Source: Thermoplasmatales archaeon BRNA1 | GTDB lineage: Archaea; Thermoplasmatota; Thermoplasmata; Methanomassiliicoccales; Methanomethylophilaceae | Length of the DNA: 64,000 bases | Reading direction: 5' to 3' | Assembly (NCBI GenBank): GCA_000350305.1 | Contig: CP002916.1 | Coordinates: 806,001 to 870,000 of the forward strand | In this document: positions 1 to 64,000 of the stretch, in pieces | Layout of the letters: each line of letters begins with the position of its first letter | Position numbering within the stretch: position 1 is the first letter of the stretch | Notes under the pieces: generated by a model | Databases searched by the model: none | Seen by the model: only the letters and a program-made list of their open reading frames with translations | What the model was told of the DNA's origin: nothing | Program-made: the position numbers and the translations under genes

Positions 1-1
1 C

Positions 2-1114
2 TATGCAGAACGCCAATGCACGGAGCGTCCATACGAGCATCTCACGGTTTTCCTCCATGGTCGGATCGCGGATGAAAACCCCCATGAGGGGGTCGGCGAG
101 CACGAATATGACGACGGTGAGGATCACCCCGATGACGAGATTGAGCTTTGCAACGTAATCCATGGAAAGACTCATCTTGGAGGCATCCCCCTGGCCCATC
201 CCGGCCGCCGCGACGGGTATCATCGCGGCCGTGAGCGCTTCGGAGGGGACGGAGGACAGGCTGACATACCTCCAGGGCATGTTGAACCACATCACCCCGA
301 GGGTCCCCGCTACGGCGATGATGAACACCCTCTGCGTGAGGACTATGGCGTTGTTGATGATCGAGTCCGCGGCCTTGGGTGCTCCCACGCTCAGAACCTC
401 CCTCATGGCCCCCCATTCGGGGCTGACGGACCGTCTGTCCAGATGAATGGTCATCCGGCCTGTCAGATACCAGCAGAGCCCCAATACAGCGGTGAACAGG
501 GCGGACAGGGTTGTCGCCATGGCCGCACCGAACAGACCCATGCCGAGGACGTAGATCAGGAGCGGATCCAGGGTCATGTTGACGACTGCGGATGACACGA
601 GGACGACCATCGATTTCTTGCCAGCGCCCTCGGAACGCAGAAGAGCCACGACGATGCTGTTCGTTATCAGCGCCCAGGACATCATGAAATACGGGAGGAC
701 GTAGTCCCAGCTCAGTTCGCGGACGTCATCCGCCCCCATATAGTCCACCAACGGGTCGTACAGGACGTACATGACCGATGAGACCGCGATTCCCGCAGCC
801 ACTCCCAGGATGAGAGAGTTTCCGGCCAGTTTGGAGGCACGTTCGAAATCGCCCTTCCCGAGACGGAACGCTATGGTGGAAGTCACGCCCACGCCTATCG
901 AGGTACCGATTGCCGTGATGATCGAGTACAGCGGGGTGATCGTCGATATCGCGGAGGATGCGGCGGACCCCAGACCGGAGGTCCAGAATGTATCTACATA
1001 GAGGTTGACCTGGACGACCAGGTACGAGAACAGCATGGGTATTGCGAGGGCCCTTATCGCGCCCTTCGGCTCACCTAGCAGCGTGTCTACATCCGACTTG
1101 CGGTCCCTGCTCAT
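2..1114 (-). CDS. MATE family efflux transporter, 3' end outside window
   Basis: A minus-strand frame opens with ATG at 1112-1114 and runs through the left edge without a stop, giving 371 visible codons. The protein has many hydrophobic helices and the two-bundle layout of MATE exporters (starts MSRDRKSDVDTLLGEPKGAI, with later runs such as NMTLDPLLIYVLGMGLFGAA). Such proteins expel drugs or other cations using a Na+ or H+ gradient. It begins only 3 nt after the stop of the upstream ABC ATPase gene, so it is probably cotranscribed with the metal-type importer. The substrate cannot be told from sequence. Confidence 0.85.
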   Translation of the reverse strand, partial: MSRDRKSDVDTLLGEPKGAIRALAIPMLFSYLVVQVNLYVDTFWTSGLGSAASSAISTITPLYSIITAIGTSIGVGVTSTIAFRLGKGDFERASKLAGNSLILGVAAGIAVSSVMYVLYDPLVDYMGADDVRELSWDYVLPYFMMSWALITNSIVVALLRSEGAGKKSMVVLVSSAVVNMTLDPLLIYVLGMGLFGAAMATTLSALFTAVLGLCWYLTGRMTIHLDRRSVSPEWGAMREVLSVGAPKAADSIINNAIVLTQRVFIIAVAGTLGVMWFNMPWRYVSLSSVPSEALTAAMIPVAAAGMGQGDASKMSLSMDYVAKLNLVIGVILTVVIFVLADPLMGVFIRDPTMEENREMLVWTLRALAFCI

Positions 1115-1117
1115 GGG

Positions 1118-1915
1118 TCAGACATCTCTCGTCAGTATGGCTTCGTCGAGAAGTACCACCGGAACACCCCTCAGAGAATCGCGGATCACCCTGCACTCGA
1201 TATCGTACACGGTGCGCAGATTATCGATGTTGATGATCTACTCCGGCGTACCGGTCTTGTAGATTACGCCGGGGGTGTTCATAAGGATGATCTGGTCTGC
1301 ATACCTTGCCGTGATGTTGATGTCGTGGCTGATCATCAGGACAATTATCCCCTGGGCGAGCGCGATGGATTTGACCAGTTCCGTGACGTAGATCTGATAC
1401 TTGACGTCGAGATTCGCGGTGGGCTCGTCGAGGATGAGGATCTTGGGTTCCTGGACGAGGCCCCTCGCAAGGGAAACCTTCTGATGCTGCCCCGCAGACA
1501 GTTCGTTGTAGTTCTGGGTGGCGAGCGACTCTATGTGGAGCAGTTTCATCGCTTTCTGTACGATCTTCAGATCGTGTTCGAAGGACCCCCACGTCTTCTT
1601 GTTGTACCTCCCGACCATGACCGTGTCCACGACGGACATCGAGAACACGTCCTGGGAGAACGCAGGGACGTAGCTGACGTAATCCGACAGCTCCTTGCGG
1701 GACATCTTGGAGACATCGGTGCCGTCTATTAGGATCTGTCCGCTCGTGGGTTCGAGGATCTTGCATATGCACTTGACGAGCGTGGATTTCCCCACGCCGT
1801 TGGGTCCGAGGATGCAGTACAGTCCAGGTTTGTCTATCTTCAGGGATATGTCGTTCAGTACCTGGGACTTCCCTTTGTATCTGAAGGACAGGTCGTTGAT
1901 TTCTATGGACGTCAT
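1118..1915 (-). CDS. FepC/BtuD-type ABC transporter ATPase with in-frame TAG at 1238-1240
   Basis: ATPase of an iron-siderophore/cobalamin-type importer. The first 225 codons hold Walker A (GPNGVGKST), the signature LSAGQ and Walker B (ILILDEPT). A TAG follows GTPE, but the same frame continues for 39 residues (starting IINIDNLRTVYDIECRVI) to a TGA at 1118-1120. This tail matches what FepC-like ATPases have there: GTPEE, then a segment like NLRxVYxI. Ending at TGA leaves 3 nt before the MATE start and 4 nt between this start and the permease stop, which fits a tight operon. In a pyrrolysine-decoding archaeon the TAG is probably read as an amino acid; the alternative is a 225-aa truncated but perhaps active ATPase. 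Confidence 0.85.
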
Positions 1916-1919
1916 GCGA

Positions 1920-3059
1920 TCACCAGACCTTGCTGCTCCTCTTCAGAATCAGCATGATGAACAGGGGCCCTCCGACGAACGACATGACCACCCCGACCTG
2001 CAGCATGATGGGGCCCAGGAAGGCACGCCCGATAAGGTCCGCGAGAATCAGGAACATGGATCCGAACATGGCCGATGCGGGGATCAGATACCTGTTGTCC
2101 GCACCCACGAACATGCGGCAGATGTGGGGGGAGACGAGCCCGATGAACCCGATGAGACCCGTGAAACTGACGATGGATGCCGATATGAGGCCGGTAAGCA
2201 GGAGAAGGATGATGCGGAGGGTCTCGGCATCGATACCCATCGCTTTCGCGTTGTCGTCGCCGGTAGCGAGTATGTTGAGTTTCCCGGAAAGGATCTGGAC
2301 TACGATTAGGCCGACGATGCAAATTCCGCCCATGATCGGCAGCTGGTCCAATGTGACCATGGACAGGGACCCGACCTCCCAGGTGTAGATGCTGGAGAGG
2401 TCATCGGGATTTGCCCATAATTTCAGGACGGTTGTGAATGCGTTGAAGATGTACATCACGCCGATACCCGCCATGATCATCGTGGTCGGCGATGCCTTGG
2501 AGGTCTTGGAAAGTACGATGATCATGAATATCGGGACCATCGAACAGACGAATGCCAGCGTGATCAGCGACACGTAGCCGAAATAGAGCACCATGCCGGT
2601 CGAAATGGCAATGGTCGCACCGAAGGACGCTCCGGAAGATACCCCGGTTGTGAAAGGGTCCGCCAACGGATTCTTCAGGACACTCTGCATGACGACTCCG
2701 CAGACTGCCAATCCCGAACCTGCGATGATTCCGCCCAGAACCCTGGGCAGACGTATGTCCACCACCATGTAATCGATGAATTTGTCCTGGATATCCCCCA
2801 TGATGTGGTGGAATATGGTCGAATACGTCTCGACGAAACCGACCTGGGTCTTACCCGCGGAAAGCGAATAACCCGCTATGAGGACGGTTGCCAATGCCGT
2901 CAGGATGATGAAAAAGAGACGGTTTCTCAACTGCTTCCTGTAATAGAAGGTCGTGGTGGAGACACATTCTCCGACAGGTTCTTCCTCCATCCAGTCAATC
3001 ACCGATGTCTTTACAGAATCGCTGATGTTGGATTGAGCCGTCAAATCGGATATTGTCAT
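1920..3059 (-). CDS. FecCD/BtuC-family ABC transporter permease
   Basis: A 379-residue membrane protein of the FecCD family, which carries iron-siderophores, haem or cobalamin across the membrane. Family hallmarks include RLPRVLGGIIAGSGLAVCG, NPLADPFTTGVSSGASFGA and GLVSPHICRMFVG. The first ~55 residues are a hydrophilic extension before helix 1. It is the first gene of a minus-strand operon followed by the ATPase and a MATE exporter. No periplasmic binding protein gene is next to it, so the substrate is undecided. The AT-rich upstream region holds an inverted repeat that may be a metal-responsive operator. Confidence 0.9.
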   Translation of the reverse strand: MTISDLTAQSNISDSVKTSVIDWMEEEPVGECVSTTTFYYRKQLRNRLFFIILTALATVLIAGYSLSAGKTQVGFVETYSTIFHHIMGDIQDKFIDYMVVDIRLPRVLGGIIAGSGLAVCGVVMQSVLKNPLADPFTTGVSSGASFGATIAISTGMVLYFGYVSLITLAFVCSMVPIFMIIVLSKTSKASPTTMIMAGIGVMYIFNAFTTVLKLWANPDDLSSIYTWEVGSLSMVTLDQLPIMGGICIVGLIVVQILSGKLNILATGDDNAKAMGIDAETLRIILLLLTGLISASIVSFTGLIGFIGLVSPHICRMFVGADNRYLIPASAMFGSMFLILADLIGRAFLGPIMLQVGVVMSFVGGPLFIMLILKRSSKVW

Positions 3060-3073
3060 TATATCAAAATTTC

Positions 3074-3101
3074 AAAAGTATACATCATTAATAATACTTT
3101 T
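3074..3101. promoter_or_regulatory. Inverted repeat upstream of the iron-type importer
   Basis: AAAAGTAT (3074-3081) and ATACTTTT (3094-3101) form a perfect 8-bp inverted repeat with a 12-bp spacer, 15-42 bp before the permease start, in AT-rich promoter DNA. Position and symmetry suggest an operator for a dimeric regulator, perhaps of the DtxR/MntR type. No regulator gene is adjacent, so this is inference. Confidence 0.35.
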
Positions 3102-3220
3102 TTCAAATTTAGTATTACGATAGGAACGTATGCATTTGAAAACAATCCAATTAGTCAAAGTAGGATAAGTCGACCGTTAACATATCTAGGGGAAACCCCG
3201 GATATGCTTCCTGTAAGGGA

Positions 3221-3319
3221 TCACTCGAACTTGTCGAAGAGACCCTTGTCATAGAGGATGAAGAGCGCGATCGCCACGATCGCGGTTATAACGATGACCC
3301 CGATTCCCAGTATTCCCAT
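3221..3319 (-). CDS. Small single-span membrane protein (32 aa)
   Basis: ATG at 3317-3319 opens a 32-residue frame ending in TGA at 3221-3223. It starts MGILGIGVIVITAIVAIALF, followed by a charged tail (YDKGLFDKFE), so it is one hydrophobic helix with a short polar C-terminus. The start lies 4 nt after the stop of the methanogenesis marker 2 gene, which suggests cotranscription. I do not recognise the family. The spacing and clean membrane-helix pattern favour a real gene over chance. Confidence 0.55.
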   Translation of the reverse strand: MGILGIGVIVITAIVAIALFILYDKGLFDKFE

Positions 3320-3323
3320 TCTA

Positions 3324-4334
3324 TCACTCCGACCTGTATCCGGGATGCTGCTTGGGCCTGCATCCCGTGATGATGTCCCTGCTGAAATCGAAAAGCGTTT
3401 CCCTCTCGCCGTTCTGGACGAGCTCGTACCTCTTCGAGGAGTTGATCTTTCCTACGACGGCCCCGGTGCATCCCACCTTGGAGAATATGTCGATGACCTT
3501 CTGGGAGCATGAGGGGTCGCAGGTGTAGACGAATCCGCACCCCTGGTAGGATAGGATCCAGTGGATGAAGTCCTCCAGGTCCTTGCATCCCTTGGGGGCG
3601 GGGATGGCATCCAGGTCGACGACCGCGCCCATCTCCGAGGATTCAAGAAGCATACCGAGTGTCCCCACGCACCCGGGGTTGCTCATGTCCTTTCCGGCGT
3701 GGACGAGGTGCTCCTCAGCAACCCTGGCGGCGGCATCCATCTGCCTCTGGACGGTCTTGGGGTCCTTTGCGAGGGTGGTCTCCCACGCATAGGGTATGCT
3801 CTTGGGGTAGTGCCCGTCGAGGTCCATGACCATGACGACGTCGTCGCCGTCCCTCGCGGTGCTCGAAAGGACGATGTCCGAGCGCTTCACGGTGCCGATG
3901 ACCGAGATGTCCAGGGCGTGGTATGAGCAGTCGGGGTGGGTATGGCCGCCAACTATGGGGACGTTGAACCTGTGAACCCCTTCCTCCATACCGCGGAGCA
4001 TCCTGCCGCAGATGATCTCGTCCTCCATGGACATGACGTCGACCATCGCGGTCGCGCGGCCTCCCATGGCGGCGATGTCGTTGACGTTGACGAGGACCGC
4101 GAAGTATCCGGCCATGTAGGGGTCGGAGTTCACGAGGGATTCCATGATACCGTCCGCGGCAAAGAGGGTGCAGATGCCCTCCTGTGTCTCGATCACCGCG
4201 GCGTCCTCCCCCTCGGAGGCGATGACGTTGGGGAACTTGCTCACGGGCAGGAGATCGACGACCTCGTGGATCTTGGCCTTCCTGGTCACTCCCGGGAAAT
4301 TGCGGACCGCTTCGACAACGTCATGAACTGCCAT
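3324..4334 (-). CDS. Methanogenesis marker protein 2 (AIR-synthase-related)
   Basis: A 336-residue protein of the PurM/AIR synthase/selenophosphate synthetase fold. It has EGEDAAVIE and FAADGIMESL near the N-terminus and the nucleotide-binding-like NVNDIAAMGGRATAMVDV. These match the methanogen-specific family annotated as methanogenesis marker 2, whose reaction is unknown. It probably binds ATP and acts on a cofactor or protein used in methanogenesis. It is followed by a 32-aa membrane ORF 4 nt downstream. This gene is one of the main reasons to call the host a methanogen. Confidence 0.85.
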   Translation of the reverse strand: MAVHDVVEAVRNFPGVTRKAKIHEVVDLLPVSKFPNVIASEGEDAAVIETQEGICTLFAADGIMESLVNSDPYMAGYFAVLVNVNDIAAMGGRATAMVDVMSMEDEIICGRMLRGMEEGVHRFNVPIVGGHTHPDCSYHALDISVIGTVKRSDIVLSSTARDGDDVVMVMDLDGHYPKSIPYAWETTLAKDPKTVQRQMDAAARVAEEHLVHAGKDMSNPGCVGTLGMLLESSEMGAVVDLDAIPAPKGCKDLEDFIHWILSYQGCGFVYTCDPSCSQKVIDIFSKVGCTGAVVGKINSSKRYELVQNGERETLFDFSRDIITGCRPKQHPGYRSE

Positions 4335-4368
4335 GTTGGGACCCCATCGTAGATATCACATATAATAA

Positions 4369-4935
4369 TCACATAAGACGCGTCTGCTTGGTCTTCATGA
4401 CCAGATGGTTCGCGTCAAGGTTCTCTATCGTAATCTGGGCGAGTATCTCCTCGTACTCGTCGACGTAATCCTTCGAGGGCACGTAAGCGTTCCCGGTGGG
4501 GACCACGTTACCCGACTTCTTCAGGATCTTCCTCCCCTCCTCCACGGCAGCCGCATCCGCGGGATTCCCCACGGGACGCATTGTGCCCGCCATCCTGAGC
4601 TCGAGCTCGAATACGGGCCTCTTGAAGAGCCTGTAGAGGACGTACAGGACGATCTCGTCGGTGTCCTTCCCCGCATAAGTGCGGCTGAGGCGGTCGACGC
4701 TCTGATAGACAGACTCGGGGAGCTTCTTCGCGGGGACGTATATCTTCGAGGGAGGCACGTCCTTCATCCTGAGATAGCCGAGGTCGGTCATCGCCCTGAG
4801 GTATCCGGTTAGGATGAGGCGGTGGTCCTTGATGCCCATCTCGGCAAGTTTCTTGTCGAGGGAGCTGATGGATAGACCGTCCTTGCCGAGGCACTCAACG
4901 ATGATCCTGTTGAGGTCCTTCTCAGGATTGAACAT
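4369..4935 (-). CDS. Predicted winged-helix-like protein, unknown function
   Basis: A 188-residue protein starting MFNPEKDLNRIIVECLGKDG; an in-frame start 126 nt further upstream would only add a poorly coding AT-rich stretch. The first ~60 residues look like a winged-helix domain (recognition-helix-like ITGYLRAMTDLGYL-type pattern, read here as LTGYLRAMTDLGYLRMK). The rest is mixed alpha/beta with no motif I recognise. The start is preceded by an AT-rich region with possible TATA elements. It may be a transcription regulator, but this is inferred from fold pattern only. Confidence 0.7.
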   Translation of the reverse strand: MFNPEKDLNRIIVECLGKDGLSISSLDKKLAEMGIKDHRLILTGYLRAMTDLGYLRMKDVPPSKIYVPAKKLPESVYQSVDRLSRTYAGKDTDEIVLYVLYRLFKRPVFELELRMAGTMRPVGNPADAAAVEEGRKILKKSGNVVPTGNAYVPSKDYVDEYEEILAQITIENLDANHLVMKTKQTRLM

Positions 4936-5144
4936 GGTTCGATGGATTCCGCTACTCGGTTTTAAGACCTCGTACGGAATGCTCCGATTTTTTGTTATTT
5001 TTGTATAAATTATTCCTTTAAGTATAATCATTTTCACTCTGGCATGTTTACTTGGTAACAAATGTGGTAAACATTATGATAAACCAAATAGGGGGGTTTT
5101 TTACCAATTCCAGTTCAAATTTTATTATATATCCACCAGGGTTT

Positions 5145-5290
5145 TAGGAGAGTCAGCCAGTCAACGGTGTGTTGGGAATGCACACCGGGGATTCATCCAG
5201 TGTCAAGGCTTTTCCCTGCGACACATCCATCCTATCCCATATCCTTGGGTGGATCCCCGGCAAATCTACAGGCCATTCGACTGGCTTTCC
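5145..5290 (+). ncRNA. Candidate structured RNA with closed terminal stem
   Basis: A TATA-like element (TTTATTATAT, 5121-5130) lies about 25 bp before a segment that folds as a junction. Perfect pairings visible by eye are: terminal stem 5155-5162 with 5279-5286 (AGCCAGTC/GACTGGCT), hairpin 5166-5171 with 5181-5186, stem 5187-5192 with 5253-5258, and hairpin 5200-5204 with 5220-5224. CCATCC (5227-5232) also pairs with GGGTGG (5247-5252) with one G-U. There is no coding frame. It does not match 5S, SRP or tRNA consensus; an H/ACA guide-type RNA is possible because ACA follows the inner stem. Confidence 0.45.
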
Positions 5291-5298
5291 TATTTATC

Positions 5299-6843
5299 TC
5301 AGATTATCGCGACTACGATGATTAGGACGAACGCGAACAGGAAAAGGGTGGAGACGTTCTTGGTGATCTCCGCTGCCTGCTTATCGCGCTTCTCGGCATC
5401 CTTGACCCCGATCCTCTCCAGGAGCCTGTCCACCCATCCCTGGAAGATGTACCCTCCGTCGAAGGGCACCGCGGGCAGGGCGTTGGTTATCCCGAGCAGA
5501 ATGTTCAGCCAGAACAGCCAGTAGAGGAGCTCGAGGAAGGACCAGAAGAATGCGTTGTAATCGCCGTACCACCACTGGATGCTGGAGGGCAGGGGGTCGA
5601 AGCCGCTGTAGGGCATCGTGAGATAGCCCATGAGGGCCTGGGGAAGGTCCGTGAGGGAATCCACGCCGTACAGGGGATTCCTTGCCTTGTCGAGGACCTG
5701 CGAGGGCGTCAGGAGGTTCAGCCCGGAGGTGGAGGTGTAGACGCCGAGATACCCGTATCCCTTGTTACCGTTCTCTTCGAGGACGGCCGTGGTGGTCTGA
5801 ACGGCGTTGTTGGCGTCCACATAGGTGATGGTGACGGTCTCGCCCTTGGAGGTGGTCTTCATATAGTCCGTAAACTGGGAGGAGGTGAACACCTCGGTGT
5901 CGTTCATCTTGACGATGGTGTCCCCCTTTGACAGGCCTGCCTTACCCGCCGGCGAATCGTCGGCCAGCTTCGATATGTACATCCCCCACGGTATCGCCGC
6001 GGAGGTCGTCGCAACACCGGATCCGTCCTGGACGTAGGTGATGGTGACCAGATAGAACGGGCCGCGGACGGCGGACATCTTGACGGGGTCGTCGAAGTCC
6101 TCGTAGAGGACGGCCTGCCCGTTCATGCTGAGGATGATCGCTCCCGAGGGGATCCCCGCGATGTCCGCCGGAGAGCCCTCGACCTCCCCGTAGATCGCCG
6201 CATTGTCCTCGTACTGGTTGGTCATGCCCCCGAGCATCACCACGGAGAACAGCAGGAACGCCACCCCGGCGATGATGAAGTTGGCGGATATACCCGCGGA
6301 GAAGAGATCGAGCTTGGCGGTCCTGGAGCACCTGTCTACATCCGTCTGGTCCGGCTCCACGAAGGCCCCCACGGGGACCACGCAGTACAGCCCTCCGGTG
6401 TTCTCGACCTTCATGCCGTTGGCCCTGGTCTGGACCCCGTGTGCGAACTCGTGGAGCACGACGGCTATGATCAGGGCGAGGAGGGTGTACCAGAATGGCA
6501 TGATGGGGTTCAGGCCGGGGAGGGCCAGAACGTACTCCACCCCGAGGGACGAATGCGACTGCAGGATCGAGGGGATGCGGATGACGGAGAACACGATCAT
6601 GAAGACCATGAACACCATCTCCACGAACGCGAAGACCTGGGACGCTATTCCGAAGAACCTCCAGAAGCGGCGGTACTTTCCGAGACGGTCCATCAGCTTC
6701 AGGCCGAGCTTGGTGTTGATCTTGATGAGCGGACCGTACTTCTGGAACCCGTACCTGATCGCGTTGGGGGACTTCCACGTCCAGATGTAGATCGGGATGT
6801 AGACGATCAGGAGGGCAAGGAGGATCATCACGGTGGTGCTCAT
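5299..6843 (-). CDS. M50 family site-2 protease with PDZ domains
   Basis: A 514-residue intramembrane zinc metalloprotease. The N-terminal membrane region carries HEFAH at residues 131-135 (zinc-binding HExxH), and the C-terminal membrane region has NALPAVPFDGG, the conserved aspartate motif of the family. Between them are two PDZ-like segments (around SPADIAGIPSGA and SPAGKAGLSKGD), which select substrates. Proteins of this type cleave membrane-bound regulators. MptE starts 5 nt away on the same strand, but no substrate or anti-sigma-like partner is next to it. Confidence 0.9.
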   Translation of the reverse strand: MSTTVMILLALLIVYIPIYIWTWKSPNAIRYGFQKYGPLIKINTKLGLKLMDRLGKYRRFWRFFGIASQVFAFVEMVFMVFMIVFSVIRIPSILQSHSSLGVEYVLALPGLNPIMPFWYTLLALIIAVVLHEFAHGVQTRANGMKVENTGGLYCVVPVGAFVEPDQTDVDRCSRTAKLDLFSAGISANFIIAGVAFLLFSVVMLGGMTNQYEDNAAIYGEVEGSPADIAGIPSGAIILSMNGQAVLYEDFDDPVKMSAVRGPFYLVTITYVQDGSGVATTSAAIPWGMYISKLADDSPAGKAGLSKGDTIVKMNDTEVFTSSQFTDYMKTTSKGETVTITYVDANNAVQTTTAVLEENGNKGYGYLGVYTSTSGLNLLTPSQVLDKARNPLYGVDSLTDLPQALMGYLTMPYSGFDPLPSSIQWWYGDYNAFFWSFLELLYWLFWLNILLGITNALPAVPFDGGYIFQGWVDRLLERIGVKDAEKRDKQAAEITKNVSTLFLFAFVLIIVVAII

Positions 6844-6847
6844 CCTC

Positions 6848-7513
6848 TTACCTCCGCGGGTGCACGATGTCGTTGTGCGCGCCGTCGAATATTATCCTCT
6901 TAGCCCAGGAGAGCTTCCTGAGCTTCGTCTGGGGGTCGGAGCCGTCCTTGGTGCTTGGGTTCGAGAAATCGAATCCCAGGAGGATTATCCTCGATGCCCC
7001 GAAGTGCCTCGCGAGGCAGACGGACCTGTCCCCGTCGGTGAACCCGCCGAAGTTCAGGACGTTGCCGGAGGGCTTTCCCTGGGTGGTGAGGACGACCTTC
7101 CCCCTGAATTGGGGGGCATAGGCCCTTACGAGGTCCTGGTTGTCGCCGTGGGCGAGGATGAGGGTGACGGCACCGTCCCTGCTGCAGCCGATCTGCGCCT
7201 CGATGGGGCCGTCGAGGTCGGTGACGACGATGTCCGGCCTGATGCCCGCGGCGACGACGCGTTCGGTGGCGGATCCCGCGGAAATGATGCATCCCTCGGG
7301 GGGAAGCTCCCTCAGGTCGGATTCCAGCTGGGGCGAGTCCCCTATGACGGTGACCGTATCCCCGATCAGTGGCGACAGGCAGTCCTCGTCGTCCAGGTCG
7401 AGCATGGGGGTGACGGCCTCGAGAATCCTCACGGAGAGGTCGTCGGCTGAGGGGTCGAAACCGAAATCGTCGCAGATCGCGCGATAGGTCGGCTCCCATT
7501 CAAAGAACTTCAT
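6848..7513 (-). CDS. mptE: 6-hydroxymethyl-7,8-dihydropterin pyrophosphokinase, MptE type
   Basis: A 221-residue protein of the DUF115 family, which activates 6-hydroxymethyl-dihydropterin with ATP in archaeal tetrahydromethanopterin/folate synthesis. The glycine- and acid-rich signatures VIGDSPQLESDL and DIVVTDLDGPIEAQ are visible, as is LGFDFSNPS near the end. ATG at 7513 is preferred over GTG at 7519. It overlaps the end of the DUF373 gene by 14 nt and sits directly upstream of the M50 protease, so these three are probably one transcript. Confidence 0.85.
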   Translation of the reverse strand: MKFFEWEPTYRAICDDFGFDPSADDLSVRILEAVTPMLDLDDEDCLSPLIGDTVTVIGDSPQLESDLRELPPEGCIISAGSATERVVAAGIRPDIVVTDLDGPIEAQIGCSRDGAVTLILAHGDNQDLVRAYAPQFRGKVVLTTQGKPSGNVLNFGGFTDGDRSVCLARHFGASRIILLGFDFSNPSTKDGSDPQTKLRKLSWAKRIIFDGAHNDIVHPRR

Positions 7514-8654
7514 TCGCACTCTCCTGCTTCTCGGAGAGCTCTATTTCGGCGATCTTCTTCATACGCCTGCTGATGGCACCGGCGGCGACCGCCACGATGA
7601 TGCCGCTGAATATCTCCGCCATGATGATGATGTAGGAGGTGGTGAAGAGCCCGGTGTATCCGATGAGGTAGTCCAGGGCACCGGTCATGATGAGGCCGAT
7701 GGCAAGGACGTTCAGGCACCCGATAATGCTGAGGTAGCGGATGGACCTGCGGCTCATGTATCCGTCCACCAGGACCCCGAACAGGTACATCATGATGCCG
7801 AACAGGGCGGGCCACATACCGTTGGCGATGAATACCAGCACGCGCTCGGTGGTGCGGGTGGTGTAGATGTCGTCCATGGAGTAGACGCCCAGGATGATTC
7901 CGAAGAGGAACAGGAGGACGGCGGCGATGACGAAGACGATGATGATGCTTCCCGCGCGTACGCGGTCCATGAAATGGTGGAGCCCGCCGCGTATCTTCTC
8001 GTCCAGGCTGTACGCGTACAGCATGATCAGCACCCCCATGGCCAGGAATATGAACAGGGTGGTGGAGCCGAGGAAGAACTTGTCCACGGAATCCGAGGTG
8101 AACAGGTTGGCCGCCAGGTAGATCATCGATATGAAGATGATCAGCCAGGACAGGGGCGCGAGGAAGCGTTTCCTCTTCTCGGGCTCCTTCATGTACCCGG
8201 CGATGATGGCGATGATGGTCTCTGCGTTGCGGGTCTGCTTGACGACGGTGGCCTTCACGTCTATGATGTGGACCAGGCCCATGATGTACTCGATGACGCC
8301 CTTGTCCTCGGAACCGTCGGTGACGACTACGATCTCGTCGGCCTCGAACTGCGAGAGGACCTCCTCGAGCTGTTCCCTGACCCTCCTGTCGGAGCGCCTG
8401 CCGACGCTCTCGTCCCCGCAGATGAGGGCGACCTGCACCTCCTCCGCGTCATGGGATGCGAGGATGTCGTTGTATTCGTGGATGGCGTTGTAGAGGGCGT
8501 TCAGGTCGGAGTCCTCGGGCTCCTTCACACCGAACTTCTGGGCGGCTTCCAGACATGCGTCTACGCCTACGCAGGGGGTCTGAACACCTCCCTTGCGTCC
8601 GAAATCGTCGTCACGGTCGACGGCGAGAACGAGAACCCTGCCCGATTTGGCCAT
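7500..8654 (-). CDS. DUF373 family membrane protein
   Basis: A 384-residue archaeal protein of the DUF373 family. The N-terminal ~150 residues are soluble (LAVDRDDDFGRKGGVQTPCV, then CGDESVGRRSDRRV and VVVTDGSEDKGV), and the rest holds several membrane helices ending in a basic cytoplasmic tail. The family is widespread in archaea and has no known function. The acidic N-terminal motifs suggest a nucleotide- or metal-binding domain. It overlaps mptE and starts 68 nt from the divergent gene at 8723. Confidence 0.85.
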   Translation of the reverse strand: MAKSGRVLVLAVDRDDDFGRKGGVQTPCVGVDACLEAAQKFGVKEPEDSDLNALYNAIHEYNDILASHDAEEVQVALICGDESVGRRSDRRVREQLEEVLSQFEADEIVVVTDGSEDKGVIEYIMGLVHIIDVKATVVKQTRNAETIIAIIAGYMKEPEKRKRFLAPLSWLIIFISMIYLAANLFTSDSVDKFFLGSTTLFIFLAMGVLIMLYAYSLDEKIRGGLHHFMDRVRAGSIIIVFVIAAVLLFLFGIILGVYSMDDIYTTRTTERVLVFIANGMWPALFGIMMYLFGVLVDGYMSRRSIRYLSIIGCLNVLAIGLIMTGALDYLIGYTGLFTTSYIIIMAEIFSGIIVAVAAGAISRRMKKIAEIELSEKQESANEVL

Positions 8655-8722
8655 ACGTTCGTGTATTGCTCTCCTTATTTTTATAAGATTATGCCCGCGC
8701 GAGGGCCTGAAAGTTACAAATA

Positions 8723-9385
8723 ATGGGTTTATCCATTCACTCAGACGTGTACATCAGGTGGCACGGGCTCTCGTGTTTCGAGTTCTACGACGGCAGGACA
8801 AGGGTCGTGACCGATCCCCATGACGGGAAATCCATCGGCCTCTACACCCCCAACGTCTACGCCGATGTCGTGCTGTCCACCCATAACTCTTTCGCGAGGA
8901 ACTGCTTCAGGATCGTCAAGGGGACCCACAGGGATTTCCTGGAGTATGCCGGGGACGGCAGCGTCGGGGACTTCTCCTTCCTCGGGCTCCAATCCGGATC
9001 CCTCCACGGCAGCGACGGGAACCAGGGCGCCAACAGCATCTACTCCTTCTCGATGGACGGGATAAGGGTCGCGTTCACCGGGTCCCTGGGGGGCATCCCG
9101 GACGACTTCGCCGTCGAATGCTTACGCGACAGCGACATCCTTTTCGTCCCCGTCGGGGCCTACTCCACCATCTCGATAGACGGCGTGAACGAGTTCATCG
9201 ACATGGTGAGGCCCAAAGTCGTCGTGCCCACCGACTTCAAGATCGGAGGGGTCACCCTCCCCCTCGCGCCCATCCAGGAATTCATGGAGGGCAAGGACCC
9301 GGACTCCTTCGTGCACGTGGGGAACGAGGTGGAGTTCTACAGCGAGGACATCGCCGATTACGAGGGGATCTGGCTCTTCGATTGA
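8723..9385 (+). CDS. UlaG-like metallo-beta-lactamase fold protein lacking metal ligands
   Basis: A 220-residue protein with the strand and loop order of UlaG-type metal-dependent hydrolases (WHGLSCFEFYDGRTRVVTDP at the start, VNEFIDMVRPKVVVPTDF near the end). The usual ligand motif THxHxDH is replaced by THNSFARN. The later PxHY-type histidine is replaced in VVVPTDFKIGG, and the GD turn reads TGSLGG. The metal site therefore looks lost and the protein may be a non-catalytic binding protein. It is transcribed away from DUF373 and converges on aIF6. Confidence 0.75.
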   Translation: MGLSIHSDVYIRWHGLSCFEFYDGRTRVVTDPHDGKSIGLYTPNVYADVVLSTHNSFARNCFRIVKGTHRDFLEYAGDGSVGDFSFLGLQSGSLHGSDGNQGANSIYSFSMDGIRVAFTGSLGGIPDDFAVECLRDSDILFVPVGAYSTISIDGVNEFIDMVRPKVVVPTDFKIGGVTLPLAPIQEFMEGKDPDSFVHVGNEVEFYSEDIADYEGIWLFD

Positions 9386-9391
9386 AGTGCC

Positions 9392-10054
9392 TCAGAAAAG
9401 TGCTAGGCCGTCCTCGATCCTGCCCATCTCGATGGGGGTGGTCTCGTCCCCGATGAGGGCCCCCTTGGTGTTGGCGACGATGCCCGCACCGAGGTACTTG
9501 GAACCGTGGTTGACGGAGGAGGTCTGCACGTCGACCCTGAGGACGTCCTTTATCATCTGGATCTCCTCGGGGGTCGCATCCGTGGGGCAGACGCATCCCT
9601 TGTTGTTGCAGGCGCACAGCGAGCCGACGGTGTTGATGCCGGCGACGGTGCCGCGGACCGCCTCGACCCCGAAGACCTTGGAGATCTGCTTGAGGGTGCG
9701 GTCGGAGGTGTCGGGGTTCACGATGGCCCCGCTGTCGTTGACTAGAATGTTGTTCCCGGCGGCGTTGAGCTCGTCGGGGAGGCGGATGACGGGGAGGTGT
9801 TTCCTGATGAGCTCGAGCTCGTCGCCCTCCACCTGTCCGGAGACGGCTATGCCGTTGGAGTTCATCGCGAGCAGGGACCCAACTACGTGGGCGCCCCCGA
9901 CCGTGACGGTAACGGTTTCCACCCCGAGCGCCTCCTGCAGGTCCCTGAGGAACTGCCCGTCGGCGTCCGGGGTGACGAATGCGAGGCTCTCGTTGGCTAC
10001 CGCGTTCACACCGATGTTGAACGTACCGGATACCCTGGAGAGCCTCATTGTCAT
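9392..10054 (-). CDS. Translation initiation factor aIF6
   Basis: About 220 residues of the eIF6 family, which binds the 50S subunit and blocks premature joining to 30S. The pentein repeats show as LAFVTPDADGQF, NNILVNDSGAIVNPD and GIVANTKGALIGDE. Starts are possible at GTG 10063 (overlapping the L31e stop as GTGA), ATG 10054 and ATG 10048 (MRLSRVSGTF); I chose 10054. It is the last gene of the S19e-PDCD5-L39e-L31e-aIF6 cluster, a conserved archaeal order. Confidence 0.92.
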   Translation of the reverse strand: MTMRLSRVSGTFNIGVNAVANESLAFVTPDADGQFLRDLQEALGVETVTVTVGGAHVVGSLLAMNSNGIAVSGQVEGDELELIRKHLPVIRLPDELNAAGNNILVNDSGAIVNPDTSDRTLKQISKVFGVEAVRGTVAGINTVGSLCACNNKGCVCPTDATPEEIQMIKDVLRVDVQTSSVNHGSKYLGAGIVANTKGALIGDETTPIEMGRIEDGLALF

Positions 10055-10059
10055 CCTGC

Positions 10060-10323
10060 TCACTCCGAGAGGGAGACCTCAACGAGGCCGTCGTCGAACT
10101 TGACGCACTTGACGGCGATCTTGGAGGGCGGGTTGCGGATTCCGTTCTCCCAGAGCTTCTCGTTGACGGACTTGTCGATCCAGACGTGCTCGGCGTCGAC
10201 CTTCATGTGCCTCATGATGGCTGCGCGGACGTCCTTCACTGCGCGCTCGGTCCTCCTGGACCTGGGAGCCTGTTTCGCTCCCCTGAGCGGGATGATGATG
10301 ATCCTGGTTTCTTCGTCTGCCAT
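10060..10323 (-). CDS. rpl31e: 50S ribosomal protein L31e
   Basis: An 87-residue ribosomal protein starting MADEETRIIIIPLRGAKQAP with the family core RRTERAVKDVRAAIMRHMKV and VWIDKSVNEKLW. A GTG nine bases upstream is possible but the ATG gives the usual N-terminus. It lies 5 nt after L39e and is followed at once by aIF6, so it belongs to the translation operon read from 11280 leftward. Confidence 0.93.
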   Translation of the reverse strand: MADEETRIIIIPLRGAKQAPRSRRTERAVKDVRAAIMRHMKVDAEHVWIDKSVNEKLWENGIRNPPSKIAVKCVKFDDGLVEVSLSE

Positions 10324-10328
10324 TGGAA

Positions 10329-10484
10329 TCACTCCTTAAGCTTGCTCATGCGCCACGAGCGCCTCTTGGGGTGCCTCAGGAACTGCCTGTTGGTCCTGAT
10401 CATGACCCAAGCGGGAACACGGCGGTTCTGCTTGACTTTCTTGTTGAGCCTCTCTTTCATCGCAGGGGGCTTGGTGCTGGACAT
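10329..10484 (-). CDS. rpl39e: 50S ribosomal protein L39e
   Basis: A 51-residue, very basic protein starting [20 protein letters not shown] and ending [10 protein letters not shown], the usual length and pattern of L39e (internal [10 protein letters not shown], then [11 protein letters not shown]). L39e lines the exit tunnel of the large subunit. An ATG two codons upstream (10490) would overlap the PDCD5 stop; the 10484 start gives the standard length. It sits between PDCD5 and L31e, as in many archaea. Confidence 0.92.
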
Positions 10485-10486
10485 TT

Positions 10487-10837
10487 TCATTCTCTCCTTT
10501 GGTATGTGATGCTTATCTCCCTTTCCTGGGGAGCCATCTGCTGAAGGATCTCCTTGAGCATGGCGTCGGTGACCTGTGACTGCAGCCTTCCGCTCTGTGC
10601 GAGCCTGATGAGCTGGTTCTCCACGGAGGCGGCGAGGTTGGCGTTGGCGAGCTTGACGTTCGCCAGCCTGTCGCGGGCCTCGGGGGTCATGATCTGCCTG
10701 AGAATGGACTGCTTCTGTGCCTCGAGCTGTTTGGCCTGCTGCTCCTGCTGCGCCTGAGCCTGCTGGGACTGGGCCTGCTGCTGGAGCTCCGCCATCCTTC
10801 TCTGCCTTATCGCTTCCAATTCAGGATCTTCTGCCAT
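10487..10837 (-). CDS. DNA-binding protein of the PDCD5/TFAR19 family
   Basis: A 116-residue protein with a Gln/Ala-rich coiled N-terminal helix (around [19 protein letters not shown]) and the compact helical core [20 protein letters not shown]. The family binds double-stranded DNA in archaea and its eukaryotic relative is PDCD5. It is in the conserved S19e-PDCD5-L39e order, 11 nt after S19e. The cellular role in archaea is not well defined. Confidence 0.9.
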
Positions 10838-10848
10838 GTCTCACGCCT

Positions 10849-11280
10849 TCAGTTCTTGGATGCGTCGAAGACCTCTTTGGCAGCGTTGTCGAGCATGCTC
10901 TGTCCCGCTGCGCTGACCTTGCGTCCCTGCTTGTCGTTGGTGGCCTCGAGGAGTCCGGCGTCCTGGAGCTGGATCAGGCATTTCCTGATGATGTTCCTGG
11001 ATCCCTTGACTGCCCTGTTCGGCTTGGCTCCACGGTCGACGTATCCTCCGTACTCGGCTGCGAGCTTGGAGGTTCCCATGGGACCCTTGACGTACAGCTT
11101 TCTCATGATGGAAGCGGCCCTGGTGTACCACCAGTCCGCCTGGGCGGGAGCCCTCTCCGTGTGGATACCGGTCTTAGCGAACTCGGCCCACTCAGGAGCA
11201 ACTATCTTGTCGTTCTGCTTGAGCTTCTCGGCCACTTTGAGGATGAGGGGCTCTGCGGGAACGTCGTAGACTGTTACCAT
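10849..11280 (-). CDS. rps19e: 30S ribosomal protein S19e
   Basis: A 143-residue small-subunit protein with the family signatures PEWAEFAKTGIHTERAP and DWWYTRAASIMRKLYVKGP, then GSRNIIRKCLIQLQDAGLL. S19e helps mature the small subunit. It is first in its operon. A TATA element on the minus strand (TTATATA, 11346-11352) lies about 65 bp before the start, and the leader ends close to an ATG preceded by GGTGA. Confidence 0.93.
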   Translation of the reverse strand: MVTVYDVPAEPLILKVAEKLKQNDKIVAPEWAEFAKTGIHTERAPAQADWWYTRAASIMRKLYVKGPMGTSKLAAEYGGYVDRGAKPNRAVKGSRNIIRKCLIQLQDAGLLEATNDKQGRKVSAAGQSMLDNAAKEVFDASKN

Positions 11281-11345
11281 TTGTTCACCTGTCTTGCCAC
11301 GAAGGATAATCCTACGCGGCTGCAGGGCCGGATAGGTGCAACTGA

Positions 11346-11352
11346 TATATAA
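11346..11352 (-). promoter_or_regulatory. TATA box of the S19e operon
   Basis: TTATATA read on the minus strand, in an AT-rich context and 66 bp before the S19e start, fits an archaeal TATA element for the translation gene cluster. Between it and the HMGR promoter (11380-11450) are two hairpin-capable segments of unknown role: CCGCACG/CGTGCGG and GAAGGT/ACCTTC. Confidence 0.55.
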
Positions 11353-11573
11353 GCGTAGCTACGCTGAATTAGAATTCAATCCCCGCACGTCCGCCCGAAT
11401 GGGTCCCGTGCGGCCCGAAGGTGCAAAACCTTCCACGGCAGATACCTAAGCGGCATCCAAATCCGTGACTCTTCGATAATCGAATCAGTATATAACCTTG
11501 TCCGTCGGAGAGATCGCTACGGCGGGGAGCCATCATCTCCTGTTTCCCAGCAATCTATTATTATAGGTAAGTC

Positions 11574-12749
11574 ATGGGCAGGCCCATGACTGACGGCACA
11601 GGTCTCAAGAACAGGGGCCATTCGCACGCGGACGTCGACGAGAGGCGCGCCGCTGCGGAACAGTTCACCGGTGCAACCCTCGAGCGCGTTGGAAAGTACT
11701 GCTTCAGCTCGGAGGACGCCGCCCACAACTGCGAGAACATGATCGGCGCGGTGCAGATCCCCCTGGGATACGCCGGGCCCGTGAAGATCAACGGGGAGTA
11801 CGCCCAGGGGGAGTTCCTGGTCCCCATGGCCACCACCGAGGGCGCCCTCATCGCCTCCGTTTCCAGGGGGATGTCCGTCATGAACGATGCGGGAGGCGTT
11901 CGCGCCAAGACCTTCGGCGACTACATGACCCGCGCACCCGTCCTCAGGGTGAGGGACCTGGAGCATTCCTGCCAGGTCATCCAGTGGATCGATGCCCACG
12001 GGGACGAGATGAGGCAGGCCGTCGCAGGGACCACCTCCCACGGGAAGCTCGTCAAGATCGAGAAGTTCCCCACCGGAAGGAACCTCTACCTCAGGTTCTC
12101 CTTCGAGACCGGGGACGCTATGGGAATGAACATGGCCACCATCGCCTCCGAGGCGGTGTGCAGGCTCATCGAACAGGAGACCGGTGCCGTCATGGTCTCC
12201 GTTTCCGGCAACATGTGCTCGGACAAGAAGCCCGCCGCCATCAACATGATCGAGGGGAGGGGCAAGACCGTGGTAGCGGAGGCCCTCATCCCCGCGGACA
12301 TCGTCGAGAAGAGGCTCCACGCCTCCGCATCCGCGATCGTCGAGACCAACATCAGGAAGAACCTCATCGGATCCTCCATGGCCGGGATGCTGGGAGCCAA
12401 CGCCCACGCCGCGAACATGGTCGCAGCCGTCTTCCTAGCCACCGGACAGGACCCCGCACAGGTCACCGAGGGCGCGCTCACCCTCACCGACTGCGAGGAC
12501 GTGGACGGATCGCTCTACATCAGCGTCAGGATGCCCTCCATCGAGGTGGGTACCGTCGGAGGGGGCACCTCCCTCCCCACCCAGGCCGAGGCGCTCAACA
12601 TGATCGGGTGCAAGGGGGCCGGGAAGGCGAGGAAGCTCGCGGAGATCATCGCGGCCACCGTCCTCGCCGGAGAGCTCTCCACCCTCGCCGCACAGGCCGC
12701 CGGACAGCTCGGAAAGGCCCACGCGGAGCTCGGGAGGGGTAAGAAATGA
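11574..12749 (+). CDS. hmgA: 3-hydroxy-3-methylglutaryl-CoA reductase, class I
   Basis: A 391-residue NADPH-dependent enzyme making mevalonate for isoprenoid lipids. Class I motifs are clear: ENMIGAVQIPLGYAGPVKI, FPTGRNLYLRFSFETGDAMG with the DAMGMNM substrate-binding loop, and GTVGGGTSLPTQAEAL. The start at 11574 is the first ATG; MTDGTG at 11586 is an alternative. A TATA-like element (GTATATAAC, near 11490) is in the leader. Its stop overlaps the PheT start as ATGA, linking lipid and translation genes in one transcript. Confidence 0.95.
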   Translation: MGRPMTDGTGLKNRGHSHADVDERRAAAEQFTGATLERVGKYCFSSEDAAHNCENMIGAVQIPLGYAGPVKINGEYAQGEFLVPMATTEGALIASVSRGMSVMNDAGGVRAKTFGDYMTRAPVLRVRDLEHSCQVIQWIDAHGDEMRQAVAGTTSHGKLVKIEKFPTGRNLYLRFSFETGDAMGMNMATIASEAVCRLIEQETGAVMVSVSGNMCSDKKPAAINMIEGRGKTVVAEALIPADIVEKRLHASASAIVETNIRKNLIGSSMAGMLGANAHAANMVAAVFLATGQDPAQVTEGALTLTDCEDVDGSLYISVRMPSIEVGTVGGGTSLPTQAEALNMIGCKGAGKARKLAEIIAATVLAGELSTLAAQAAGQLGKAHAELGRGKK

Positions 12750-14404
12750 CCAACGTCAACATCAGCTACAAGGACCTGAAGGGGCTCCTCGGGGCGGATG
12801 TCTCCCAGCAGACCATCCTCGAGAGGATCCCCCTCCTCGGTTCCGACATCGGGGACAACGTCCCCGGTACAGACGAGATGACCATCGAGTTCTTCCCCAA
12901 CCGCCCCGACCTGTACTCCGTCGAGGGAATCGCAAGGGCAATGAGGCAGTTCTTGGACATCGCGCCCGGACTCCGCAAGTACGATGTCAAACCCTCGGGC
13001 ATCAAGGCGACCGTCACATCCGACGTCAGGGATGTCCGCCCCTACTTCATGTGCTGCGCCGTCTACGGCGTCGAGGTCACCGACACCGTCCTCCGCTCCA
13101 TGATGGAGCTGCAGGAGAAACTGCACATCACCGTGGGGAGGAAGAGGGCCAAGCTCGCAATCGGCATCCACGACCTGGACAAGGTCACCCCTCCGTTCAC
13201 ATTCAAGACCGTCGACCCCGACGGCATATCATTCGTGCCCCTGGCAAAGACCGAGCCCATGACCCCCAGGGAGATCCTGGAGAAACACGAGAAGGGCAGG
13301 GCGTACGCCCACCTCCTCGAGGGGAAGGAGAAGTACCCCATCATCGTCGACGCGGAGGGGAAGGTCCTGTCCTTCCCCCCGATCATCAACGGCGCCCTCA
13401 CCACCGTCACCACCGAGACCAGGAACCTCCTTATCGACGTGACCGGATTCGACGCGACCGCCGTCGAGGGTGCGCTGAACATCGTAGCCACCGCCCTCGC
13501 AGAGAGGGGAGGCACCATCATGTCCGTCGAGATGGAAGGGGCCCCTAAGAAAGTCTACCCCGTCCTCAAGGCCAGGAACATCACCGTCTCCATCAAGGAG
13601 TGCTCCAGGTACCTCGGCACCGCGCTCTCGTCCGAGCAGTGCATCAGGGCCCTGGGACGCATGGGGATGAACGCCCGCACCGCCGGGGACAAGCTCACCG
13701 CCTGCATCCCCGCATACAGGCTGGATATGATGCATCCCGTGGACATCTACGAGGACATCGCCATCGGATACGGCTTCGAGAACATCGGGAACCGCCCGTA
13801 CCGCGTGACCCAGACCTTCGGGAAGCTCCTTCCGGAAACCGAGTTCACCATGAACGCCCAGGACATCATGGTGGGACTGGGATACACCGAGATCACCACC
13901 CTCACGCTCAGCAACCGCAGGGACGAGTTCGAGCTGTCCGGATTCCCGGAGGTGGACTCCGTGACCGTGACAAACCCGATCACCGAGGAGCATACCTGCC
14001 TCCGCTCGTACCTCATGCCCTCTCTGATGAGGATTCTGTGCAACAACAAGCACAGGGACCTGCCCCAGAAGATCTTCGAGGTCGGGTACGTCATACGCAA
14101 CAACAAGAACGTCCCCCACCTCTGTGCCCTCCAGGCGGCTTCCAGGAGCAGCTTCACCGAGGTGAAGTCCCTGGCCGAGAGCATCCTCAGGGAGTTCAAC
14201 GTGGAATACACCCTCAGCGCCTGCGACTACCCTACCTTCGTCCCCGGAAGGGGGGCCTTCATCGAGGTGGACGGCAAGAAGATCGGGCTCTTCGGGGAGA
14301 TGTCACCCAGGACCATCACCGGTTACGAGATGACCCACCCGGTCATGCTCGTGGAGATGGACCTCCAGCCCATAATCGCCAAGAAATCCGGGAGGATGGT
14401 CTGA
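12746..14404 (+). CDS. pheT: Phenylalanyl-tRNA synthetase beta subunit, archaeal type
   Basis: A 552-residue PheRS beta subunit. It has FFPNRPDLYSVEGIARAM (B1 region) and the B3/B4 core, and a catalytic-like module near VDIYEDIAIGYGFENI. It lacks the long bacterial N- and C-terminal extensions, as in archaea. It works with PheS to charge tRNA-Phe and edit misacylated product. It overlaps hmgA by 4 nt and the peroxiredoxin gene starts right after its stop. PheS is not in this window. Confidence 0.93.
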   Translation: MTNVNISYKDLKGLLGADVSQQTILERIPLLGSDIGDNVPGTDEMTIEFFPNRPDLYSVEGIARAMRQFLDIAPGLRKYDVKPSGIKATVTSDVRDVRPYFMCCAVYGVEVTDTVLRSMMELQEKLHITVGRKRAKLAIGIHDLDKVTPPFTFKTVDPDGISFVPLAKTEPMTPREILEKHEKGRAYAHLLEGKEKYPIIVDAEGKVLSFPPIINGALTTVTTETRNLLIDVTGFDATAVEGALNIVATALAERGGTIMSVEMEGAPKKVYPVLKARNITVSIKECSRYLGTALSSEQCIRALGRMGMNARTAGDKLTACIPAYRLDMMHPVDIYEDIAIGYGFENIGNRPYRVTQTFGKLLPETEFTMNAQDIMVGLGYTEITTLTLSNRRDEFELSGFPEVDSVTVTNPITEEHTCLRSYLMPSLMRILCNNKHRDLPQKIFEVGYVIRNNKNVPHLCALQAASRSSFTEVKSLAESILREFNVEYTLSACDYPTFVPGRGAFIEVDGKKIGLFGEMSPRTITGYEMTHPVMLVEMDLQPIIAKKSGRMV

Positions 14405-14899
14405 ATGGTCGAGAAAGGTGAGGAGTTCCCCCGCTTCGTCATGGCGGACGAGAACGGAGAGACGGTGGATTCGAAGGACCTTCTGGGTCTCCGCTACGTA
14501 CTGTTCTTCTACGCCAAGGACAACACCCCCGGATGCACCACAGAGTGCGTTGATTTCACCGCCCTGTACCCCAAGTTCGCCGTCAGGAACATACTCCTGT
14601 TCGGCGTATCCGGAGACTCTTCGGAATCCCACCGGAAGTTCCGCGAGAAGCACGGGATCAAGGAGAAGCTCCTGGTGGACAAGGACCACGCCCTCGCCAA
14701 ACAGGTCGGGGCCTTCGGGGAGAAGAAGAACTACGGGAAGATCGTCCAGGGCACCATCCGCTCCACCTTCCTGATCGGAAAGGACGGGAAGGTCGAGGAG
14801 AAGTGGATGAACGTCAAGGCCACGGGACATGCCCAGAGGGTTCTCGATGGCACTCTGGCACATTTCAGGGACGATTCCGTCTACGACCTCGAGATCTGA
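14405..14899 (+). CDS. Bcp-type peroxiredoxin
   Basis: A 164-residue thiol peroxidase of the BCP/PrxQ group. The peroxidatic cysteine lies in DNTPGCTTECVDF, with a second cysteine five residues on in the pattern typical of PrxQ. The downstream thioredoxin-fold core reads LFGVSGDSSESHRKF. It removes peroxides using thioredoxin-like donors, a useful function in a strict anaerobe. It begins immediately after the pheT stop codon. Confidence 0.9.
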   Translation: MVEKGEEFPRFVMADENGETVDSKDLLGLRYVLFFYAKDNTPGCTTECVDFTALYPKFAVRNILLFGVSGDSSESHRKFREKHGIKEKLLVDKDHALAKQVGAFGEKKNYGKIVQGTIRSTFLIGKDGKVEEKWMNVKATGHAQRVLDGTLAHFRDDSVYDLEI

Positions 14900-14949
14900 C
14901 CTTGAATACATCGGATAAGGGTGCAAAACTGTACTTCTGGGACAGGAAA

Positions 14950-15123
14950 TCACTGTTCCTTATTGTACTTCTCGATGAAACGGCGCATAGTTTCGGGATC
15001 GCTAATGACATAGGTGTTACCGAGAGGCACATACCTTTTGTCCTCTGCGATCATCTTGGACAGTCTTGCCGCAGCTTCGGGAGTATCTATCACCAGATCC
15101 TCGTAGAAAGACTTGGTCGCCAT
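14950..15123 (-). CDS. Orphan small antitoxin-like protein (MATKSF family)
   Basis: A 57-residue protein starting MATKSFYEDLVIDTPEAAAR and ending near DPETMRRFIEKYNKEQ. It is clearly related to the proteins at 39421 and 44870, which each precede a GNAT acetyltransferase. Shared features are MAT[KQ]SF, TPEA, and a C-terminal DPE segment. Here no GNAT gene follows; the next gene downstream is the convergent peroxiredoxin. ATG at 15123 is preferred because it gives the same start as its relatives. It may be a leftover or a solitary regulator. Confidence 0.75.
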   Translation of the reverse strand: MATKSFYEDLVIDTPEAAARLSKMIAEDKRYVPLGNTYVISDPETMRRFIEKYNKEQ

Positions 15124-15213
15124 GCTTTTCCCTCCTATGATTGAACGAGGAGCGTTGCCGTTTATAAATCTTCGCTGCAAAATCATATTCCGACAGGCTG
15201 GAAGTATGATTAT

Positions 15214-15852
15214 TCATTCGGAGGGCGGCATCTGCCAGTAGATGACCGTCCCCCTGTCATCCTTCTTAGGCTCGCCGATCCTATAGGTTCCGGGTTTGAC
15301 GGATGCTATCTGGGGGAAGGATCCGAAGGAGTACTCCCCGACCGCATCCCTCACGGTCATGTTCCTGTCGTTCACTTCGACAGATGTACAATCGGTAGCG
15401 GATTCCGCATTCAGGATGCAGGAGACCCTGCAGGCCAACTCACTGCCTTTTTCGGTGCCTCCGAACAGAACCATGGCGGGTTCGGTGCGGACGATGATCT
15501 GGGAGATGGCGAGAGAATAGACGTCTGGGTCATATCCGATGTATTGGGTCCCGTGGACCGCGTAGAGGGTCTCCACTCCGTACGAATAGATCTCGTGGTA
15601 CAGTGCCTTGAGCTCGGTATGCCCGAACACTACGCCCCATACCCTGGAGCAGTCGTTCACCTCCATAATGCGGGAGAGGACCTCCTTGGTGGAATCGGAG
15701 ACCCTGGGGGGACCGTCCCTCTCGATCTCTATCCAGACCAGATATCCGTCGGAGCGGTCAACCGAAAGCTTGTACCTCTCGAGCATCCCCGGAGGGAGGG
15801 AGCCCTTGCAATTGGAACAGGAACCGTCGGCGGAACAGGAATCGCAGCCCAT
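15214..15852 (-). CDS. EtfA N-terminal-domain-like protein with a cysteine cluster
   Basis: About 212 residues. The N-terminus MGCDSCSADGSCSNCKG has four cysteines spaced like a zinc or iron-sulfur site. The rest resembles the N-terminal half of electron-transfer flavoprotein alpha: EIYSYGVETLYAVHG, AMVLFGGTEKGSELACRVSC, then TDCTSVEVNDRN. The C-terminal FAD-binding domain is missing (EtfA is about 320 residues). Starts GTG 15858 or ATG 15852 are both possible; the first overlaps the PPAT stop. It could be an electron carrier or a regulator that kept the AMP-binding half. Confidence 0.6.
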   Translation of the reverse strand: MGCDSCSADGSCSNCKGSLPPGMLERYKLSVDRSDGYLVWIEIERDGPPRVSDSTKEVLSRIMEVNDCSRVWGVVFGHTELKALYHEIYSYGVETLYAVHGTQYIGYDPDVYSLAISQIIVRTEPAMVLFGGTEKGSELACRVSCILNAESATDCTSVEVNDRNMTVRDAVGEYSFGSFPQIASVKPGTYRIGEPKKDDRGTVIYWQMPPSE

Positions 15853-15854
15853 GC

Positions 15855-16811
15855 TCACTCCCCGTAAGAATCGTTCAGGCGGGGGACCATCGCGGCGGTC
15901 ACTGACTGCTCGGTCAGGGACTTGCGGTCAAGGAGACCTCCGCTGAGGAATCCTATGGCACCCTGCTGCTTCCCGATCTCCGTGATGCCGAAGACCTCCT
16001 TCATGGCATCCCCGACGGTCATGCCGCCGCGGACCTTCTCTGCCACGGCGGAAGGGTACATGAAACCGGAGCCGCAGCCCACGGTGATCCTTCCGTCCTT
16101 ATCGTAAACGGCGCAGTACTGGATATCGTAGAGGCCCTCCTGGCGCTCGAACACGCCCGCCTCGATGCCCACGGCCATGTCGTGCTCTCCGAGGACGAGC
16201 TTGGCACGGTTGATGGCGCCCTGGCGGGTCTGGCCCTCGAACGGCTGGGGAGGCACCCCAGACTCCACCTCGGCGGCGGATATCCTCACGTCACCGTAGA
16301 TCCTCTCCATGACGCTGCGGACGGCTTCCACCTTGACGTGGTTCAGGGAACCGACAACGATGTCCGGGACGGAGTTCTGCCCGCTGCGTGAGTACTCCCC
16401 CCTCATGATGTTGGTGGAGCTGATCTTCGAACCGTCGCAGCTCATGACCAGGGGGACGACCTCGATCCTGAGGGGCGAGATCCCTCTCGAGACCCTCTCC
16501 TCGTTCACCTTATCCGCGTTCCCGGCCGTCTCCTCGGAGACGACCAGGATGTCCGCGGAGTCCATCATGTCCCTGGGACCGTACATGTCGTCGATCTCGA
16601 ACACCCTGTAGGGCTTGTCCTGGGTGTCCAGGAACTTCTCCAGGGCGGTCCTGCGGAGATACATCGGGACGACGTCGGAACGTGTGGACGATGCCATGGC
16701 ATCGCTGGTGATCCCCACGTAGATGATGTCCGCCACCGCGAAGGCGCGGTTTATCAGTGCCACGTGTCCCCTGTGGAGGACGTTGAATGTACCGGCTACT
16801 GCGGCGATCAT
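15855..16811 (-). CDS. Phosphopantetheine adenylyltransferase fused to inosine/xanthosine triphosphatase
   Basis: A 318-residue fusion. Residues 1 to about 150 are an archaeal PPAT (nucleotidyltransferase motif AGTFNVLHRGH, then SSTNIMRGEYS), making dephospho-CoA. Residues from about 155 are a DUF84/YjjX-type NTPase (GSLNHVKVEAVRSVMERIYG, GQTRQGAINRAKL, VGIEAGVFE), which removes non-canonical purine nucleotides. The fusion joins CoA synthesis and nucleotide pool cleaning and is not standard in most archaea. It is followed by the EtfA-like gene and preceded by the zinc-ribbon gene. Confidence 0.85.
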   Translation of the reverse strand: MIAAVAGTFNVLHRGHVALINRAFAVADIIYVGITSDAMASSTRSDVVPMYLRRTALEKFLDTQDKPYRVFEIDDMYGPRDMMDSADILVVSEETAGNADKVNEERVSRGISPLRIEVVPLVMSCDGSKISSTNIMRGEYSRSGQNSVPDIVVGSLNHVKVEAVRSVMERIYGDVRISAAEVESGVPPQPFEGQTRQGAINRAKLVLGEHDMAVGIEAGVFERQEGLYDIQYCAVYDKDGRITVGCGSGFMYPSAVAEKVRGGMTVGDAMKEVFGITEIGKQQGAIGFLSGGLLDRKSLTEQSVTAAMVPRLNDSYGE

Positions 16812-16812
16812 C

Positions 16813-17028
16813 TCAGAAACCCACTACGAGGACGGCCACCGCTACGATAGCCCAGAGGGCGACCATGAATACGGCGTATTTCTTCAGCTTGCGCTTGGCC
16901 TCCGAACCCTCGGCATCCAGGCACTCCTGGGAGCAGAACCTCTCGTTGAATCCTGCGCCGGTGAATGCCTTGCCGCAGTGGAGGCAGTGTCTGTGCTGCG
17001 GGATCTTCACCGGACGCTCATCCGTCAC
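16813..17028 (-). CDS. Zinc-ribbon membrane protein (DUF2116-like)
   Basis: A 71-residue protein with GTG start at 17028 overlapping the TrmY stop as GTGA. It has a Zn ribbon (HCLHCGKAF and RFCSQECLDAEG, four cysteines) and one C-terminal membrane helix (AVFMVALWAIVAVAVLVVGF). Proteins of this shape are common in archaeal genomes between tRNA-modification and SRP genes, and their role is unknown. Confidence 0.75.
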   Translation of the reverse strand: MTDERPVKIPQHRHCLHCGKAFTGAGFNERFCSQECLDAEGSEAKRKLKKYAVFMVALWAIVAVAVLVVGF

Positions 17029-17621
17029 TGGGCGCACCTCCTGTCCATCTCGTTCTGCACGAGTATTATGCAATGGTCCGCGTGAAGGCTCACGGGACCC
17101 ACGGAGATCTTTGCCGGAGAATGTGCCAGAAGGGCCTTCTCCTCTTCCTCGGTAAGGTCGGAGTTGTCCCCGAGCACGAAGATCGGGTTCTCGGGGAACT
17201 GGAACTCCCTCACGTCGGTGCCGTCCTCCTTGAGATATACGAACTCACCCTTCTCAGAAAGGCAGTCGATGACCTCGTCGAACCCCCTGCGGGAGATGAA
17301 TATCCCCGGGGAGGGCGATACCTCCTGCCCCTTGATGACCTTCTTCAAGCAGGCGTTGCGGATGAGGGATGCGGTGGACCTCTCGTCGGGATTCAGGTAA
17401 CGGACGGTCCTGCCCTCGACCCTTACGGTCTTGGGGGCGTCCTCTCCGCCCTCGAGGACGAGGTAGATCTCGCAGTCCTCGCGGAGGTTGTGGCTGAGCA
17501 CGAAGGCAGAGTTGATGCAGCGGCAGAGGATGTCCATCCTGCCGGCTCCCCCTCCCAGGTCGTCCAGCTTCCAGGAGCCGTCGGCGACCGCCTTGTGCCC
17601 GGTGATTACGAAGTATCTCAT
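17025..17621 (-). CDS. trmY: tRNA (pseudouridine54-N1)-methyltransferase
   Basis: A 198-residue SPOUT methyltransferase of the DUF358/TrmY family, which methylates pseudouridine 54 in archaeal tRNA. Recognisable parts are MRYFVITGHKAVADGSWKLD, DLGGGAGRMDILCRC and the SAM-knot region IFVLGDNSDLTEEEE with ISVGPVSLHADHCI. It overlaps SRP54 by 4 nt and the zinc-ribbon gene by 4 nt, so translation is coupled. Confidence 0.9.
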   Translation of the reverse strand: MRYFVITGHKAVADGSWKLDDLGGGAGRMDILCRCINSAFVLSHNLREDCEIYLVLEGGEDAPKTVRVEGRTVRYLNPDERSTASLIRNACLKKVIKGQEVSPSPGIFISRRGFDEVIDCLSEKGEFVYLKEDGTDVREFQFPENPIFVLGDNSDLTEEEEKALLAHSPAKISVGPVSLHADHCIILVQNEMDRRCAQ

Positions 17622-18982
17622 TCGGACCCGTTCTCCATGTCCTTGAATGCCTCGGGATCCATTCCGCCGAACTGCTTCTGGAGACGCTTGCGCATCTTGC
17701 GGTCCTTGGACATGGAGCCCATCATCTTCTTGGAGTTGTTGTACTGCTTCAGGAGCTCGCGGACGTCGGTGGTGGTCACACCCGCGCCGTGGGCGATGCG
17801 GTCGATCCTCTTGCCCTTGATAAGGGAGGGTTCGTCCTTCTCCTGTTGAGTCATGGAGTCCATGATGACCTTGAAACGATCCAGGCGGGCCTCGGTGCTG
17901 TCGAAGTCGATCTTGTCCTCCACCTTGCTCAACCCGGGGAGCATCCCGACGATCTTCTGGAGGGTCCCCATCTTCTTGACGGCCTTCATCTGGTTGTACA
18001 TGTCGGTGAGGGTGAAGCGTCCCGACATCATGTTGCGGGCCAGCTCCTCCATGCTCTCCTCGTTCTCGATCTCCTGCTTGGCGATCTCGACGAGTCCCTG
18101 CAGGTCCCCCATACCGAGGAGACGGGAGATGAAGCGGTCGGCGTCGAAGGGCTCCAGGTCGCGGATGTGCTCGCCGGTTCCGATGAACACGATGCGCGCG
18201 TCGGTGGTCGCAACAGCGGAAAGGGCGCCTCCTCCCTTCGCGGTACCGTCCATCTTGGTCATGATCACGCCGCTGACGTCGACTGCCTTGTTGAAGGCGT
18301 CTGCCTGGGGTCCGGCCTGCTGTCCCACCTGGGAATCCAGGACGAGGACCCTCTCGTCGGGCTTTGCGACCTTGGCGATGGCGATGATCTCCTCGATGAG
18401 GTCGTCCTCCAGGGCGTGCCTTCCGGAGGTATCGATGATCTTGATCTTCCTGTCGGCGAGCTTGGCGAGACCGTCCCTGACGATCTTCACGGCATCCTTC
18501 TGCCCGGGCTCCCCGTAGACCTCCGCCCCGACCTTGTCCCCCAGCTGCTTGAGCTGGTCGTAAGCCGCGGGACGGTAGACGTCGGCACCTATGAGTCCGA
18601 CGGTGAAACCTTTCTTGATGAAGTAATTGGCCAGCTTTCCTGCGGAGGTGGTCTTACCCTGTCCGTACAGACCGACGAGCATGATGGTCTGGGGCTTCAG
18701 GGCGATGGGGTCGCCGTTCTTCAGGAGAGCGACGAGCTCCTCGTAGATGACCTTCCTGACGTGGTCCTTCGCGGAGCGTCCCGCGGGGGGCTTCTCGTTG
18801 AGGGACCTCTCGCGGACGTTGTTGGTGAGCTTCAGGACGAGCTGGACGTTGACATCGGCCTGGAGAAGAGCGCGCTGAAGCTCGCGGCAGACATCTTTGA
18901 TGAGGTTCTCGTCGACAGTGGTGGAACTGCCGATGCGGTCGAGGACGCCTCTCAGGGATTTTCCCAATCCGTCTAGCACCAT
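17618..18982 (-). CDS. srp54: Signal recognition particle 54 kDa protein
   Basis: A 454-residue GTPase that binds SRP RNA and signal peptides. It has the N domain, the G domain with GLYGQGKTTSAGKLANYF (P-loop) and IIDTSGRHALEDDL (TSGR in place of the more usual TAGR), and TKMDGTAKGGGALS. The C-terminal methionine-rich M domain ends GMDPEAFKDMENGSE. ATG at 18982 is chosen. A TATA box (19011-19017 region, minus strand) is only about 30 bp upstream, suggesting a leaderless transcript. Confidence 0.95.
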   Translation of the reverse strand: MVLDGLGKSLRGVLDRIGSSTTVDENLIKDVCRELQRALLQADVNVQLVLKLTNNVRERSLNEKPPAGRSAKDHVRKVIYEELVALLKNGDPIALKPQTIMLVGLYGQGKTTSAGKLANYFIKKGFTVGLIGADVYRPAAYDQLKQLGDKVGAEVYGEPGQKDAVKIVRDGLAKLADRKIKIIDTSGRHALEDDLIEEIIAIAKVAKPDERVLVLDSQVGQQAGPQADAFNKAVDVSGVIMTKMDGTAKGGGALSAVATTDARIVFIGTGEHIRDLEPFDADRFISRLLGMGDLQGLVEIAKQEIENEESMEELARNMMSGRFTLTDMYNQMKAVKKMGTLQKIVGMLPGLSKVEDKIDFDSTEARLDRFKVIMDSMTQQEKDEPSLIKGKRIDRIAHGAGVTTTDVRELLKQYNNSKKMMGSMSKDRKMRKRLQKQFGGMDPEAFKDMENGSE

Positions 18983-19441
18983 TAATATCGGCACTTGATG
19001 GGAACGTTTCTATAAATAGTCGCGCGCGCGGAAGGGATGAAGGATTCGGCGACCGTACACCGGATGAACAGAAAAAACGCCGGAAGCGGAAGAAGAGATG
19101 AAGAAGGATCGGGAACAGGCCAGCCAGTCAGAAGGGATGGGATGCACTCTACAGAACTGACCTGTGCCCTTGCGATATAGATACCTTTGAACAGTATTTA
19201 TAGTCTTTCAATCTCCCTTAAATACATCCATCTTCCGGGACGTTTTTTGACCTTACGGAAAGAATGTCATGAAAGGGCCTTTTCCGACTTCTGGTAATCT
19301 GATCCTGCGCCCGATCCGGTGCCCCCGTGGGACTCTCGCCGGGACAGATCGGAGTTCATAGTCACGCCGGTCCATGAGGCTAGACTTAACGGATAATGCG
19401 CACAGAATCGTATGCTGGCACTTGTTGAAAAAAGAAATGAT
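18983..19441. other. Intergenic region with no gene
   Basis: About 460 bp between SRP54 and the coiled-coil gene. It holds the SRP54 promoter, the 30-bp sequence shared with 54515-54544, and a TATA-like element (ATTTATAG, about 19197) on the plus strand followed by GC-rich segments able to form hairpins. I see no good reading frame and no tRNA. A small RNA transcribed rightward from about 19225 is possible but not supported by a strong stem. Confidence 0.4.
19113..19142 (+). repeat. Copy 1 of a 30-bp inverted dispersed repeat
   Basis: This 30-bp sequence (starts GAACAGGCCAGCC, ends GAAGGGATGGGA) is identical to the reverse complement of 54515-54544. The match stops exactly at both ends. Locally on the minus strand it may pair with ACAGGTCAG about 25 bp away to form a hairpin. 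Neither copy lies in a coding region apart from 2 bp overlapping an RHH stop codon. Confidence 0.7.
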
Positions 19442-19461
19442 GCTGCCCCTTTCGGGGCAGC
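19442..19461 (-). terminator. Hairpin terminator after the coiled-coil gene
   Basis: Perfect 8-bp stem GCTGCCCC (19442-19449) / GGGGCAGC (19454-19461), 4-nt loop. On the minus strand it lies 16 bp beyond the stop and is followed by a T-rich run. Confidence 0.6.
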
Positions 19462-19476
19462 GGTTAGTGTTTTGTT

Positions 19477-20487
19477 TCAGAGGTAGCCGGACTTCTGGAG
19501 GGTCATGAGGTCCTCGGTGGAGAGCTTCTCTCCGGCCTTGAACTTCTCAAAGATCTCCTTGGCTTCCTTCTTAGCCTCTCCGTCGGCGCGCTTCTTGGAG
19601 GCTGCGGACTTCTTCTTCTTGATTCCGTCTGCGCTCTTGGATGCGTCGCGGGCCTTTCCGACAAGCTCGAGGTATGCCTTGTGCTCCTCGTCGGCGGCGT
19701 TCTTGCACTCGACGAACTTGGCCTGTGCGGCGTCGGCCTCCTTGCGGATGGAGTCTGCCTGCTGGTACAGGGTCAGCATCTTGTCGTGTGCGGACTGGGC
19801 CTGCTCGGCGTACTCGGAGACCTGCTTGTGGGCGACCTCGGCCTGGGCCTTGACCTCGTGGAACTGCTGGTAGAGTCCTCCGAGCTGCTCGTCATCCTCG
19901 TTGGACTTCTCCATCTCCTCGATCTCCTTGGCGAGCTGGGAGATTGCCTTGACGAGCTTCTTCTCGGCATCGGGTCCGAGGGGGACGGTCTCTTGCTGCT
20001 TGACCATCTGGTCGAAGCGCCTCTTCTTCTGGGCGAGAGACTCCTCGGGCTTCTCCTTGTCCTCTTTCTCGGGCTTGAGCTCCTGGATCTTAGCGCGGAG
20101 CTCGGAAACCTTGGTGTTGAGATCGCTGCGGACGACCTTCGCGTCCCTGACCTTCTGGTTCATCTCGTCGCGGAGCTGCCTCTGCTTTCCGGCCTCGTCC
20201 ACGAGCTCGCGGACCTGGTTGTTGAGGGCGTCCCTCTTTGCCTTCCAGTCCTTGGTCTGGGCGTTCAGCTCGTCGCGGCGGACCTTGTGCTTCTCCGCCT
20301 CGTCGTTAGCGACGGTGCGGTCAGCCTCAAGCTGCTCCAGCCTTGCCTTCTCTTCCTCGGTGGGCTCTTCGATCTCTTCGGTCTCGGCTGCCTCGGCGGT
20401 CTCGACGACCTCCTCGGTGGTCTGCTCCTCAGCAACAACCTGCTCTTCCTCAGAAACGTTCGCGTTAATCTCCATCTCGTCTGCCAT
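19477..20487 (-). CDS. Archaeal coiled-coil protein (COG1340-like)
   Basis: A 336-residue acidic protein starting MADEMEINANVSEEEQ. It begins with a long Glu-rich disordered stretch, then forms heptad-rich coiled coil from about residue 45 to 290 (for example QVRELVDEAGKQRQLRDEMN and KKLVKAISQLAKEIEEMEK). The C-terminus (EIFEKFKAGEKLSTEDLMTL) is a short helical domain. This matches the archaeal coiled-coil family often annotated as phosphoserine phosphatase-like, with no phosphatase motif visible here. Its role is unknown, perhaps in translation or chromosome organisation. Confidence 0.75.
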   Translation of the reverse strand: MADEMEINANVSEEEQVVAEEQTTEEVVETAEAAETEEIEEPTEEEKARLEQLEADRTVANDEAEKHKVRRDELNAQTKDWKAKRDALNNQVRELVDEAGKQRQLRDEMNQKVRDAKVVRSDLNTKVSELRAKIQELKPEKEDKEKPEESLAQKKRRFDQMVKQQETVPLGPDAEKKLVKAISQLAKEIEEMEKSNEDDEQLGGLYQQFHEVKAQAEVAHKQVSEYAEQAQSAHDKMLTLYQQADSIRKEADAAQAKFVECKNAADEEHKAYLELVGKARDASKSADGIKKKKSAASKKRADGEAKKEAKEIFEKFKAGEKLSTEDLMTLQKSGYL

Positions 20488-20739
20488 AAAAAACATCACT
20501 CGTTGTTCATCTTGGCCATGATACGAAGCATGGCCCACTTCTTGAACTTCCCTATAAAGGACTTGCTTATAAGGGTTGTGATGATTTCCGCGTAACTTAG
20601 CATGTAGATGGCCGAAATCATCGTCTTGAGCTGTGAGTGCTCGCGGCAGATCTTCCGAGATGCCCGGCCCCGTTCCCGATACCCCGATAGGGCACAGAAG
20701 ACTAACTGTACTCTGCGGGTTTTAAATCCTCATACTGAA

Positions 20740-20960
20740 AAACAGATGTGCCAGGTAGGGAGTCCGGCTAGCAGGACTTCCCAGCCCTGCGAGCCGGTCC
20801 CGAGTCCTGACGGGAGGTGACAAAAATCGCCGAAGAACGTCAAGACCAGGGCCGGCACCTAGCAAAGCTAACCCTGGTCTTAGCACTGGTCCGGCTGATC
20901 GTCGAACTAGTACTCTGAAACCTCTTACCGTCGCCGAGAGGCGGCGGGTCAAAGTCTGTT
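20740..20960 (-). ncRNA. Candidate large structured RNA
   Basis: A TATA element on the minus strand (TTATATA, 20981-20987) lies about 25 bp before a non-coding segment with several perfect stems: CCGTCGCC/GGCGGCGG with a GAGA loop (20928-20935/20940-20947, one G-U), GACCAGGG/CCCTGGTC (20844-20851/20872-20879) enclosing TAGC/GCTA (20860-20863/20867-20870), a long-range AGCCGG/CCGGCT (20792-20797/20891-20896), and GGGAGTCC/GGACTTCCC (20758-20765/20774-20782). I could not find SRP helix 8 (AGCAGC) or RNase P core motifs, so the class is undetermined. Confidence 0.5.
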
Positions 20961-21069
20961 ATGGCCATTTCCGTGGCACATATATAATGGTGCCGTAAGA
21001 ATTCACATGCGGGCGCATAATTAACGTTATATAAACTGACGCGATTCTTCGGTTCCCTAAGTGATTAGC

Positions 21070-22440
21070 ATGAGCGATTACGTATGTCCCCTTGATTACA
21101 GGTACGGACGCCCAGAGATGAAGTCAATCTTCTCCGAGAGCAGCCGCATCAGATACCAGATGCAGGTCGAGGCCGCCCTGGCCCAGGCCCACGCACAGCT
21201 CGGAGAGATCTCCCAGGCCGATGCCGACGAGATCTCCCGCGTCGCCGGGTCCGACGAGGTCACCGTCGAGCGCATCAAGGAGATCGAGAAGCTCACCAAC
21301 CACGACCTCATGGCCATGGTCAAGGCCATGACCGAGAAGTGCAAGGGGGACGCCGGGAAGTACGTCCACCTGGGAGCCACCTCCAACGACATCGTTGACA
21401 CCGCCACCGCCCTGCAGATCAGGGACGCCCTGGACATCGTCGCCGCGGATGTGGACGAACTCCTGTTCACCCTTGCCAAGCTCGCCAAGAGGGAGAGGGA
21501 CACCCTCGAGATCGGCAGGACCCACGCACAGTTCGCCATCCCCATCACTTACGGATTCAAGATCGCAGGATACATCGCCGAGCTCCTCCGCTTCCGCGAG
21601 AGGATCATCGAGATCACCCCCCGCGCCATCGCGGGGAAGATGGCCGGAGCCGTGGGGACCGGCGCCGCCCTCGGGAAGAACTTCCAGAAGCTCCAGATCG
21701 CCGTCATGCAGGAGCTGGACATCACCTACGAGCCCGCCGCGACCCAGGTCGTCGGAAGGGACAGGTACACCGAGCTCGTGTGCATGCTCGCCACCCTCGG
21801 AACCTCCCTCGAGAGGTATGCCACCGAGGTCAGGAACCTTCAGAGGTCGGAGATCTCCGAGGTCTCCGAGTACTTCGACGCCGCCCACCAGGTCGGATCC
21901 TCCACCATGGCGCAGAAGAGGAACCCCATCAACTCAGAGAACGTCTGCGGACTCGCACGCGTCCTCCGCGGCTTCGTCATGCCCACTTTCGAGTCCCAGG
22001 TGCTCTGGCACGAGAGGGACCTTTCCAACTCAAGCTGCGAGAGGTTCACCCTCCCGCACGTCTTCTCGCTCATCGACTATATGCTGTACAAGATGAACAA
22101 GGTGTTCTCCGGACTGGAGGTCCACCGCGACAAGATGCTCAGGAACATCGAGTCCGCCCACGGGCTGATCATGGCCGAGCCGGTCATGATGGCCCTCGTA
22201 GGCAAGGGGATCGGGAGGCAGGACGCCCACGAGATCGTCAGGGAGGCATCCATGGTCGCCGAGGACAGGGAGTGCCAGCTCCTCGAGACCCTCTGGGAGA
22301 GGGACGACGTCAAGAAGCTCATCTCCAGGGAGGAGCTCGAGAAGGTCATGGACCCCGCCAACTACACCGGCGGCTCCAAGGAGATCGTCGACAGGATGGT
22401 CGCCGCCGTCGAGAACGCCCTCGAGAAGAAGGTCGAGTGA
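21070..22440 (+). CDS. purB: Adenylosuccinate lyase
   Basis: A 456-residue enzyme catalysing two beta-eliminations in purine synthesis. The fumarase-superfamily signature SSTMAQKRNPINSENVCG is present, as are VHLGATSNDIVDTATAL and RTHAQFAIPITYGFKIAGY (catalytic His). ATG at 21070 (MSDYVCPLDYRYGRPEM) is better than GTG 9 bp upstream. A TATA element (TTATATAAA-like, near 21030) sits about 35 bp before the start. A small membrane gene follows with a one-base overlap. Confidence 0.95.
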   Translation: MSDYVCPLDYRYGRPEMKSIFSESSRIRYQMQVEAALAQAHAQLGEISQADADEISRVAGSDEVTVERIKEIEKLTNHDLMAMVKAMTEKCKGDAGKYVHLGATSNDIVDTATALQIRDALDIVAADVDELLFTLAKLAKRERDTLEIGRTHAQFAIPITYGFKIAGYIAELLRFRERIIEITPRAIAGKMAGAVGTGAALGKNFQKLQIAVMQELDITYEPAATQVVGRDRYTELVCMLATLGTSLERYATEVRNLQRSEISEVSEYFDAAHQVGSSTMAQKRNPINSENVCGLARVLRGFVMPTFESQVLWHERDLSNSSCERFTLPHVFSLIDYMLYKMNKVFSGLEVHRDKMLRNIESAHGLIMAEPVMMALVGKGIGRQDAHEIVREASMVAEDRECQLLETLWERDDVKKLISREELEKVMDPANYTGGSKEIVDRMVAAVENALEKKVE

Positions 22441-22631
22441 TGCAGACCAACCCCTTCCTCAGGAGGAACATGAGGTTCGGCTTCCTGGTCGGACTCATCA
22501 CCGGGATACTGCTGGCACTTGCCCTTTACGCCAGGAGCGAGCACCCGATCGTCCTGGTGTTCATCCCCTTCGCGGCGTTAATGGGATGGTACACCCCGTA
22601 CCTCATGTACAAGATCAACGAGGAAGACTGA
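22440..22631 (+). CDS. Small membrane protein, 63 aa
   Basis: Begins MQTNPFLRRNMRFGFLVGLI and has two hydrophobic segments (GFLVGLITGILLALALY and PIVLVFIPFAALMGWYTPYL) separated by a short polar turn. The start shares one base with the purB stop (TGATG), so it is coexpressed. I do not recognise the family. The overlap and two clean membrane helices make it a likely real gene. Confidence 0.7.
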   Translation: MQTNPFLRRNMRFGFLVGLITGILLALALYARSEHPIVLVFIPFAALMGWYTPYLMYKINEED

Positions 22632-22665
22632 TTCCTCCCCGCAAAACATCGACGATAACGGTTTT

Positions 22666-22690
22666 GCCCGCACGGGAAATCCGTGCGGGC
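22666..22690. terminator. Bidirectional hairpin between convergent genes
   Basis: Perfect 10-bp stem GCCCGCACGG / CCGTGCGGGC with a 5-nt loop, between the purB-linked small membrane gene and the FMN protein. No long U-run follows, so it may act mainly as RNA 3' structure. Confidence 0.6.
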
Positions 22691-22700
22691 CTGATTTCCA

Positions 22701-23117
22701 TCAGAGTTTCTTCCCGGCGTTGGGTCCGGGGGTGGTGTCGTAGACCGCACAGGGCGAGATCTTGACGAGTCCCTTGGCGGGATACTTCTCATTCTTGTCC
22801 TTCGCCATCTTCTTGGCGGCCTCGTAATCGGGGCCGGAGGTCTCGTAGACCGCTTTCCCCTTAACCTGGACACACTCGTGCCCTCCCTCTCCGCCCATGG
22901 CGTAGACGGAGACGACGGGGTTATCCAGGATGTTCTTCAGGGTCTTGTTCAGGTAGTTGTCGATAACCCAAATCTCGTCGTCGTTGGCGACGAAGAGGAA
23001 TCCGATGGGGACGACGTTCGGGATGCCTCCCTTGGAGGAGGTCGCGAGAGCGAAGATCCTGCTCTGGTTCCCGTGGTCTGCGAACAGCTGTTTGGTCCTA
23101 GCGTCAATCTTGGCCAT
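22701..23117 (-). CDS. Pyridoxamine 5'-phosphate oxidase-like FMN-binding protein
   Basis: A 138-residue split-barrel flavoprotein. FALATSSKGGIPNVVPIGFL and VIDNYLNKTLKNILDNPVVS are the typical strand and FMN-phosphate loop segments. ATG at 23117 (MAKIDARTKQLFADHG) gives the usual N-terminus. Such proteins bind FMN or F420 in archaea and act in reductive or oxidative steps; the substrate is unclear. It sits between Fic and a terminator, with no obvious operon partner. Confidence 0.8.
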   Translation of the reverse strand: MAKIDARTKQLFADHGNQSRIFALATSSKGGIPNVVPIGFLFVANDDEIWVIDNYLNKTLKNILDNPVVSVYAMGGEGGHECVQVKGKAVYETSGPDYEAAKKMAKDKNEKYPAKGLVKISPCAVYDTTPGPNAGKKL

Positions 23118-23155
23118 GCATGATGAATCGGCGAACAAGGATAAACCGATGACGG

Positions 23156-24253
23156 TCACCAACTATCCAGATGTGCCGAACCCTCTTCCGAATGCGCTTC
23201 CCTTGCCGAATTGGGGTTCTTCGAATACCTGGCATTCCTGGTACTCCCCGTCTTGACCACCTCGCGGGATCTTACCAGCCCCTGGAGCGTCAGCTCAATG
23301 GTCTTGACTGATATGTCGGGGAACATCTCCGACAGGTCTTTCTTGGAGATCGGAATAGCGCTGTTGAGGACGGCATACCTGATGCGTTCCCCCTTGTTCG
23401 TCTTCCCGGATAGGGCGGCGAGACGTCTGTCAAAGTCGCGGTAACAGAGGAACAGACGTCCGAGGAAATAGTCGATGAACGGGAAATAGTCGCAGGTGCT
23501 GTCGAACCACCCCTCTTCGGATTCCTCCAAGGCACGGTAGTACTCCCCCTTGCTGGTGTTGATCTTGGTCTCCATGGAGACGTATCTGCATACGTCGTAC
23601 CCCTCCCGGCAGAGGAGCATTGTGGTTAGGAGCCTCGACATCCTCCCGTTGCCGTCGAGGAAGGGGTGTATCCTCAGGAAATCCATGACGAAGCAGGGGA
23701 TGAGGAGAAGAACGTTGATCTCCGGATTGCAGCGTGCTTCTGTGAACGAGTAGTACAACTGTGCCAGACATTCCTCTACCTGGTCATGCGGAACCGTTCT
23801 GTGGATGTTCTCCACGGATCCGTCCGCGGCCCTGTCGACGATGACGTTGTCGGTCGTCTTGAATCCCTCGTCCCTGTAACCCGAATACCTCGTAAGTATC
23901 GCGTAGAGTTCCAGGAGGCCTTCGCGGTCCACATCCATGGTCCCGTAGTTGGCCAGAATGTGTCTCAGGGCATCCCTGTATCCGATGATCTCCTTCTCGG
24001 AATGGTTCTTCGGTACCGCCCTCTCGGAAAGGAGGCTGAAGATCCTGTCATCGGTGGTCCTGATCCCTTCGATGGCATTGGAATCCCTCATGGACATGGC
24101 GGTCGCGAAGATCTGCATATCGGAGAGTTCCTTCCCGCGCCCGTGCATGAGCAGTTTGGAGCGCTCGCTGAACCCCTCCAATCTGGATACGAGATTCACG
24201 ATGTACGGGGGAACGGCATCGGTCTTGAGGAAGGAATAGTTGAAAATATGCAT
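23156..24253 (-). CDS. Fic domain protein with winged-helix C-terminus
   Basis: A 365-residue Fic protein, likely an AMP-transferase acting on a protein target. The catalytic motif HPFLDGNGR is complete at residues 196-204. The inhibitory-helix motif S-x-x-x-E-G appears as SNAIEG at 58-63 on the N-terminal side, so activity is probably self-restrained (class II). The C-terminal ~70 residues resemble a winged helix (SEMFPDISVKTIELTLQGLV), found in Fic regulators. It is a possible stress or phage-response gene. A 9-bp inverted repeat lies upstream. Confidence 0.88.
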   Translation of the reverse strand: MHIFNYSFLKTDAVPPYIVNLVSRLEGFSERSKLLMHGRGKELSDMQIFATAMSMRDSNAIEGIRTTDDRIFSLLSERAVPKNHSEKEIIGYRDALRHILANYGTMDVDREGLLELYAILTRYSGYRDEGFKTTDNVIVDRAADGSVENIHRTVPHDQVEECLAQLYYSFTEARCNPEINVLLLIPCFVMDFLRIHPFLDGNGRMSRLLTTMLLCREGYDVCRYVSMETKINTSKGEYYRALEESEEGWFDSTCDYFPFIDYFLGRLFLCYRDFDRRLAALSGKTNKGERIRYAVLNSAIPISKKDLSEMFPDISVKTIELTLQGLVRSREVVKTGSTRNARYSKNPNSAREAHSEEGSAHLDSW

Positions 24254-24302
24254 GATATGATTGAATCAGCAGTAATTAATATTTAATAATTTCTGATAAT
24301 CT

Positions 24303-24328
24303 ACCTAATTTTCGAATTGAAATTAGGT
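24303..24328. promoter_or_regulatory. Inverted repeat upstream of the Fic gene
   Basis: Perfect 9-bp inverted repeat ACCTAATTT (24303-24311) and AAATTAGGT (24320-24328) with an 8-bp spacer, 50 bp upstream of the Fic start and upstream of its AT-rich TATA region. It may be an operator, possibly for the Fic protein's own winged-helix domain. Confidence 0.4.
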
Positions 24329-24355
24329 AAATCGAACAATGTGGGAAAAAGGGAA

Positions 24356-24375
24356 CCGGGCAGTCCCCTGCCCGG
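24356..24375 (-). terminator. Hairpin terminator of the pyrophosphatase gene
   Basis: Perfect 8-bp stem CCGGGCAG / CTGCCCGG with a 4-nt loop, just beyond the ppa stop. On the minus strand it is followed by a T-rich run. Confidence 0.6.
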
Positions 24376-24384
24376 AAATAAGTT

Positions 24385-24912
24385 TCACTGCTTCTTCTTG
24401 TAAGCGTCCATGCAGGCCTGGATGGTCTTTCTGGCCGCCTCGGGGCCTTCGATGATGCCGGCCTCGGTCTTCTTGCCCTCGAGGGCCTTGTACACGGTAA
24501 AGAAGTGCTGGATCTCCTCGCCGAGGTGCTTGGGCAGCTGGGCGATGTCGGTGATCTCCTTGTACATGGGGTCCTTGGGAAGGACGGCGAGGACCTTGTC
24601 GTCCTGGTCGCCGGAGTCGACCATCCTCATGATGCCGATGGGCCTGCACTTGGCGAGCGCGCCGGGGATGATGGGCTCGCTGCTGATGACGAGGACGTCG
24701 AGGGGGTCCCCGTCGAGGGCGAGGGTGAGGGGGATCAGTCCGTAGTTCCACGGGTACTGGGTGGAGGTTGAGAGGATCCTGTCGACGGCGATGAGGCCGG
24801 TCTCCTCGTCGAGCTCGTATTTCATCTTGCTTCCCTTGGAGATCTCGATGAAGGCGACGAACTCCTCGGGCTTGACTCTGTCGGCGGACATGGTATCGAC
24901 GATGTTTGCCAT
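24385..24912 (-). CDS. ppa: Soluble inorganic pyrophosphatase, family I
   Basis: A 175-residue enzyme that hydrolyses pyrophosphate to two phosphates and pulls biosynthetic reactions forward. The family I motif DGDPLDVLVISS with its metal-binding aspartates is complete, and KYELDEETG and YPWNYGLIPLTL are as expected. ATG at 24912 (MANIVDTMSADRVKP) is preferred to an upstream ATG giving MARTMAN. It is a single-gene unit. Confidence 0.95.
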   Translation of the reverse strand: MANIVDTMSADRVKPEEFVAFIEISKGSKMKYELDEETGLIAVDRILSTSTQYPWNYGLIPLTLALDGDPLDVLVISSEPIIPGALAKCRPIGIMRMVDSGDQDDKVLAVLPKDPMYKEITDIAQLPKHLGEEIQHFFTVYKALEGKKTEAGIIEGPEAARKTIQACMDAYKKKQ

Positions 24913-24964
24913 GGTCCGTGCCAATGGCCTGTTGGTATAAAAACTTGAAATGGGAAAAGGGAGA

Positions 24965-24981
24965 CGGGGGAGTACCCCCCG
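24965..24981 (-). terminator. Hairpin terminator of the TauABC-like operon
   Basis: Six-bp stem CGGGGG / CCCCCG with a 5-nt loop, 9 bp after the stop of the ABC ATPase gene, with a T-rich run next on the minus strand. Confidence 0.5.
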
Positions 24982-24989
24982 GTTGAAGT

Positions 24990-25862
24990 TTACCTCTTGT
25001 CGCCGGAGAACATGACGTTCTGGCCCTCGAGATAGTCGAGGATGTCCCTTCTGAGCTCGGTGAACTCGCGGGCGGCCCTGTCGCGGGGACGCTCGCCCGG
25101 GACGTCGATGATCTTGAAGATCGTCGCCGGCCTCTTGGAGAGGACGATCACGCGGTCGGAGAGGTACAGTGCCTCGTCCACCGAGTGGGTGACGAATACG
25201 ATGGTCCTGTGCGAGGTCTTCAGGACGTTAACCAGGCTCTCCTGCAGGATGTTCCTGGTCTGCGCATCGAGTGCGCCGAAGGGCTCGTCCATGAGGATCA
25301 CGGCAGGGTGCATGATCATCGCCCTCGCGATGCCCACGCGCTGCTTCATACCTCCGGAGAGCTCGTGGATGCGGGCATCGGCGAAGTCCTGGAGACCCAT
25401 GGCCTCGAGGTACCTGTCGGAGCGTCTGCGGCGCTCCTCCTTGGGGACCCCGGCGACCTCGAGACCGAACTCGATGTTGCTGCGCACCGACCTCCACGGG
25501 AACAGCGCGAAGTCCTGGAACACCATGCCCCTGTCGGACCCCGCGGTGGTGCAGGGTTTGCCACCCATGGTGATGGTTCCCTTCGTGGGCTGGAGAAGGC
25601 CCGCTATGCAGCGGAGGATGGTGGATTTCCCGCATCCGGAGGGCCCTACGATGGAGATGAGCTCCCCCTTCTTGATGTCCAGGTCCAGGTTGTCGACCGC
25701 GAGGGTATCCTTGTCCTTGTTCCTGTATATGACCGTGAGACCCTCGATCTTCATGAGGGTCTCCCCCTCGGGGATGTCCTTGTACAGTTCGTCGGTGCGG
25801 TCCGCCCTGACGCGGTCCCTCGAGCTGTACCTCTCCCCCTCGATTACCATTTCGTCCGTCAT
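24990..25862 (-). CDS. TauB/SsuB-like ABC transporter ATPase
   Basis: A 290-residue ATPase with Walker A (VGPSGCGKST), signature LSGGMKQRVGIARAM, Walker B (VILMDEPFGALD) and the H-loop THSVDEAL. The order and motifs are those of NitT/TauT family importers for sulfonates, nitrate or similar anions. The first ~35 residues are an extra hydrophilic stretch. It overlaps the permease by 4 nt (ATGA). With the binding protein and permease it forms a complete operon read from 27966 leftward. Confidence 0.9.
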   Translation of the reverse strand: MTDEMVIEGERYSSRDRVRADRTDELYKDIPEGETLMKIEGLTVIYRNKDKDTLAVDNLDLDIKKGELISIVGPSGCGKSTILRCIAGLLQPTKGTITMGGKPCTTAGSDRGMVFQDFALFPWRSVRSNIEFGLEVAGVPKEERRRRSDRYLEAMGLQDFADARIHELSGGMKQRVGIARAMIMHPAVILMDEPFGALDAQTRNILQESLVNVLKTSHRTIVFVTHSVDEALYLSDRVIVLSKRPATIFKIIDVPGERPRDRAAREFTELRRDILDYLEGQNVMFSGDKR

Positions 25863-26665
25863 GCATCCATCCCCATTCTGCGCGAAACGACCTTGCTGAA
25901 GTATTCGGCGAGGCCGGTGGTTATCAGTCCCAGGAACGCGATGACGATGATCGCGGCGAAGGCGTTGGCCCACAGTCCGTTGTCGGTCATCATCAGCAGG
26001 TAGTGTCCGATACCTCCCAGCTGCTTGGCGTACAGTTCGGCGGCGACGATACACATCCATCCCACCCCGAGACCGACCTTCATACCGTTGAGGATGTAGG
26101 GGACGGTCGCCGGCAGGACGATCTTGACGAAGATCTGGGGCTGGCTGGCGCCCAGGGTCTTGGAGGCCTCGATCCAGTTGGAATCGATCCTCTGGACACC
26201 GAAGATGATGCTGGTGAGCATCGGGAAGAATATCCCCACCGCGACGACCAGTGCGGGTCCGAGCTCAAGTCCGAAGGAGATGATGAAGATGGGGGCCCAG
26301 GCGATCGGAGCGATGGGGCGTATGATCTCGATCCAGGGCGCCGTGATCTCCCTCATGGGTCTCACGTAACCTAGCAGCAGTCCCAGGGGGACGGATACCG
26401 CGAAGGCGATGGCGAATCCCTTGAGGAAGGTGGTGAAGCTGGAATAGATGTACTCGCCGAGGGTGTGGTGGTTGATGGTGTCCCCGTCGCGGATGAGGTC
26501 GATGAGGGCATCGAAGACCTTGTCTGGGGTCGGGAATGCCTTCATGTCCGCCATGTAGGTGACGAACCACCAGATGAGCACGAAGGCAACCAGGGAGACC
26601 GCGAGTACCGCGATGGTACGTATCAGGCGGTGTACCCTGTTGTTTTCATCGTACTGAAACGACAT
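25859..26665 (-). CDS. TauC/SsuC-like ABC transporter permease
   Basis: A 268-residue permease with six helices. The coupling region EASKTLGASQPQIFVKIVLP is the EAA loop that binds the ATPase, and the start of the core (AVSVPLGLLLGYVRPMREIT) is typical of the BPD-type permeases in the NitT/TauT family. ATG at 26665 gives MSFQYDENN; a slightly longer start is possible. The substrate is not set by the permease itself. Confidence 0.88.
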   Translation of the reverse strand: MSFQYDENNRVHRLIRTIAVLAVSLVAFVLIWWFVTYMADMKAFPTPDKVFDALIDLIRDGDTINHHTLGEYIYSSFTTFLKGFAIAFAVSVPLGLLLGYVRPMREITAPWIEIIRPIAPIAWAPIFIISFGLELGPALVVAVGIFFPMLTSIIFGVQRIDSNWIEASKTLGASQPQIFVKIVLPATVPYILNGMKVGLGVGWMCIVAAELYAKQLGGIGHYLLMMTDNGLWANAFAAIIVIAFLGLITTGLAEYFSKVVSRRMGMDA

Positions 26666-26712
26666 GGTCACCACCAACCACTCTCTCGTATTCTATATTT
26701 ACGTCACTTTGC

Positions 26713-27966
26713 TCAAGCCAATCCGACGGAATACTGAGCTTCCCAGATGATGTATCCGACGATCTCGGGGGAGGTCGCACGGGTAGTCTCGAGGTTGGCG
26801 AAGCTGGAGATTCCGGCCACGTAGTACAGCGTGTCGCTGGACAGGCTCATTCCCGCGGTGTAGGACTGGTATTTGAGTCCCATCAGGGCCGCGAGCTGAG
26901 ACAGCTGCACATGCTGGATGGTGGCTGCTCCGGGGGTCGCGAAGATCTTACCTCCCCAGTTGGCGACGTTGAACACGTAGTACTTGCCGGTGGTGGGGTT
27001 CTGGATGTACTTCGCTCCCTCGGCGGGTGCGGTGGTCTGGACGGTGATGTAGTCGGAGGCCTTCTCCCCGGGCTTGAGGAGGATTCCGGAACCCTCGGAG
27101 TTGACGCGTCCGATGATGTTGATCTTCTCGACCGAGCTGGTGATGTCCATGTTGTTCATGCACCTGATGGTCGCGGGGGGTGCTCCGAGGAAACCGATGT
27201 TGCAGTCGCCGGTGTTGAGAGCGGTGTAGACCCCGGGTCCTCCCGCCTGTCCGGTGACGGAGATGTCGACGTTGTAGTTGTTGAGGATGCCGGCGTCCTT
27301 GGCGAACCAGAGGGCGATCTGGTGGATGTCTCCCTCGATGGCGGCGACCTTGATGGTGACCTTGGATGCAGGGGCGGTGTAGGTCTTCGCGACGGCGCCG
27401 GTCATGTAGGAGTCGTCCACGAAGGCGTTTCCGAGAGCGGCGTAGTCGGCGAATCCGAGGTCGGTTGCGGACTTCTCGATCTGGTTTGCGTTCTTGAGGG
27501 TCTCCGCAAGGGTAGCGATGTCGGTCTTCAGGGTGGAGAGTGCTCCGGCAGCGGTGTCGGCGTAGAGGTACGTGACGTTTCCGAGAGCGGACTCGATCGC
27601 GGCCTTCTTCTGCTCGTCGGTCAGGCCGGAGGGCATTGCGACCCTGTTCTTCGCGACGTCGATGAGCTTCGCGTAGTCTGCGCTGCTCTTGTCGGCGAGC
27701 GCTGCGTTGATCCTGTTGACAGCCTCGTGGTAGCCGTCGAGGAATGCCTTGACGGCGTCGGCGTTCGAGTCGAGATAGGTGACGTTCCCGGCGATCACGC
27801 AGCAGGTGTGGCCGTCGAAAAGGTCATTGGTGAGTGCGAGTCCGACATAGGACTCGTGGTCATCGTCGTCGGATTTCCTGTCCTTCATTACGACGAGTGC
27901 GGCAGCGGCACCCGCTACGATGAGGAGGGCAACAGCGGCGATTACATACGTCTGCTTTTTGTCCAT
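26713..27966 (-). CDS. Membrane-anchored NitT/TauT-type substrate-binding protein, apparently circularly permuted
   Basis: 417 residues with one N-terminal membrane anchor (about 8-27) then an Asp-rich linker. Residues 40-90 read like the C-terminal part of an SsuA/TauA-type protein (DGHTCCV 51-57 and AVKAFLDGYHEAVNRIN 71-87). Residues 202-417 read like its N-terminal part (KVTIKVAAIEGDIHQIALWF, GDCNIGFLGAPPA at 253-265, GSGILLK, and an end at EIVGYIIWEAQYSVGLA). In the usual order these pieces are swapped, with the W-E segment leading into the GHxCCV segment. This makes a circular permutation the simplest reading. Ligand unknown. Confidence 0.8.
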   Translation of the reverse strand: MDKKQTYVIAAVALLIVAGAAAALVVMKDRKSDDDDHESYVGLALTNDLFDGHTCCVIAGNVTYLDSNADAVKAFLDGYHEAVNRINAALADKSSADYAKLIDVAKNRVAMPSGLTDEQKKAAIESALGNVTYLYADTAAGALSTLKTDIATLAETLKNANQIEKSATDLGFADYAALGNAFVDDSYMTGAVAKTYTAPASKVTIKVAAIEGDIHQIALWFAKDAGILNNYNVDISVTGQAGGPGVYTALNTGDCNIGFLGAPPATIRCMNNMDITSSVEKINIIGRVNSEGSGILLKPGEKASDYITVQTTAPAEGAKYIQNPTTGKYYVFNVANWGGKIFATPGAATIQHVQLSQLAALMGLKYQSYTAGMSLSSDTLYYVAGISSFANLETTRATSPEIVGYIIWEAQYSVGLA

Positions 27967-28296
27967 GTGATGAACCTCGACTAAACACCGTCAATCATCA
28001 TATTTGTACTAATTGGAATTATTTTCCTCTATGTGATAATAATGAGTGATTATTCCAAATTGTACTGATATACAATTATTATCCCTTTTGTGATAATATT
28101 TCACGAAGTAATTACAATCTAGAATTTTCCGTTGCGTCCTCTGGGTCTTGTGAATAACTATAGTTAAATAATGTGTTCCAAGAGGAATCTGTCAGACCGA
28201 CAGCATCAATTGGATTCATTTGAAGACCGACTGTTTGATTATCACGTTTGCAGATACCAGTATCAACGGGCCCGGGGGTCCGCCGGATATAGGTCG
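27967..28296. other. Divergent intergenic promoter region
   Basis: AT-rich 330 bp between the importer operon and the ABC exporter. TGTGATAAT occurs twice (28032-28040, 28089-28097). A short unsupported plus-strand frame (from ATG 28171) would extend the exporter's N-terminus by 42 residues of low coding quality; I prefer the ATG at 28297. Confidence 0.4.
28077..28098. promoter_or_regulatory. Inverted repeat between divergent transporters
   Basis: TATTATC (28077-28083) and GATAATA (28092-28098) form a perfect 7-bp inverted repeat with an 8-bp spacer in the AT-rich divergent region. It may be an operator for one or both of the flanking transporter operons. Confidence 0.3.
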
Positions 28297-30039
28297 ATGA
28301 TAACAAAGTACTTCTCCCGCCGGGACTGGTGCTTAACCGCAGCAGTCCTCGTCCTCATCATCATCCAGGTCTACCTGGACCTGAAGATCCCCGGGTACAT
28401 GAGCGACGTGACCAACGCCCTCCAGAGGGAGGGCGGGTCCGACGATGTCACGTCCGCGGGGGTGAGGATGCTCGTATGCGCCCTGCTGTCCCTCTCCTGC
28501 GCCCTGGCGACGGGTGCCCTGGCATCCCTCGTCGCGGTCGATGTCGCCTACACCATGAGGAAGAGGCAGTTCGACAACGTCCAGAGGTTCTCCAAGCAGG
28601 ACGTGGACGCCTTCAGGGCGGAGTCCCTCATCACCAGGTCCACCAACGACGTAAACCAGATCCTCCTGGCGGTCTCCAGGGGACTGCCGATGGTGACCAA
28701 GGGCCCCATACTCGCCGTGTGGGCCATCCTCAAGATAAGCAACACCTCCATGCAGTGGACGATAGCCACCGCGGTGGCCGCGGGAGGGCTCATGGTCCTC
28801 ACCGCGCTGATGATATTCTGGGTCTCCCCTCTGTTCAGGAAGGTCCAGTGGCTCACCGACGGGATCAACCGCTCCTCCAGGGAGAACCTGGACGGCATCA
28901 GGGTGATCCGCGCCTACAACGGCGAGGAGCACCAGAGCAGGAAGTTCGACGAGACCAACGACAGATTGCTGGACAACAACGTCAGGGCGATAGCGAGGAT
29001 GTCCCCCATATTCCCCGGAATGAGCGTCATCCAGAACCTCCTCACGCTGTCCATCTACTGGATCGGGGCGTCCCTCATCATGAACGCCGCGGACACCGAG
29101 ACCAAGATGGACCTCTTCACGGATTCCATCGTGTTCACTTCGTATGCGCTCATGGTCATGTCTGCCTTCCTGATGATGTACGGGGTGCTCAGGATGATCC
29201 CCCGCGCGATGGTCAGCTACAGGAGGATCGACGAGGTCGTCTGCCACGTGCCATCGGTCCCCGACAACGGGGACGGGGGACAGTGCCTGGAGTCCGGCAC
29301 CGTGGAGTTCAGGGACGTCTCCTTCGCGTACCCCGGGGCGGACGGATACGCCGTCGAGGGCGTGAGCTTCTCCGTGGGGAAGGGAGAAACGGTCGCGATC
29401 ATCGGTGAGACCGGGAGCGGGAAGTCCACCATCGTCGCCCTCGCCGAGAGGTTCTACGACGCCACGTCCGGGGAGGTCCTGGTGGACGGCAGGGACGTCC
29501 GTCTCTACGGGCACGAGGAGTTGAGGAGGAAGCTGGGATACGTCCCCCAGCAGGCGATCATATTCTCGGGTTCGGTCAGGGAGAACGTCAACTACGGCGA
29601 CGGTTCCGAATCGAAGAACGATGACGACGTCAGGCGCGCCCTGAGGATCGCCCAGGCGGAGCAGTTCGTGAATTCCCTCGATGAAGGGCTTGACGCCCAG
29701 ATCTCCCAGCACGGCAGGAACCTGTCCGGGGGACAGAAGCAGAGGGTCGCCATCGCGAGGGCGGTCTGCAGGTCCCCGGAGATATACCTCCTGGACGACT
29801 GCTTCTCCGCCCTGGACTACAGGACGGACAGGGCCCTGAGGGACACCCTCAGGAGGGAGGAGGGGGACAGGTCGTTCCTCATAATCGCCCAGAGGATCGG
29901 CACGATAATGGACGCCGACAGGATCGTCGTCCTGGACAAGGGAAGGCAGGTGGGATACGGGACCCACGAGGAGCTCATGAGGACCTGCCCGGTGTACAGG
30001 GAGATAGCCACCTCGCAGATAACGGAGGGTGATGCCTGA
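28297..30039 (+). CDS. ABC exporter half-transporter 1 (multidrug/lipid type)
   Basis: A 580-residue fused permease-ATPase. Six membrane helices lead to the ATPase with Walker A (IGETGSGKST), signature LSGGQKQRVAIARAV, Walker B (EIYLLDDCFSALD) and a degenerate H-loop (IIAQRIG, H to Q). The catalytic residue after Walker B is D in place of the usual E, a pattern of the degenerate site in heterodimeric exporters. It overlaps its partner by one base (TGATGG), so the two form one pump. Confidence 0.9.
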   Translation: MITKYFSRRDWCLTAAVLVLIIIQVYLDLKIPGYMSDVTNALQREGGSDDVTSAGVRMLVCALLSLSCALATGALASLVAVDVAYTMRKRQFDNVQRFSKQDVDAFRAESLITRSTNDVNQILLAVSRGLPMVTKGPILAVWAILKISNTSMQWTIATAVAAGGLMVLTALMIFWVSPLFRKVQWLTDGINRSSRENLDGIRVIRAYNGEEHQSRKFDETNDRLLDNNVRAIARMSPIFPGMSVIQNLLTLSIYWIGASLIMNAADTETKMDLFTDSIVFTSYALMVMSAFLMMYGVLRMIPRAMVSYRRIDEVVCHVPSVPDNGDGGQCLESGTVEFRDVSFAYPGADGYAVEGVSFSVGKGETVAIIGETGSGKSTIVALAERFYDATSGEVLVDGRDVRLYGHEELRRKLGYVPQQAIIFSGSVRENVNYGDGSESKNDDDVRRALRIAQAEQFVNSLDEGLDAQISQHGRNLSGGQKQRVAIARAVCRSPEIYLLDDCFSALDYRTDRALRDTLRREEGDRSFLIIAQRIGTIMDADRIVVLDKGRQVGYGTHEELMRTCPVYREIATSQITEGDA

Positions 30040-31841
30040 TGGTCTCGCCGCGTCCCGGACCACCCGCATGGTCCAATACCGACGTCTCCAGGAAGGCGGA
30101 CATCAGGACCGCCCTGAGGAAGATCTACTCCTACGTGGGGGAGTACCGCAGGGGCATGGTACTGGCGGTCGTCCTCTCCATATTATCCGCGGTGCTGGCA
30201 CTTATCGGGCCGCAGGTGCTGAGGAGGATCACCGACAGCCTTTCCGAGAGCATATCGGAAGGTTACGACGTGGACATGGACCTCATCGCGGGACTGTGCA
30301 TGATGCTGCTGGTCCTCTACGGGCTGTCCTTCCTCTTCGGTACGATAGAGCACTACCTCCTGCCGGCAATCTCTGAGAAGATCGCCTACAGGGTGAGGAA
30401 GGACCTGAACAGAAAGATGGACCGCCTCCCGCTGGGGTATTTCGACAGGACGTCCACCGGGGACATCATGAGCAGACTGACCAACGACGCGGACAGCATC
30501 GGGATGCACTTCGCGGAATCCCTCTCCATGCTGATCACGGCAATCACGTTCCTTGCCGGCTCCTCCATTATGATGTTCTACACCTCCTGGAAGCTGGCCG
30601 CGGTGTCGATGATTCCCGCGGTAATCGCGATCATATTCATGTTCGTACTGGTGACCAGGTCCCAGAGGTTCTTCAGGCAGCAGATGAGGGACCTTGGGAA
30701 GATGAACGGCCACGTGGAGGAGACCTACTACGCCATGGACATCGTCAGGGCGTACAACGGCAGGAAGGGCTCCGAGGAGACCTTCGACGGCATCAACGGG
30801 AGCCTGAGGAAGTCCAGCTTCATCGCCAGGGTGCTCTCGGGCATGGTGCCCAGGATGATGGAGTTCCTGGACAACCTGTCCTACGTGATCGTGTGCGTGG
30901 TGGGTTCCTACATGATCGTGGAGGGGGAGATCACCTACGGTGTCATCGTGGCGTTCATCGTGTACGTTAGGCACTTCACCAGGCCGGTGGGGCAGTTCGC
31001 GGATTCCGTGGTGGCGCTGCAGTCGGTGGCGGCCTCCTCTGAGAGGGTGTTCGAGGTCCTGGATGCCCCGGAGATGGAGGAATCCCCGGATTCCGTGGAG
31101 CTGGCACATGTCAGGGGAGAGGTGGATTTCAGGGACGTGAGGTTCTCCTACGTCGAGGGGAAGGAGGTCATCCGCGGGTTCTCCGAGCACGTGGAACCCG
31201 GTGAGAGGGTGGCCATCGTCGGTCCCACCGGGACCGGGAAGACCACCGTCGTGAACCTGCTCATGAGGTTCTACGACTACGATTCGGGGGAGATCCTCAT
31301 AGACGGCGTCCCCGTATCGTCGATATCAAGGAAGAGCGTGAGGTCCGCGTTCGCGATGGTGCTGCAGGACTCCTGGATACTGTCGGGGACGCTGAGGGAG
31401 AACATCGCGTACACCAGGGAGGACGCCTCGGACGAGGATATACTCAAAGCCATCCAAGATGTGGGTCTGGCACAGTTCCTGTCCACCCTCCCGGAGGGAT
31501 TGGACACCGTCATCGTGCCATCCGCGCTATCCGCGGGACAGAGGCAGCAGCTGTCCATCGCCAGGGCGATGGTCAGGGACGCACCCATGCTGATCCTCGA
31601 CGAGGCCACCAGCTCAGTGGACACCCGCACCGAGAGGCACATACAGGATGCCATGGACACCCTGATGAGGGGGAGGACGTCCTTCGTCATCGCCCACAGG
31701 CTCACCACCATCCTAAACTCCGACAAGATCCTGGTCATGAGGGACGGGACCGTCATAGAGCATGGCACCCACGACGAGCTGCTGGCGAAGGACGGGTTCT
31801 ACGCCGAGCTTTACCGCAGCCAATTCGAGGGCTGCGATTGA
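30039..31841 (+). CDS. ABC exporter half-transporter 2
   Basis: A 600-residue partner of the previous gene. It has six helices and an ATPase with Walker A (VGPTGTGKTT), signature LSAGQRQQLSIARAM (LSAGQ rather than LSGGQ), Walker B followed by E (MLILDEATSSVD), and an intact H-loop (FVIAHRLTTI). This is the catalytic half of a heterodimeric exporter. The substrate may be a drug, lipid or peptide. It is followed by a small DUF308 membrane gene in the same direction. Confidence 0.9.
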   Translation: MVSPRPGPPAWSNTDVSRKADIRTALRKIYSYVGEYRRGMVLAVVLSILSAVLALIGPQVLRRITDSLSESISEGYDVDMDLIAGLCMMLLVLYGLSFLFGTIEHYLLPAISEKIAYRVRKDLNRKMDRLPLGYFDRTSTGDIMSRLTNDADSIGMHFAESLSMLITAITFLAGSSIMMFYTSWKLAAVSMIPAVIAIIFMFVLVTRSQRFFRQQMRDLGKMNGHVEETYYAMDIVRAYNGRKGSEETFDGINGSLRKSSFIARVLSGMVPRMMEFLDNLSYVIVCVVGSYMIVEGEITYGVIVAFIVYVRHFTRPVGQFADSVVALQSVAASSERVFEVLDAPEMEESPDSVELAHVRGEVDFRDVRFSYVEGKEVIRGFSEHVEPGERVAIVGPTGTGKTTVVNLLMRFYDYDSGEILIDGVPVSSISRKSVRSAFAMVLQDSWILSGTLRENIAYTREDASDEDILKAIQDVGLAQFLSTLPEGLDTVIVPSALSAGQRQQLSIARAMVRDAPMLILDEATSSVDTRTERHIQDAMDTLMRGRTSFVIAHRLTTILNSDKILVMRDGTVIEHGTHDELLAKDGFYAELYRSQFEGCD

Positions 31842-31873
31842 TTATTTTATACCCGCTCGGCGTTGGGTGAGTC

Positions 31874-32410
31874 ATGGCAGAAAGGAACATCACCCACGCG
31901 AAGACCGATTGGCTGAGGTCAATCATAATCGGACTGGTCCTGATAATCATAGGCATCCTCCTCGCCATCTACCAGAGGGACGCGCTGAAGATCATCCTGA
32001 TGGGTGCGGGCATCGTCGCCCTCATCGTCGGCGGGGCGTACATCTATGAGTACCTCACCGTTCCCGGGACGGTCTCGCTCCCGTACGGGGCGATACTGAT
32101 CGCATTGGGAATCGTCTTCATCGTCGTGCCGGGATTCGTCTCCGACGTGCTCATGGCGCTGCTGGCGGTGATCCTGATCGTCTTCGGAGCGCTGGCGTTC
32201 GTCAGGTTTGCCGTTTCGGACGAGAAGACCACCGTGCCCGCGGTCATCAACGTGGTCATCGGCATGCTGATGATGATCCTCGGGGTCTATGCCGTGTTCA
32301 ACCTCGAGGACACCGCGGACATCGTGATGATCGTCATCGGAGTGTTCATCGTTATCGCCGGTGCGATCGAGGTGCTGAAGGCGTACGAGCAGTACAAGTG
32401 GATACACTGA
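31874..32410 (+). CDS. DUF308/HdeD-like membrane protein
   Basis: A 178-residue protein with about six short membrane helices in pairs (SIIIGLVLIIIGILLAIYQ, ALLAVILIVFGALAFVRF, then a third pair), the repeat layout of the HdeD/DUF308 family. Function unknown, sometimes linked to acid or membrane stress. A TATA-like segment (TTATTTTATAC) lies upstream, so it may have its own promoter. Confidence 0.8.
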   Translation: MAERNITHAKTDWLRSIIIGLVLIIIGILLAIYQRDALKIILMGAGIVALIVGGAYIYEYLTVPGTVSLPYGAILIALGIVFIVVPGFVSDVLMALLAVILIVFGALAFVRFAVSDEKTTVPAVINVVIGMLMMILGVYAVFNLEDTADIVMIVIGVFIVIAGAIEVLKAYEQYKWIH

Positions 32411-32419
32411 AAACATTTA

Positions 32420-32445
32420 CAGGCCCGATGAGGGCCTGGTTTTTT
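32420..32445 (+). terminator. Hairpin plus T-run after the DUF308 gene
   Basis: Stem CAGGCCC / GGGCCTG with a 5-nt loop, followed by GTTTTTT. It lies 10 bp after the stop codon and resembles an intrinsic terminator. Confidence 0.75.
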
Positions 32446-32452
32446 GGGAATA

Positions 32453-32830
32453 TCAGAACTCGGTCTTGTCGACAATCTCCGACTTGGCGTTCTTCCTGAC
32501 GGATTCGATGCACTTGATGGCCGTGGCCTTGGCGGCGTATCCCTGGGAGGCGGCGAGGATGATCTCCCCGTTCATCGCCTTGAGCCTGAACCTGAACTGG
32601 TCTTCCGAATCCTTGAAGATCTCCCACTCGGGGTAGGAGTACTTGGGGACGTTCTCAACGGTGAGGTCGGCGATGTCGGAGTTGTAATTGCGTCCGACGG
32701 ATCCGACTCCGTTCATGGCGGATTTCTTACTCTTGTAAACCTGAGAGGTGCCGATGATCTCGTTGTTGCCTGCGTAAAGACTGAAGAAGTACCCTCCGTC
32801 CTTGCTGTTACTAATCACGAATCTTCCCAT
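32453..32830 (-). CDS. YegP-family protein with two DUF1508 repeats
   Basis: A 125-residue protein made of two tandem copies of the YegP/DUF1508 unit (about 1-57: GRFVISNSKDGGYFFSLYAG; about 62-125: FKDSEDQFRFRLKAMNGEII). Each has the F/Y-rich sheet followed by a helix with K-A-N/I-x-x-V pattern (AMNGVGSVGRN, TAIKCIESVRKN). Small proteins of this family occur in many bacteria and some archaea and have no known role. It converges on the ABC exporter and its terminator. Confidence 0.85.
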   Translation of the reverse strand: MGRFVISNSKDGGYFFSLYAGNNEIIGTSQVYKSKKSAMNGVGSVGRNYNSDIADLTVENVPKYSYPEWEIFKDSEDQFRFRLKAMNGEIILAASQGYAAKATAIKCIESVRKNAKSEIVDKTEF

Positions 32831-32944
32831 GTATTGACAATCGCAATTTGATGTATAGATATGTTATCGCTAACACCGCGTGCTCAGATTGAGCATTTCG
32901 TAGCGATATAATTAAAATCTATAAACCTAAACCAATTGGGTGGC

Positions 32945-33280
32945 TCAAAGGTACTTTGTAACGAGAGAAGTCAAATACTGTGCATTCAACCAGAAACATT
33001 TCTTGATTTGCAACGAACCATCTGGAGCTTCAATGCAATCCGTTTTATCTCTTGCATGAGGCCTCACGTGGGCCACTGTACTGTTTTTCATCGACGGATA
33101 GCGATCATATTCTCCTTCGATGGTCAATTGTTTCGTAACTTCCCATACTTTACGAGCCTCTTCAAAATCCTCAACAGGTATCGACCAAAAGAATACACCT
33201 TTAAACAATGCCTTACGCTTGTTTTTGTTGGCCACATCCGTCATCTCAAAATATGATTGAACACCAACCGCAGAGGCCCG
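32945..33280 (-). pseudogene. Remnant of a Sau3AI/MutH-type restriction endonuclease C-terminus
   Basis: About 110 residues remain (the open part from ATG 33244 is 99 aa). FFWSIPVEDFEEARKVW and HVRPHARDKTDCIEAPDG followed by KKCFWLN match the C-terminal part of Sau3AI-like enzymes and MutH. The N-terminal catalytic half is gone; the frame runs into the end of the neighbouring membrane gene at 33282. It is AT-rich relative to its neighbours, which suggests transfer followed by decay. Confidence 0.6.
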
Positions 33281-33281
33281 A

Positions 33282-34274
33282 TTATTCACCCTTATTCTTA
33301 TTGACCCTGTCCTTGACCTTCTTCTTTCCCCAGGCGATGAGGTCCTTGGTATCGAACTCCCTTCCGAACAGCAGGGGCTTGGACATGTCCTCCTGGACAT
33401 AATCGAACACCATGATCCTGATCCTCCTCCCCTCGGGGGAGAACATCCTCAGGTAGGCGTCCGTCCTGACAAAACTCTCCACGTCCATGAGTATCACCGG
33501 GTCGGCATACACATGATGCTCGGACGAGATTCCGAGCCTCACCTTCCCGTCCTCGGCGGTCACGGACATCGGCCTGTTCCCGTAGTCGTTGCTCCTGAGG
33601 ACGGTCTCGACCGATCCCTTCTTCTCGGATACGATGGCCTCGATCTGCTTCGCATCCTCCTCGAGAATGTACGCATCCCCCACAACATCCATCCTGCGGG
33701 TGATGGCCTTTAGAGAGTGCCTGATGCTCCGCATGGTGCCGACGAATCCCAGGGAACTGTCCATCGCCACAAGCAGGAACGACAGTGCCAGAAGGAAGAT
33801 TACCCACATCTCCCAGGACTGTTCGAGCCAGGAGACGTAGCCGTGCCTGAAAACGTACATGAAGTAGATCTGCACGCCGGAACCGGCCATGACGGCGAGG
33901 GAATACACCCTGATCCTGACTATGTTGTAATCGCTCCCGCACCAGAGGTTGATCCCGAACACGAACACCGCCCCTCCCGCCATCATGAGCGCCATGGATA
34001 TGATGAAGGAGATGCTGATATCGGAAAGCAGATTGGGGGAGAACATGACGAAAAGATAGATTCCCAGCACCATGCTTGCCATAGCGAGGGAATCCTTGAG
34101 GCTCCTCTCCATCTCGTACAGGATCAGTACAGAACCGGCGACCATGATGGCGAAGCCGCAGATGCTGATGATGTTGTGGACGTCGCGGTCGTCGTTGAAC
34201 AGCCAGAAGGCGGTCCCGGTGACGAGCATCATGAACACGAGGAATATTGCCTTCTGGAACCTGGTTATGTTCAT
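33282..34274 (-). CDS. Predicted seven-helix membrane protein with soluble C-terminus
   Basis: A 330-residue protein with seven or so hydrophobic segments in the first ~200 residues (FQKAIFLVFMMLVTGTAFWL and onward) and a soluble C-terminal domain of about 130 residues ending in a basic tail (WGKKKVKDRVNKNKGE). It overlaps its upstream relative as ATGA. The family is not one I recognise. The shared architecture of the two genes suggests a duplicated sensor or assembly protein. Confidence 0.65.
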   Translation of the reverse strand: MNITRFQKAIFLVFMMLVTGTAFWLFNDDRDVHNIISICGFAIMVAGSVLILYEMERSLKDSLAMASMVLGIYLFVMFSPNLLSDISISFIISMALMMAGGAVFVFGINLWCGSDYNIVRIRVYSLAVMAGSGVQIYFMYVFRHGYVSWLEQSWEMWVIFLLALSFLLVAMDSSLGFVGTMRSIRHSLKAITRRMDVVGDAYILEEDAKQIEAIVSEKKGSVETVLRSNDYGNRPMSVTAEDGKVRLGISSEHHVYADPVILMDVESFVRTDAYLRMFSPEGRRIRIMVFDYVQEDMSKPLLFGREFDTKDLIAWGKKKVKDRVNKNKGE

Positions 34275-35260
34275 CTGGCCGCCTCCAGTAGGCGGACCGG
34301 ACCGTCGTCCTCGTCCCTGTCGCGGATCCTGAAGGAACCCGTCCTCCCGTCCGCGAACACGATCGCGAGGCGCTCCTCGGTGAGTACGGTCTCCCTGATC
34401 GCAAAGACGTCCGGGTCGATCAGCGAGCCGCTGCCGCGGGGAGCGACCATCATGAAGACCCTGGAATCCTTCCATCTCTCCAGGGAGCAGTAGATCACGG
34501 AGAGGCCGTCGTGCATCTGGACCACGGTTCTCCCGGCCACGGGTCCGGCCACGGGTTCGTCGCCCCTGTACTCCCCGCTGACGAAGTCCGCGAACTTCTT
34601 CGCGTTCTCCGGAAGGACGGAGATGTCTGGTCCCCCGCCTTCGGTCATCCTGTGGGCCGAGAGCGTCCTCTCCATACGTGCCAGATCCGTGGAGTTCCTC
34701 ACTGGCTCCGACCAGACGAGACCGATGTAGAGGATGTACATCACGAGATTCGCAATCAGGTTGCCCTGCTTCTCCAGGAAATCCAGGGTTCCGGCGGACA
34801 TCCTCAGGTAGAAGATCAGCTCAGCAGTAATGGTCAGGGCGAAGAACACCGACCCGATGAGGATGTACGTGATGGTACGGGAGTTCCTGCTCATGTACCT
34901 GTAACCCGAATACATCAGGTTCAGGGCGAGGAAGCACAGGACGAGACCGGCGTAGAACTGGTAGACCGGGCCGTCGTCCACCCAGTGGTAGTACCTCATG
35001 AACCTGGAGAATCCCAGGGAGATGGCGAACATGCCGACCGCGAAGAATATGCTGCGGTGCCTGTCCAGGATTATGAGGGCCCCGCAGACTGCAGGGAGCG
35101 TGAAGTACAGCAGACAGCGCAGGACCCCGTAGTCATCCATGCGGTAGTAGAACTCGGCGAGGGCGTAGACGATCATGGAGGCGGCCATCAGCAGAGTGAT
35201 GATGCTGTAGAGACCGTCCATGGCGACCTTCGTCTTCATGCGCACTACGCTGTCGTCCAT
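34271..35260 (-). CDS. Predicted membrane protein, relative of the downstream gene
   Basis: A 329-residue protein with about seven N-terminal membrane helices and a soluble C-terminal part (EYRGDEPVAGPVAGRTVVQM, ending VRLLEAAR). The C-terminal domain has similar strand pattern to that of the gene at 33282. ATG at 35260 (MDDSVVRMKTKV) or 35239 are both possible. No known motif; it may be a signalling or defence-type membrane protein. Promoter TATA (TATAAACC-like) lies near 35287. Confidence 0.65.
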   Translation of the reverse strand: MDDSVVRMKTKVAMDGLYSIITLLMAASMIVYALAEFYYRMDDYGVLRCLLYFTLPAVCGALIILDRHRSIFFAVGMFAISLGFSRFMRYYHWVDDGPVYQFYAGLVLCFLALNLMYSGYRYMSRNSRTITYILIGSVFFALTITAELIFYLRMSAGTLDFLEKQGNLIANLVMYILYIGLVWSEPVRNSTDLARMERTLSAHRMTEGGGPDISVLPENAKKFADFVSGEYRGDEPVAGPVAGRTVVQMHDGLSVIYCSLERWKDSRVFMMVAPRGSGSLIDPDVFAIRETVLTEERLAIVFADGRTGSFRIRDRDEDDGPVRLLEAAR

Positions 35261-35383
35261 TACGGGGGGAGAGGGGGAGGGGGTTTATACTATTTTTTGG
35301 ATAATTAGGAATCATTGTTTCATCATAAGAATGACAATTCTGTTGATTGCTCTAAATAAGAGACGACGTGGTCAATAATACTG
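35261..35383. other. Intergenic AT-rich stretch
   Basis: About 120 bp, AT-rich, carrying the promoter of the minus-strand membrane pair. No gene or clear RNA stem seen. Confidence 0.4.
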
Positions 35384-35753
35384 ATGTTAGAAGACAGAGA
35401 AAGCCTTGAAGGAAAAAGAGTCATTCTCCTTGCTAACTGGATTGGGCCGAACACGTACCGATTATAGTGTCCGAAGAATCCTAACCTTGGGGCAGTAAGA
35501 ACATAGTGTCAGACAATACAACGATGGGATGACAACAATGAAAACACCGTGCCGACCTCCAGATTGGACAGAACTCATCGATACCCAATTGTCAAAATTC
35601 CTTTAAGAGGTACGACTAACCTAGAACTAGCATACAGTGAGTTGAAAAATGCGATTACCTGATTGTAATCCGGTTTTGGGGAAAAGAAATCCAACAAAAC
35701 GTAGTCTTATGTGCTGACAAGATTGTTGCTGCAATTAGGCGAATTGCTGGAAA
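35384..35753 (+). pseudogene. Open frame with two in-frame TAGs and a likely frameshift
   Basis: From ATG 35384, 92 codons run to TGA at 35660 with only two interruptions, both TAG (35465-35467 and 35504-35506). It begins MLEDRESLEGKRVILLANWI and the last part reads IPLRGTTNLELAYSELK. Near 35645 a run of five A's interrupts the reading; adding one A continues into KCDYLIVIRFWGKEIQQ and VVLCADKIVAAIRRIAGNQD up to the convergent HNH gene. The family is not recognised. It may be a decayed gene or a gene using amber codons plus an error. Confidence 0.35.
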
Positions 35754-36884
35754 TCAGGATCTGCTTTCTGCCTCGGCCTTCCTTTCGAATCTGCCGTTGT
35801 GGTACTCATATGCTTTTTTCAATGGAGCATATCTTTCCGGAAATTCTATCTTATCATATGGCTTGCACATTTTTTCATACACCTTGCTGCCTAGTGTCTT
35901 TTTCAGACTGTCCAGGTATTCAATTGTACCGTCCATTCTGACTGTCATCAGATACTTGTCAAAAAGCGAATCGTGGAATTTATTCAGCAGCAACCCATTA
36001 TTCGGATTCGTCTTTTCCTGGGGACTCGACATTCTCCAGGGATATACATGGCTGCCGATTAAGACTTCCCTTTGTGATACTCCCGTAATGCAGCATTTTT
36101 TACCGAACATTTTATCGAGCCCACGTCTGAAAATCGCCTGATTGACCCTAACGTTGACTGTACGGGACGTGTCATAACCGTCAATGTACATCTGACCGTC
36201 CCATACATCTTCGGATAATCCCGCTTTTATGCGTTCCAGGATTTTTCCTGAAACCATACCTGATGGTTTACCGTCAAGCGCATCCAGGATTTCGCGGATT
36301 TCCTCTGTCGGTTTATTCAAACTCGTGGAGATGGCACGGATATCGCCGGCTGAGAGTTTGTCCGGCACATACATCTCACAGAATGATTCTATCTCGTCTG
36401 CAGACCAGTTCTGTCCCCCGTTTTTACCAGGGAATGCTTCAATGTATGGTTCGATCAATTCAGGATTTTTGGAAACGATTTCGAATCCTGGAACATAGTA
36501 TCTGTTTTTCACTATAATCGCCGGATCCGAGTCGGTTCTTTCGAATTCGCCCATGTATCTGTATGAGTCACCGGACTTACTGAAGAGAATGATTGGACAA
36601 TTGCCGTCTCTGAATGCCTTGTTTGCACCCGAATTAATGGGAAGATCGCGGATTATCGGGTCTTTATTTTTCGGGATGCTTTTTAGCGTAGCATAGTAAA
36701 GAAGTGTTCCTGGGCGGTATGGATCCCAACGATCCTCATACTGGTCTCCGTCCTCGTCCTTAATCAATATGACTGTATTGTCTCTGAAAAACAGCCCGCC
36801 CCTCATAGATTGTTTGTCGTCACTGTATCCAAATTTGCGTGTTATTGCCAAACGGTCATATTCTTTTCCGATTTCAAAGACCAT
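35754..36884 (-). CDS. HNH endonuclease, restriction-type
   Basis: A 376-residue protein. The C-terminal HNH module is typical: CCITGVSQREVLIGSHVYPW (His in SHVYPW), NPNNGLLLNKFHDSLFDKYL and a trailing helix. The N-terminal 150 residues carry FFRDNTVILIKDEDGDQYED and PIILFSKSGDSYRYMGEFER, the layout of modification-dependent or other HNH restriction enzymes (ScoMcrA-like). ATG at 36884 is preferred to an upstream ATG. The gene is AT-rich and sits beside a Sau3AI-like remnant, so it belongs to a defence-type islet. Confidence 0.75.
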   Translation of the reverse strand: MVFEIGKEYDRLAITRKFGYSDDKQSMRGGLFFRDNTVILIKDEDGDQYEDRWDPYRPGTLLYYATLKSIPKNKDPIIRDLPINSGANKAFRDGNCPIILFSKSGDSYRYMGEFERTDSDPAIIVKNRYYVPGFEIVSKNPELIEPYIEAFPGKNGGQNWSADEIESFCEMYVPDKLSAGDIRAISTSLNKPTEEIREILDALDGKPSGMVSGKILERIKAGLSEDVWDGQMYIDGYDTSRTVNVRVNQAIFRRGLDKMFGKKCCITGVSQREVLIGSHVYPWRMSSPQEKTNPNNGLLLNKFHDSLFDKYLMTVRMDGTIEYLDSLKKTLGSKVYEKMCKPYDKIEFPERYAPLKKAYEYHNGRFERKAEAESRS

Positions 36885-37103
36885 AGTTGTCGATCGACAA
36901 AGCATGTTATAAGCTCTGTGATCTGGATTGTTTGGACATATCTTACTTTCAAAGAGATTGATGACACAAACATCCGAAAGAACGCTTCAGATCCTTCCAG
37001 AGTGGCTACTGATTCCTGAGAAACTAGCATAGGCAACCTTCACGCACAACTCTAGTTGAAGCATCATACAAAATATCCACACAACGGACTAGCCTATTAC
37101 AGA

Positions 37104-37180
37104 TGGTGGACAAGGCGAGATTCGAACTCGCGACTTCTGCCTTGCGAAGGCAGCACGCTACCGGGCTGCGTCACTTGCCC
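37104..37180 (-). tRNA. tRNA-Ala (anticodon CGC), CCA encoded
   Basis: Minus-strand cloverleaf: acceptor GGGCAAG / CTTGTCC with the G3:U70 wobble pair that identifies alanine tRNA, anticodon loop TTCGCAA (CGC), T-loop GTTCGAATC, and encoded 3' CCA. No intron. It borders the AT-rich accessory islet (32.9-37 kb), so it could mark an insertion site, although no direct repeat was found. Confidence 0.93.
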
Positions 37181-37260
37181 ATTAGAATTCCCGGGTGAGA
37201 CACCAATCTGACCAAAGAATATAAACATTTCACTCCCCGTTCCGTACCACGGTGGAAGGA

Positions 37261-37698
37261 ATGTCCAGGATATATCTCGCAGGCCCCCTGTTCTGCACCT
37301 CCGAGCTCGAATACAACCTCAAGCTCAGGCTAATCCTGAAAGAAGAGGGCTTCGATCTGGTCCTCCCCCAGGACAACTCCGGATCCATCGATGTCGGAAA
37401 AATGTCCGATCAATCATTCGCGAAGGAGACCGCCCTGGACATCTTCTCCGACGACCTGGCACTTCTCGGTTCCTGCGACGCCCTCCTCCTAAACATCGAC
37501 GGCAGGGTCCCCGACGAAGGGGCCTGCGTCGAACTCGGATACGCCTACGCCAAGGGCATGCCGTGCTTCGGCATCAAAACGGACATCAGGACCGCCGAGT
37601 ACGGCATCGACAACATGATGATCGTCGGCGCCCTCGGCGGCAACATAGCCCGTTCGGTCCCGGAGCTCGTCAGGATGCTCCGGGACGCGGGCCTCTGA
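37261..37698 (+). CDS. Nucleoside 2-deoxyribosyltransferase-like
   Basis: A 145-residue protein of the NDT superfamily. MSRIYLAGPLFCTSELEYNL is the typical N-terminus (YLAGP), CDALLLNIDGRVPDEGACVE carries the catalytic Glu of DxGxxxE, and LGYAYAKGMPCFGIKTD follows. It transfers deoxyribose between bases, for nucleotide salvage. ATG at 37261. Converges with the NfeD gene. Confidence 0.85.
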   Translation: MSRIYLAGPLFCTSELEYNLKLRLILKEEGFDLVLPQDNSGSIDVGKMSDQSFAKETALDIFSDDLALLGSCDALLLNIDGRVPDEGACVELGYAYAKGMPCFGIKTDIRTAEYGIDNMMIVGALGGNIARSVPELVRMLRDAGL

Positions 37699-37700
37699 GT

Positions 37701-38147
37701 TTACTTTCTCCTTACGTGCACGTGGACCCCTGCGGCGGACTCCACGACCACATCCGTACCCACGGGGATGGTCTCGTCCGCCTCCGCGGACCAGGTGTCG
37801 GAGCCGATTCTGACCTTCCCCCTCATGTTCCCGGGGGTGACCTCCACCGTGACCTTCCCCTCCCTCCCGGCGAGGGAGTCGGACACCGTGGTGGTGGGCG
37901 CCTCGGGGGAGCCCAGCCTGCGGTACACCCAGAAGGTGAATACGGTCACAGGGATCGCGGACACCACCGCGACAGCCGCGGTCACCCAGGAGTAGAGGTC
38001 GTCCGGGCATGCCAGGCCGTACGCCCCCACCACCGTGCACACCCCTCCGGGTATCAGGAGGTACGCGCCGGGCATGAGGGCCTCTACGGCCACCAGGACC
38101 AGCCCTATCCCCAGGACGGCGAGCGCGGCAAGCACCTCTGCTTCCAT
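37701..38147 (-). CDS. NfeD-like membrane protein
   Basis: A 148-residue protein with two to three N-terminal helices (ALAVLGIGLVLVAVEALMPG and onward) and a C-terminal OB-fold (SLAGREGKVTVEVTPGNMRG, ending HVHVRRK). NfeD proteins pair with SPFH/stomatin proteins at membrane microdomains. It starts 3 nt after the stop of the SPFH gene, so the two form an operon. Ends in TAA. Confidence 0.88.
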   Translation of the reverse strand: MEAEVLAALAVLGIGLVLVAVEALMPGAYLLIPGGVCTVVGAYGLACPDDLYSWVTAAVAVVSAIPVTVFTFWVYRRLGSPEAPTTTVSDSLAGREGKVTVEVTPGNMRGKVRIGSDTWSAEADETIPVGTDVVVESAAGVHVHVRRK

Positions 38148-38149
38148 GC

Positions 38150-39238
38150 TCACACCTTCGGCAGCTTCACGGCCTCGGCGATGCCGTCTGACTCGGTGAT
38201 CTCGGCATCGATGCTCTCCTTGAAGGAGTCGGTCTCCTTCTTCACGTCCTGCGGGGACGGGATGGGTCCCAGGACGTCGTCCGGGTCTCCCACTGCCTGC
38301 TTGATGTCGTTGGTATCGGAAATCTGCCTGTCGGGCACGTTCTTCGCCGCTCCGACGTAGTCCGAGATGCCCTCCACTAGACGGGTGACCTCCATGGGGA
38401 AGAAGATCTTCGAACTCTCGCCCTGTCCGACGCTCTTCAGCGTCTCCATGGACAGAACGGACAGCGCCTTGGAGTCCATGGCGGCGGCACCCACGCTCAT
38501 GATCCTGAGCTTCTGGGCGTCTCCCTGCGCCTCGAGGATGATCGCGGTCCTCTTTCCCTCCGCCTTCAGGATGGTGGACTGCCTCTCTCCCTCCGCCTTC
38601 AGGATCGCGGACTGCCGCTCTCCCTCGGCCATGAGGATGGCCGCCCTCTTCTGTCCGTCCGCCTCGAGGATGGCGGCGCGCCTCTTCCTCTCCGCGGAGG
38701 TCTGCTCCTCCATGGATCCCTTGACCTTGGCGGCGGGGTCGACCTCCTTGATCTCCACGTTCTCGACCCTGACCCCCCACTTGTCGGTGGCTTCATCGAG
38801 GGTGTCCCTGAGCTGGACGTTGATGTTCTCCCTGCTGGAGAGGATCTGGTCCAGCTCCATCTGTCCGATGACCGAACGGAGGGTGGTCTGTGCAAGGTTC
38901 ACCGTCGCCAGCCTGTAGTTGGTGACCTCGAAGAACGCGTTCTTCGGGTCGGTGACCTTGATGTAGATGATGGCGTCCACATTCACAGGGGAGTTGTCCT
39001 TGGTGATGACCTCCTGCTTGGGGACGTCCATGACCTCGGTACGGAGGTCCAGCTTCACGACTTCGTTGATCAGGGGGCATACGAAGTTCAGACCGGGGTT
39101 CAGCACGCGGATGAACTTTCCCAGCCTGGTGTAGATGCCCTGTTCGTAGGGGTTGACGATCTTGACCCCGCTGAGCACGCAGACCACGAGCAGCACGAGG
39201 ACGATGATCGCCACGCCGATGAGAATACCGGAATCCAT
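38150..39238 (-). CDS. SPFH/stomatin-family membrane protein
   Basis: A 362-residue protein. One N-terminal membrane helix (ILIGVAIIVLVLLVVCVLSG), an SPFH/PHB domain (NPYEQGIYTRLGKFIRVLNP to VDPAAKVKGSMEEQTSAERK), then a coiled region with near-tandem AEGERQSAILKAEGERQS repeats, and a Ser/Asp-rich C-tail. Such proteins form ring-like membrane scaffolds. It is cotranscribed with NfeD. Confidence 0.92.
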   Translation of the reverse strand: MDSGILIGVAIIVLVLLVVCVLSGVKIVNPYEQGIYTRLGKFIRVLNPGLNFVCPLINEVVKLDLRTEVMDVPKQEVITKDNSPVNVDAIIYIKVTDPKNAFFEVTNYRLATVNLAQTTLRSVIGQMELDQILSSRENINVQLRDTLDEATDKWGVRVENVEIKEVDPAAKVKGSMEEQTSAERKRRAAILEADGQKRAAILMAEGERQSAILKAEGERQSTILKAEGKRTAIILEAQGDAQKLRIMSVGAAAMDSKALSVLSMETLKSVGQGESSKIFFPMEVTRLVEGISDYVGAAKNVPDRQISDTNDIKQAVGDPDDVLGPIPSPQDVKKETDSFKESIDAEITESDGIAEAVKLPKV

Positions 39239-39420
39239 GTCTTACACCTGCTTCCGTATTGTGCTCCGAGGATAAGGAACTATTGAGGTTATCAACAGAT
39301 ATTGTTTTGACAAAGGTTTCAGGGAATCATATGTTCCAGAGGAGACTTGAACTTCGGAATGCTAACTGTACTGCGAAGATTTATCTATCTGTGACCCGTC
39401 GTAAAATCCGAGGTGAACGT

Positions 39421-39597
39421 ATGGCAACACAGTCATTCTACGAGGACATGGTCCTGAAGACTCCCGAGGCCGTAAGGAACCTCGAGAGGGCCATCGAGGC
39501 GGCCGACAGGCGCGGACCCCTCAAGATAGAAGGCATCAAGGGAGTCACCAACGACCCCGAAATCGCCCGGCGCATCGCAGAGATGTACGAGAAGTGA
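39421..39597 (+). CDS. Small antitoxin-like protein of the MATxSF family
   Basis: A 58-residue protein starting MATQSFYEDMVLKTPEAVRN with a C-terminal NDPEIARRIAEMYEK. It overlaps the GNAT gene by 4 nt (GTGA), a coupling common in toxin-antitoxin pairs. Relatives lie at 14950 (alone) and 44870 (with a GNAT). The ATG is chosen because it matches the starts of the other two; a longer frame exists upstream but has no similar residues. Confidence 0.75.
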   Translation: MATQSFYEDMVLKTPEAVRNLERAIEAADRRGPLKIEGIKGVTNDPEIARRIAEMYEK

Positions 39598-40139
39598 TCG
39601 TCTTGACAGACTATCACATTTCTTCCCTTTCTTCCCTAGTGGATACGGTAGGCGAATCTGCCATATCCAAACACCTGTCTACTTACAGATGTGCCAGGGA
39701 TTCGGAACGCGAGGATTATCTGCATAATAAGGCCATAACGATGGAAAAGAGGCAGATGTCGAGAACATATCTCGCTTTGGGCTCCGATGGTAACATTCTC
39801 GGCTATTTCACGATCGGTATGAAATGCATGCACGTTCCTGACGAAACCCCAATCTCTAACAGCACCCGCAAGAAAATGAACATCGATGATCGGACAGGCG
39901 TTGCACAGAGTTATCTCTTAGGTCAATTAGGCCGGGATGACCGTTCGGAAAAGGGTTTCGGAAGGGCTCTTCTGCAAGAGGCTCTCGGAATCCTCTGCAG
40001 GGCAAATAAGATGGTGGGCTGTCGTCTGGTGAGACTGGATTGCGCGGACGAACTGGTAAACTACTATGGACAAACCGGATTCTTTTTCGTCGGCAAAAAC
40101 GAATCAGAAAACCTCAACCAGCTTGCAATCCTGATATGA
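39594..40139 (+). CDS. GNAT acetyltransferase, toxin-like partner
   Basis: About 181 residues, GTG start at 39594 overlapping the small gene's stop. The GNAT core shows in LGYFTIGMKC, QSYLLGQLGRDDRSEKGFGR (acetyl-CoA-binding loop region), and LVRLDCADELVNYYGQTGFF. It is similar along its length to the protein at 45034. GNAT toxins paired with a small partner often acetylate aminoacyl-tRNA, but that is inference here. It is AT-rich next to its neighbours, which suggests transfer. Confidence 0.75.
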   Translation: MIVLTDYHISSLSSLVDTVGESAISKHLSTYRCARDSEREDYLHNKAITMEKRQMSRTYLALGSDGNILGYFTIGMKCMHVPDETPISNSTRKKMNIDDRTGVAQSYLLGQLGRDDRSEKGFGRALLQEALGILCRANKMVGCRLVRLDCADELVNYYGQTGFFFVGKNESENLNQLAILI

Positions 40140-40197
40140 GCATCACCGAAAGGCGATACCGTTTTAGCGACATTCCGCCATCCAGGTGCCGATTCAA

Positions 40198-40947
40198 ATG
40201 AAGCAGCTCGTACTTGTCAGGCACGGGGAGAGCGAGTGGAACAAGCTCAACCTGTTCACCGGATGGACCGACGTGGACCTCTCCGAGAAGGGATGGGAGG
40301 AGGCCAAAGCCGCCGGCGAGATGATGAAGGCCGAGGGATTCGCCTTCGACAAATGCTACACCTCCTTCCTGAAGAGGGCCATCCACACCGCCCACACCGC
40401 CCTTGCGGCCATGGACCTGGACTGGATCGAGGAGGTCAAGACCTGGAGGCTCAACGAGAGGCACTACGGCGCCCTCCAGGGACTGAACAAGTCCGAGACC
40501 GCGGAGAAGTACGGCGAGGAGTAGGTCCTCCTCTGGAGGAGGTCCTACGATGTCCCCCCGCCGGCGCTCGAACCCTCCGACGACAGGAACCCCGGCAAAT
40601 GTGCCAGATATGCTGGCACCCCTCCCGAGGGACACCCCCTCTCGGAAAGTCTCGAGGACACCGTCGCACGTGTCATACCCTACTACGAGAGCGACATCCT
40701 CCCGGACATCAGGGCTGGTAAGAGAGTGGTCGTGTTCGCACACGGCAACTCCCTCCGCGCCCTCGTGAAGTACCTCGACGGCATGACCGGCGAGGAGATC
40801 GCCAAGGTCAACATCCCCACCGGCGTCCCCCTGGTCTACCAGTTCGACGACTCCATGAACGTCGTGTCCAAGAGGTACCTGGGCGACCAGGAGGCCCTTG
40901 CCGCCAAGCAGAAGGCCGTCGCCGAGCAGGGCAAGAAGAAGGCTTGA
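40198..40947 (+). CDS. gpmA: 2,3-bisphosphoglycerate-dependent phosphoglycerate mutase with in-frame TAG
   Basis: The frame starts [20 protein letters not shown] and reads to KYGEE, then a TAG at 40522-40524 (codon 109). The same frame continues [20 protein letters not shown] and on through [13 protein letters not shown] and [15 protein letters not shown] to a TGA at 40945-40947, ending QGKKKA. In other dPGMs the residue at the TAG is Gln (KYGDEQVKQWRRGF). The product past the TAG holds the conserved RR, the second His (AHGNS) and the C-terminal tail, so a protein stopped at codon 108 would be inactive. Pyrrolysine insertion is the natural explanation. Confidence 0.9.
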
Positions 40948-41006
40948 TTCATCCGCCGTTTCCTTAAAAGGGGGGGACGGCGATACATATCATCAAAGGT
41001 AATACC

Positions 41007-41333
41007 ATGGGAGACTGCAAAGTTGAAGTCGAGCCCGGCGTGTGCAAGATGCACACCGTCATAGTAGCCAAGCCCACCGAGGACATGATGGGAGTGACCT
41101 TCGAGGTCCAGTCAGACTGCGCCCACGTACAGAACTACGCCGACCAGCTCGGCACCATCAACCCCTACGAGGTCCTCAACACCCCCTTCGGGGAGACCCC
41201 GTTCGTGAAGAACGCCTCGGGAGTCATCCCCCACGCCGCCTGCCCCTGCGTCTGCGCCTTCATCAAGGCGATGGAGGTAGCGAGCGGGATGGGCCTGAAG
41301 AGGGACGTCCACTTCACCATCACCGACGCGTGA
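41007..41333 (+). CDS. Small cysteine-rich protein, unknown family
   Basis: A 108-residue protein starting MGDCKVEVEPGVCKMHTVIV. It carries six cysteines (C4, C13, C38 and a C-P-C-V-C cluster in AACPCVCAFIKAME). The C-terminal half is helical. The CPCVC motif could bind metal or form a disulfide. It lies between the phosphoglycerate mutase and a small GNAT, in the same direction. Function unknown. Confidence 0.7.
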   Translation: MGDCKVEVEPGVCKMHTVIVAKPTEDMMGVTFEVQSDCAHVQNYADQLGTINPYEVLNTPFGETPFVKNASGVIPHAACPCVCAFIKAMEVASGMGLKRDVHFTITDA

Positions 41334-41346
41334 AGGAGGTTTTCCC

Positions 41347-41601
41347 GTGTCCCTCGAGATCAGGCACGACCGCTGCGCGGCGAGGTTCACCGCCGAGAAG
41401 GACGGTGCGGAGGTGGGCGAGCTCACCTACGTCATCGACGACGGGACGATGAACATCAACCACACCTTCGTGAACCCCGACCAGAGGGGACAGGGCATCG
41501 CCACGAAGATGACCGATGCCGCAGAGGCCTTCGCCAGGGCCGAAGGGCTCAAGGTCATCGCGACCTGCTCCTACGCGGCCGCGAAGATCGCAGAGAAGTG
41601 A
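41347..41601 (+). CDS. Small GNAT-like protein (YidJ type)
   Basis: An 84-residue compact acetyltransferase-like protein: start GTG 41347 (MSLEIRHDRCAARF), core GELTYVIDDGTMNINHTFVN and VNPDQRGQGIATKMTDAAEA, where QRGQGIA is the acetyl-CoA loop, ending CSYAAAKIAEK. It resembles the short YidJ/GNAT proteins of many bacteria. It starts 13 nt after the previous gene and may be cotranscribed. Confidence 0.85.
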   Translation: MSLEIRHDRCAARFTAEKDGAEVGELTYVIDDGTMNINHTFVNPDQRGQGIATKMTDAAEAFARAEGLKVIATCSYAAAKIAEK

Positions 41602-42555
41602 TCATTTTCTTACCAGGGGTACGAACTTCCCGTACCCCTTACCTTCCATCTCCTCCAGCGGGATGAACAGCAGCGAGGCGCTGTTCATGCAGTACCTCGC
41701 CCTAGTTGGGGAGAACCTGTCGCCGTAGAACAGGTGTCCCAGATGCGTGTTTCCCACCCTGCTCCTGACCTCGGTACGCGTTATAGGTAGCTTATGGTCC
41801 TCCAGATACACCACCGAGTTTGGATCCAGAGGCTTTGAGAATGCCGGCCATCCGCAGTGGCTGTCGTACTTGTCCTGCGAAAGGAAGAGGGGCTCCCCGG
41901 TGATCCTGTCCACGTAGATCCCCGGGGAGAACTCGTTGTCGTACTCGTTTTCGAAGGGCCTCTCGGTGTCCGCCTCCTGTGTGACAGAGTATTGCAACGG
42001 GGTCAGCCTAGACTCCAATTCTTCATTGCTGGGTCTTTTGTATTCCGAGGGGTCGAACACCCTCTCCGAGACCTGCCTGACAAGCTCGCTGTCGATATGG
42101 CAGTAGCCGTGGGGGTTCTTCTCGAGATACCTCTGATGGTATTCCTCCGCAGGGAAGAAGTTCTCCAGAGGGGCCAGGACGACGTTGAAGGGGTCGTATC
42201 TCCCGGCCTCGGTACCGGCGATCCTCCTGACTGTCTTCTCCGATTCCCCATCGTTCCAGAAGATGCAGGCCTGATACTGGGGACCGGCATCGTTCCCCTG
42301 CCTGTCCTTCAGCGTGGGGTCGATGGATGCGAAGAACGCGTAGAGGATGAAATCCAGGCTCACCCTGGACTCGTCGTATGTAACGTGGACGGTCTCCCGG
42401 TACCCGGTGCGCCTCCTGCAAACATCCTCGTATGTGGGTACGACGGAAGGGTCCCCGTTGGCGTATCCGACCTCAGTGGAGACCACCCCGTCTATTGCGG
42501 ATATGAGGCGCTCCGTACCCCAGAAACACCCTCCGGCCAGCCATATCTCCCTCAT
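41602..42555 (-). CDS. msrAB: Methionine sulfoxide reductase MsrA-MsrB fusion
   Basis: A 317-residue fusion. MsrA begins MREIWLAGGCFWGTERLISA (catalytic Cys in GGCFWG); MsrB follows with CGWPAFSKPLDPNSV, and the C-terminal RARYCMNSASLLF holds its catalytic Cys. It repairs both diastereomers of Met sulfoxide. The start ATG at 42555 sits 9 nt downstream of the stop of the gene at 42564, so they may be cotranscribed. Confidence 0.93.
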   Translation of the reverse strand: MREIWLAGGCFWGTERLISAIDGVVSTEVGYANGDPSVVPTYEDVCRRRTGYRETVHVTYDESRVSLDFILYAFFASIDPTLKDRQGNDAGPQYQACIFWNDGESEKTVRRIAGTEAGRYDPFNVVLAPLENFFPAEEYHQRYLEKNPHGYCHIDSELVRQVSERVFDPSEYKRPSNEELESRLTPLQYSVTQEADTERPFENEYDNEFSPGIYVDRITGEPLFLSQDKYDSHCGWPAFSKPLDPNSVVYLEDHKLPITRTEVRSRVGNTHLGHLFYGDRFSPTRARYCMNSASLLFIPLEEMEGKGYGKFVPLVRK

Positions 42556-42563
42556 GGTATCCC

Positions 42564-42926
42564 TCAATGCATCCTGAACGCGGAGGAGACCTGGTGGCAG
42601 AGCTCCTGGGTGCAGATCACGACCACGTCGTCGGGAAGGGATGCGATGTATTCCTCCTTCCCCGAATAGAACCGCGGGCCGTACACGAGGATGATCCTCC
42701 TCCCGGACGAGGACATGACGGCCTCCTCCACCGAGGGGAAACATCCCTCCCCCACCTTCAGCTGCCTGTAGTCCGGGAAGGCCTCCGCCAGCATCCCCGA
42801 CAGGGTATCGAGGACCTCCTCCTTCGGGACCCTCCTCTCCCCTAGGAGCATCTTCCCTCTCCCGCCGGGGGACATGAGCTCCTCCGCGGAGGCGGCGGGG
42901 CATCCTCTCAGACAGCCGTCGGTCAT
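42564..42926 (-). CDS. Hypothetical protein, 120 aa
   Basis: Starts MTDGCLRGCPAASAEELMSP with a CxxxC near the N-terminus and two later cysteines (GEGCFPS and CTQELCHQ). The middle has a Rossmann-like strand pattern (GRRIILVYGPRFYSGKEEYI). It is not a family I recognise. It precedes msrAB by 9 nt, so it may act in redox repair. Confidence 0.65.
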   Translation of the reverse strand: MTDGCLRGCPAASAEELMSPGGRGKMLLGERRVPKEEVLDTLSGMLAEAFPDYRQLKVGEGCFPSVEEAVMSSSGRRIILVYGPRFYSGKEEYIASLPDDVVVICTQELCHQVSSAFRMH

Positions 42927-43103
42927 GCTCGGATAATGGCGTCTGGGACGTTTATAATCGACCGTCCCGGAAGGCAATTCCCATAAAAATATCCGAAAAA
43001 TACGGACAATCTTTATTACCGATGCACCAATCGTCCACCATTCGGGAGTGCCCGCGGGGAATCTTGGGTCTCCCGGCCGTGCACAGTCACAGGCAGTGAG
43101 AAT

Positions 43104-44531
43104 ATGGACATAGGCAACGCATTGGACACGGGATTCGGGATCCTCAACCATTACTTCTGGGGGATCTCGTTCGTGTTCCTCATCGGACTGGGGATTGTCT
43201 TCACCGTCAGGCTGAAGTGCCTCCAGATCCTGAAGATCAAGGAGACCTCCTCCCTGGCGCTCTCCGGAATCTCCGAGGGCAGGGGGACCCACAGGATCTC
43301 CTCCTTCGAGGCATTCTGCATCGGGATGGGTGCCCGCATCGGAGTGGGAAACATCGCCGGAGTGGCCACCGCCATCGTCACCGGAGGGCCCGGAGCGGTC
43401 TTCTGGATGTGGATCTTCGCAATCATCGGTTCGGCATCCTCCTTCATGGAGTCCACCCTGGCACAGATCTACAAGGAGAAGAAGGAGGACGGGCACTTCT
43501 ACGGAGGTCCCGCCTACTACGCGTCCAAGGGACTCGGCAGCAGGAGGCTCGGCATCGTCGCCGCGGTCCTCCTGGTCATCACCTTCGGCATCGGATTCAT
43601 CACCGTCCAGTCCTGCAACGCATCCCAGGCCCTCTGCGGTGCCTTCGAGTTCGACCACAACAACTACGTGTTCGCAGCGATTATTGCCGGAATCGCGGCG
43701 GTCATCATCTTCAAGGGACTCAAGGCGGCCGCCAAGTTCTCCGCCAACATCGTCCCCTACATGGCCCTCGCGTGGATCGTCTTCGCTGTCGCCGCCATCC
43801 TCCTGAACATCGGAGGGGTGGTCAACGCCGTGTACATGATCTTCGAGTACGCCTTCGACGCCTCCGCCCTGGCGGGAGGAGCCATCGGAACCATCATCGT
43901 CACCGGTCTGAAGAGGGGGGTGTTCTCCAACGAGGCCGGACTCGGATCCGTGGCCAACATCGCCGCGACCGCGGACGTCAAGCACCCCGTCAAGCAGGGA
44001 CTCATCCAGTCCTTCGGTGTCCTGGTCGACACCCTCATCGTCTGCACCATCACCGCCCTTGTCGTCCTCTCCTACGGGCACTTCGACGAGATCATGGCCC
44101 TCGACCTCGAGGGTGCGAAGCTCGTCCAGGCCGTGGTCGCGGACGCGTTCAGCGGAACCTGGACCAACTACATCATCGCCATGTTCATGTTCGTCTTCGC
44201 GTTCACCTCCCTCATCGGATACTACACCATGTCCGAGGCCAACGCCAGGTTCGTCAGGGACGATAAGAGGTCCGTGCTGGTCATCCGCATCATGGTGGTC
44301 ATCGTGGCGTTCCTTGCGGGAACCTGCACCTCGGTGAACCTTGCGGACACCATCTCCGACACGTTCATGGCGCTGATGGCCGCCGTCAACATGATCATCG
44401 TAGCGCTGCTGTCCAGGAAGGTCTTCGAGGCCTACGTGGACTACAAGAAGCAGAGGAGGGCGGGCATAGAGGAACCCGAGTTCCACAAGGACGCCCTGTC
44501 GGACATCTCCGGCGTAACGGAGTGGGAGTGA
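43104..44531 (+). CDS. AGCS-family sodium:amino acid symporter
   Basis: A 475-residue transporter of the alanine or glycine:cation symporter family. Hallmarks are GMGARIGVGNIAGVATAIVT, FWMWIFAIIGSASSFMESTL and GVFSNEAGLGSVANIAATAD. It imports alanine or glycine with Na+ or H+. A GC-rich leader with a possible hairpin (GGGAG/CTCCC, 43044-43078) lies upstream, but no known riboswitch is seen. A small membrane gene follows 5 nt later. Confidence 0.93.
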   Translation: MDIGNALDTGFGILNHYFWGISFVFLIGLGIVFTVRLKCLQILKIKETSSLALSGISEGRGTHRISSFEAFCIGMGARIGVGNIAGVATAIVTGGPGAVFWMWIFAIIGSASSFMESTLAQIYKEKKEDGHFYGGPAYYASKGLGSRRLGIVAAVLLVITFGIGFITVQSCNASQALCGAFEFDHNNYVFAAIIAGIAAVIIFKGLKAAAKFSANIVPYMALAWIVFAVAAILLNIGGVVNAVYMIFEYAFDASALAGGAIGTIIVTGLKRGVFSNEAGLGSVANIAATADVKHPVKQGLIQSFGVLVDTLIVCTITALVVLSYGHFDEIMALDLEGAKLVQAVVADAFSGTWTNYIIAMFMFVFAFTSLIGYYTMSEANARFVRDDKRSVLVIRIMVVIVAFLAGTCTSVNLADTISDTFMALMAAVNMIIVALLSRKVFEAYVDYKKQRRAGIEEPEFHKDALSDISGVTEWE

Positions 44532-44536
44532 TAGAT

Positions 44537-44749
44537 ATGCTGACCATCGAGCAATGCAGGAAGTACATCATCGTCATGCTGATCGCGACCGTCGCGGACG
44601 GGATCGTCTCGGGCTACTGCTTCCACAACAAGGAGTACGACCTGATGTTCGTCCCCCTGTTTGTCGGATTCATCCTGCTCTTCATCACGTATTACTTCAT
44701 CGAGATGAAGGGCAATCTGGAATCGGGATTCGCGGTCAGCGAATACTAA
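44537..44749 (+). CDS. Small membrane protein, 70 aa
   Basis: Starts MLTIEQCRKYIIVMLIATVA with two hydrophobic segments (YIIVMLIATVADGIV and LMFVPLFVGFILLFITYY) and an acidic C-terminus. It begins 5 nt after the AGCS stop and ends in TAA, so it is probably cotranscribed and may assist that transporter. Confidence 0.7.
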   Translation: MLTIEQCRKYIIVMLIATVADGIVSGYCFHNKEYDLMFVPLFVGFILLFITYYFIEMKGNLESGFAVSEY

Positions 44750-44757
44750 ACACAATC

Positions 44758-44778
44758 CGGCGGGGAGACCCGCCGTTT
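44758..44778 (+). terminator. Terminator after the AGCS operon
   Basis: Stem CGGCGGG / CCCGCCG (44758-44764 / 44769-44775) with a GAGA loop, then TTTAT. Just after the small membrane gene's stop. Confidence 0.65.
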
Positions 44779-44869
44779 ATCCTAATTCTTCGGATTTGAC
44801 TGCGGAAAGATAACTCTGTAAGATACTTCTATCTATGGAGACTTCAGTCGAATCAGCAGAGGGATCCGA

Positions 44870-45043
44870 ATGGCTACGAAATCATTCAAGCAGATGATGG
44901 TGATTGATACGCCCGAAGCGGCCGCCAATCTAGCTAAAGCTATCGATGATTTCGAGAAGAACGGTTCCGTCGACCTAGGCCCTGTCCAAGGCGTATGCGA
45001 TGATCCTGAAATATTCAAGAAAATACGGGAAGCATGGCATTGA
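44870..45043 (+). CDS. Small antitoxin-like protein of the MATxSF family, copy 3
   Basis: A 57-residue protein starting MATKSFKQMMVIDTPEAAAN and ending DDPEIFKKIREAWH. It overlaps the GNAT start by 10 nt. It aligns with the proteins at 14950 and 39421 over its full length, sharing MATxSF, TPEA and the DPE end. Together with the next gene it is the second copy of the small-gene/GNAT module. Confidence 0.75.
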   Translation: MATKSFKQMMVIDTPEAAANLAKAIDDFEKNGSVDLGPVQGVCDDPEIFKKIREAWH

Positions 45044-45540
45044 CCGAATACGTCTTGATTCGGTTATCCAAGATGATTGAGGAATGTGGTGAAAGTACGG
45101 TACTGCGTATTTTTCTTGACTATAGGCCCGTTAACCAATCGTCAGTGGATGATTTCCTCACGAAAAGTGCCATAACAATGGAAAAGAAGGGAGAATGCAA
45201 GACCTATCTGGCCATGAACCCATCTAACTTGAAAATTCTTGGATTCTTCTCCGTCGGCATCAAATGTTTGGCGATTCCAGACAATTGTGGATTATCGAAT
45301 AATTATCTGAAAAAACTAAATAGGACTGAAGATCAGGTGGCTCAAGCTTACCTTCTTGGTCAACTTTCCAGATCAGAGGGCTATAAGGGATTCGGGAAAG
45401 TGCTAATAGCCGAAGCCATGTCAAAGATAGAAGAGGCATTCGGCATAGTTGGATGCAGACTTGTAAGATTGGACTGTTCTGACGTTTTAGTTGGATATTA
45501 CGAGAAACGTGGATTCCATTTTGTCCAAAAAAAACACTGA
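45034..45540 (+). CDS. GNAT acetyltransferase, toxin-like partner, truncated by a homopolymer shift
   Basis: A 168-residue protein starting MALTEYVLIRLSKMIEECGE, similar along its length to the GNAT at 39594. Shared blocks include KSAITMEKKGECKTYLAM, AQAYLLGQLSRSEGYKGFGK and GCRLVRLDCSDVLVGYYEKR. The relative continues past the FxFV block with NLNQLAILI. Here a run of eight A's (45527-45534) gives QKKH and TGA, but a run of seven would give KNTEKDLNQMIKLL in the same style. So the last ~11 residues look lost by a +1 shift, or the base count is wrong. Confidence 0.7.
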   Translation: MALTEYVLIRLSKMIEECGESTVLRIFLDYRPVNQSSVDDFLTKSAITMEKKGECKTYLAMNPSNLKILGFFSVGIKCLAIPDNCGLSNNYLKKLNRTEDQVAQAYLLGQLSRSEGYKGFGKVLIAEAMSKIEEAFGIVGCRLVRLDCSDVLVGYYEKRGFHFVQKKH

Positions 45541-45616
45541 GAAAGACCTCAATCAGATGATTAAACTTTTAGGCGAAACACGGACCAAAAATGAAAGTGC
45601 CAGATGCTGAAAAAAA

Positions 45617-46030
45617 TCAGATCTTGTAGTTGGACCAGCAGAGCTCGTGGGTCTCTGTGTGGAGTCCCGACGGGGTGTGGTCGGTCCTGATCATGCGGAA
45701 GACGATGTTGTCCTTCCCGACGAAAGCCCTCTCGGAAACCCCGTCGTGCTCGGCCTCCATTATGCTCACGTAGACGTGGCCGAACTGCGTTGACATGTTG
45801 TCGGAGCCCCTCTTCTCGAAGTCGCTGATGTCGAAGACATAACATCCGCAGGACGTGTCGGACTCGATCTCGGTCTGGTCCGCGTTGTTGATGTCGCGGA
45901 CGACGGTGACCCTGTCCCCCTCTATGGCCTTGATGGTGAAACGCTCGATAACGGTCTCCCTGGTCACGCGTCCGCCGACTGTCTCGGTGAACTGATATGC
46001 GAACCATGTGCCCGGGGTGATCTCTGCCAT
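45617..46030 (-). CDS. Hypothetical protein, 137 aa
   Basis: Starts MAEITPGTWFAYQFTETVGG; beta-rich (GTWFAYQFTE, VTVVRDINNADQTE, CGCYVFDISDFEK, HVYVSIMEAEHDG). A CGC motif is present. The layout suggests a small beta-barrel or lipocalin-like domain. I do not recognise the family. It runs towards the end of the second GNAT module. Confidence 0.65.
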   Translation of the reverse strand: MAEITPGTWFAYQFTETVGGRVTRETVIERFTIKAIEGDRVTVVRDINNADQTEIESDTSCGCYVFDISDFEKRGSDNMSTQFGHVYVSIMEAEHDGVSERAFVGKDNIVFRMIRTDHTPSGLHTETHELCWSNYKI

Positions 46031-46143
46031 AGTTTTCAATCCAACCCTACAGGTCTGGGATTTATAAAGGTTGTTAAGGAATCCGGGGTCCCAGCGCGAA
46101 TCTGGACTATCATCCAAGGTAACGAATGCGCATAAACCTGCAG

Positions 46144-46851
46144 TCAGTCCTTTCCGGGGATCCTGCAGCCGTCCGGTCCGCAGACGGCCCCCTCGGGCGC
46201 CTTCTTCAGCTCACCCGAGTTCTCCAGCTCCCCCTTCACCAGCCCCGCGAACTCCTCGGTGGAGGGCGCTCCGGGGACGCCGTACCTCCCGACGATGTAG
46301 AACGGCACCGCATTGAGCCCGTAGCCCCGGGCCTCCCTCTCGTCGGCCAGGACCTGGTCCGCGAACCTGTCGGAGGACAGGACCTCCCTGACCTCCTCCC
46401 CGTCGAACCCGCACTCCTCGGCTAGCCCTTGGAGGACGTCGTGGTCCGCGATTAGTACGCAGTCCCCGAAGAACGCCTGGAACAGCCTCAGGGCCATCCT
46501 CTCGCCCTCCTCCTTCCCGTGGGAGAAGGCCATCTTCATCAGCCTGTGGGCGTCGAAGGTGTTGCAGCTTTGGACGTCCGCGTACCTGAACTCCAGACCC
46601 TCCTTCGCCCCCATCGCGGAGATCGCGTCCACCCTCTCCTTCGCCTCGGAGAGGGACATCCCGTAGTGCTTGGCCATGCCGGTTACCATGTCGTTCCTGG
46701 GCTTGGGCCCCGCCTGCGGGGTGAGCTGGAAGGACTTCAGCTCCATCTCCACCAGATCCTCGGCGCCGATGCTCCTGATAGCGTTCTTGAGGCGGGTGTC
46801 CCCGATGTAGCAGAACGGGCAGGAGAAGTCCGTCCAGTAGGTGATCTTCAT
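46144..46851 (-). CDS. DsbA-family (FrnE-like) thioredoxin-fold protein
   Basis: A 235-residue protein beginning MKITYWTDFSCPFCYIGDTR with a CPFC active site, an inserted helical domain, and GLNAVPFYIVGRYGVPGAPS carrying the cis-proline. This is the FrnE/2-hydroxychromene isomerase-like DsbA group, working on thiols in the cytoplasm. It has an extra C-terminal Cys motif (VCGPDGCRIPG). Confidence 0.88.
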   Translation of the reverse strand: MKITYWTDFSCPFCYIGDTRLKNAIRSIGAEDLVEMELKSFQLTPQAGPKPRNDMVTGMAKHYGMSLSEAKERVDAISAMGAKEGLEFRYADVQSCNTFDAHRLMKMAFSHGKEEGERMALRLFQAFFGDCVLIADHDVLQGLAEECGFDGEEVREVLSSDRFADQVLADEREARGYGLNAVPFYIVGRYGVPGAPSTEEFAGLVKGELENSGELKKAPEGAVCGPDGCRIPGKD

Positions 46852-46956
46852 GCACCCGCAATCTCCCTCCTAGGTTATAAACGCGCGAGCCGCGCGCATC
46901 CGCGATTGAGGGATTCCGAAAATATATTAATACAACCGCAAACATAGCGCGATTCC

Positions 46957-47544
46957 ATGTATGTCTACATTTTGGGCGGCTTCCTCGGAAGCGGGAAGAC
47001 CAGCCTCCTGATGAGACTCGCCAGCATGTTCAGCGAAAAGAAACAGAAGGTAGCCATCCTCGTCAACGAGTCCGGAGAGATCGGTGTCGACGGGGCCACC
47101 CTCAAGGCCCAGGGATACGACGCCGTGGAGCTCCCCTCCGGATGCGTCTGCTGCACCCTCGCGGGCACCCTCCAGACCGCCCTCGTGAACATCGTCAACG
47201 ACATCGACCCCGACGTGGTCATCATCGAGCCTACCGGACTCGCGCTCCCCCACAAGGTGAAGGATCTCGTTTCCTCCGCGGACGTGGACGAGGACAGGGA
47301 CATCATCATCGGCATCGCCGATATCCAGAGGTTCAACGACCTCATCAAGAAGAAGGAAGAGTTCTTCACCAGGCAGATGCAGGGCTCCGACTTCATCCTG
47401 ATCAACAAGTGCGACCTCGCCAAGGACGGCGAGATCGAGGAAGCCACCAAGTGGCTGAACGAGCGCTTCCCGGACAAGGAGATAATCCCCGTGTCCGTGA
47501 AGGAAGGTACCAACCTCGACAAGGTATACGGGATGATGGAATGA
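46957..47544 (+). CDS. CobW/HypB-like GTPase, metallochaperone type
   Basis: A 195-residue GTPase with P-loop GFLGSGKTSLL, the metal-binding CVCC (GCVCCTLAGTLQTA), IIEPTGLALP and NKCD. It lacks the separate C-terminal CobW domain. The next gene, overlapping as ATGA, is a His-rich protein. The pair is likely a split metallochaperone for Ni, Co or Zn; corrinoid and nickel enzymes are abundant in these methanogens. Confidence 0.88.
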   Translation: MYVYILGGFLGSGKTSLLMRLASMFSEKKQKVAILVNESGEIGVDGATLKAQGYDAVELPSGCVCCTLAGTLQTALVNIVNDIDPDVVIIEPTGLALPHKVKDLVSSADVDEDRDIIIGIADIQRFNDLIKKKEEFFTRQMQGSDFILINKCDLAKDGEIEEATKWLNERFPDKEIIPVSVKEGTNLDKVYGMME

Positions 47545-48170
47545 GCGAGGAACACGTACACTCTTCGATCGAGGAGGCCGGGGGCGCGGCCACCGGCTTC
47601 ACCGGCACCATCGAGAACTGGAACGCGGACGCCGAGGCGAGGTTCGCCGACACCCTCATGGAGGTCGGTAAGTTCGTCCAGGGGGAGTCCGGATGCCTTC
47701 TCGGACACATCAAGGCGGCCGTCTTCAAGGACGACGGCAACGGCCTCACCCTCAACCTGATCGACATGGACAACGGCGTCGAGCACCACGGCACCCTTGC
47801 CAGGAACGATCTCGTCAAGTTCAACTTCATGTGCGCTGTCCTCGATGTCGACGAGGACGAGCTCCAGCACTTCATGCTCCACGCCATCGACGACTCCGGC
47901 CTCGATTACCACATCGACATCGAGTCCCTGAGGCACCACCACGAGCACCATCACCATGACGAGGAGTGCACCTGCGGCCACCACCATCACCATGACGAGA
48001 GCTGTCCCTGCCATGGGCACGAGCATGAGCACCACCATCACCATGACGAGAGCGAGTGCACCTGCGGGCATCATGACCACCATGACGAGGACTGCCCGTG
48101 CCATGAGCATGAGCACGAGCATGAGCACCACCATGACGGCGGGTGCTGTCACCACCATCACGACGAGTGA
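47541..48170 (+). CDS. His-rich metal-binding protein, CobW partner
   Basis: A 209-residue protein. The first ~130 residues are a folded domain (GFTGTIENWNADAEARFADT, then HIKAAVFKDDGNGLTLNLID). The last ~75 residues are made of His, Glu, Asp and CxC-type units, with CTCGHH-like and CPCH-like units repeated. Start ATG overlaps the GTPase stop. It probably stores or delivers metal to the GTPase. The repeat region may vary in length. Confidence 0.85.
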   Translation: MSEEHVHSSIEEAGGAATGFTGTIENWNADAEARFADTLMEVGKFVQGESGCLLGHIKAAVFKDDGNGLTLNLIDMDNGVEHHGTLARNDLVKFNFMCAVLDVDEDELQHFMLHAIDDSGLDYHIDIESLRHHHEHHHHDEECTCGHHHHHDESCPCHGHEHEHHHHHDESECTCGHHDHHDEDCPCHEHEHEHEHHHDGGCCHHHHDE

Positions 48171-48177
48171 TGGAAAC

Positions 48178-48202
48178 GGGGGGTAAATCCCCCCTCCTTT
48201 TT
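48178..48202 (+). terminator. Terminator between His-rich and nuclease genes
   Basis: GGGGGG / CCCCCC stem with a TAAAT loop, then TCCTTTTT. It serves the convergent metallochaperone operon. Confidence 0.65.
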
Positions 48203-48217
48203 ACAAGTGCCAGATTG

Positions 48218-49027
48218 TCAGAATCTTCTCTTCTTGAACCCAGAACCGTTCCTGGGTTTCCTGTTGGGGTCGTAGGCCTTTAGCCACTTTACTAGGTCCG
48301 CATCCGCATCGGTCCACTCCGGGGTCTCGCCCACATCGATGTACTCGTGGTACCACTCCTCCGCGTCCTTCATGGGCTCGGACATGTCGGGCTTCTGCAT
48401 CACGATGAGGACGGTGTTCTCCTCCGTGGGCACCCAGAAGTTCGGGCGGTCGTAATCCTCGTCCTCGAGGAACCCCACTGCGAAAACGATGGTGTCCAGC
48501 CTGCTGAGTTCGGCGTACAGGCCCGCCTGGAGGATGTAGGACTCCGGTACCTTGGTGTAGTTCCCGTCCTCGTCCAGCCATTTCTCCCTGTCATGGGAGG
48601 TCTTGATCTCCAGTATCGCCTTCCTCTTCTCCCCGTATGCGACGTACCCGTCCACCAGTCCGCCGAAGGTGCTGTTGTCGTGGAAGTGGTCGTAACCGCA
48701 GGTCTCCTTGTCGACGGGTTCCTCGATGATCACCTGGGTGCCGTCGGGCAGCCCCATCATCGCAGCGACCTTGGAGGCATTCTTGCGGACGTAGCTGCGG
48801 ATCTTCGGCTCGAGGATGTTCCCCGCATCGATGAACTTGTTCGGCGGGTCGCCGGGGTAGATCCTGGCGAGCTCCAGGGCCACCTTGAACGGGGTGGAGA
48901 AATCGCTCACGCCCAGGATTGCCCCGAGCTTGGTGCCGGTGATCTTCTTCTTCCTGTAGATGTCGAAGGAGACCACCTTCGCCGATTCGTCTATCTCCAC
49001 AACGTTTGCCCTGCCGTCGAATGCCAT
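48218..49027 (-). CDS. YqaJ-like PD-(D/E)XK nuclease
   Basis: A 269-residue protein. The nuclease core is visible in FGGLVDGYVAYGEKRKAILE, giving the D and the E-x-K of ILEIKT, with an upstream Glu in NILEPKIRSYV. This is the YqaJ/lambda-exonuclease-like group found in phages and proviruses. There is no phage gene nearby, so it may be a domesticated or cellular DNA-processing gene. ATG at 49027 is preferred to GTG 6 nt upstream. Confidence 0.8.
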   Translation of the reverse strand: MAFDGRANVVEIDESAKVVSFDIYRKKKITGTKLGAILGVSDFSTPFKVALELARIYPGDPPNKFIDAGNILEPKIRSYVRKNASKVAAMMGLPDGTQVIIEEPVDKETCGYDHFHDNSTFGGLVDGYVAYGEKRKAILEIKTSHDREKWLDEDGNYTKVPESYILQAGLYAELSRLDTIVFAVGFLEDEDYDRPNFWVPTEENTVLIVMQKPDMSEPMKDAEEWYHEYIDVGETPEWTDADADLVKWLKAYDPNRKPRNGSGFKKRRF

Positions 49028-49089
49028 GGTCACCCGATAGCATAACGAATATATAACGTCTACAATGTTATAGAATCAGAGGAAACATG

Positions 49090-49887
49090 TCAATTCTTGC
49101 CGTCTGGCACAGATTTCTTCTGGATCTTGTAGATCATCTTCCTGATGCTCGAACGGGGCATGAACCTCTCGAAGAATATCGCCAGTTTGAACGGCGTCCC
49201 GCATACGATGATGACCTTCCCCCTCATCGCCTTCCTGATGCCGTAGGCCGCGATGGCATCCGGGTCGGCGGAAGAGGACTGCTTGAAGACGTTCTTGCCG
49301 GTCGCGTTCGCGGTCTCGGCGAAGCGGGTGTTGGTGGGCCCGGGGCAGAGCGCGGAGACCGTCACCCCCGTACCCCTGAGCTCGACGTCCAGGGCCTCGG
49401 TGAAACTGAGGACGAATGCCTTGGAGGCGTAATAGACGGACATCAGCGGTCCGGGCTGGAACGAGGCCACGGATGCGACGTTGAGGATCTTCCCGGAGCG
49501 CCTCTCGATCATTCCCGGGAGGAAGTACCTTGTGAGCAGCGTGAGGGAGATGTCGTTGACGTGTATCATCTCGGCCTGCTTCTTGGGATCGCATTCCGCG
49601 AAAAGACCCAGATCTCCGAAACCCGCACAGTTCACCAGGAGGTCTATGCTGATTCCGAATTCCTCCGCCTCCCTGAATACCTGCTCGGCGGCGCCGTCCT
49701 CCGCAAGGTCGGCATCGATGATCTTGATCTTCACCTCGTTGAGGACGTTGAACTCGCTGCGGAGGGCATCGAGGACCTGATGGTTGCGTCCCACCAGAAC
49801 CAGGTTCCAGCCTTCCTTCGCGAGAAGTCTGGCGATGGACTTCCCGATGCCGCTGGATGCTCCGGTGATAAGGGCCTCTCTGCTCAT
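49090..49887 (-). CDS. Short-chain dehydrogenase/reductase
   Basis: A 265-residue SDR starting MSREALITGASSGIGKSIAR (TGxxxGIG), with NVASVASFQPGPLMSVYYAS and the YxxxK active site (YYASK). Family members reduce ketones or aldehydes with NAD(P)H. The substrate is not clear. The last ~30 residues (FFERFMPRSSIRKMIYKIQK) are a basic helix, as in some membrane-linked SDRs. Confidence 0.88.
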   Translation of the reverse strand: MSREALITGASSGIGKSIARLLAKEGWNLVLVGRNHQVLDALRSEFNVLNEVKIKIIDADLAEDGAAEQVFREAEEFGISIDLLVNCAGFGDLGLFAECDPKKQAEMIHVNDISLTLLTRYFLPGMIERRSGKILNVASVASFQPGPLMSVYYASKAFVLSFTEALDVELRGTGVTVSALCPGPTNTRFAETANATGKNVFKQSSSADPDAIAAYGIRKAMRGKVIIVCGTPFKLAIFFERFMPRSSIRKMIYKIQKKSVPDGKN

Positions 49888-49949
49888 CGCCACACAATCA
49901 TTGTCCGCATATTTACCGATTGAGCATGTCAACTGAATTCAAAACGGAG

Positions 49950-50032
49950 TGCGGGGGAGGGGATTTGAACCCCTGGACCACTGAGGACAGGATCCTAAGT
50001 CCTGCGCCGTTTCCTAACTTGGCTACCCCCGC
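49950..50032 (-). tRNA. tRNA-Leu (anticodon UAG)
   Basis: Minus-strand: acceptor GCGGGGG / CCCCCGC, long variable arm, anticodon loop CTTAGGA (UAG, reads CUA), T-arm GGGGTTCAAATCCCC. CCA is not encoded. The extra arm marks class II leucine tRNA. Confidence 0.92.
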
Positions 50033-50124
50033 GGGATGGCGGTACGATTGCTTCCCGCTATTAGAACGTTACAACCCTATTTTAAGAGGGTACGCATTAC
50101 GCCGTAACATCAAAGAGGAATGAC

Positions 50125-51945
50125 ATGGCAGACCTACTAGCCGAAAGCGGTAAGCAGCTCCTCCTCGGGAACGAGGCCATCACCAGGGGCCTCTTCGAGG
50201 CGGGAGTGAAGTTCGCGTCCACCTACCCCGGCACGCCCTCCTCCGAGGTCGGGAACCTCCTAGAGGAGCTCTCCGAGAGGGCCGGGATGTATTTCGAGTT
50301 CTCATCCAACGAGAAGACCGCCATGGAGGTCTCCGCCGCGGCGGCATCCTCCGGCGTGAGGTCCTTCGTGTTCATGAAGCACGTGGGGCTCAACGCGGCG
50401 GCCGACCCCCTCATGACCCTCACCTACGCCGGGGTCAGGGGTGGCATGCTCATCATGAGCGCGGACGACCCGTCCGCACACAGCTCCCAGAACGAGCAGG
50501 ACAACAGGTACTACGCCACCCTGGCGCTCATGCCCATGGTGGAGCCCTCCAATCCCCAGGAGGCCAAGGACTTCATCGCCCCCGCATACGAGATCTCCGA
50601 GAATCTCGGTCTCCCCGTGCTCTTCAGGACCACCACCCGCGTCAACCACGCCAGAGGAGTGGTCACCCTCGGTAAGATCAGGAACGACACCCCCCTGAGG
50701 GGACACTTCGAGAAGGACGACAAGTCCTTCGTCAACATCCCCGCCTTCGCGGTCGGTAACAGGGTCCGTCTCCTGGAGAGGAACAAGGCCGCCCTCCAGA
50801 TGTCCGAGGAGTCCCCCCTCAACAGGATCGAGGGCGACGGCGACATCGGAGTGATCACCTCCGGCGTCTCGTACTGCTACGTCAAGGAGTGCCTCTCCGG
50901 TGTCAGCATCCTCAAGCTCGGGTTCACAAACCCCGTCCCTGAGAAGAAGATCGCGGACTTCGTCCGCGGTAAGAAGATGATCATCGTCGTGGAGGAGCTG
51001 GAGCCCTTCCTGGAAGACCAGGTCCTCAGGATCATCGCACAGAACAACCTGGGCGTCCCTGTCCGCGGGAAGAGGGACGGGACCCTGCCCAGGGAGTGGG
51101 AGTTCTCCCCCGACACCATGCAGAGGCTCAAGGGCCTCGTGAAGGTGAACGAGGCCGCGGTCCCCATGCCCAAGTCCAACGTCACCCTGCCGGGACGTCC
51201 CCCGTCCCTCTGCGCCGGATGCCCCCACAGGGGGATGTACGCGGCCACCAAGAAGGCCGTGGGTAACACCCCCGTCGTTTACTGCTCCGACATCGGATGC
51301 TACACCCTCGGGGTCCAGCCTCCCTTCAGGACCGCCGACTTCATCATCTGCATGGGAGGGGGCGCCGGGGCCGCGGGAGGATTCGCCCAGGCCACCGACC
51401 AGAAGCCCATCGCGTTCATCGGGGACTCCACCTTCTTCCACAGCGGCGTCCCCCCGCTCACCTCCGCCCTGTTCAACCACCACAACATCGTGATGGTCAT
51501 CCTGGACAACAGGACCACCGCCATGACCGGCCACCAGCCCAACCCGGGGACCGGGAGGCACTTCGGCGGCATCGACACCGACGCCGTGGACATCGAGAGC
51601 CTGGTGAAGGGAATAGGCATCAAGTTCGTCGAGACCGTCGATCCATACAAGGTCAAGGAGTGCGTGGACGTCATGAAGAGGGCAATCGCCTTCGACGGCG
51701 TCGCGGTGGTCATCTCCAAGTGCCCCTGCCCCCTGCTCCTGAAGAAGGAGAGGATGCTCGCCAAGAGGTCCGCCACCGTGGACGTCTCCAAGTGCGTCAA
51801 GTGCTACACCTGCCTGAAGATGATCGCCTGCCCCGCCCTCGTGAAGCAGGAGGACGGCACCGTGCAGACCGATCCCTCCCAGTGCATCGGGTGTGGGATG
51901 TGCGCCGACGTCTGCCCCAAGAAGGTCATCGAGGTGAGACAGTGA
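50125..51945 (+). CDS. iorA: Indolepyruvate ferredoxin oxidoreductase subunit alpha
   Basis: A 606-residue enzyme subunit with the pyruvate-ferredoxin-type N-terminal half (TYPGTPSSEVGNLLEELSER), a TPP-binding domain (GDSTFFHSGVPPLTSALFNH), and a C-terminal two-cluster ferredoxin (CVKCYTCLKMIACPAL and CIGCGMCADVCPK). It converts aryl pyruvates to acyl-CoA and reduced ferredoxin, in aromatic amino acid metabolism. It overlaps iorB by 4 nt. Confidence 0.93.
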   Translation: MADLLAESGKQLLLGNEAITRGLFEAGVKFASTYPGTPSSEVGNLLEELSERAGMYFEFSSNEKTAMEVSAAAASSGVRSFVFMKHVGLNAAADPLMTLTYAGVRGGMLIMSADDPSAHSSQNEQDNRYYATLALMPMVEPSNPQEAKDFIAPAYEISENLGLPVLFRTTTRVNHARGVVTLGKIRNDTPLRGHFEKDDKSFVNIPAFAVGNRVRLLERNKAALQMSEESPLNRIEGDGDIGVITSGVSYCYVKECLSGVSILKLGFTNPVPEKKIADFVRGKKMIIVVEELEPFLEDQVLRIIAQNNLGVPVRGKRDGTLPREWEFSPDTMQRLKGLVKVNEAAVPMPKSNVTLPGRPPSLCAGCPHRGMYAATKKAVGNTPVVYCSDIGCYTLGVQPPFRTADFIICMGGGAGAAGGFAQATDQKPIAFIGDSTFFHSGVPPLTSALFNHHNIVMVILDNRTTAMTGHQPNPGTGRHFGGIDTDAVDIESLVKGIGIKFVETVDPYKVKECVDVMKRAIAFDGVAVVISKCPCPLLLKKERMLAKRSATVDVSKCVKCYTCLKMIACPALVKQEDGTVQTDPSQCIGCGMCADVCPKKVIEVRQ

Positions 51946-52538
51946 AGTATTCCGTCCAGATCGTCGGAGTGGGAGGACAGGGGGTCCTCCTCGCGTCCAT
52001 GGTCCTCGGCAACGCCGCCATGGAGTCCGGATACAACGTCATGATGAGCGAGGTCCACGGTATGGCCCAGAGGGGCGGTTCCGTCCTGTCTACCCTCCGC
52101 TTCGGGGACGAGGTCTACTCCCCCCTCGAGGCCTCCGGCGGCGCGGACCTCATCATGGCCTTCGAGCCCGTCGAGGCCGTCAGGTCCATGGGCCTCGGCA
52201 ACAGGGAGACCCGGATCCTCATGAACCTGGATCCCGTCTACCCCGGCAACGTCGCCGCGGGATTCGAGGAATACCCCAAGATCGAGGACCTTCTGGAGTC
52301 CATCACATCCCAGAACTCCCACGTTGCCACCATCTCCGCGACCGAGATCGCCATAAAGGCGGGCAAGGCCGTGGCAGCTAACGCCGTGATGATCGGTGCC
52401 GTGGCAGCCATGCAGGGATTCCCGCTGAAGAAGGACGTCCTCAAGAGGATCCTCCTCGACACCGTCCCCGAGAAGTTCAGGGACCTCAACGAGAAGGCCT
52501 TCGAGATGGGATTCGAGGCGATGGCCCCGAAGAACTGA
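51942..52538 (+). CDS. iorB: Indolepyruvate ferredoxin oxidoreductase subunit beta
   Basis: A 198-residue subunit with a GTG start at 51942 overlapping the iorA stop. VQIVGVGGQGVLLASMVLGN and HGMAQRGGSVLSTLRFGD are the POR gamma-type core. Ends near GFEAMAPKN. It completes the two-subunit enzyme. Confidence 0.92.
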   Translation: MKYSVQIVGVGGQGVLLASMVLGNAAMESGYNVMMSEVHGMAQRGGSVLSTLRFGDEVYSPLEASGGADLIMAFEPVEAVRSMGLGNRETRILMNLDPVYPGNVAAGFEEYPKIEDLLESITSQNSHVATISATEIAIKAGKAVAANAVMIGAVAAMQGFPLKKDVLKRILLDTVPEKFRDLNEKAFEMGFEAMAPKN

Positions 52539-52550
52539 AACGATCATTAC

Positions 52551-52567
52551 CGCCCCTCCGGGGGCGG
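52551..52567 (+). terminator. Terminator after iorB
   Basis: Stem CCGCCCC / GGGGCGG with a 3-nt loop, then GATTTCT. Twelve bp after the iorB stop. Confidence 0.6.
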
Positions 52568-52630
52568 GATTTCTAACATGTTCGTATCAAGAACCAATAT
52601 CCCCGGGGGAGATATGTCCCCGATCCTTAC

Positions 52631-53242
52631 ATGACCAAGGTCAAGTTCTGCGGAATGAGATACCCTGCCGACATCGAGAAAGTCAACCTTCTGAGGCCCG
52701 ATTATGCGGGGTTCGTGTTCCACCCCGGAGACCCACGTTACGTGTCGCCGGAGGATGCGAGGAAACTCGTGGACATGCTTGACCCCTCCATCGTCCCCAT
52801 AGGGGTGTTCTACAGGGCGGACGAACCGTACATCGCCGACTGCGTGGAGCGTTCGGGAGTGAGGATGGTGCAGGTCAGCGGATGCACCGACGACACCCTG
52901 GTCACCCAGGTCAGGACCCTGACGGAGTATCCCGTCATGAGGGTGTTCAGGATCTCCATCCAGGAGGACGTCTCCGACGCCGAGAGCAGCATCGCGGACA
53001 CCGTGATGCTCGATGTGGGGCACAGGGGCACCGGGGAATACTTCGACTGGTCCCTCCTAAAGAACTTCGGGAGGTCGTTCTTCCTCACCGGGGAGTTCAC
53101 CCCTGAGAACGTGGGCTCCGCGATCGTGAGCGTCAGGCCGTACGCGGTGAACGTGAACTCCGGCGTCGAGACGGACGGCAAAAAGGACGCCGACAGGATG
53201 CGCCGCTTCCTGGATGCCGTCAGGTCCGCCGACAATCAGTAA
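52631..53242 (+). CDS. trpF: Phosphoribosylanthranilate isomerase
   Basis: A 203-residue TIM-barrel enzyme of tryptophan synthesis. The N-terminal VKFCGMR holds the catalytic Cys, VMLDVGHRGTGEYFDWSLLK the catalytic Asp and the product loop, and NVNSGVETDGKKD the phosphate site. No other trp genes are in this window, so trpF is separate here. A terminator from iorB lies upstream. Confidence 0.85.
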   Translation: MTKVKFCGMRYPADIEKVNLLRPDYAGFVFHPGDPRYVSPEDARKLVDMLDPSIVPIGVFYRADEPYIADCVERSGVRMVQVSGCTDDTLVTQVRTLTEYPVMRVFRISIQEDVSDAESSIADTVMLDVGHRGTGEYFDWSLLKNFGRSFFLTGEFTPENVGSAIVSVRPYAVNVNSGVETDGKKDADRMRRFLDAVRSADNQ

Positions 53243-53266
53243 TACCAACACCCCCATCCCGTAGAC

Positions 53267-53689
53267 ATGGGAGAAGTGTCGTTCTACTGTCCGAACTGCG
53301 GTACCAAGATCTCCATGGACGATTCCAGGGAGTTCGGTTTCTGTACATCCTGCGGCACCAAGCTAAGGCCGGACGGCACCATCGTCAGCGTCCGTTCCGA
53401 GGGCTCCGTATATCCTCCCTCGGGCAACGGCTCCGTGAGGATCGTGATCAGCCCCAAGGTTAAGGGTCCGCTGACGATCGCCGTGAACCGCAACCTTCCC
53501 GTCACCATGGAGCCCGGGAGTTCCATGGACGTCATATTCCCCGGATACGGGATACCGAGCGACATCCGCGTTAACAACAAGTACAACCTGAGGGTAATAC
53601 CGAAGCCGGATGTCGACCTGGAGATTTCGCAGCTATCGGGTTTCCTTTCCGGCGGATCGTTCACCGTCACGGAAAGACCCAGATACTGA
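53267..53689 (+). CDS. Zinc-ribbon protein with beta-rich C-terminal domain
   Basis: A 140-residue protein starting MGEVSFYCPNCGTKISMDDS, with a second CxxC (FCTSCGTKLRP) forming a zinc ribbon, then a beta-sandwich-like region (VRIVISPKVKGPLTIAVNRN). The family is not one I recognise. It begins 25 nt after trpF on the same strand. Confidence 0.75.
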   Translation: MGEVSFYCPNCGTKISMDDSREFGFCTSCGTKLRPDGTIVSVRSEGSVYPPSGNGSVRIVISPKVKGPLTIAVNRNLPVTMEPGSSMDVIFPGYGIPSDIRVNNKYNLRVIPKPDVDLEISQLSGFLSGGSFTVTERPRY

Positions 53690-53702
53690 TTTTCCAAAAG
53701 GT

Positions 53703-53727
53703 GCCGGGGGGTCTGCAGTCCCCCGGC
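53703..53727. terminator. Bidirectional hairpin between zinc-ribbon and FtsZ-like genes
   Basis: Perfect 8-bp stem GCCGGGGG / CCCCCGGC with a 9-nt loop. It lies between convergent genes; T-rich DNA follows on the minus strand. Confidence 0.55.
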
Positions 53728-53755
53728 GAGGAGAAAAGAAACAAGTTTTTGAGCT

Positions 53756-54439
53756 TCAGATGGCAAGAGGCCTGGGCACGGCGACCGCGGTCGCGCGACG
53801 CTCCTCCGCATGCTTGGCCATCGCGGTCCTGATGGTCACCGGGATGTCCGAGACCACGCCGTCGACGGTCTTGCAGATGGCTTCGTTGATCGCGTTCATG
53901 GCATCGTCGAGGGTGCTGACCCCTTCTGCGGTGAGCGCCCTGTCGTTCTCGAAGCGTACGACGTCCTTGCACACGACGTGCAGGGCCCTGAATCCCTCCG
54001 CCGCCCTGGTGGCGCGGTCGGATTCGAAACTGAAAGGCATGATGGCGACAGCTCCGTAGTGAAGTCCCTCGCTGGCACATATGTCGGCGATGACCGGGGA
54101 GGCTCCGGATCCGGTCCCTCCGCCCATCCCGGCCACGATGAATGCGTAGTCGTACTGGGAGATGACCTCTCTGAGCTCGTCCGCGTGGATCTGTGCGCAC
54201 TTCTTCCCAAGGCGGGCGTCTCCGCGGGTTCCCAGACCCTTGGTGACCTCCTTGCAGATGTACATCCTGTAATCGGCGGAGGTGTCCTCGAGGGCCTTCC
54301 TGTCGGTGTTGACGGCTATGACACCCACACGGCTCATCTTGCCGTAGAGCATGGAGACGATCCTGCATCCTGCTCCTCCGACCCCGATGACCGCGATGCG
54401 TGCATCTCCGGAAACCGCAATATCCGATATGGCGTTCAT
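53756..54439 (-). CDS. Short FtsZ/tubulin-like GTPase, N-terminal domain only
   Basis: A 227-residue protein. VIGVGGAGCRIVSMLY and the tubulin signature GMGGGTGSGASPVIADICA are intact, as is VNTDRKAL. The C-terminal domain of FtsZ (~150 residues) is missing. FtsZ proteins form rings or filaments at division; a GTPase-only form may be a regulator or a distinct filament. It follows an RHH gene on the same strand, with a copy of the 30-bp repeat between them. Confidence 0.85.
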   Translation of the reverse strand: MNAISDIAVSGDARIAVIGVGGAGCRIVSMLYGKMSRVGVIAVNTDRKALEDTSADYRMYICKEVTKGLGTRGDARLGKKCAQIHADELREVISQYDYAFIVAGMGGGTGSGASPVIADICASEGLHYGAVAIMPFSFESDRATRAAEGFRALHVVCKDVVRFENDRALTAEGVSTLDDAMNAINEAICKTVDGVVSDIPVTIRTAMAKHAEERRATAVAVPRPLAI

Positions 54440-54514
54440 TTCTCTGCATCCCCTTGGTGTGTGTTGTGACACCTGGTGTGTTCTGGAGACCCGACTCCTA
54501 TCCCTAGACCGGGT

Positions 54515-54544
54515 TCCCATCCCTTCTGACTGGCTGGCCTGTTC
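54515..54544 (-). repeat. Copy 2 of the 30-bp inverted dispersed repeat
   Basis: Reverse complement of 19113-19142, identical over 30 bp. It starts at the RHH stop codon (overlap 2 bp) and lies in the spacer before the FtsZ-like gene. The right part (GGTTCCCATCCCTTC, 54512-54526) also occurs at 54935-54949 in the RHH promoter. Confidence 0.7.
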
Positions 54545-54899
54545 ACTGATTCCGCGCCGCCTGCTGAGCGGCCCTGAACGCGCGCATCTTGGAGTCCTGT
54601 ACGGCCTCCTGGGGGATCAGGTCGTTCTCGACGAGCTTCCTGATGTAGGACTCCGCGTCAAAGATCGTCCCGTCCCTGCGCATGTTCTCTATGGTCTGGA
54701 GCTGGATTCCGTTGAGGCGGACGTAAATCCCATCCTCGCCCGTCTCATTGGTCTCGCTCGCCCCCACCATATAGGTGCGGATGGCCTCACGAATGAAGTC
54801 GGATCTGTTGTCGATGTCGTGATCCATGAGGTACTGCGTCAGAGCTTCCGCTTCCTCCGCGGTCATCTTGAGGGTCACGATCTTCATTTCCTCGGTCAT
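54543..54899 (-). CDS. Ribbon-helix-helix DNA-binding protein
   Basis: A 118-residue protein starting MTEEMKIVTLKMTAEEAEAL. Residues 1-45 form an RHH motif (VTLKMTAEEAEALTQYLMDH, then RSDFIREAIRTYM). The C-terminal part is a second unknown unit (YIRKLVENDLIPQEAVQDSK). Members of this type act as dimers and repress their own operons. It is the first gene before the FtsZ-like one. Upstream has a perfect TATA (TTTATATA, minus, 54986-54993). Confidence 0.8.
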   Translation of the reverse strand: MTEEMKIVTLKMTAEEAEALTQYLMDHDIDNRSDFIREAIRTYMVGASETNETGEDGIYVRLNGIQLQTIENMRRDGTIFDAESYIRKLVENDLIPQEAVQDSKMRAFRAAQQAARNQ

Positions 54900-54985
54900 T
54901 CGTTTCGCCTTCTTTTTTTGCAAACAACCTGTGAGGTTCCCATCCCTTCGCTTTTTGCTTGCGGTAATACCATAGATTTGTTCGA

Positions 54986-54993
54986 TATATAAA
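54986..54993 (-). promoter_or_regulatory. TATA box of the RHH-FtsZ-like operon
   Basis: TTTATATA on the minus strand, 87 bp before the RHH start, a perfect archaeal TATA. The leader holds a 15-bp sequence (54935-54949) repeated at 54512-54526. Confidence 0.65.
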
Positions 54994-55280
54994 GGTTGTG
55001 TTACCGTGTATTACCACGGTGTGGGAGAAGCAAAAACCGATACTCCCCGTTTCCTCCTCGGAAAGGGAAGATATCCCGCTTTTCCCGCCTTCTTCACCCT
55101 CTCTATATAATGCTCTATAATAAAAATCCTCGTTTGTTATCGGAATCCTGACGGCTCCTTTCGGTATTACTGAACGCCCGAAACCCTCCGTAATACGGAC
55201 GGTATGCCCCCGCATCCTCCCCGATTGAACGTATCATTTATTAGTCGCGTGCGTATGCGCGCATCAGTAAAAGTGATCGA
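54994..55280. other. Intergenic region between the RHH gene and LeuRS
   Basis: About 290 bp with several AT-rich promoter-like stretches (CTATATAATG near 55108; ATTTATTA near 55230 for leuS). GTAATAC or its complement GTATTAC occurs at 55008-55014, 55164-55170 and 55190-55196, and also at 54964-54970 just before this segment. No gene is seen. Confidence 0.4.
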
Positions 55281-58190
55281 ATGAGCCGCGACTATGCTGA
55301 GATGGAGAGCAAGTGGCAGAAAGCGTGGGCAGACGCGAAGCTGAACGAGTCCGAGAGGATCGACGGCAAGCCGAAGTTCATGCTGATCTTCGCCTACCCG
55401 GGACTCACCGGGTACCTGCACGTCGGACACCTGAGGGGATACACCTACACCGATGCCCTCGGAAGGTACAAGAGGATGACCGGATACAACGTCCTCTTCC
55501 CCGTGGGGACCCACGCGACCGGGAACGGGGCCATCAGCCTTGCCAACAAGATCGCCAGGAAGGACGAGAAGACCGTCGACTACCTCATCCGCAACGGATG
55601 CCCCGAGGATATGATCGACAGGCTGAAGGAGCCCATGGACGTGGTCAACTTCTTCAACGGGGTCTACCAGAACGATTACTGGAGGAGGTTCGGTTTCCTC
55701 TCCGACTGGAGGAGGTTCACCTGCACCCTCTACCCCGACTACGCACAGTTCATCCGCTGGCAGTTCTCCAAGCTGAAGGAGAAGAACCTCCTCATCCAGA
55801 AGCCGTATTACGCACCATTCTGCCCGGTCCACGGCCCCGTCGCCGTCGATCCCAGCGAGACAGACATCTCCAAGGGAGGGCTCGCCGAGACCCAGGAATA
55901 CACCCTCCTGAAGTTCTGGTGCGAGGAGAGGAAGTTCTTCCTCGTGGCCGCAACCCTCAGACCCGAGACCGTCTTCGGACAGGTCTGCTTCTGGGCCAGG
56001 CCAGACCTCGAGTACAGGATCGTCGAGAAGAACGGCGAGAGATGGGTGATCTCGGAGCAGTGCGCCGAGAAGATGAGGCTGCAGTTCGACGGGGTCACCG
56101 ACGCCGGATCCATCGCCGGGAAGGACCTCATCGGCCTGATGTGCACCCTGCCCATGATGCACAAGCAGATCCCCGTCTTCCCCGCGGAGTTCGTCGACCC
56201 CGACGTGGGTACCGGACTGGTCACCTCCTGCCCCTCGGACGCCCCCGCCGACTGGGACGCCCTCGAGATCGCCAAGAGGAACCCCGACCTCCGGAACGTC
56301 TACAACATCTCCCAGGAGGTCATCGACGCCGTCGTACCCGTATCCATCATCTCCATCAAGGGATACGGCGAGTTCCCGGCGCAGTCCATCATCGAGAAGC
56401 TCAAGATCCCCTCCGTCACCGACCCCGCCAGGAAGGCGGAGCTGCTGGAGGAGGCGAAGAAGCAGGTCTACAAGGACGGATACCACATGGGTGTCATGAA
56501 GGAGGTCTGCGGCGAGTTCGCGGGCATCCGCGTCGAGGAGGCCAAGGACAGGACCCAGCAGGCCATGCTGAAGTCCGGCGAGGCCGAGATCTTCAGGGAC
56601 CTGACCATGGAGGTCGTGTGCAGGTGCGGGGAGAGGGTCCACATCCGCAGGATCGACGACCAGTGGTTCATCAACTACGCCGACCGCGACCTCACCGAGT
56701 CCGCCAAGGCCAGCACCGAGGGCATGACCCTCCTGCCCCCCGAGTGGAACAACAACGTCAAGGGTGTCCTGGACTGGTACCGCGAGAGGGCCTGCGTCAG
56801 GCTCGGCAACTGGCTGGGGACCAAGTTCCCCTGGGACGAGAAGTGGACCATCGAGGCCATCTCCGACTCCACCCTCTACCCCATCTACTACACCATATCC
56901 CTGTACGCCAACGACGGGAGGATCAAACCCGAGCAGATGACCTGGGACTTCTTCGACTACGTCATCCTGGAGAAGGGGGAACTGAAATCCGTGTCCGCAT
57001 CCACCGGCATCTCCGAGGAGCTCCTTGAGACCATCCGGAAGGACGTCCACTACTGGTACCCCCTGGACCTGAACCTGGGGGGAAAGGAGCACATGACCGT
57101 CCACTTCCCGGTGTTCCTGCTGAACCACAGGGCGATCCTGCCCGACGACATGCAGCCCAGGGGCATCCTGGTCAACTGGTACGTCACCGGCAAGAACAAG
57201 GACAAGATCTCCAAGTCCAAGGGAGGCGCACAGCCCATCCCCGGCGCCGTGAAGGACTACGGCGCGGACGCGATGAGGCTGTACTACGCCCACGTGGCAT
57301 CCATGTTCGTGGATGTGGAGTGGGACGAGGACCTGGTCTTCAACTACAGGCAGAGGCTGGAGAAGATCATGACCTCCGTTGAGGACATGATCGCCTCCGA
57401 GGAGGACGCACCCGCATCCGCCATCGATGCCTGGCTCCTCTCCCGTCTCAACACCCACGTGAAGGAGATCCGCGAGGCCATGGACAGATACGACCTCAGG
57501 CAGATGTGCACCGTCACCTACTTCGACATCGTCAACGACATGAAGTGGTACGAGAGGCGCGGCGGGAAGAACAGGGCCACGGTCATGAGGGCCCTCCGCA
57601 TCTGGATCAACGCCATGATGCCGGTCACCCCCCACATGGCCGAGGAGCTCTGGCACGAGGCCGGCTTCGAGGGACTGGTCGCAGCCGCCCAGTTCCCCGA
57701 GTACGACCCTGCGGTCGCGGACGCCTCCGCAGAGTACGGCGAGGGCCTCATACAGGAGGTCATCGACGACACCAACGAGATACGCAAACTGGCCGGAGAG
57801 GGCATCACCAGAGCGGTCTACTACACCACCCCGATGTGGAAGAAGGACATCATGAGGGACGCCATCGCCATGGCGGAGGAGGGCAAACTGACAGTGCCAG
57901 ACCTCACAAAGAAGTGCATGGCGGACGAGAACCTCAGGAAGAACGGCAAGGCCGTCACCGACTTCGCGAAGAAGGTCGCCGTAGACTTCATGAGAACCTC
58001 CGACCTCGCCTCCAAGAAGGCCCTCGTGGACCTGGACGAGACCGCGTTCCTCAGGGATTCCGCAGGTTTCCTGAAGAGCGAGCTCGGCCTGGGGATCGAT
58101 GTCTTCTCCGCCGAGGACGAGGACCGCTACGACCCATCGAACAAGGCCAAGGTGGCCGCACCCGGAAGACCCGCAATATTCCTGGAATAA
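55281..58190 (+). CDS. leuS: Leucyl-tRNA synthetase, archaeal type
   Basis: A 969-residue class I synthetase. The HIGH-like motif is HVGH (YLHVGHLRGYTYTDAL), the KMSKS-like motif is KISKSKGG, and a CP1 editing domain lies between (PETVFGQVCFWARPDLEYRI). It lacks the bacterial zinc and leucine-specific modules, as in archaea. Ends in TAA. An AIM24-like gene follows 47 nt later. Confidence 0.96.
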   Translation: MSRDYAEMESKWQKAWADAKLNESERIDGKPKFMLIFAYPGLTGYLHVGHLRGYTYTDALGRYKRMTGYNVLFPVGTHATGNGAISLANKIARKDEKTVDYLIRNGCPEDMIDRLKEPMDVVNFFNGVYQNDYWRRFGFLSDWRRFTCTLYPDYAQFIRWQFSKLKEKNLLIQKPYYAPFCPVHGPVAVDPSETDISKGGLAETQEYTLLKFWCEERKFFLVAATLRPETVFGQVCFWARPDLEYRIVEKNGERWVISEQCAEKMRLQFDGVTDAGSIAGKDLIGLMCTLPMMHKQIPVFPAEFVDPDVGTGLVTSCPSDAPADWDALEIAKRNPDLRNVYNISQEVIDAVVPVSIISIKGYGEFPAQSIIEKLKIPSVTDPARKAELLEEAKKQVYKDGYHMGVMKEVCGEFAGIRVEEAKDRTQQAMLKSGEAEIFRDLTMEVVCRCGERVHIRRIDDQWFINYADRDLTESAKASTEGMTLLPPEWNNNVKGVLDWYRERACVRLGNWLGTKFPWDEKWTIEAISDSTLYPIYYTISLYANDGRIKPEQMTWDFFDYVILEKGELKSVSASTGISEELLETIRKDVHYWYPLDLNLGGKEHMTVHFPVFLLNHRAILPDDMQPRGILVNWYVTGKNKDKISKSKGGAQPIPGAVKDYGADAMRLYYAHVASMFVDVEWDEDLVFNYRQRLEKIMTSVEDMIASEEDAPASAIDAWLLSRLNTHVKEIREAMDRYDLRQMCTVTYFDIVNDMKWYERRGGKNRATVMRALRIWINAMMPVTPHMAEELWHEAGFEGLVAAAQFPEYDPAVADASAEYGEGLIQEVIDDTNEIRKLAGEGITRAVYYTTPMWKKDIMRDAIAMAEEGKLTVPDLTKKCMADENLRKNGKAVTDFAKKVAVDFMRTSDLASKKALVDLDETAFLRDSAGFLKSELGLGIDVFSAEDEDRYDPSNKAKVAAPGRPAIFLE

Positions 58191-58237
58191 ATCCATACGC
58201 GAAACACCTAAAATACAACCAGAGAGATTCGATTACC

Positions 58238-58918
58238 ATGAAATACACCATTACCGGAGACAATCTGCAGTTTGTGAACGTCGAGCTCCAGCCCGGGGAG
58301 ACCTTCTTCTCCTCCGGAGGTTCGATGAGGTACATGACCGGCAACATGAGGATGGAATCCAAGGCCACCGGCGGAATGTTCGCCGGACTGAAGAGGAAAC
58401 TCGCGGGAGAGACCTTCTTCCAGCTCCAGTACCACACCGAGGGAGGACCCGGAGTCCTCGGTCTCGGAGGTGACTGCCCCGGAAAGATCGTCGCACTCGA
58501 CATGAACGAGGGCAACTGGCTCGTCCAGAAGCAGGGATACCTCGGATCCGAGGCCGGCGTCACCATCGACATGGCATTCCAGAAGAAGCTCGGGGCCATC
58601 CTCTTCGGAGGAGAGGGACTCGTCCTCGAGAAGCTGTCCGGAAGCGGAACCGCTTTCATCGGTGCCTGCGGAGACTTCGTCATCGTCGACCTGAAGCCCG
58701 GAGAGATCTACAAGGTCTCCTCCGGAAACGCCGTCGCATGGCAGGAGTCCGTCAAGTACGACATCGCCGCCGCGGGAGGAATCAAGACCGCCCTGTTCGG
58801 AGGAGAGGGACTGTTCGTCACCACCCTCACCGGACCCGGAAGGATCATCCTCCAGTCCATGACCCTCGGAGACCTGGCGAAGTCGCTCATCCCCTACCTG
58901 CCTACCGACAACAGCTGA
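58238..58918 (+). CDS. AIM24/TIGR00266-family protein
   Basis: A 226-residue beta-rich protein: MKYTITGDNLQFVNVELQPG, then repeated GGEG units (AILFGGEGLVLEKLSGSGTA, ALFGGEGLFVTTLTGPGRII). The family is found in all domains and relates to mitochondrial AIM24, but its role in archaea is unknown. It is followed by a small membrane gene, so the pair may work at the membrane. Confidence 0.88.
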   Translation: MKYTITGDNLQFVNVELQPGETFFSSGGSMRYMTGNMRMESKATGGMFAGLKRKLAGETFFQLQYHTEGGPGVLGLGGDCPGKIVALDMNEGNWLVQKQGYLGSEAGVTIDMAFQKKLGAILFGGEGLVLEKLSGSGTAFIGACGDFVIVDLKPGEIYKVSSGNAVAWQESVKYDIAAAGGIKTALFGGEGLFVTTLTGPGRIILQSMTLGDLAKSLIPYLPTDNS

Positions 58919-58927
58919 GGCTTGGAA

Positions 58928-59269
58928 ATGGCTACCGTAGAGAAACGCCCTGTGGGCAAGGGAGCGTGGGTGCTGGTACTCCTGGCACTCGTCATCATCG
59001 GCGCCGCGGTCGTGCTCTACATGTACCCCGAGATCCTCGAGGACATAGTCATGGCCGCGGTCTTCGTGGTCCTGATCATCATCGCACTGATCGTCATCAC
59101 CTACGTGGCGATGTTCATCCTCGCCATCCCCATGTACATACACAAAGGGGAACAGGTGCAGGTCGGCGCCAGCTACTCCATCGACGACGTCGAGGGGACC
59201 GGCGGCGAGGTCAGGTCCGACGAGAAGTCCGAAGAGAAACAGGACGACTCCGGGCCCGGGATCTACTGA
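58928..59269 (+). CDS. Two-helix membrane protein with charged tail
   Basis: A 113-residue protein starting MATVEKRPVGKGAWVLVLLA. Two long hydrophobic helices (WVLVLLALVIIGAAVVLYM and VFVVLIIIALIVITYVAMFI) precede an acidic, Ser-rich tail. ATG at 58928 is preferred; a TTG upstream is possible. It begins 9 nt after the AIM24-like stop. Family not recognised. Confidence 0.75.
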   Translation: MATVEKRPVGKGAWVLVLLALVIIGAAVVLYMYPEILEDIVMAAVFVVLIIIALIVITYVAMFILAIPMYIHKGEQVQVGASYSIDDVEGTGGEVRSDEKSEEKQDDSGPGIY

Positions 59270-59278
59270 AACTTCAGA

Positions 59279-59296
59279 TGCCCCCGCAAGGGGGCA
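59279..59296. terminator. Bidirectional hairpin between convergent genes
   Basis: Stem TGCCCCC / GGGGGCA with a GCAA loop, between the AIM24 operon and UbiX. Confidence 0.55.
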
Positions 59297-59320
59297 CGAA
59301 CCTTTCGTTTTCTCCAGCGT

Positions 59321-59890
59321 TCATTGGGCGGGGGGTCGTCCTTCCCTGCCGTTCCAGGAACGGAACAGCTTCTGGTCTATGCCTGCCTGCATAAGGCATC
59401 TCCCGACGATGAATCCCACGATGTCGTCGACCGTCTGGGGTTTGGGGTAGAAACCCGGGTTCGCATCCATCATGACGCAGCCGTTCCTCGCGAGCTTGAG
59501 CTCGTTCTCCAGCATGATGGCGGACTTGGGGGATTCCCTGGTCACCAACACGGTCTTCCTCCCCTCCTTGATGGCACACGCTACCGCCCTGGAGATGAGG
59601 GTGTCGGCGATCCCGCAGGCGAACTTGGCCGCGGAGGACTCGCTGCAGGGACACACGAAGAGAGCGTCGTAATCAAAAGTGCCAGATGCGACGGGGGCGA
59701 ACAGGTCGTCGTCCTCGTAGACCGCATCCGCCATGGCGTAGACCTGGTCCACGGTGCAGTGGGTCTCCTCGGGCAGGATCGCCTTGGCGGTCCTGGACAT
59801 CACGAGGATCTTCTCCCCGGGGAGCTCCCTCAGGAGCCTGACACCGTAGGCGGCGCCAGAAGCGCCGGTCATCGTCACGACGAACCTCAT
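59321..59890 (-). CDS. ubiX: UbiX-family flavin prenyltransferase
   Basis: A 189-residue Rossmann-like flavoprotein starting MRFVVTMTGASGAAYGVRLL. PCSESSAAKFACGIADTLIS and VLVTRESPKSAIMLENELKL are the prenyl and FMN sites. It makes prenylated FMN, the cofactor of UbiD-type decarboxylases. It overlaps the aCPSF1 stop by 3 nt (ATGA). The matching UbiD is not in the window. Confidence 0.9.
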   Translation of the reverse strand: MRFVVTMTGASGAAYGVRLLRELPGEKILVMSRTAKAILPEETHCTVDQVYAMADAVYEDDDLFAPVASGTFDYDALFVCPCSESSAAKFACGIADTLISRAVACAIKEGRKTVLVTRESPKSAIMLENELKLARNGCVMMDANPGFYPKPQTVDDIVGFIVGRCLMQAGIDQKLFRSWNGREGRPPAQ

Positions 59891-61791
59891 CTCAGTCTCA
59901 CCGTCTCCAGGTTGGCCGGAGCCACCGTCTGGATCTTGCATTTCTGGAAGATGGATGATGCCAGGTCGGAGCACTTCCTGTCCTCGCCGTGGACGACGAT
60001 GATCTTGGAGGGCTTGGGCGACATGGTCTCGATGAACTGCATGAGCTGCTTGCGGTCGGAGTGTCCGGAGAACCCGTCCACGGTCTCGCGGTTCATCCTG
60101 ATCTGCAGGTTGATCTGCTTGCCCCTCATGGGCAGGGTGATCTCCGAGCGTCCCCTCTGGATGGTCCTTCCGAGGGATGTCTCGCTCTGGTATCCGACGA
60201 ACAGGAGCCAGTTCCTGTCGTCGTCGCACCACTCGCGGAAGTACTCCATGACCGGTCCTCCGGACATCATACCGCTGGTGGCGAGCACGATGCAGGGGTC
60301 GGGGGAGTGGCAGATCTCCTCCCTCATGTCGGCGGTCTCCACCTTGTGGAAGATCTCCGAGAGGAAGGGGTTGTGGTTGTTCTGGAAGATGTCGGTCCTG
60401 AGGTTGTTGTTCAGGTACTCGGGGTAGGCGGTGTGGATGGCCGTCGCCTCCCAGATCATACCGTCCAGATAGACGGGGATGGGGTCGATGGCGCCGGTCC
60501 TCTCGAGTTCCTCGATAACGAGCATGACCTCCTGGGAACGTCCGACGGCGAAGACGGGAATGAGGATCTTCCCTCCGTGCGAGGCGGCCTCCTTGATGAA
60601 CTCCCCGAGCTGCTCGGACGCCTCCTTCCTGGAGGGCTGGAAGTCCTTCTTGCCCCCGTATGTGGACTCCACCACCAGGGTCTCCAGCCTGGGGAACTTG
60701 TTGTTGGCCTGGTTGAACAGCCAGGTCTTCTCGAACTTGGTGTCCCCGGAGAATGCCACGTTGTGCAGTCCGTCGCCGATGTGGAAGTGGGCGATGGCGG
60801 AACCCAGGATGTGTCCTGCGTTCTGCAGGGTGAGGCGGACATCCGGTGCGATGTCGGTGGTCTCGCCGTACTTGAGGGGTATGGTGTGGAGGATCTCGTT
60901 CCTCACGTCCTTGGCGTCGTAGAGCGCCTTCTTGGCCTCCCCCCATGCGAGCTTGATGTTGTCGAGCTGGAGGAGCGCCATGAGGTCCCTGGTGGGCGCA
61001 GTGCAGTACACGGGTCCGTCGTACCCGTACTTGAACAGGGCGGGAAGCGTACCGCAGTGGTCCAGGTGGGCGTGGGTGATGACGACCGCGTCGATGTCGC
61101 TGAGGGGGTTAGCCTCGGGTATGTTGAAGTACGGGGTGGCATCTGAACCGGGATCGAGACCGCAGTCGATGAGGATCTTGGAGTTCTTGGTGGTGAGAAG
61201 GGAAGCCGACCTTCCGACCTGCCTGAATCCCCCGAGCGCGGTGACGCGCACCCACTGCTCCCCGTCGAGCGTGTTCCTGACCAGGTTCCTCGCGACCTTC
61301 TTGAGGATCTTCTGCCTCTCGTCGTGGGAGTACCTGATATAGCCGCGGATGTCCGATATGGTCTTGGACGGGATCGGGGGGGCGCGGATTACGTTGACGT
61401 TCCAGCCGGTGGTCTTGCGGAGGTCCATGAGGAGCTTGTCCCCCGCGCCCTTGACCTCGTCGGGGTAGATGGCCTCGACGACGGCGGTGCCGGTGTCCTC
61501 CAGGAAGTTGATGTCGGTGATCTCCGCCTTCTTGGGGATGAGGGAGCGGATCTTCTTCTCGACCTCGTCGGTGTCCGCAAGGTCCTGGGGGTCGGGACGG
61601 AACTCCACCCTCCTCCTGACTGTCTGTGCGATCTGGCGGGGGAGCGCGGTGTTGGAGGAGAACTCGTCGTAGTTCTTCAGGTACACGACGATGAGCGACC
61701 CCTCGAACTCGATGGAACTCACCTTCATGTCCTTGGGGATCATCCCCGAGACCTGTTCCCTCAGGCTGTCGAATAGTCTGTCTGGATTCAT
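59887..61791 (-). CDS. Archaeal CPSF-like ribonuclease aCPSF1 (KH, beta-CASP)
   Basis: A 634-residue protein: N-terminal KH domains (MNPDRLFDSLREQVSGMIPK, IPSKTISDIRGYIRYSHDER), a metallo-beta-lactamase core with THAHLDHCG and a beta-CASP insert (GKILIPVFAVGRSQEVMLVI), ending with GFSGHSDRKQL. In archaea this enzyme ends transcripts by cutting U-rich 3' RNA. ATG at 61791; it overlaps UbiX at its 3' end. Confidence 0.95.
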   Translation of the reverse strand: MNPDRLFDSLREQVSGMIPKDMKVSSIEFEGSLIVVYLKNYDEFSSNTALPRQIAQTVRRRVEFRPDPQDLADTDEVEKKIRSLIPKKAEITDINFLEDTGTAVVEAIYPDEVKGAGDKLLMDLRKTTGWNVNVIRAPPIPSKTISDIRGYIRYSHDERQKILKKVARNLVRNTLDGEQWVRVTALGGFRQVGRSASLLTTKNSKILIDCGLDPGSDATPYFNIPEANPLSDIDAVVITHAHLDHCGTLPALFKYGYDGPVYCTAPTRDLMALLQLDNIKLAWGEAKKALYDAKDVRNEILHTIPLKYGETTDIAPDVRLTLQNAGHILGSAIAHFHIGDGLHNVAFSGDTKFEKTWLFNQANNKFPRLETLVVESTYGGKKDFQPSRKEASEQLGEFIKEAASHGGKILIPVFAVGRSQEVMLVIEELERTGAIDPIPVYLDGMIWEATAIHTAYPEYLNNNLRTDIFQNNHNPFLSEIFHKVETADMREEICHSPDPCIVLATSGMMSGGPVMEYFREWCDDDRNWLLFVGYQSETSLGRTIQRGRSEITLPMRGKQINLQIRMNRETVDGFSGHSDRKQLMQFIETMSPKPSKIIVVHGEDRKCSDLASSIFQKCKIQTVAPANLETVRLR

Positions 61792-61846
61792 TTCAATCGG
61801 CTTCTCTTGGAAAAAAGCGGTTGGGAAGGGGTTTGACGGGAGGGGA

Positions 61847-62497
61847 TTAGTTGGGGTACCTGAAACCGATCTCCTCGCAGCGCTTCTTGATCTTTTCCTG
61901 GTCGACCCACTCGTAACCGTTGGGGCCGATGATGAGGATGAGCATTCCGTCGCCGGTGTAGTTGTCGCGGCGCCTTGCGGCGTTGAGTCCAGCGATGGCG
62001 ACATCTATGGCCTGCTCCTTGGTCATGTTGGGCTTGTATAGGGACTCGAGGGCCCCGTATGCGGTGACGGATCCGGATCCCGAGGAGGTGTAGTCGTCCT
62101 CGATGACGCCTCCCGCTCCGTCGACGCTGAAGACATGGCCCCCGGTGCGGTCGTATCCCGCGAGGATGGGGCCGAGGTAGAACCCCTGGCGGATGACGGA
62201 TCCCAGCAGGGTCGCCGCGGTGGCGACGGACATCTGGGCCCCCTTCTGCATCTCGTAGATGGAGACCTGGGACTGCATGTACCTGACCATGAGCTGGGCG
62301 TCCCCGACGAGACCGGAGATGGTCATCCCGAGGTTATCGGCGATGGGGTAGACCTTCTGAACGTGGCTGTTGGCGATGAGGTTGCCCATGGTGGCCCTCT
62401 GGTCGGTCGCGAGCACGACTCCGTCCTTGATCTTCATTCCGATGGTGGTGGTACCGGTTTTCACCGCGTTGTCAGATACAGAATTGTTACCGCTCAT
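61847..62497 (-). CDS. psmB: Proteasome subunit beta
   Basis: A 216-residue peptidase precursor. Cleavage within NAVKTGTTTIG would expose the catalytic Thr; GMKIKDGVVLATDQRATMGN, the catalytic Lys and Asp region, and GDGMLILIIGPNGYEWVD follow. Ends in TAA. A TATA-like element (TTTTATATG, about 62582-62590, minus) lies about 85 bp upstream. Confidence 0.95.
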   Translation of the reverse strand: MSGNNSVSDNAVKTGTTTIGMKIKDGVVLATDQRATMGNLIANSHVQKVYPIADNLGMTISGLVGDAQLMVRYMQSQVSIYEMQKGAQMSVATAATLLGSVIRQGFYLGPILAGYDRTGGHVFSVDGAGGVIEDDYTSSGSGSVTAYGALESLYKPNMTKEQAIDVAIAGLNAARRRDNYTGDGMLILIIGPNGYEWVDQEKIKKRCEEIGFRYPN

Positions 62498-62878
62498 TCT
62501 ACTTACCTTCGTTCAGCAATTGTGACCGAGAAGAAGCCGGACCGCATGCCCGACAAACTGAATAAGGAAAGTTAGTAGTTGCATATAAAATTTACATCGC
62601 GGGACATTATTTTCTTGCGATACAAGTACGCTTCCGCCGGGAACCGCCATAGAATCCGGCTAGACAACGGAAACGCCGCGACCCGAACGACGGCGGACAC
62701 CTTCCGGACCCTTCCGGCCGGCACGCGTGAGGCACAGGGGGCCCGATTTTTTGTCCTTGCTATGCGATTGTAAAACGCAGAACGGACGCTTTAAAAAGGA
62801 CGTTGGATTGATGTTTTCCCCATTTGCAATAAGGGTTTTAACCACCAAGTCTATCGCTTCCCCCATCAAGGGTTGCAC
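62498..62878. other. Intergenic region between psmB and the reductase
   Basis: 380 bp with back-to-back promoters for psmB and the plus-strand reductase (TTTAAAAAGG near 62790). The middle is GC-rich, non-coding, and ends in a T-run (see the RNA candidate). A short frame at 62579-62773 shows no coding pattern and I do not call it. Confidence 0.45.
62600..62755 (+). ncRNA. Candidate small RNA with T-run end
   Basis: A possible TATA (GCATATAAAATT, 62581-62592, plus) lies about 20 bp before a GC-rich non-coding segment. TCCGCCG (62633-62639) pairs perfectly with CGGCGGA (62691-62697), and the segment ends GCCCGATTTTTT (T-run 62747-62752), like a terminator. Weak evidence; sense and family unknown. 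Confidence 0.3.
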
Positions 62879-64000
62879 ATGGAAATCGAAGATTGGTTGG
62901 GCGCGGGTAATCAGCTTGGAATAGACATTTGGAACAAGAAGTACTGTCACAACGGGGAGACCTTCGAGCAGTGGCTCGACAGGATCTCCGAGGGAGACAA
63001 GGACATCAGGAGGATGATCGTCGAGAAGAAATTCCTCTTCGGAGGAAGGATACTCGCGAACAGGGGACTCCAGAAGACCGGCCTGAAGGTCACCTTCTCG
63101 AACTGCTACGTCATCGAGCCCCCCGAGGACTCCATAGAATCGATCTTCCAGTGCGCGAGCAAGGCCGCCAGGACCTTCTCCTACGGGGGAGGGGTCGGAA
63201 TAGACCTCTCCAAGCTCGCACCCCGCGGTGCGAAAATCAACAACACCGCATCGGCGACCTCGGGAGCCGTCTCGTTCACCGACCTCTTCTCCATGGTCAC
63301 CGGCCTCATCGGACAGCACGGAAGGAGGGGAGCGCTCATGCTCACCATGTCCTGCGAGCACCCCGACCTCGAGGAGTTCATGGCCGTGAAGACCGACCTC
63401 GACAGGGTCACCAAGGCCAACATGTCGATCCGCGTCACCGACAAGTTCATGGAGTGCGTCCGCGACAAGGAGACCTTCGTGCAGACCTTCGTCCGCCCGG
63501 AGACCAACGACACCACCGTCAAGAACCTCGATGCCTACGGATTCTTCAAGAAACTGTGCTACGCCAACTGGGATTACGGAGAGCCCGGATGTCTCTACTG
63601 GGACAGGATCAGCAAGTGGAACCTGCTGTCCGAGTTCCCCGACTACGAGTATGCCGGCACCAACCCCTGCGCCGAGGAGCCCCTCCCCGCCGGAGGAAGC
63701 TGCCTGCTCGGTTCCATGAACCTCTCCGAGTTCGTCAAGGACGGGAAGTTCGACGAGGAGGAGTTCAGGGAGGGTGTCGCCATCTGCGTCCGCGCCCTCA
63801 ACGACGTCCTCGAGGAGGGACTTCCCCTGCACCCGCTGCAGGAGCAGAAGGACTCCGTCGCGGGATGGAGGCAGATCGGACTCGGCATCATGGGTCTCGC
63901 CGACATGCTCATCAAGCTCGAGATGACCTACGGAACCAAAGAGGCCATGGACTTCTGCCACAAGCTCGGAAGGATCATGGCCGACGCCGCCCTCATCGCC
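62879..64000 (+). CDS. nrdJ: Adenosylcobalamin-dependent (class II) ribonucleotide reductase, 5' part
   Basis: 374 codons visible, open to the right edge. ATG at 62879 (MEIEDWLGAGNQLGIDIWNK). SNCYVIEPPEDSIESIFQ, YGGGVGIDLSKLAPRGAKIN, GQHGRRGALMLTMSCEHPDL and the class II marker NPCAEEPLPAGGSCLLGSMN are in order. It reduces nucleoside di- or triphosphates with B12, suited to an anaerobe rich in corrinoids. The C-terminal Cys pair lies outside the window. Confidence 0.9.
   Translation, partial: MEIEDWLGAGNQLGIDIWNKKYCHNGETFEQWLDRISEGDKDIRRMIVEKKFLFGGRILANRGLQKTGLKVTFSNCYVIEPPEDSIESIFQCASKAARTFSYGGGVGIDLSKLAPRGAKINNTASATSGAVSFTDLFSMVTGLIGQHGRRGALMLTMSCEHPDLEEFMAVKTDLDRVTKANMSIRVTDKFMECVRDKETFVQTFVRPETNDTTVKNLDAYGFFKKLCYANWDYGEPGCLYWDRISKWNLLSEFPDYEYAGTNPCAEEPLPAGGSCLLGSMNLSEFVKDGKFDEEEFREGVAICVRALNDVLEEGLPLHPLQEQKDSVAGWRQIGLGIMGLADMLIKLEMTYGTKEAMDFCHKLGRIMADAALIA

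Follow-up and report, generated by a model that had tools for sequence, protein, structure and literature searches.

In the methyltransferases MtmB, MtbB and MttB, pyrrolysine (Pyl) is a catalytic residue conserved family-wide, and an archaeal code in which all TAG codons are read as Pyl has reportedly been described by Kivenson et al., 2025. Passages of Borrel et al. 2014 (PMC4153887) give, for Ca. Methanomethylophilus alvus, 16 extra predicted Pyl genes and 1.6% TAG stops, and propose that ambers become stable mutations under constitutive Pyl decoding. For ISO4-H5, 46 genes with an in-frame amber have been listed, including those for adenylate kinase and phosphoglucose/phosphomannose isomerase (PMC5011839).

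The gene considered here, from Thermoplasmatales archaeon BRNA1, lies on the minus strand at 1118-1915 of the window, which is the whole 64-kb stretch of DNA that was analysed. It starts with ATG at 1913-1915, follows a FecCD-family permease gene of the same operon (1920-3059, minus strand; Pfam FecCD 283.5 bits) whose stop is at 1920, and contains an in-frame TAG (amber) codon at 1238-1240, the minus strand around it reading ...GGTACGCCGGAG TAG ATCATCAAC... The frame past the TAG, IINIDNLRTVYDIECRVIRDSLRGVPVVLLDEAILTRDV (39 aa, codons at 1121-1237), closes at TGA 1118-1120, and only 3 nt separate this TGA from the ATG (1112-1114) of a MATE family transporter gene, which runs off the window (2-1114, minus strand). 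Besides the TAG, neither a second stop nor a frameshift was found within the gene. On re-reading, all coordinates of the initial annotation proved correct, and so did its observation that ending at the TGA restores a tight operon spacing. A gene for a substrate-binding protein does not adjoin the ATPase gene, unlike the situation in the relatives in L112-L115.

We consider it very probable (roughly 0.9) that this TAG is a sense codon at which Pyl is routinely inserted, giving one ATPase of 265 aa with Pyl as predicted residue 226, and that the codon arose as a near-neutral change from GAG. Such a reading draws on the TAG itself, the conserved tail, the sense codons of relatives, the pyl genes, the near absence of TAG stops and the other core genes with TAG, all visible in the DNA, while Pyl insertion in this protein and its efficiency are inferred. 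In the proposed mechanism, PylS (without an N-domain) would charge tRNA-Pyl(CUA), which would insert Pyl at residue 226, and the single full-length subunit would pair with the upstream FecCD permease. A single transversion, GAG to TAG, would have created the amber just where a helix begins behind the GTPE motif, at a residue that is variable and probably lies on the protein surface. It would be tolerated because Pyl-tRNA reads TAG constitutively in BRNA1; the change is presumed near-neutral, Pyl having no special role at this position.

The 39-codon tail is, as judged from comparison with homologues, genuine coding sequence. Conservation is decisive here over open length and codon bias: the tail alone matches homologue C-termini in tblastn (E = 1e-6 to 1e-4), and residue 226 is a sense residue in 99 of the 99 other homologous places (E in 74, D in 17, K in 4, Q in 2 and S in 2), only the ABC ATPase under study having a stop. 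This bears out the conserved tail that had been proposed earlier. The three closest relatives that were checked, L002, L003 and L004, encode Glu at this site with GAG, and V236-Y237 within the tail are invariant in an alignment of 28 sequences. Differences from L002 over the tail are 0.45, 0.32 and 0.58 at the three codon positions, the third being highest. In its codon composition the tail resembles coding sequence but stands out only moderately, since 4.9% of post-stop stretches reach an equal score. The length of the open frame was rejected as proof of coding, since 35% of real stops in the BRNA1 genome also precede at least 39 open codons. Peptides from the tail would be of the kind VIRDSLRGVPVVLLDEAILTR.

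The ATPase motifs, Walker A (GPNGVGKS), signature (LSAGQ), Walker B (ILILDEP) and an H-loop at H197 from the alignment, all lie N-terminal to the amber, as had been noted before, and the protein matches Pfam ABC_tran with 115 bits. An AlphaFold model of the read-through protein has a mean pLDDT of 90.7, and most of the tail, modelled as a helix (230-237, containing the invariant VY) and two strands (241-245 and 252-256), is above 90 and folded into the domain. With Foldseek the match to HmuV (4g1u_C) is full-length, tail included, at a TM of 0.90. The full-length fold with its tail and the adjoining FecCD-type permease, the partner looked for in a FecE/HmuV-type importer, are shared with HmuV, FecE and FhuC ATPases; unlike HmuV and FecE themselves, however, the protein scores below the NCBIfam equivalog cut-offs for both (206 against 261 for HmuV, 190 against 375 for FecE). 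We therefore infer a FecE/HmuV-type importer subunit, of the class that imports metals or heme, for which assignment of the substrate to HmuV or FecE fails these cut-offs, and any transport substrate would be an inferred one. The earlier naming as FepC/BtuD is loosely right, although the best full-length matches are to the HmuV and FecE types.

The genome, from a gut-type methanogen of the Methanomassiliicoccales, is a complete, single contig of 1,461,105 bp whose nearest homologues come from that order, and its GC content of 58% in the sampled part agrees with the tabulated 1.46 Mb and 58% GC (PMC5011839). The use of TAG was surveyed in a sample of 537 kb (37% of the genome), which took in the window, four stretches chosen as targets and a further 20 of 20 kb each that were spread out, with a six-frame codon model that gave about 504 gene calls. 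Simple codon-bias gene calling had produced 18 TAG stops, most of them apparently antisense shadows, and was abandoned for the six-frame model. The calls end in 457 TGA, 38 TAA and 9 TAG, and eight of the nine TAG-ended calls continue as coding sequence: those for the ABC ATPase, GpmA, a GNAT acetyltransferase (L108:5647-6111), two mtmB genes, CarA, a large secreted protein (L130:10107-11861) and GatD. A clean TAG stop was thus not found among the about 504 calls in 37% of the genome. The ninth call (L123:778-1900) is an AT-richer gene whose protein apparently continues in another frame; it lies near a DNA methyltransferase-like gene and may represent a frameshift or a foreign island. When TGA and TAA were searched in the same manner, 7 cases passed the filter, most of which look like ordinary downstream genes starting at Met, and in-frame coding continuation past stops is essentially specific to TAG in this genome.

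Among these genes, the one for GpmA (2,3-BPG-dependent phosphoglycerate mutase; 40198-40947, plus strand) holds the second in-frame amber of the window (TAG 40522-40524), at a site where 18 of 19 aligned relatives have Gln and one has Leu. The gene for CarA, the carbamoyl-phosphate synthase small subunit (L125:10848-11933, G000:490851-491933; minus strand), has TAG as codon 143, where relatives have E, K, A, S or D, and that for GatD, subunit D of the Glu-tRNA(Gln) amidotransferase (L137:15762-17135, G000:1385765-1387135; minus strand), has its in-frame TAG where relatives have mixed sense residues. NCBIfam matches spanning the TAG reach 521 bits for GatD, 426 for CarA and 386 for GpmA, far above the equivalog cut-offs, and each of the three has one match in the BRNA1 genome. 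By these matches, reading of TAG appears to be needed for core proteins; and since core single-copy GpmA, CarA and GatD carry TAG and TAG stops are nearly absent, the amber of the ABC ATPase should be read likewise. A further in-frame TAG (1948-1950) was seen in an 8-oxoguanine DNA glycosylase-like gene (L138, about 1300-2250, plus strand), the site being Glu in the relative G012 (L113, 644-1438, minus strand). In the relative G014 (L159), GpmA has a TAG near the C-terminus (query residue 231), and one TAG was also reported for GatD of G045; gain of ambers at different sites seems to occur in other species.

The Pyl context claimed in the initial annotation is confirmed by a complete pyl system: PylS (262 bits, cut-off 178), PylB (427, 348), PylC (339, 248) and PylD (192, 150) all exceed their NCBIfam cut-offs, and a pylT (tRNA-Pyl) sequence adjoins pylS. 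The cluster of pylT, S, C and D (L109:6658-9548) lies together with the two mtmB genes, with one in-frame TAG each, and a PYLIS_3 (mttB) match was found in the genome. The usual pyl cluster is split, pylB (L108:9298-10374) lying about 0.55 Mb away. No Rfam PYLIS match was found within the 64-kb window, downstream of the ABC amber included, although such an element is not obligatory for Pyl decoding.

A single clear aRF1 is present, with canonical ASNIKS and YxCxxxF motifs, and judged by these could in principle terminate at UAG. Release factor and tRNA-Pyl might then compete at the codon, giving ATPases of 225 and 265 aa in a ratio set by Pyl supply, a reading we regard as improbable. It would fit with the position of all four ATPase motifs before the TAG, with the lack of downstream RNA structure beyond chance (fold z = -1.0), which leaves nothing specific to promote read-through, and with a tail somewhat more diverged than expected: relative to its own core it ranks first of 28 (mean residual -0.092), a small effect that hints at mildly relaxed constraint. 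However, the near absence of TAG as a stop and its presence in core single-copy enzymes argue for efficient read-through, the 225-aa form would be without the invariant VY and the folded C-terminal hairpin, and the amber is kept in no relative, unlike what is expected of a selected switch. The lack of an evident RNA element likewise gives no sign of a regulated second form. The two forms suggested earlier are accordingly not supported, and with a folded tail that contains two invariant residues there is no clear reason to expect a truncated protein. Because TAG hardly serves as a stop and core single-copy enzymes carry private TAGs, read-through should be constitutive, which leaves the earlier suggestion of tuning by Pyl supply without support as well. 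A deliberate ATPase pair made by the amber, in a ratio that tracks Pyl and hence methylamine supply, is very doubtful; if true, it would tie methylamine metabolism to the import of a cofactor, be it a metal, heme or corrinoid-like.

It is less probable again that the TAG is a recent loss-of-function nonsense mutation which halts translation and leaves the conserved tail as a relic. The amber is private to the BRNA1 genome, none having been found at the homologous ABC site in relatives, and the top rank of the tail in divergence would also be consistent with such a loss. A paralogue of the same family, 53% identical and without TAG, is present in the genome, and the TAG-bearing copy might be dispensable. 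Against this stand the TAG specificity of interruptions with coding continuation, the necessary read-through of the TAGs inside mtmB and core enzymes, and an ATPase gene that is otherwise intact. A sequencing or assembly error with GAG as the true codon, although a single-base difference from the nearest checked relatives, is hardly credible in a complete single-contig genome where private TAGs recur in several genes and TGA or TAA interruptions of a similar kind do not.

The reading of the TAG as a routinely decoded Pyl codon is also compatible with the distribution of the codon among relatives. The initial annotation had held that a sense codon in a related strain, with no other trace of amber, would speak against read-through. 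Sense codons do occur in relatives, as in genome G012 (L003), whereas many other ambers are present in BRNA1; and the former do not refute read-through, because neutral gain of an amber in a Pyl-decoding lineage predicts them. Among the 14 genomes of the genus set there is no strain of the same species, with or without the amber.

TAG acts in the BRNA1 genome almost entirely as a sense codon, and the ABC ATPase is one more predicted Pyl protein. With GatD, CarA and GpmA apparently dependent on the reading of TAG, the pyl genes would be essential even without methylamines; if GatD is essential, so is Pyl decoding. Annotation pipelines using code 11 will split or truncate TAG-containing genes of this kind.

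The UAG of the ABC ATPase would be decoded by the same pylT and pylS as that of the MtmB/MtbB/MttB methyltransferases in this genome. Unlike in those proteins, residue 226 is variable (E, D, K, Q or S) and the amber private, so no special function of Pyl is indicated in the ATPase. A close likeness is that to Ca. M. alvus, a different species of the same order, in which in-frame TAGs likewise occur in ordinary genes with sense codons in homologues and TAG stops are few, as far as described in passages of PMC4153887, which do not name the present ABC ATPase; against the 1.6% given there, TAG stops are rarer in the BRNA1 sample (0 clean stops in about 504 calls). In ISO4-H5, as in BRNA1, core enzymes carry ambers, but the genes are different. 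Pyl-read ambers in ordinary genes are already published for Methanomassiliicoccales, and the ABC ATPase adds a case from another species.

Follow-up and report, generated by a model that had tools for sequence, protein, structure and literature searches.

A split CobW-type GTPase with a detached His-rich partner in Methanomassiliicoccales: a candidate two-subunit metallochaperone linked to methyl-transfer genes

A short COG0523/CobW-type GTPase and the overlapping gene behind it represent a genuine and conserved variation on a known metallochaperone family, in which the G domain and a second protein with a metal-binding-type tail are encoded as separate chains by two genes. The pair was identified in the window, that is, the whole stretch of 64,000 nucleotides analysed here (positions 806001-870000 of a source genome that consists of one contig, 1.46 Mb in length and 99.7% complete). 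Our reading, to which we give an even chance of being correct as regards metal, clients and complex, is that the two proteins act together as a two-subunit metallochaperone, probably one that serves zinc methyltransferases. In Methanomassiliicoccales, an order relevant to gut methane, the pair is a concrete candidate for the factor that supplies zinc to MtaB and MtaA, with which methanogenesis from methanol begins. As the GTPase (the metal switch) and the putative client domain are encoded apart, each could be purified on its own before mixing, which is impossible with a fused CobW protein.

The association between COG0523 and methyltransferases is prior art, having been reported by Haas et al. 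2009 (PMC2770081), a comparative study and the one paper that a literature search on a zinc chaperone or GTPase for methanogen mtaB turned up. In the sections of that study available to us, most archaeal COG0523 proteins fall in a subfamily co-localised with corrinoid methyltransferases; those of Methanosarcina and Methanococcus maripaludis cluster with mtaA, mtaB, mtaC and ramM, MA4382 was detected in methanol-grown cells, and M. acetivorans MA4381 and znuABC have a common predicted zinc-repressor site, placing them in a predicted zinc regulon. What we did not find described is the detached His-rich partner, a family whose window member goes unrecognised by Pfam-A and NCBIfam. The word 'split' does not occur in those sections of PMC2770081, nor is a split form mentioned there; titles and abstracts of the open-licence literature contained no description of a split COG0523/CobW protein with a detached His-rich partner; and the accessible text of two papers on Methanomassiliicoccales (PMC5688252 and PMC10804542) lacks the term 'cobW', as that of PMC10418091, on related gene clusters, lacks 'GTPase' and 'chaperone'.

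Table 1. Features of the GTPase-partner locus (positions in the window)
Feature	Start	End	Strand	Description and basis
Short COG0523/CobW-type GTPase	46957	47544	+	195 aa, G domain only; open reading frame from ATG to stop, Pfam/NCBIfam, 18-row alignment
GCVCC metal-binding-type motif of COG0523	47140	47154	+	Motif reading
Partner protein	47541	48170	+	209 aa; open reading frame from ATG to stop; start inside the GTPase stop (ATGA, 4-nt overlap)
Partner core domain	47562	47936	+	Predicted alpha/beta fold, mean pLDDT 92.4
GHIK motif characteristic of the partner family	47703	47714	+	GHxK in 80/80 partners
His/Cys/acid-rich tail	47934	48167	+	78 residues: 35 His, 10 Cys, 14 Glu, 8 Asp
Imperfect tandem repeat of 90 nt	47946	48146	+	2.3 copies, 80% matches; codes for most of the tail
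Terminator-like stem-loop and T run directly behind the pair	48178	48202	+	Consensus match only

The window GTPase is confined to a G domain

The preliminary description held that the GTPase is short and lacks the usual C-terminal CobW domain, and domain searches bear this out. PF02492 is the sole Pfam family above its cut-off (136.5 bits against 20.7) and takes up residues 3-176 of 195, so that no room is left for a CobW_C domain (PF07683), which was likewise without a match in the entire window genome at E up to 0.001. The COG0523 motifs GFLGSGKT, GCVCC and NKCD are all intact. The protein thus carries the PF02492 domain and the GCxCC motif of COG0523 and has no CobW_C in the same chain, a domain that is present in most, not all, members of the group. 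Canonical CobW proteins such as YjiA and ZigA (PF02492 plus PF07683) resemble the pair in their G domain, in GCxCC and, weakly, in predicted C-terminal fold, but are made as one polypeptide where two chains occur here; the available part of a review (PMC9164220) describes COG0523 proteins as typically two-domain.

Several other identities were considered and set aside. The best NCBIfam match was to NF041053, a CobW-related selenoprotein family of 195 positions, equal in length to the window GTPase; the score of 101.8 bits (residues 3-191 of 195) lies below the equivalog cut-off of 180, and the gene has no in-frame UGA. This family is treated as a UxxC selenoprotein in the accessible text of a review (PMC13188914). 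The HypB model TIGR00073 gave 43.7 bits against a cut-off of 121.2, whereby that identity was rejected as well, Pfam MeaB reached E 0.12 (11.8 bits, cut-off 23.1), and NCBIfam yielded no MeaB model at E up to 1. The closest named relative by GTPase similarity is a Candidatus Methanomethylophilus metagenome-assembled genome of the order Methanomassiliicoccales, with 84% GTPase identity.

The partner follows the short GTPase across the order

A protein-similarity search returned 17 related loci, of which one (L009) stops at a contig end; in the 16 that extend far enough, the partner lies directly downstream every time, with a -4 overlap in 15 and a spacing of +2 in the other, and this recurrence excludes chance as the origin of the arrangement. 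A wider set, assembled from Thermoplasmatota genome searches and fetched stretches, comprised 96 distinct GTPases scoring at least 80 bits, including 90 short ones (<300 aa). Two of these, at contig ends, were not judged (L009, and L155 from another order). Among the 88 assessable short CobW genes, 80 are succeeded immediately by the partner gene (at -4 in 64 of these), and the proportion is 69/77 once the 11 rows from loci chosen via the partner are removed. The proposal of a split CobW protein, with a second, overlapping gene supplying a separate domain and a metal-binding-type tail, is upheld by the reading frames, their overlap and this pairing.

Sequence features of both families are just as constant. 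All 90 short GTPases contain GC[IV]CC, and all 80 partners contain GHxK (GHIK in 56, GHVK in 18, GHAK in 4, and GHTK and GHNK in 1 each). A profile seeded with window-type partners recognised 55 of the 64 downstream reading frames in an earlier, smaller set (weakest score, 60.6 bits). The window-type profile itself found members in 37 of 389 Thermoplasmatota genomes, all of them Methanomassiliicoccales, an order with about 56 members in that sample. Canonical CobW_C (PF07683), sought in a phylum sample of 389 genomes that we assume to be the same, occurs in a single genome of the order (G122) among these roughly 56.

The eight short GTPases without a partner are the first tandem copy in L100 and those of L105, L106, L107, L109, L110, L112 and L108; seven of the eight sit in Mta/RamA loci. 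As a separate observation, the L107 copy beside RamA (approximately 6039-6620; G159:C1:1190338-1190916) contains one in-frame TAG, which could reflect either pyrrolysine read-through or decay, and its close relative in L105 has a longer frame.

The partner has a predicted domain weakly resembling the CobW C-terminus and a variable metal-binding-type tail

The whole window partner matched nothing in Pfam or NCBIfam at E up to 1. Residues 8-132 are predicted to form a compact domain (17-row alignment; pLDDT 92.4, pTM 0.86), the folded part being approximately 110 residues long. When the model of this core was compared with 350,542 PDB chains in Foldseek, the CobW protein YjiA occupied ranks 1, 2 and 4, with weak scores (E 4.2e-3, 8.2e-3 and 1.7e-2; probability 0.87-0.98). 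VIA-align superposed the model on residues 217-318 of YjiA 1nij, that is, its C-terminal part (Z 6.3, rmsd 4.9, 99 residues), and on 4ixm and 4ixn over a range that starts at 145 and is not limited to the C-terminal domain. The arrangement is a common one, since unrelated ferredoxin-like domains of alkyl-DHAP synthase score higher than YjiA against the partner model (VIA Z 8.2).

Profile comparison (hhalign) of 78 partner domains with 6, and then 42, full-length CobW proteins, and also with the C-terminal parts of the 6, placed the partner on the C-terminal region of the full-length proteins each time. The alignment is in register, but its probability of 0.1-0.6% carries no statistical weight and is no sequence proof that the partner is homologous to CobW_C; Pfam itself gave no CobW_C (PF07683) match to the core. 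At least one xxKG or xxKA stretch lies in the C-terminal part of 42/42 full-length CobW proteins and could, as a suggestion only given how loose the pattern is, be the counterpart of GHxK. The most economical reading of the predicted fold, unproven as it is, would be that the partner domain is a detached CobW_C. Other resemblances were dismissed as chance: MtrA appeared by phmmer at E 0.48 only and was absent with the family profile, whose search listed only cadherins (E 0.12-0.32); and the Pfam matches of single partner cores concerned few rows and did not agree, PCI coming up for 2 of 17 (best 2e-4), POTRA_3 for 3 of 17 (best 0.018) and the NGO_1070-like model for the window's own core at E 0.12 (13.3 bits, cut-off 26).

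The tail had been put at about 75 residues of His, Glu and CxC units, very near the length recorded in Table 1, and is built of CTCGHH- and CPCH-type units. Variation in its length, which had been suggested between strains, is seen in a comparison between species. Among the complete partners listed, the sequence outside the core domain (N- and C-terminal extensions tallied together, stretches between two cores excluded) contains from 0 to 62 His and from 0 to 34 Cys. Partners with more than 20 His all belong to the main GTPase clade and to Methanomethylophilaceae, main-clade partners of other families (L081, L082, L114-L118) have 2 to 10, and none at all is found in L083 of the main clade or in some members of other clades (L124, L128, L136). 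The tail is therefore better regarded as an add-on than as a conserved function. The main-clade partners of L008, L160, L161 and L162 were observed to carry two copies of the GHxK-family core domain.

Methyl-transfer genes surround the pair in relatives

Representative neighbours were named by Pfam and NCBIfam, and the remainder labelled by similarity to those seeds. They include MtaB (642.8 bits), RamA (TIGR04270, 735.1 bits, cut-off 500), MtaC-type corrinoid proteins, a UroD/MtaA-type methyltransferase, an SsuA/NMT1-type ABC transporter and a CbiA-type enzyme. Five layouts recur: MtaB-MtaC divergent from GTPase-partner-RamA; in other families, GTPase-partner-RamA facing MtaB-MtaC; corrinoid protein-UroD-GTPase-partner in one direction; RamA divergent from GTPase-partner-UroD-UroD; and one GTPase clade with none of these methyl-transfer genes. 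The layouts mostly follow clades of the GTPase tree, in which several branches are long (34 label changes, against 61.1 with shuffled labels).

Where both flanks reach at least 5 kb (65 loci), RamA is found no more than 6 kb away in 33 loci, MtaB in 25, and at least one of these two, MtaC, a corrinoid protein or UroD in 44. Chance would give roughly 1.7% for RamA and 1.1% for MtaB, as calculated from 68 RamA and 43 MtaB matches, fragments included, in approximately 52.8 Mb of 32 genomes; the loci share descent, and some come from outside those 32. By clade, a methyl-transfer gene lies within this distance in 29/38 main-clade and 15/27 other loci, leaving 9 main-clade loci, the window included, and 12 others with none.

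Three further neighbours deserve mention. A solute-binding-protein seed of the SsuA/NMT1-type transporter (L087 8934-11783) occurs no more than 6 kb away for 27 of 89 short-GTPase rows, and one may speculate that the transporter could import coenzyme M or another sulfonate. A Cys-rich protein of approximately 103 residues (CPNCGFEF...CRGC) follows the partner in L141 (7146-7454) and in seven other corrinoid protein-UroD loci, the L141 copy having no Pfam match. Finally, in L009, L016, L019 and L087 the gene immediately upstream of the pair, in opposite orientation, is for a CbiA/CobB-type amidotransferase, identified as such for L087.

The GTPase co-occurs with MtaB, and the window genome is an exception

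Co-occurrence with corrinoid methyltransferases, which had been proposed as a check on the metallochaperone reading, was evident when the GTPase family and MtaB were looked for in 147 genomes of the order. Main-clade GTPase (best E of 1e-50 or lower) and MtaB were both present in 92 genomes and both absent from 33, with GTPase only in 17 and MtaB only in 5 (Fisher 2.9e-15, a guide only, as kinship of the genomes is ignored). The 74 genomes with completeness of 90% or more and contamination of 5% or less divide into 55 with both, 6 with GTPase only, 2 with MtaB only and 11 with neither; within genus g12, four genomes have both, six have neither and none is discordant. Among the 74, GTPase without MtaB was found in the window genome (G000), G338, G125, G119, G378 and G476, although a looser search recovered MtaB fragments in G119 (at a contig end) and G125; MtaB without main-clade GTPase was found in G317 (99% complete) and G315 (93%).

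In the complete window genome MtaB has no match, and none of the five methyl-transfer gene types occurs within 6 kb of the pair. The one RamA is distant (987041-988645, about 133 kb away). The genome has four corrinoid-protein matches, four UroD/MtaA-type enzymes with H-x-C, and a methylamine set comprising an MttB-family gene and an MtmB whose frame contains a single TAG. Of two adjacent MttB-like genes (G000:C1:267255-270114; L170 9256-12115), the first (PF06253) has a single in-frame TAG and the second, recognised by eye, has none. The same-genus locus L100 reads MtaB, MtaC, GTPase, GTPase, partner, RamA, YqaJ, IorA-like, and the window reads GTPase, partner, YqaJ, short-chain dehydrogenase, tRNA-Leu, IorA-like. 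The suggested link to corrinoid-dependent methylotrophy accordingly stands in relatives, through gene order and co-occurrence, and fails as a direct one at the window locus, where it is indirect.

Both frames of the window pair are open and their motifs intact. Rough dN/dS values, obtained by a counting method with dS up to 1.7, are 0.09-0.39 for the GTPase against five relatives and 0.22-0.29 for the partner core against four, compared with 0.15-0.20 among those relatives themselves, and a slight relaxation of selection on the window partner core is possible. Since the window genome keeps an intact pair without MtaB, the pair is not tied to MtaB alone. A two-gene transcription unit would fit the terminator-like stem-loop at 48178. 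In the window, Rfam at gathering scores returned only two tRNAs, and a promoter scan with a sigma-70 model, which is uninformative for archaea, found nothing.

A two-subunit metallochaperone and its alternatives

In the mechanism that we propose, the GTPase subunit, with its G domain and GCxCC switch motif, would bind metal and switch with GTP; the partner would provide, as a separate chain, the client-facing domain found at the C-terminus of most COG0523 proteins; and the variable His/Cys tail would collect or buffer metal. The clients would most likely be zinc-dependent methyltransferases of corrinoid systems, namely MtaB for methanol and, elsewhere, MtaA/MtbA/UroD-type enzymes. In the species of the window, where MtaB is missing, the MtaA/MtbA-type enzymes that remain would be served, and the four H-x-C UroD/MtaA-type proteins are possible clients. 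In the methyltransferase layouts, one of the enzymes (MtaB or MtaA/UroD-type) belongs to a zinc-dependent family. One relative's MtaB aligns with 2i2x over its full length and keeps Glu164, Cys220 and Cys269, which we take to be the zinc ligands. H-x-C is present in 21 of 22 neighbourhood UroD-type proteins (L085_8 has HPH), and a Cys at a later position, by eye, in all 22; the idea that clade C UroD proteins lack the zinc motif was discarded, as the alignment shows H-N-C there. A more specific version, that the pair is an obligate two-subunit zinc insertase for corrinoid methyltransferases, with a G-domain-only COG0523 protein, a new GHxK family in place of CobW_C, several paralogous pairs per genome each serving one methyltransferase system and the tail as an evolvable metal store, we advance only tentatively.

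Two known arrangements offer parallels. COG0523 subfamily 13, in the available sections of Haas et al. 2009, similarly places a COG0523-type GTPase beside corrinoid methyltransferase and corrinoid-activase genes in methylotrophic archaea (the window locus itself excepted), whereas here the GTPase is a G domain only with an overlapping partner gene; the likeness meant is one of gene context. UreG with UreE, and HypB with SlyD, as given in the same sections (PMC2770081), also combine a short G3E GTPase with a separate metallochaperone protein, but their clients are urease and hydrogenase, and the comparison is one of arrangement.

Several findings count against the proposed mechanism: the loci without a methyl-transfer gene within 6 kb, the window among them; the genomes with a main-clade GTPase but no MtaB, or the reverse; the eight short GTPases that lack a partner; and, for a detached CobW_C, the low hhalign probability and the higher VIA Z of unrelated domains. 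The choice of zinc as the probable metal rests on known COG0523 biology and the H-x-C motif, as gene order cannot separate zinc from corrinoid when MtaC and RamA lie as close to the pair as MtaB. In an alternative, corrinoid-side role, the pair would load, protect or reactivate MtaC-type cobamide together with RamA, by analogy with MeaB and methylmalonyl-CoA mutase: RamA is often close behind the partner on the same strand, clade C operons have a corrinoid protein directly upstream, and the CbiA-type gene adjoins the pair in the four loci named above. GCxCC and the His/Cys tail, however, are ion-binding features that to our knowledge MeaB does not have, and the GTPase scores far better with CobW-type than with MeaB models, so we regard this role as unlikely. 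A generalist that buffers and distributes zinc or other metal without serving any one client, and that shares only its location with methyl-transfer genes, would accommodate the retention of the pair without MtaB in the window genome, the clade whose neighbours look by eye like housekeeping genes, and the wide variation in tail size; co-occurrence with MtaB and the matched presence and absence in genus g12 speak against it, and we consider it rather improbable.

The original suggestion of a two-protein metallochaperone for nickel, cobalt or zinc survives as to the split CobW form and is narrowed as to the metal. Nickel chaperones of this GTPase family typically have His-rich stretches, HypB and UreG being examples in the accessible text of PMC2770081, and a role in nickel supply to hydrogenase or methyl-CoM reductase (F430) could on this ground be envisaged; the window genome, however, encodes a HypB of its own (219.3 bits, cut-off 121.2), which makes nickel less likely and this explanation very unlikely. 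Least probable of all is that the window pair is a relic heading for loss after loss of mtaBC. The absence of MtaB, the remote RamA and the contrast with L100, where mtaB, mtaC and ramA surround the pair and the window has none of them, would suit such a history, as would the somewhat higher partner-core dN/dS in comparisons with the window; the open frames, intact motifs and dN/dS well below 1 argue otherwise.

A minor observation concerns another gene of the window, which encodes a fused MsrA-MsrB methionine sulfoxide reductase (41605-42903); methanogens should be strict anaerobes.
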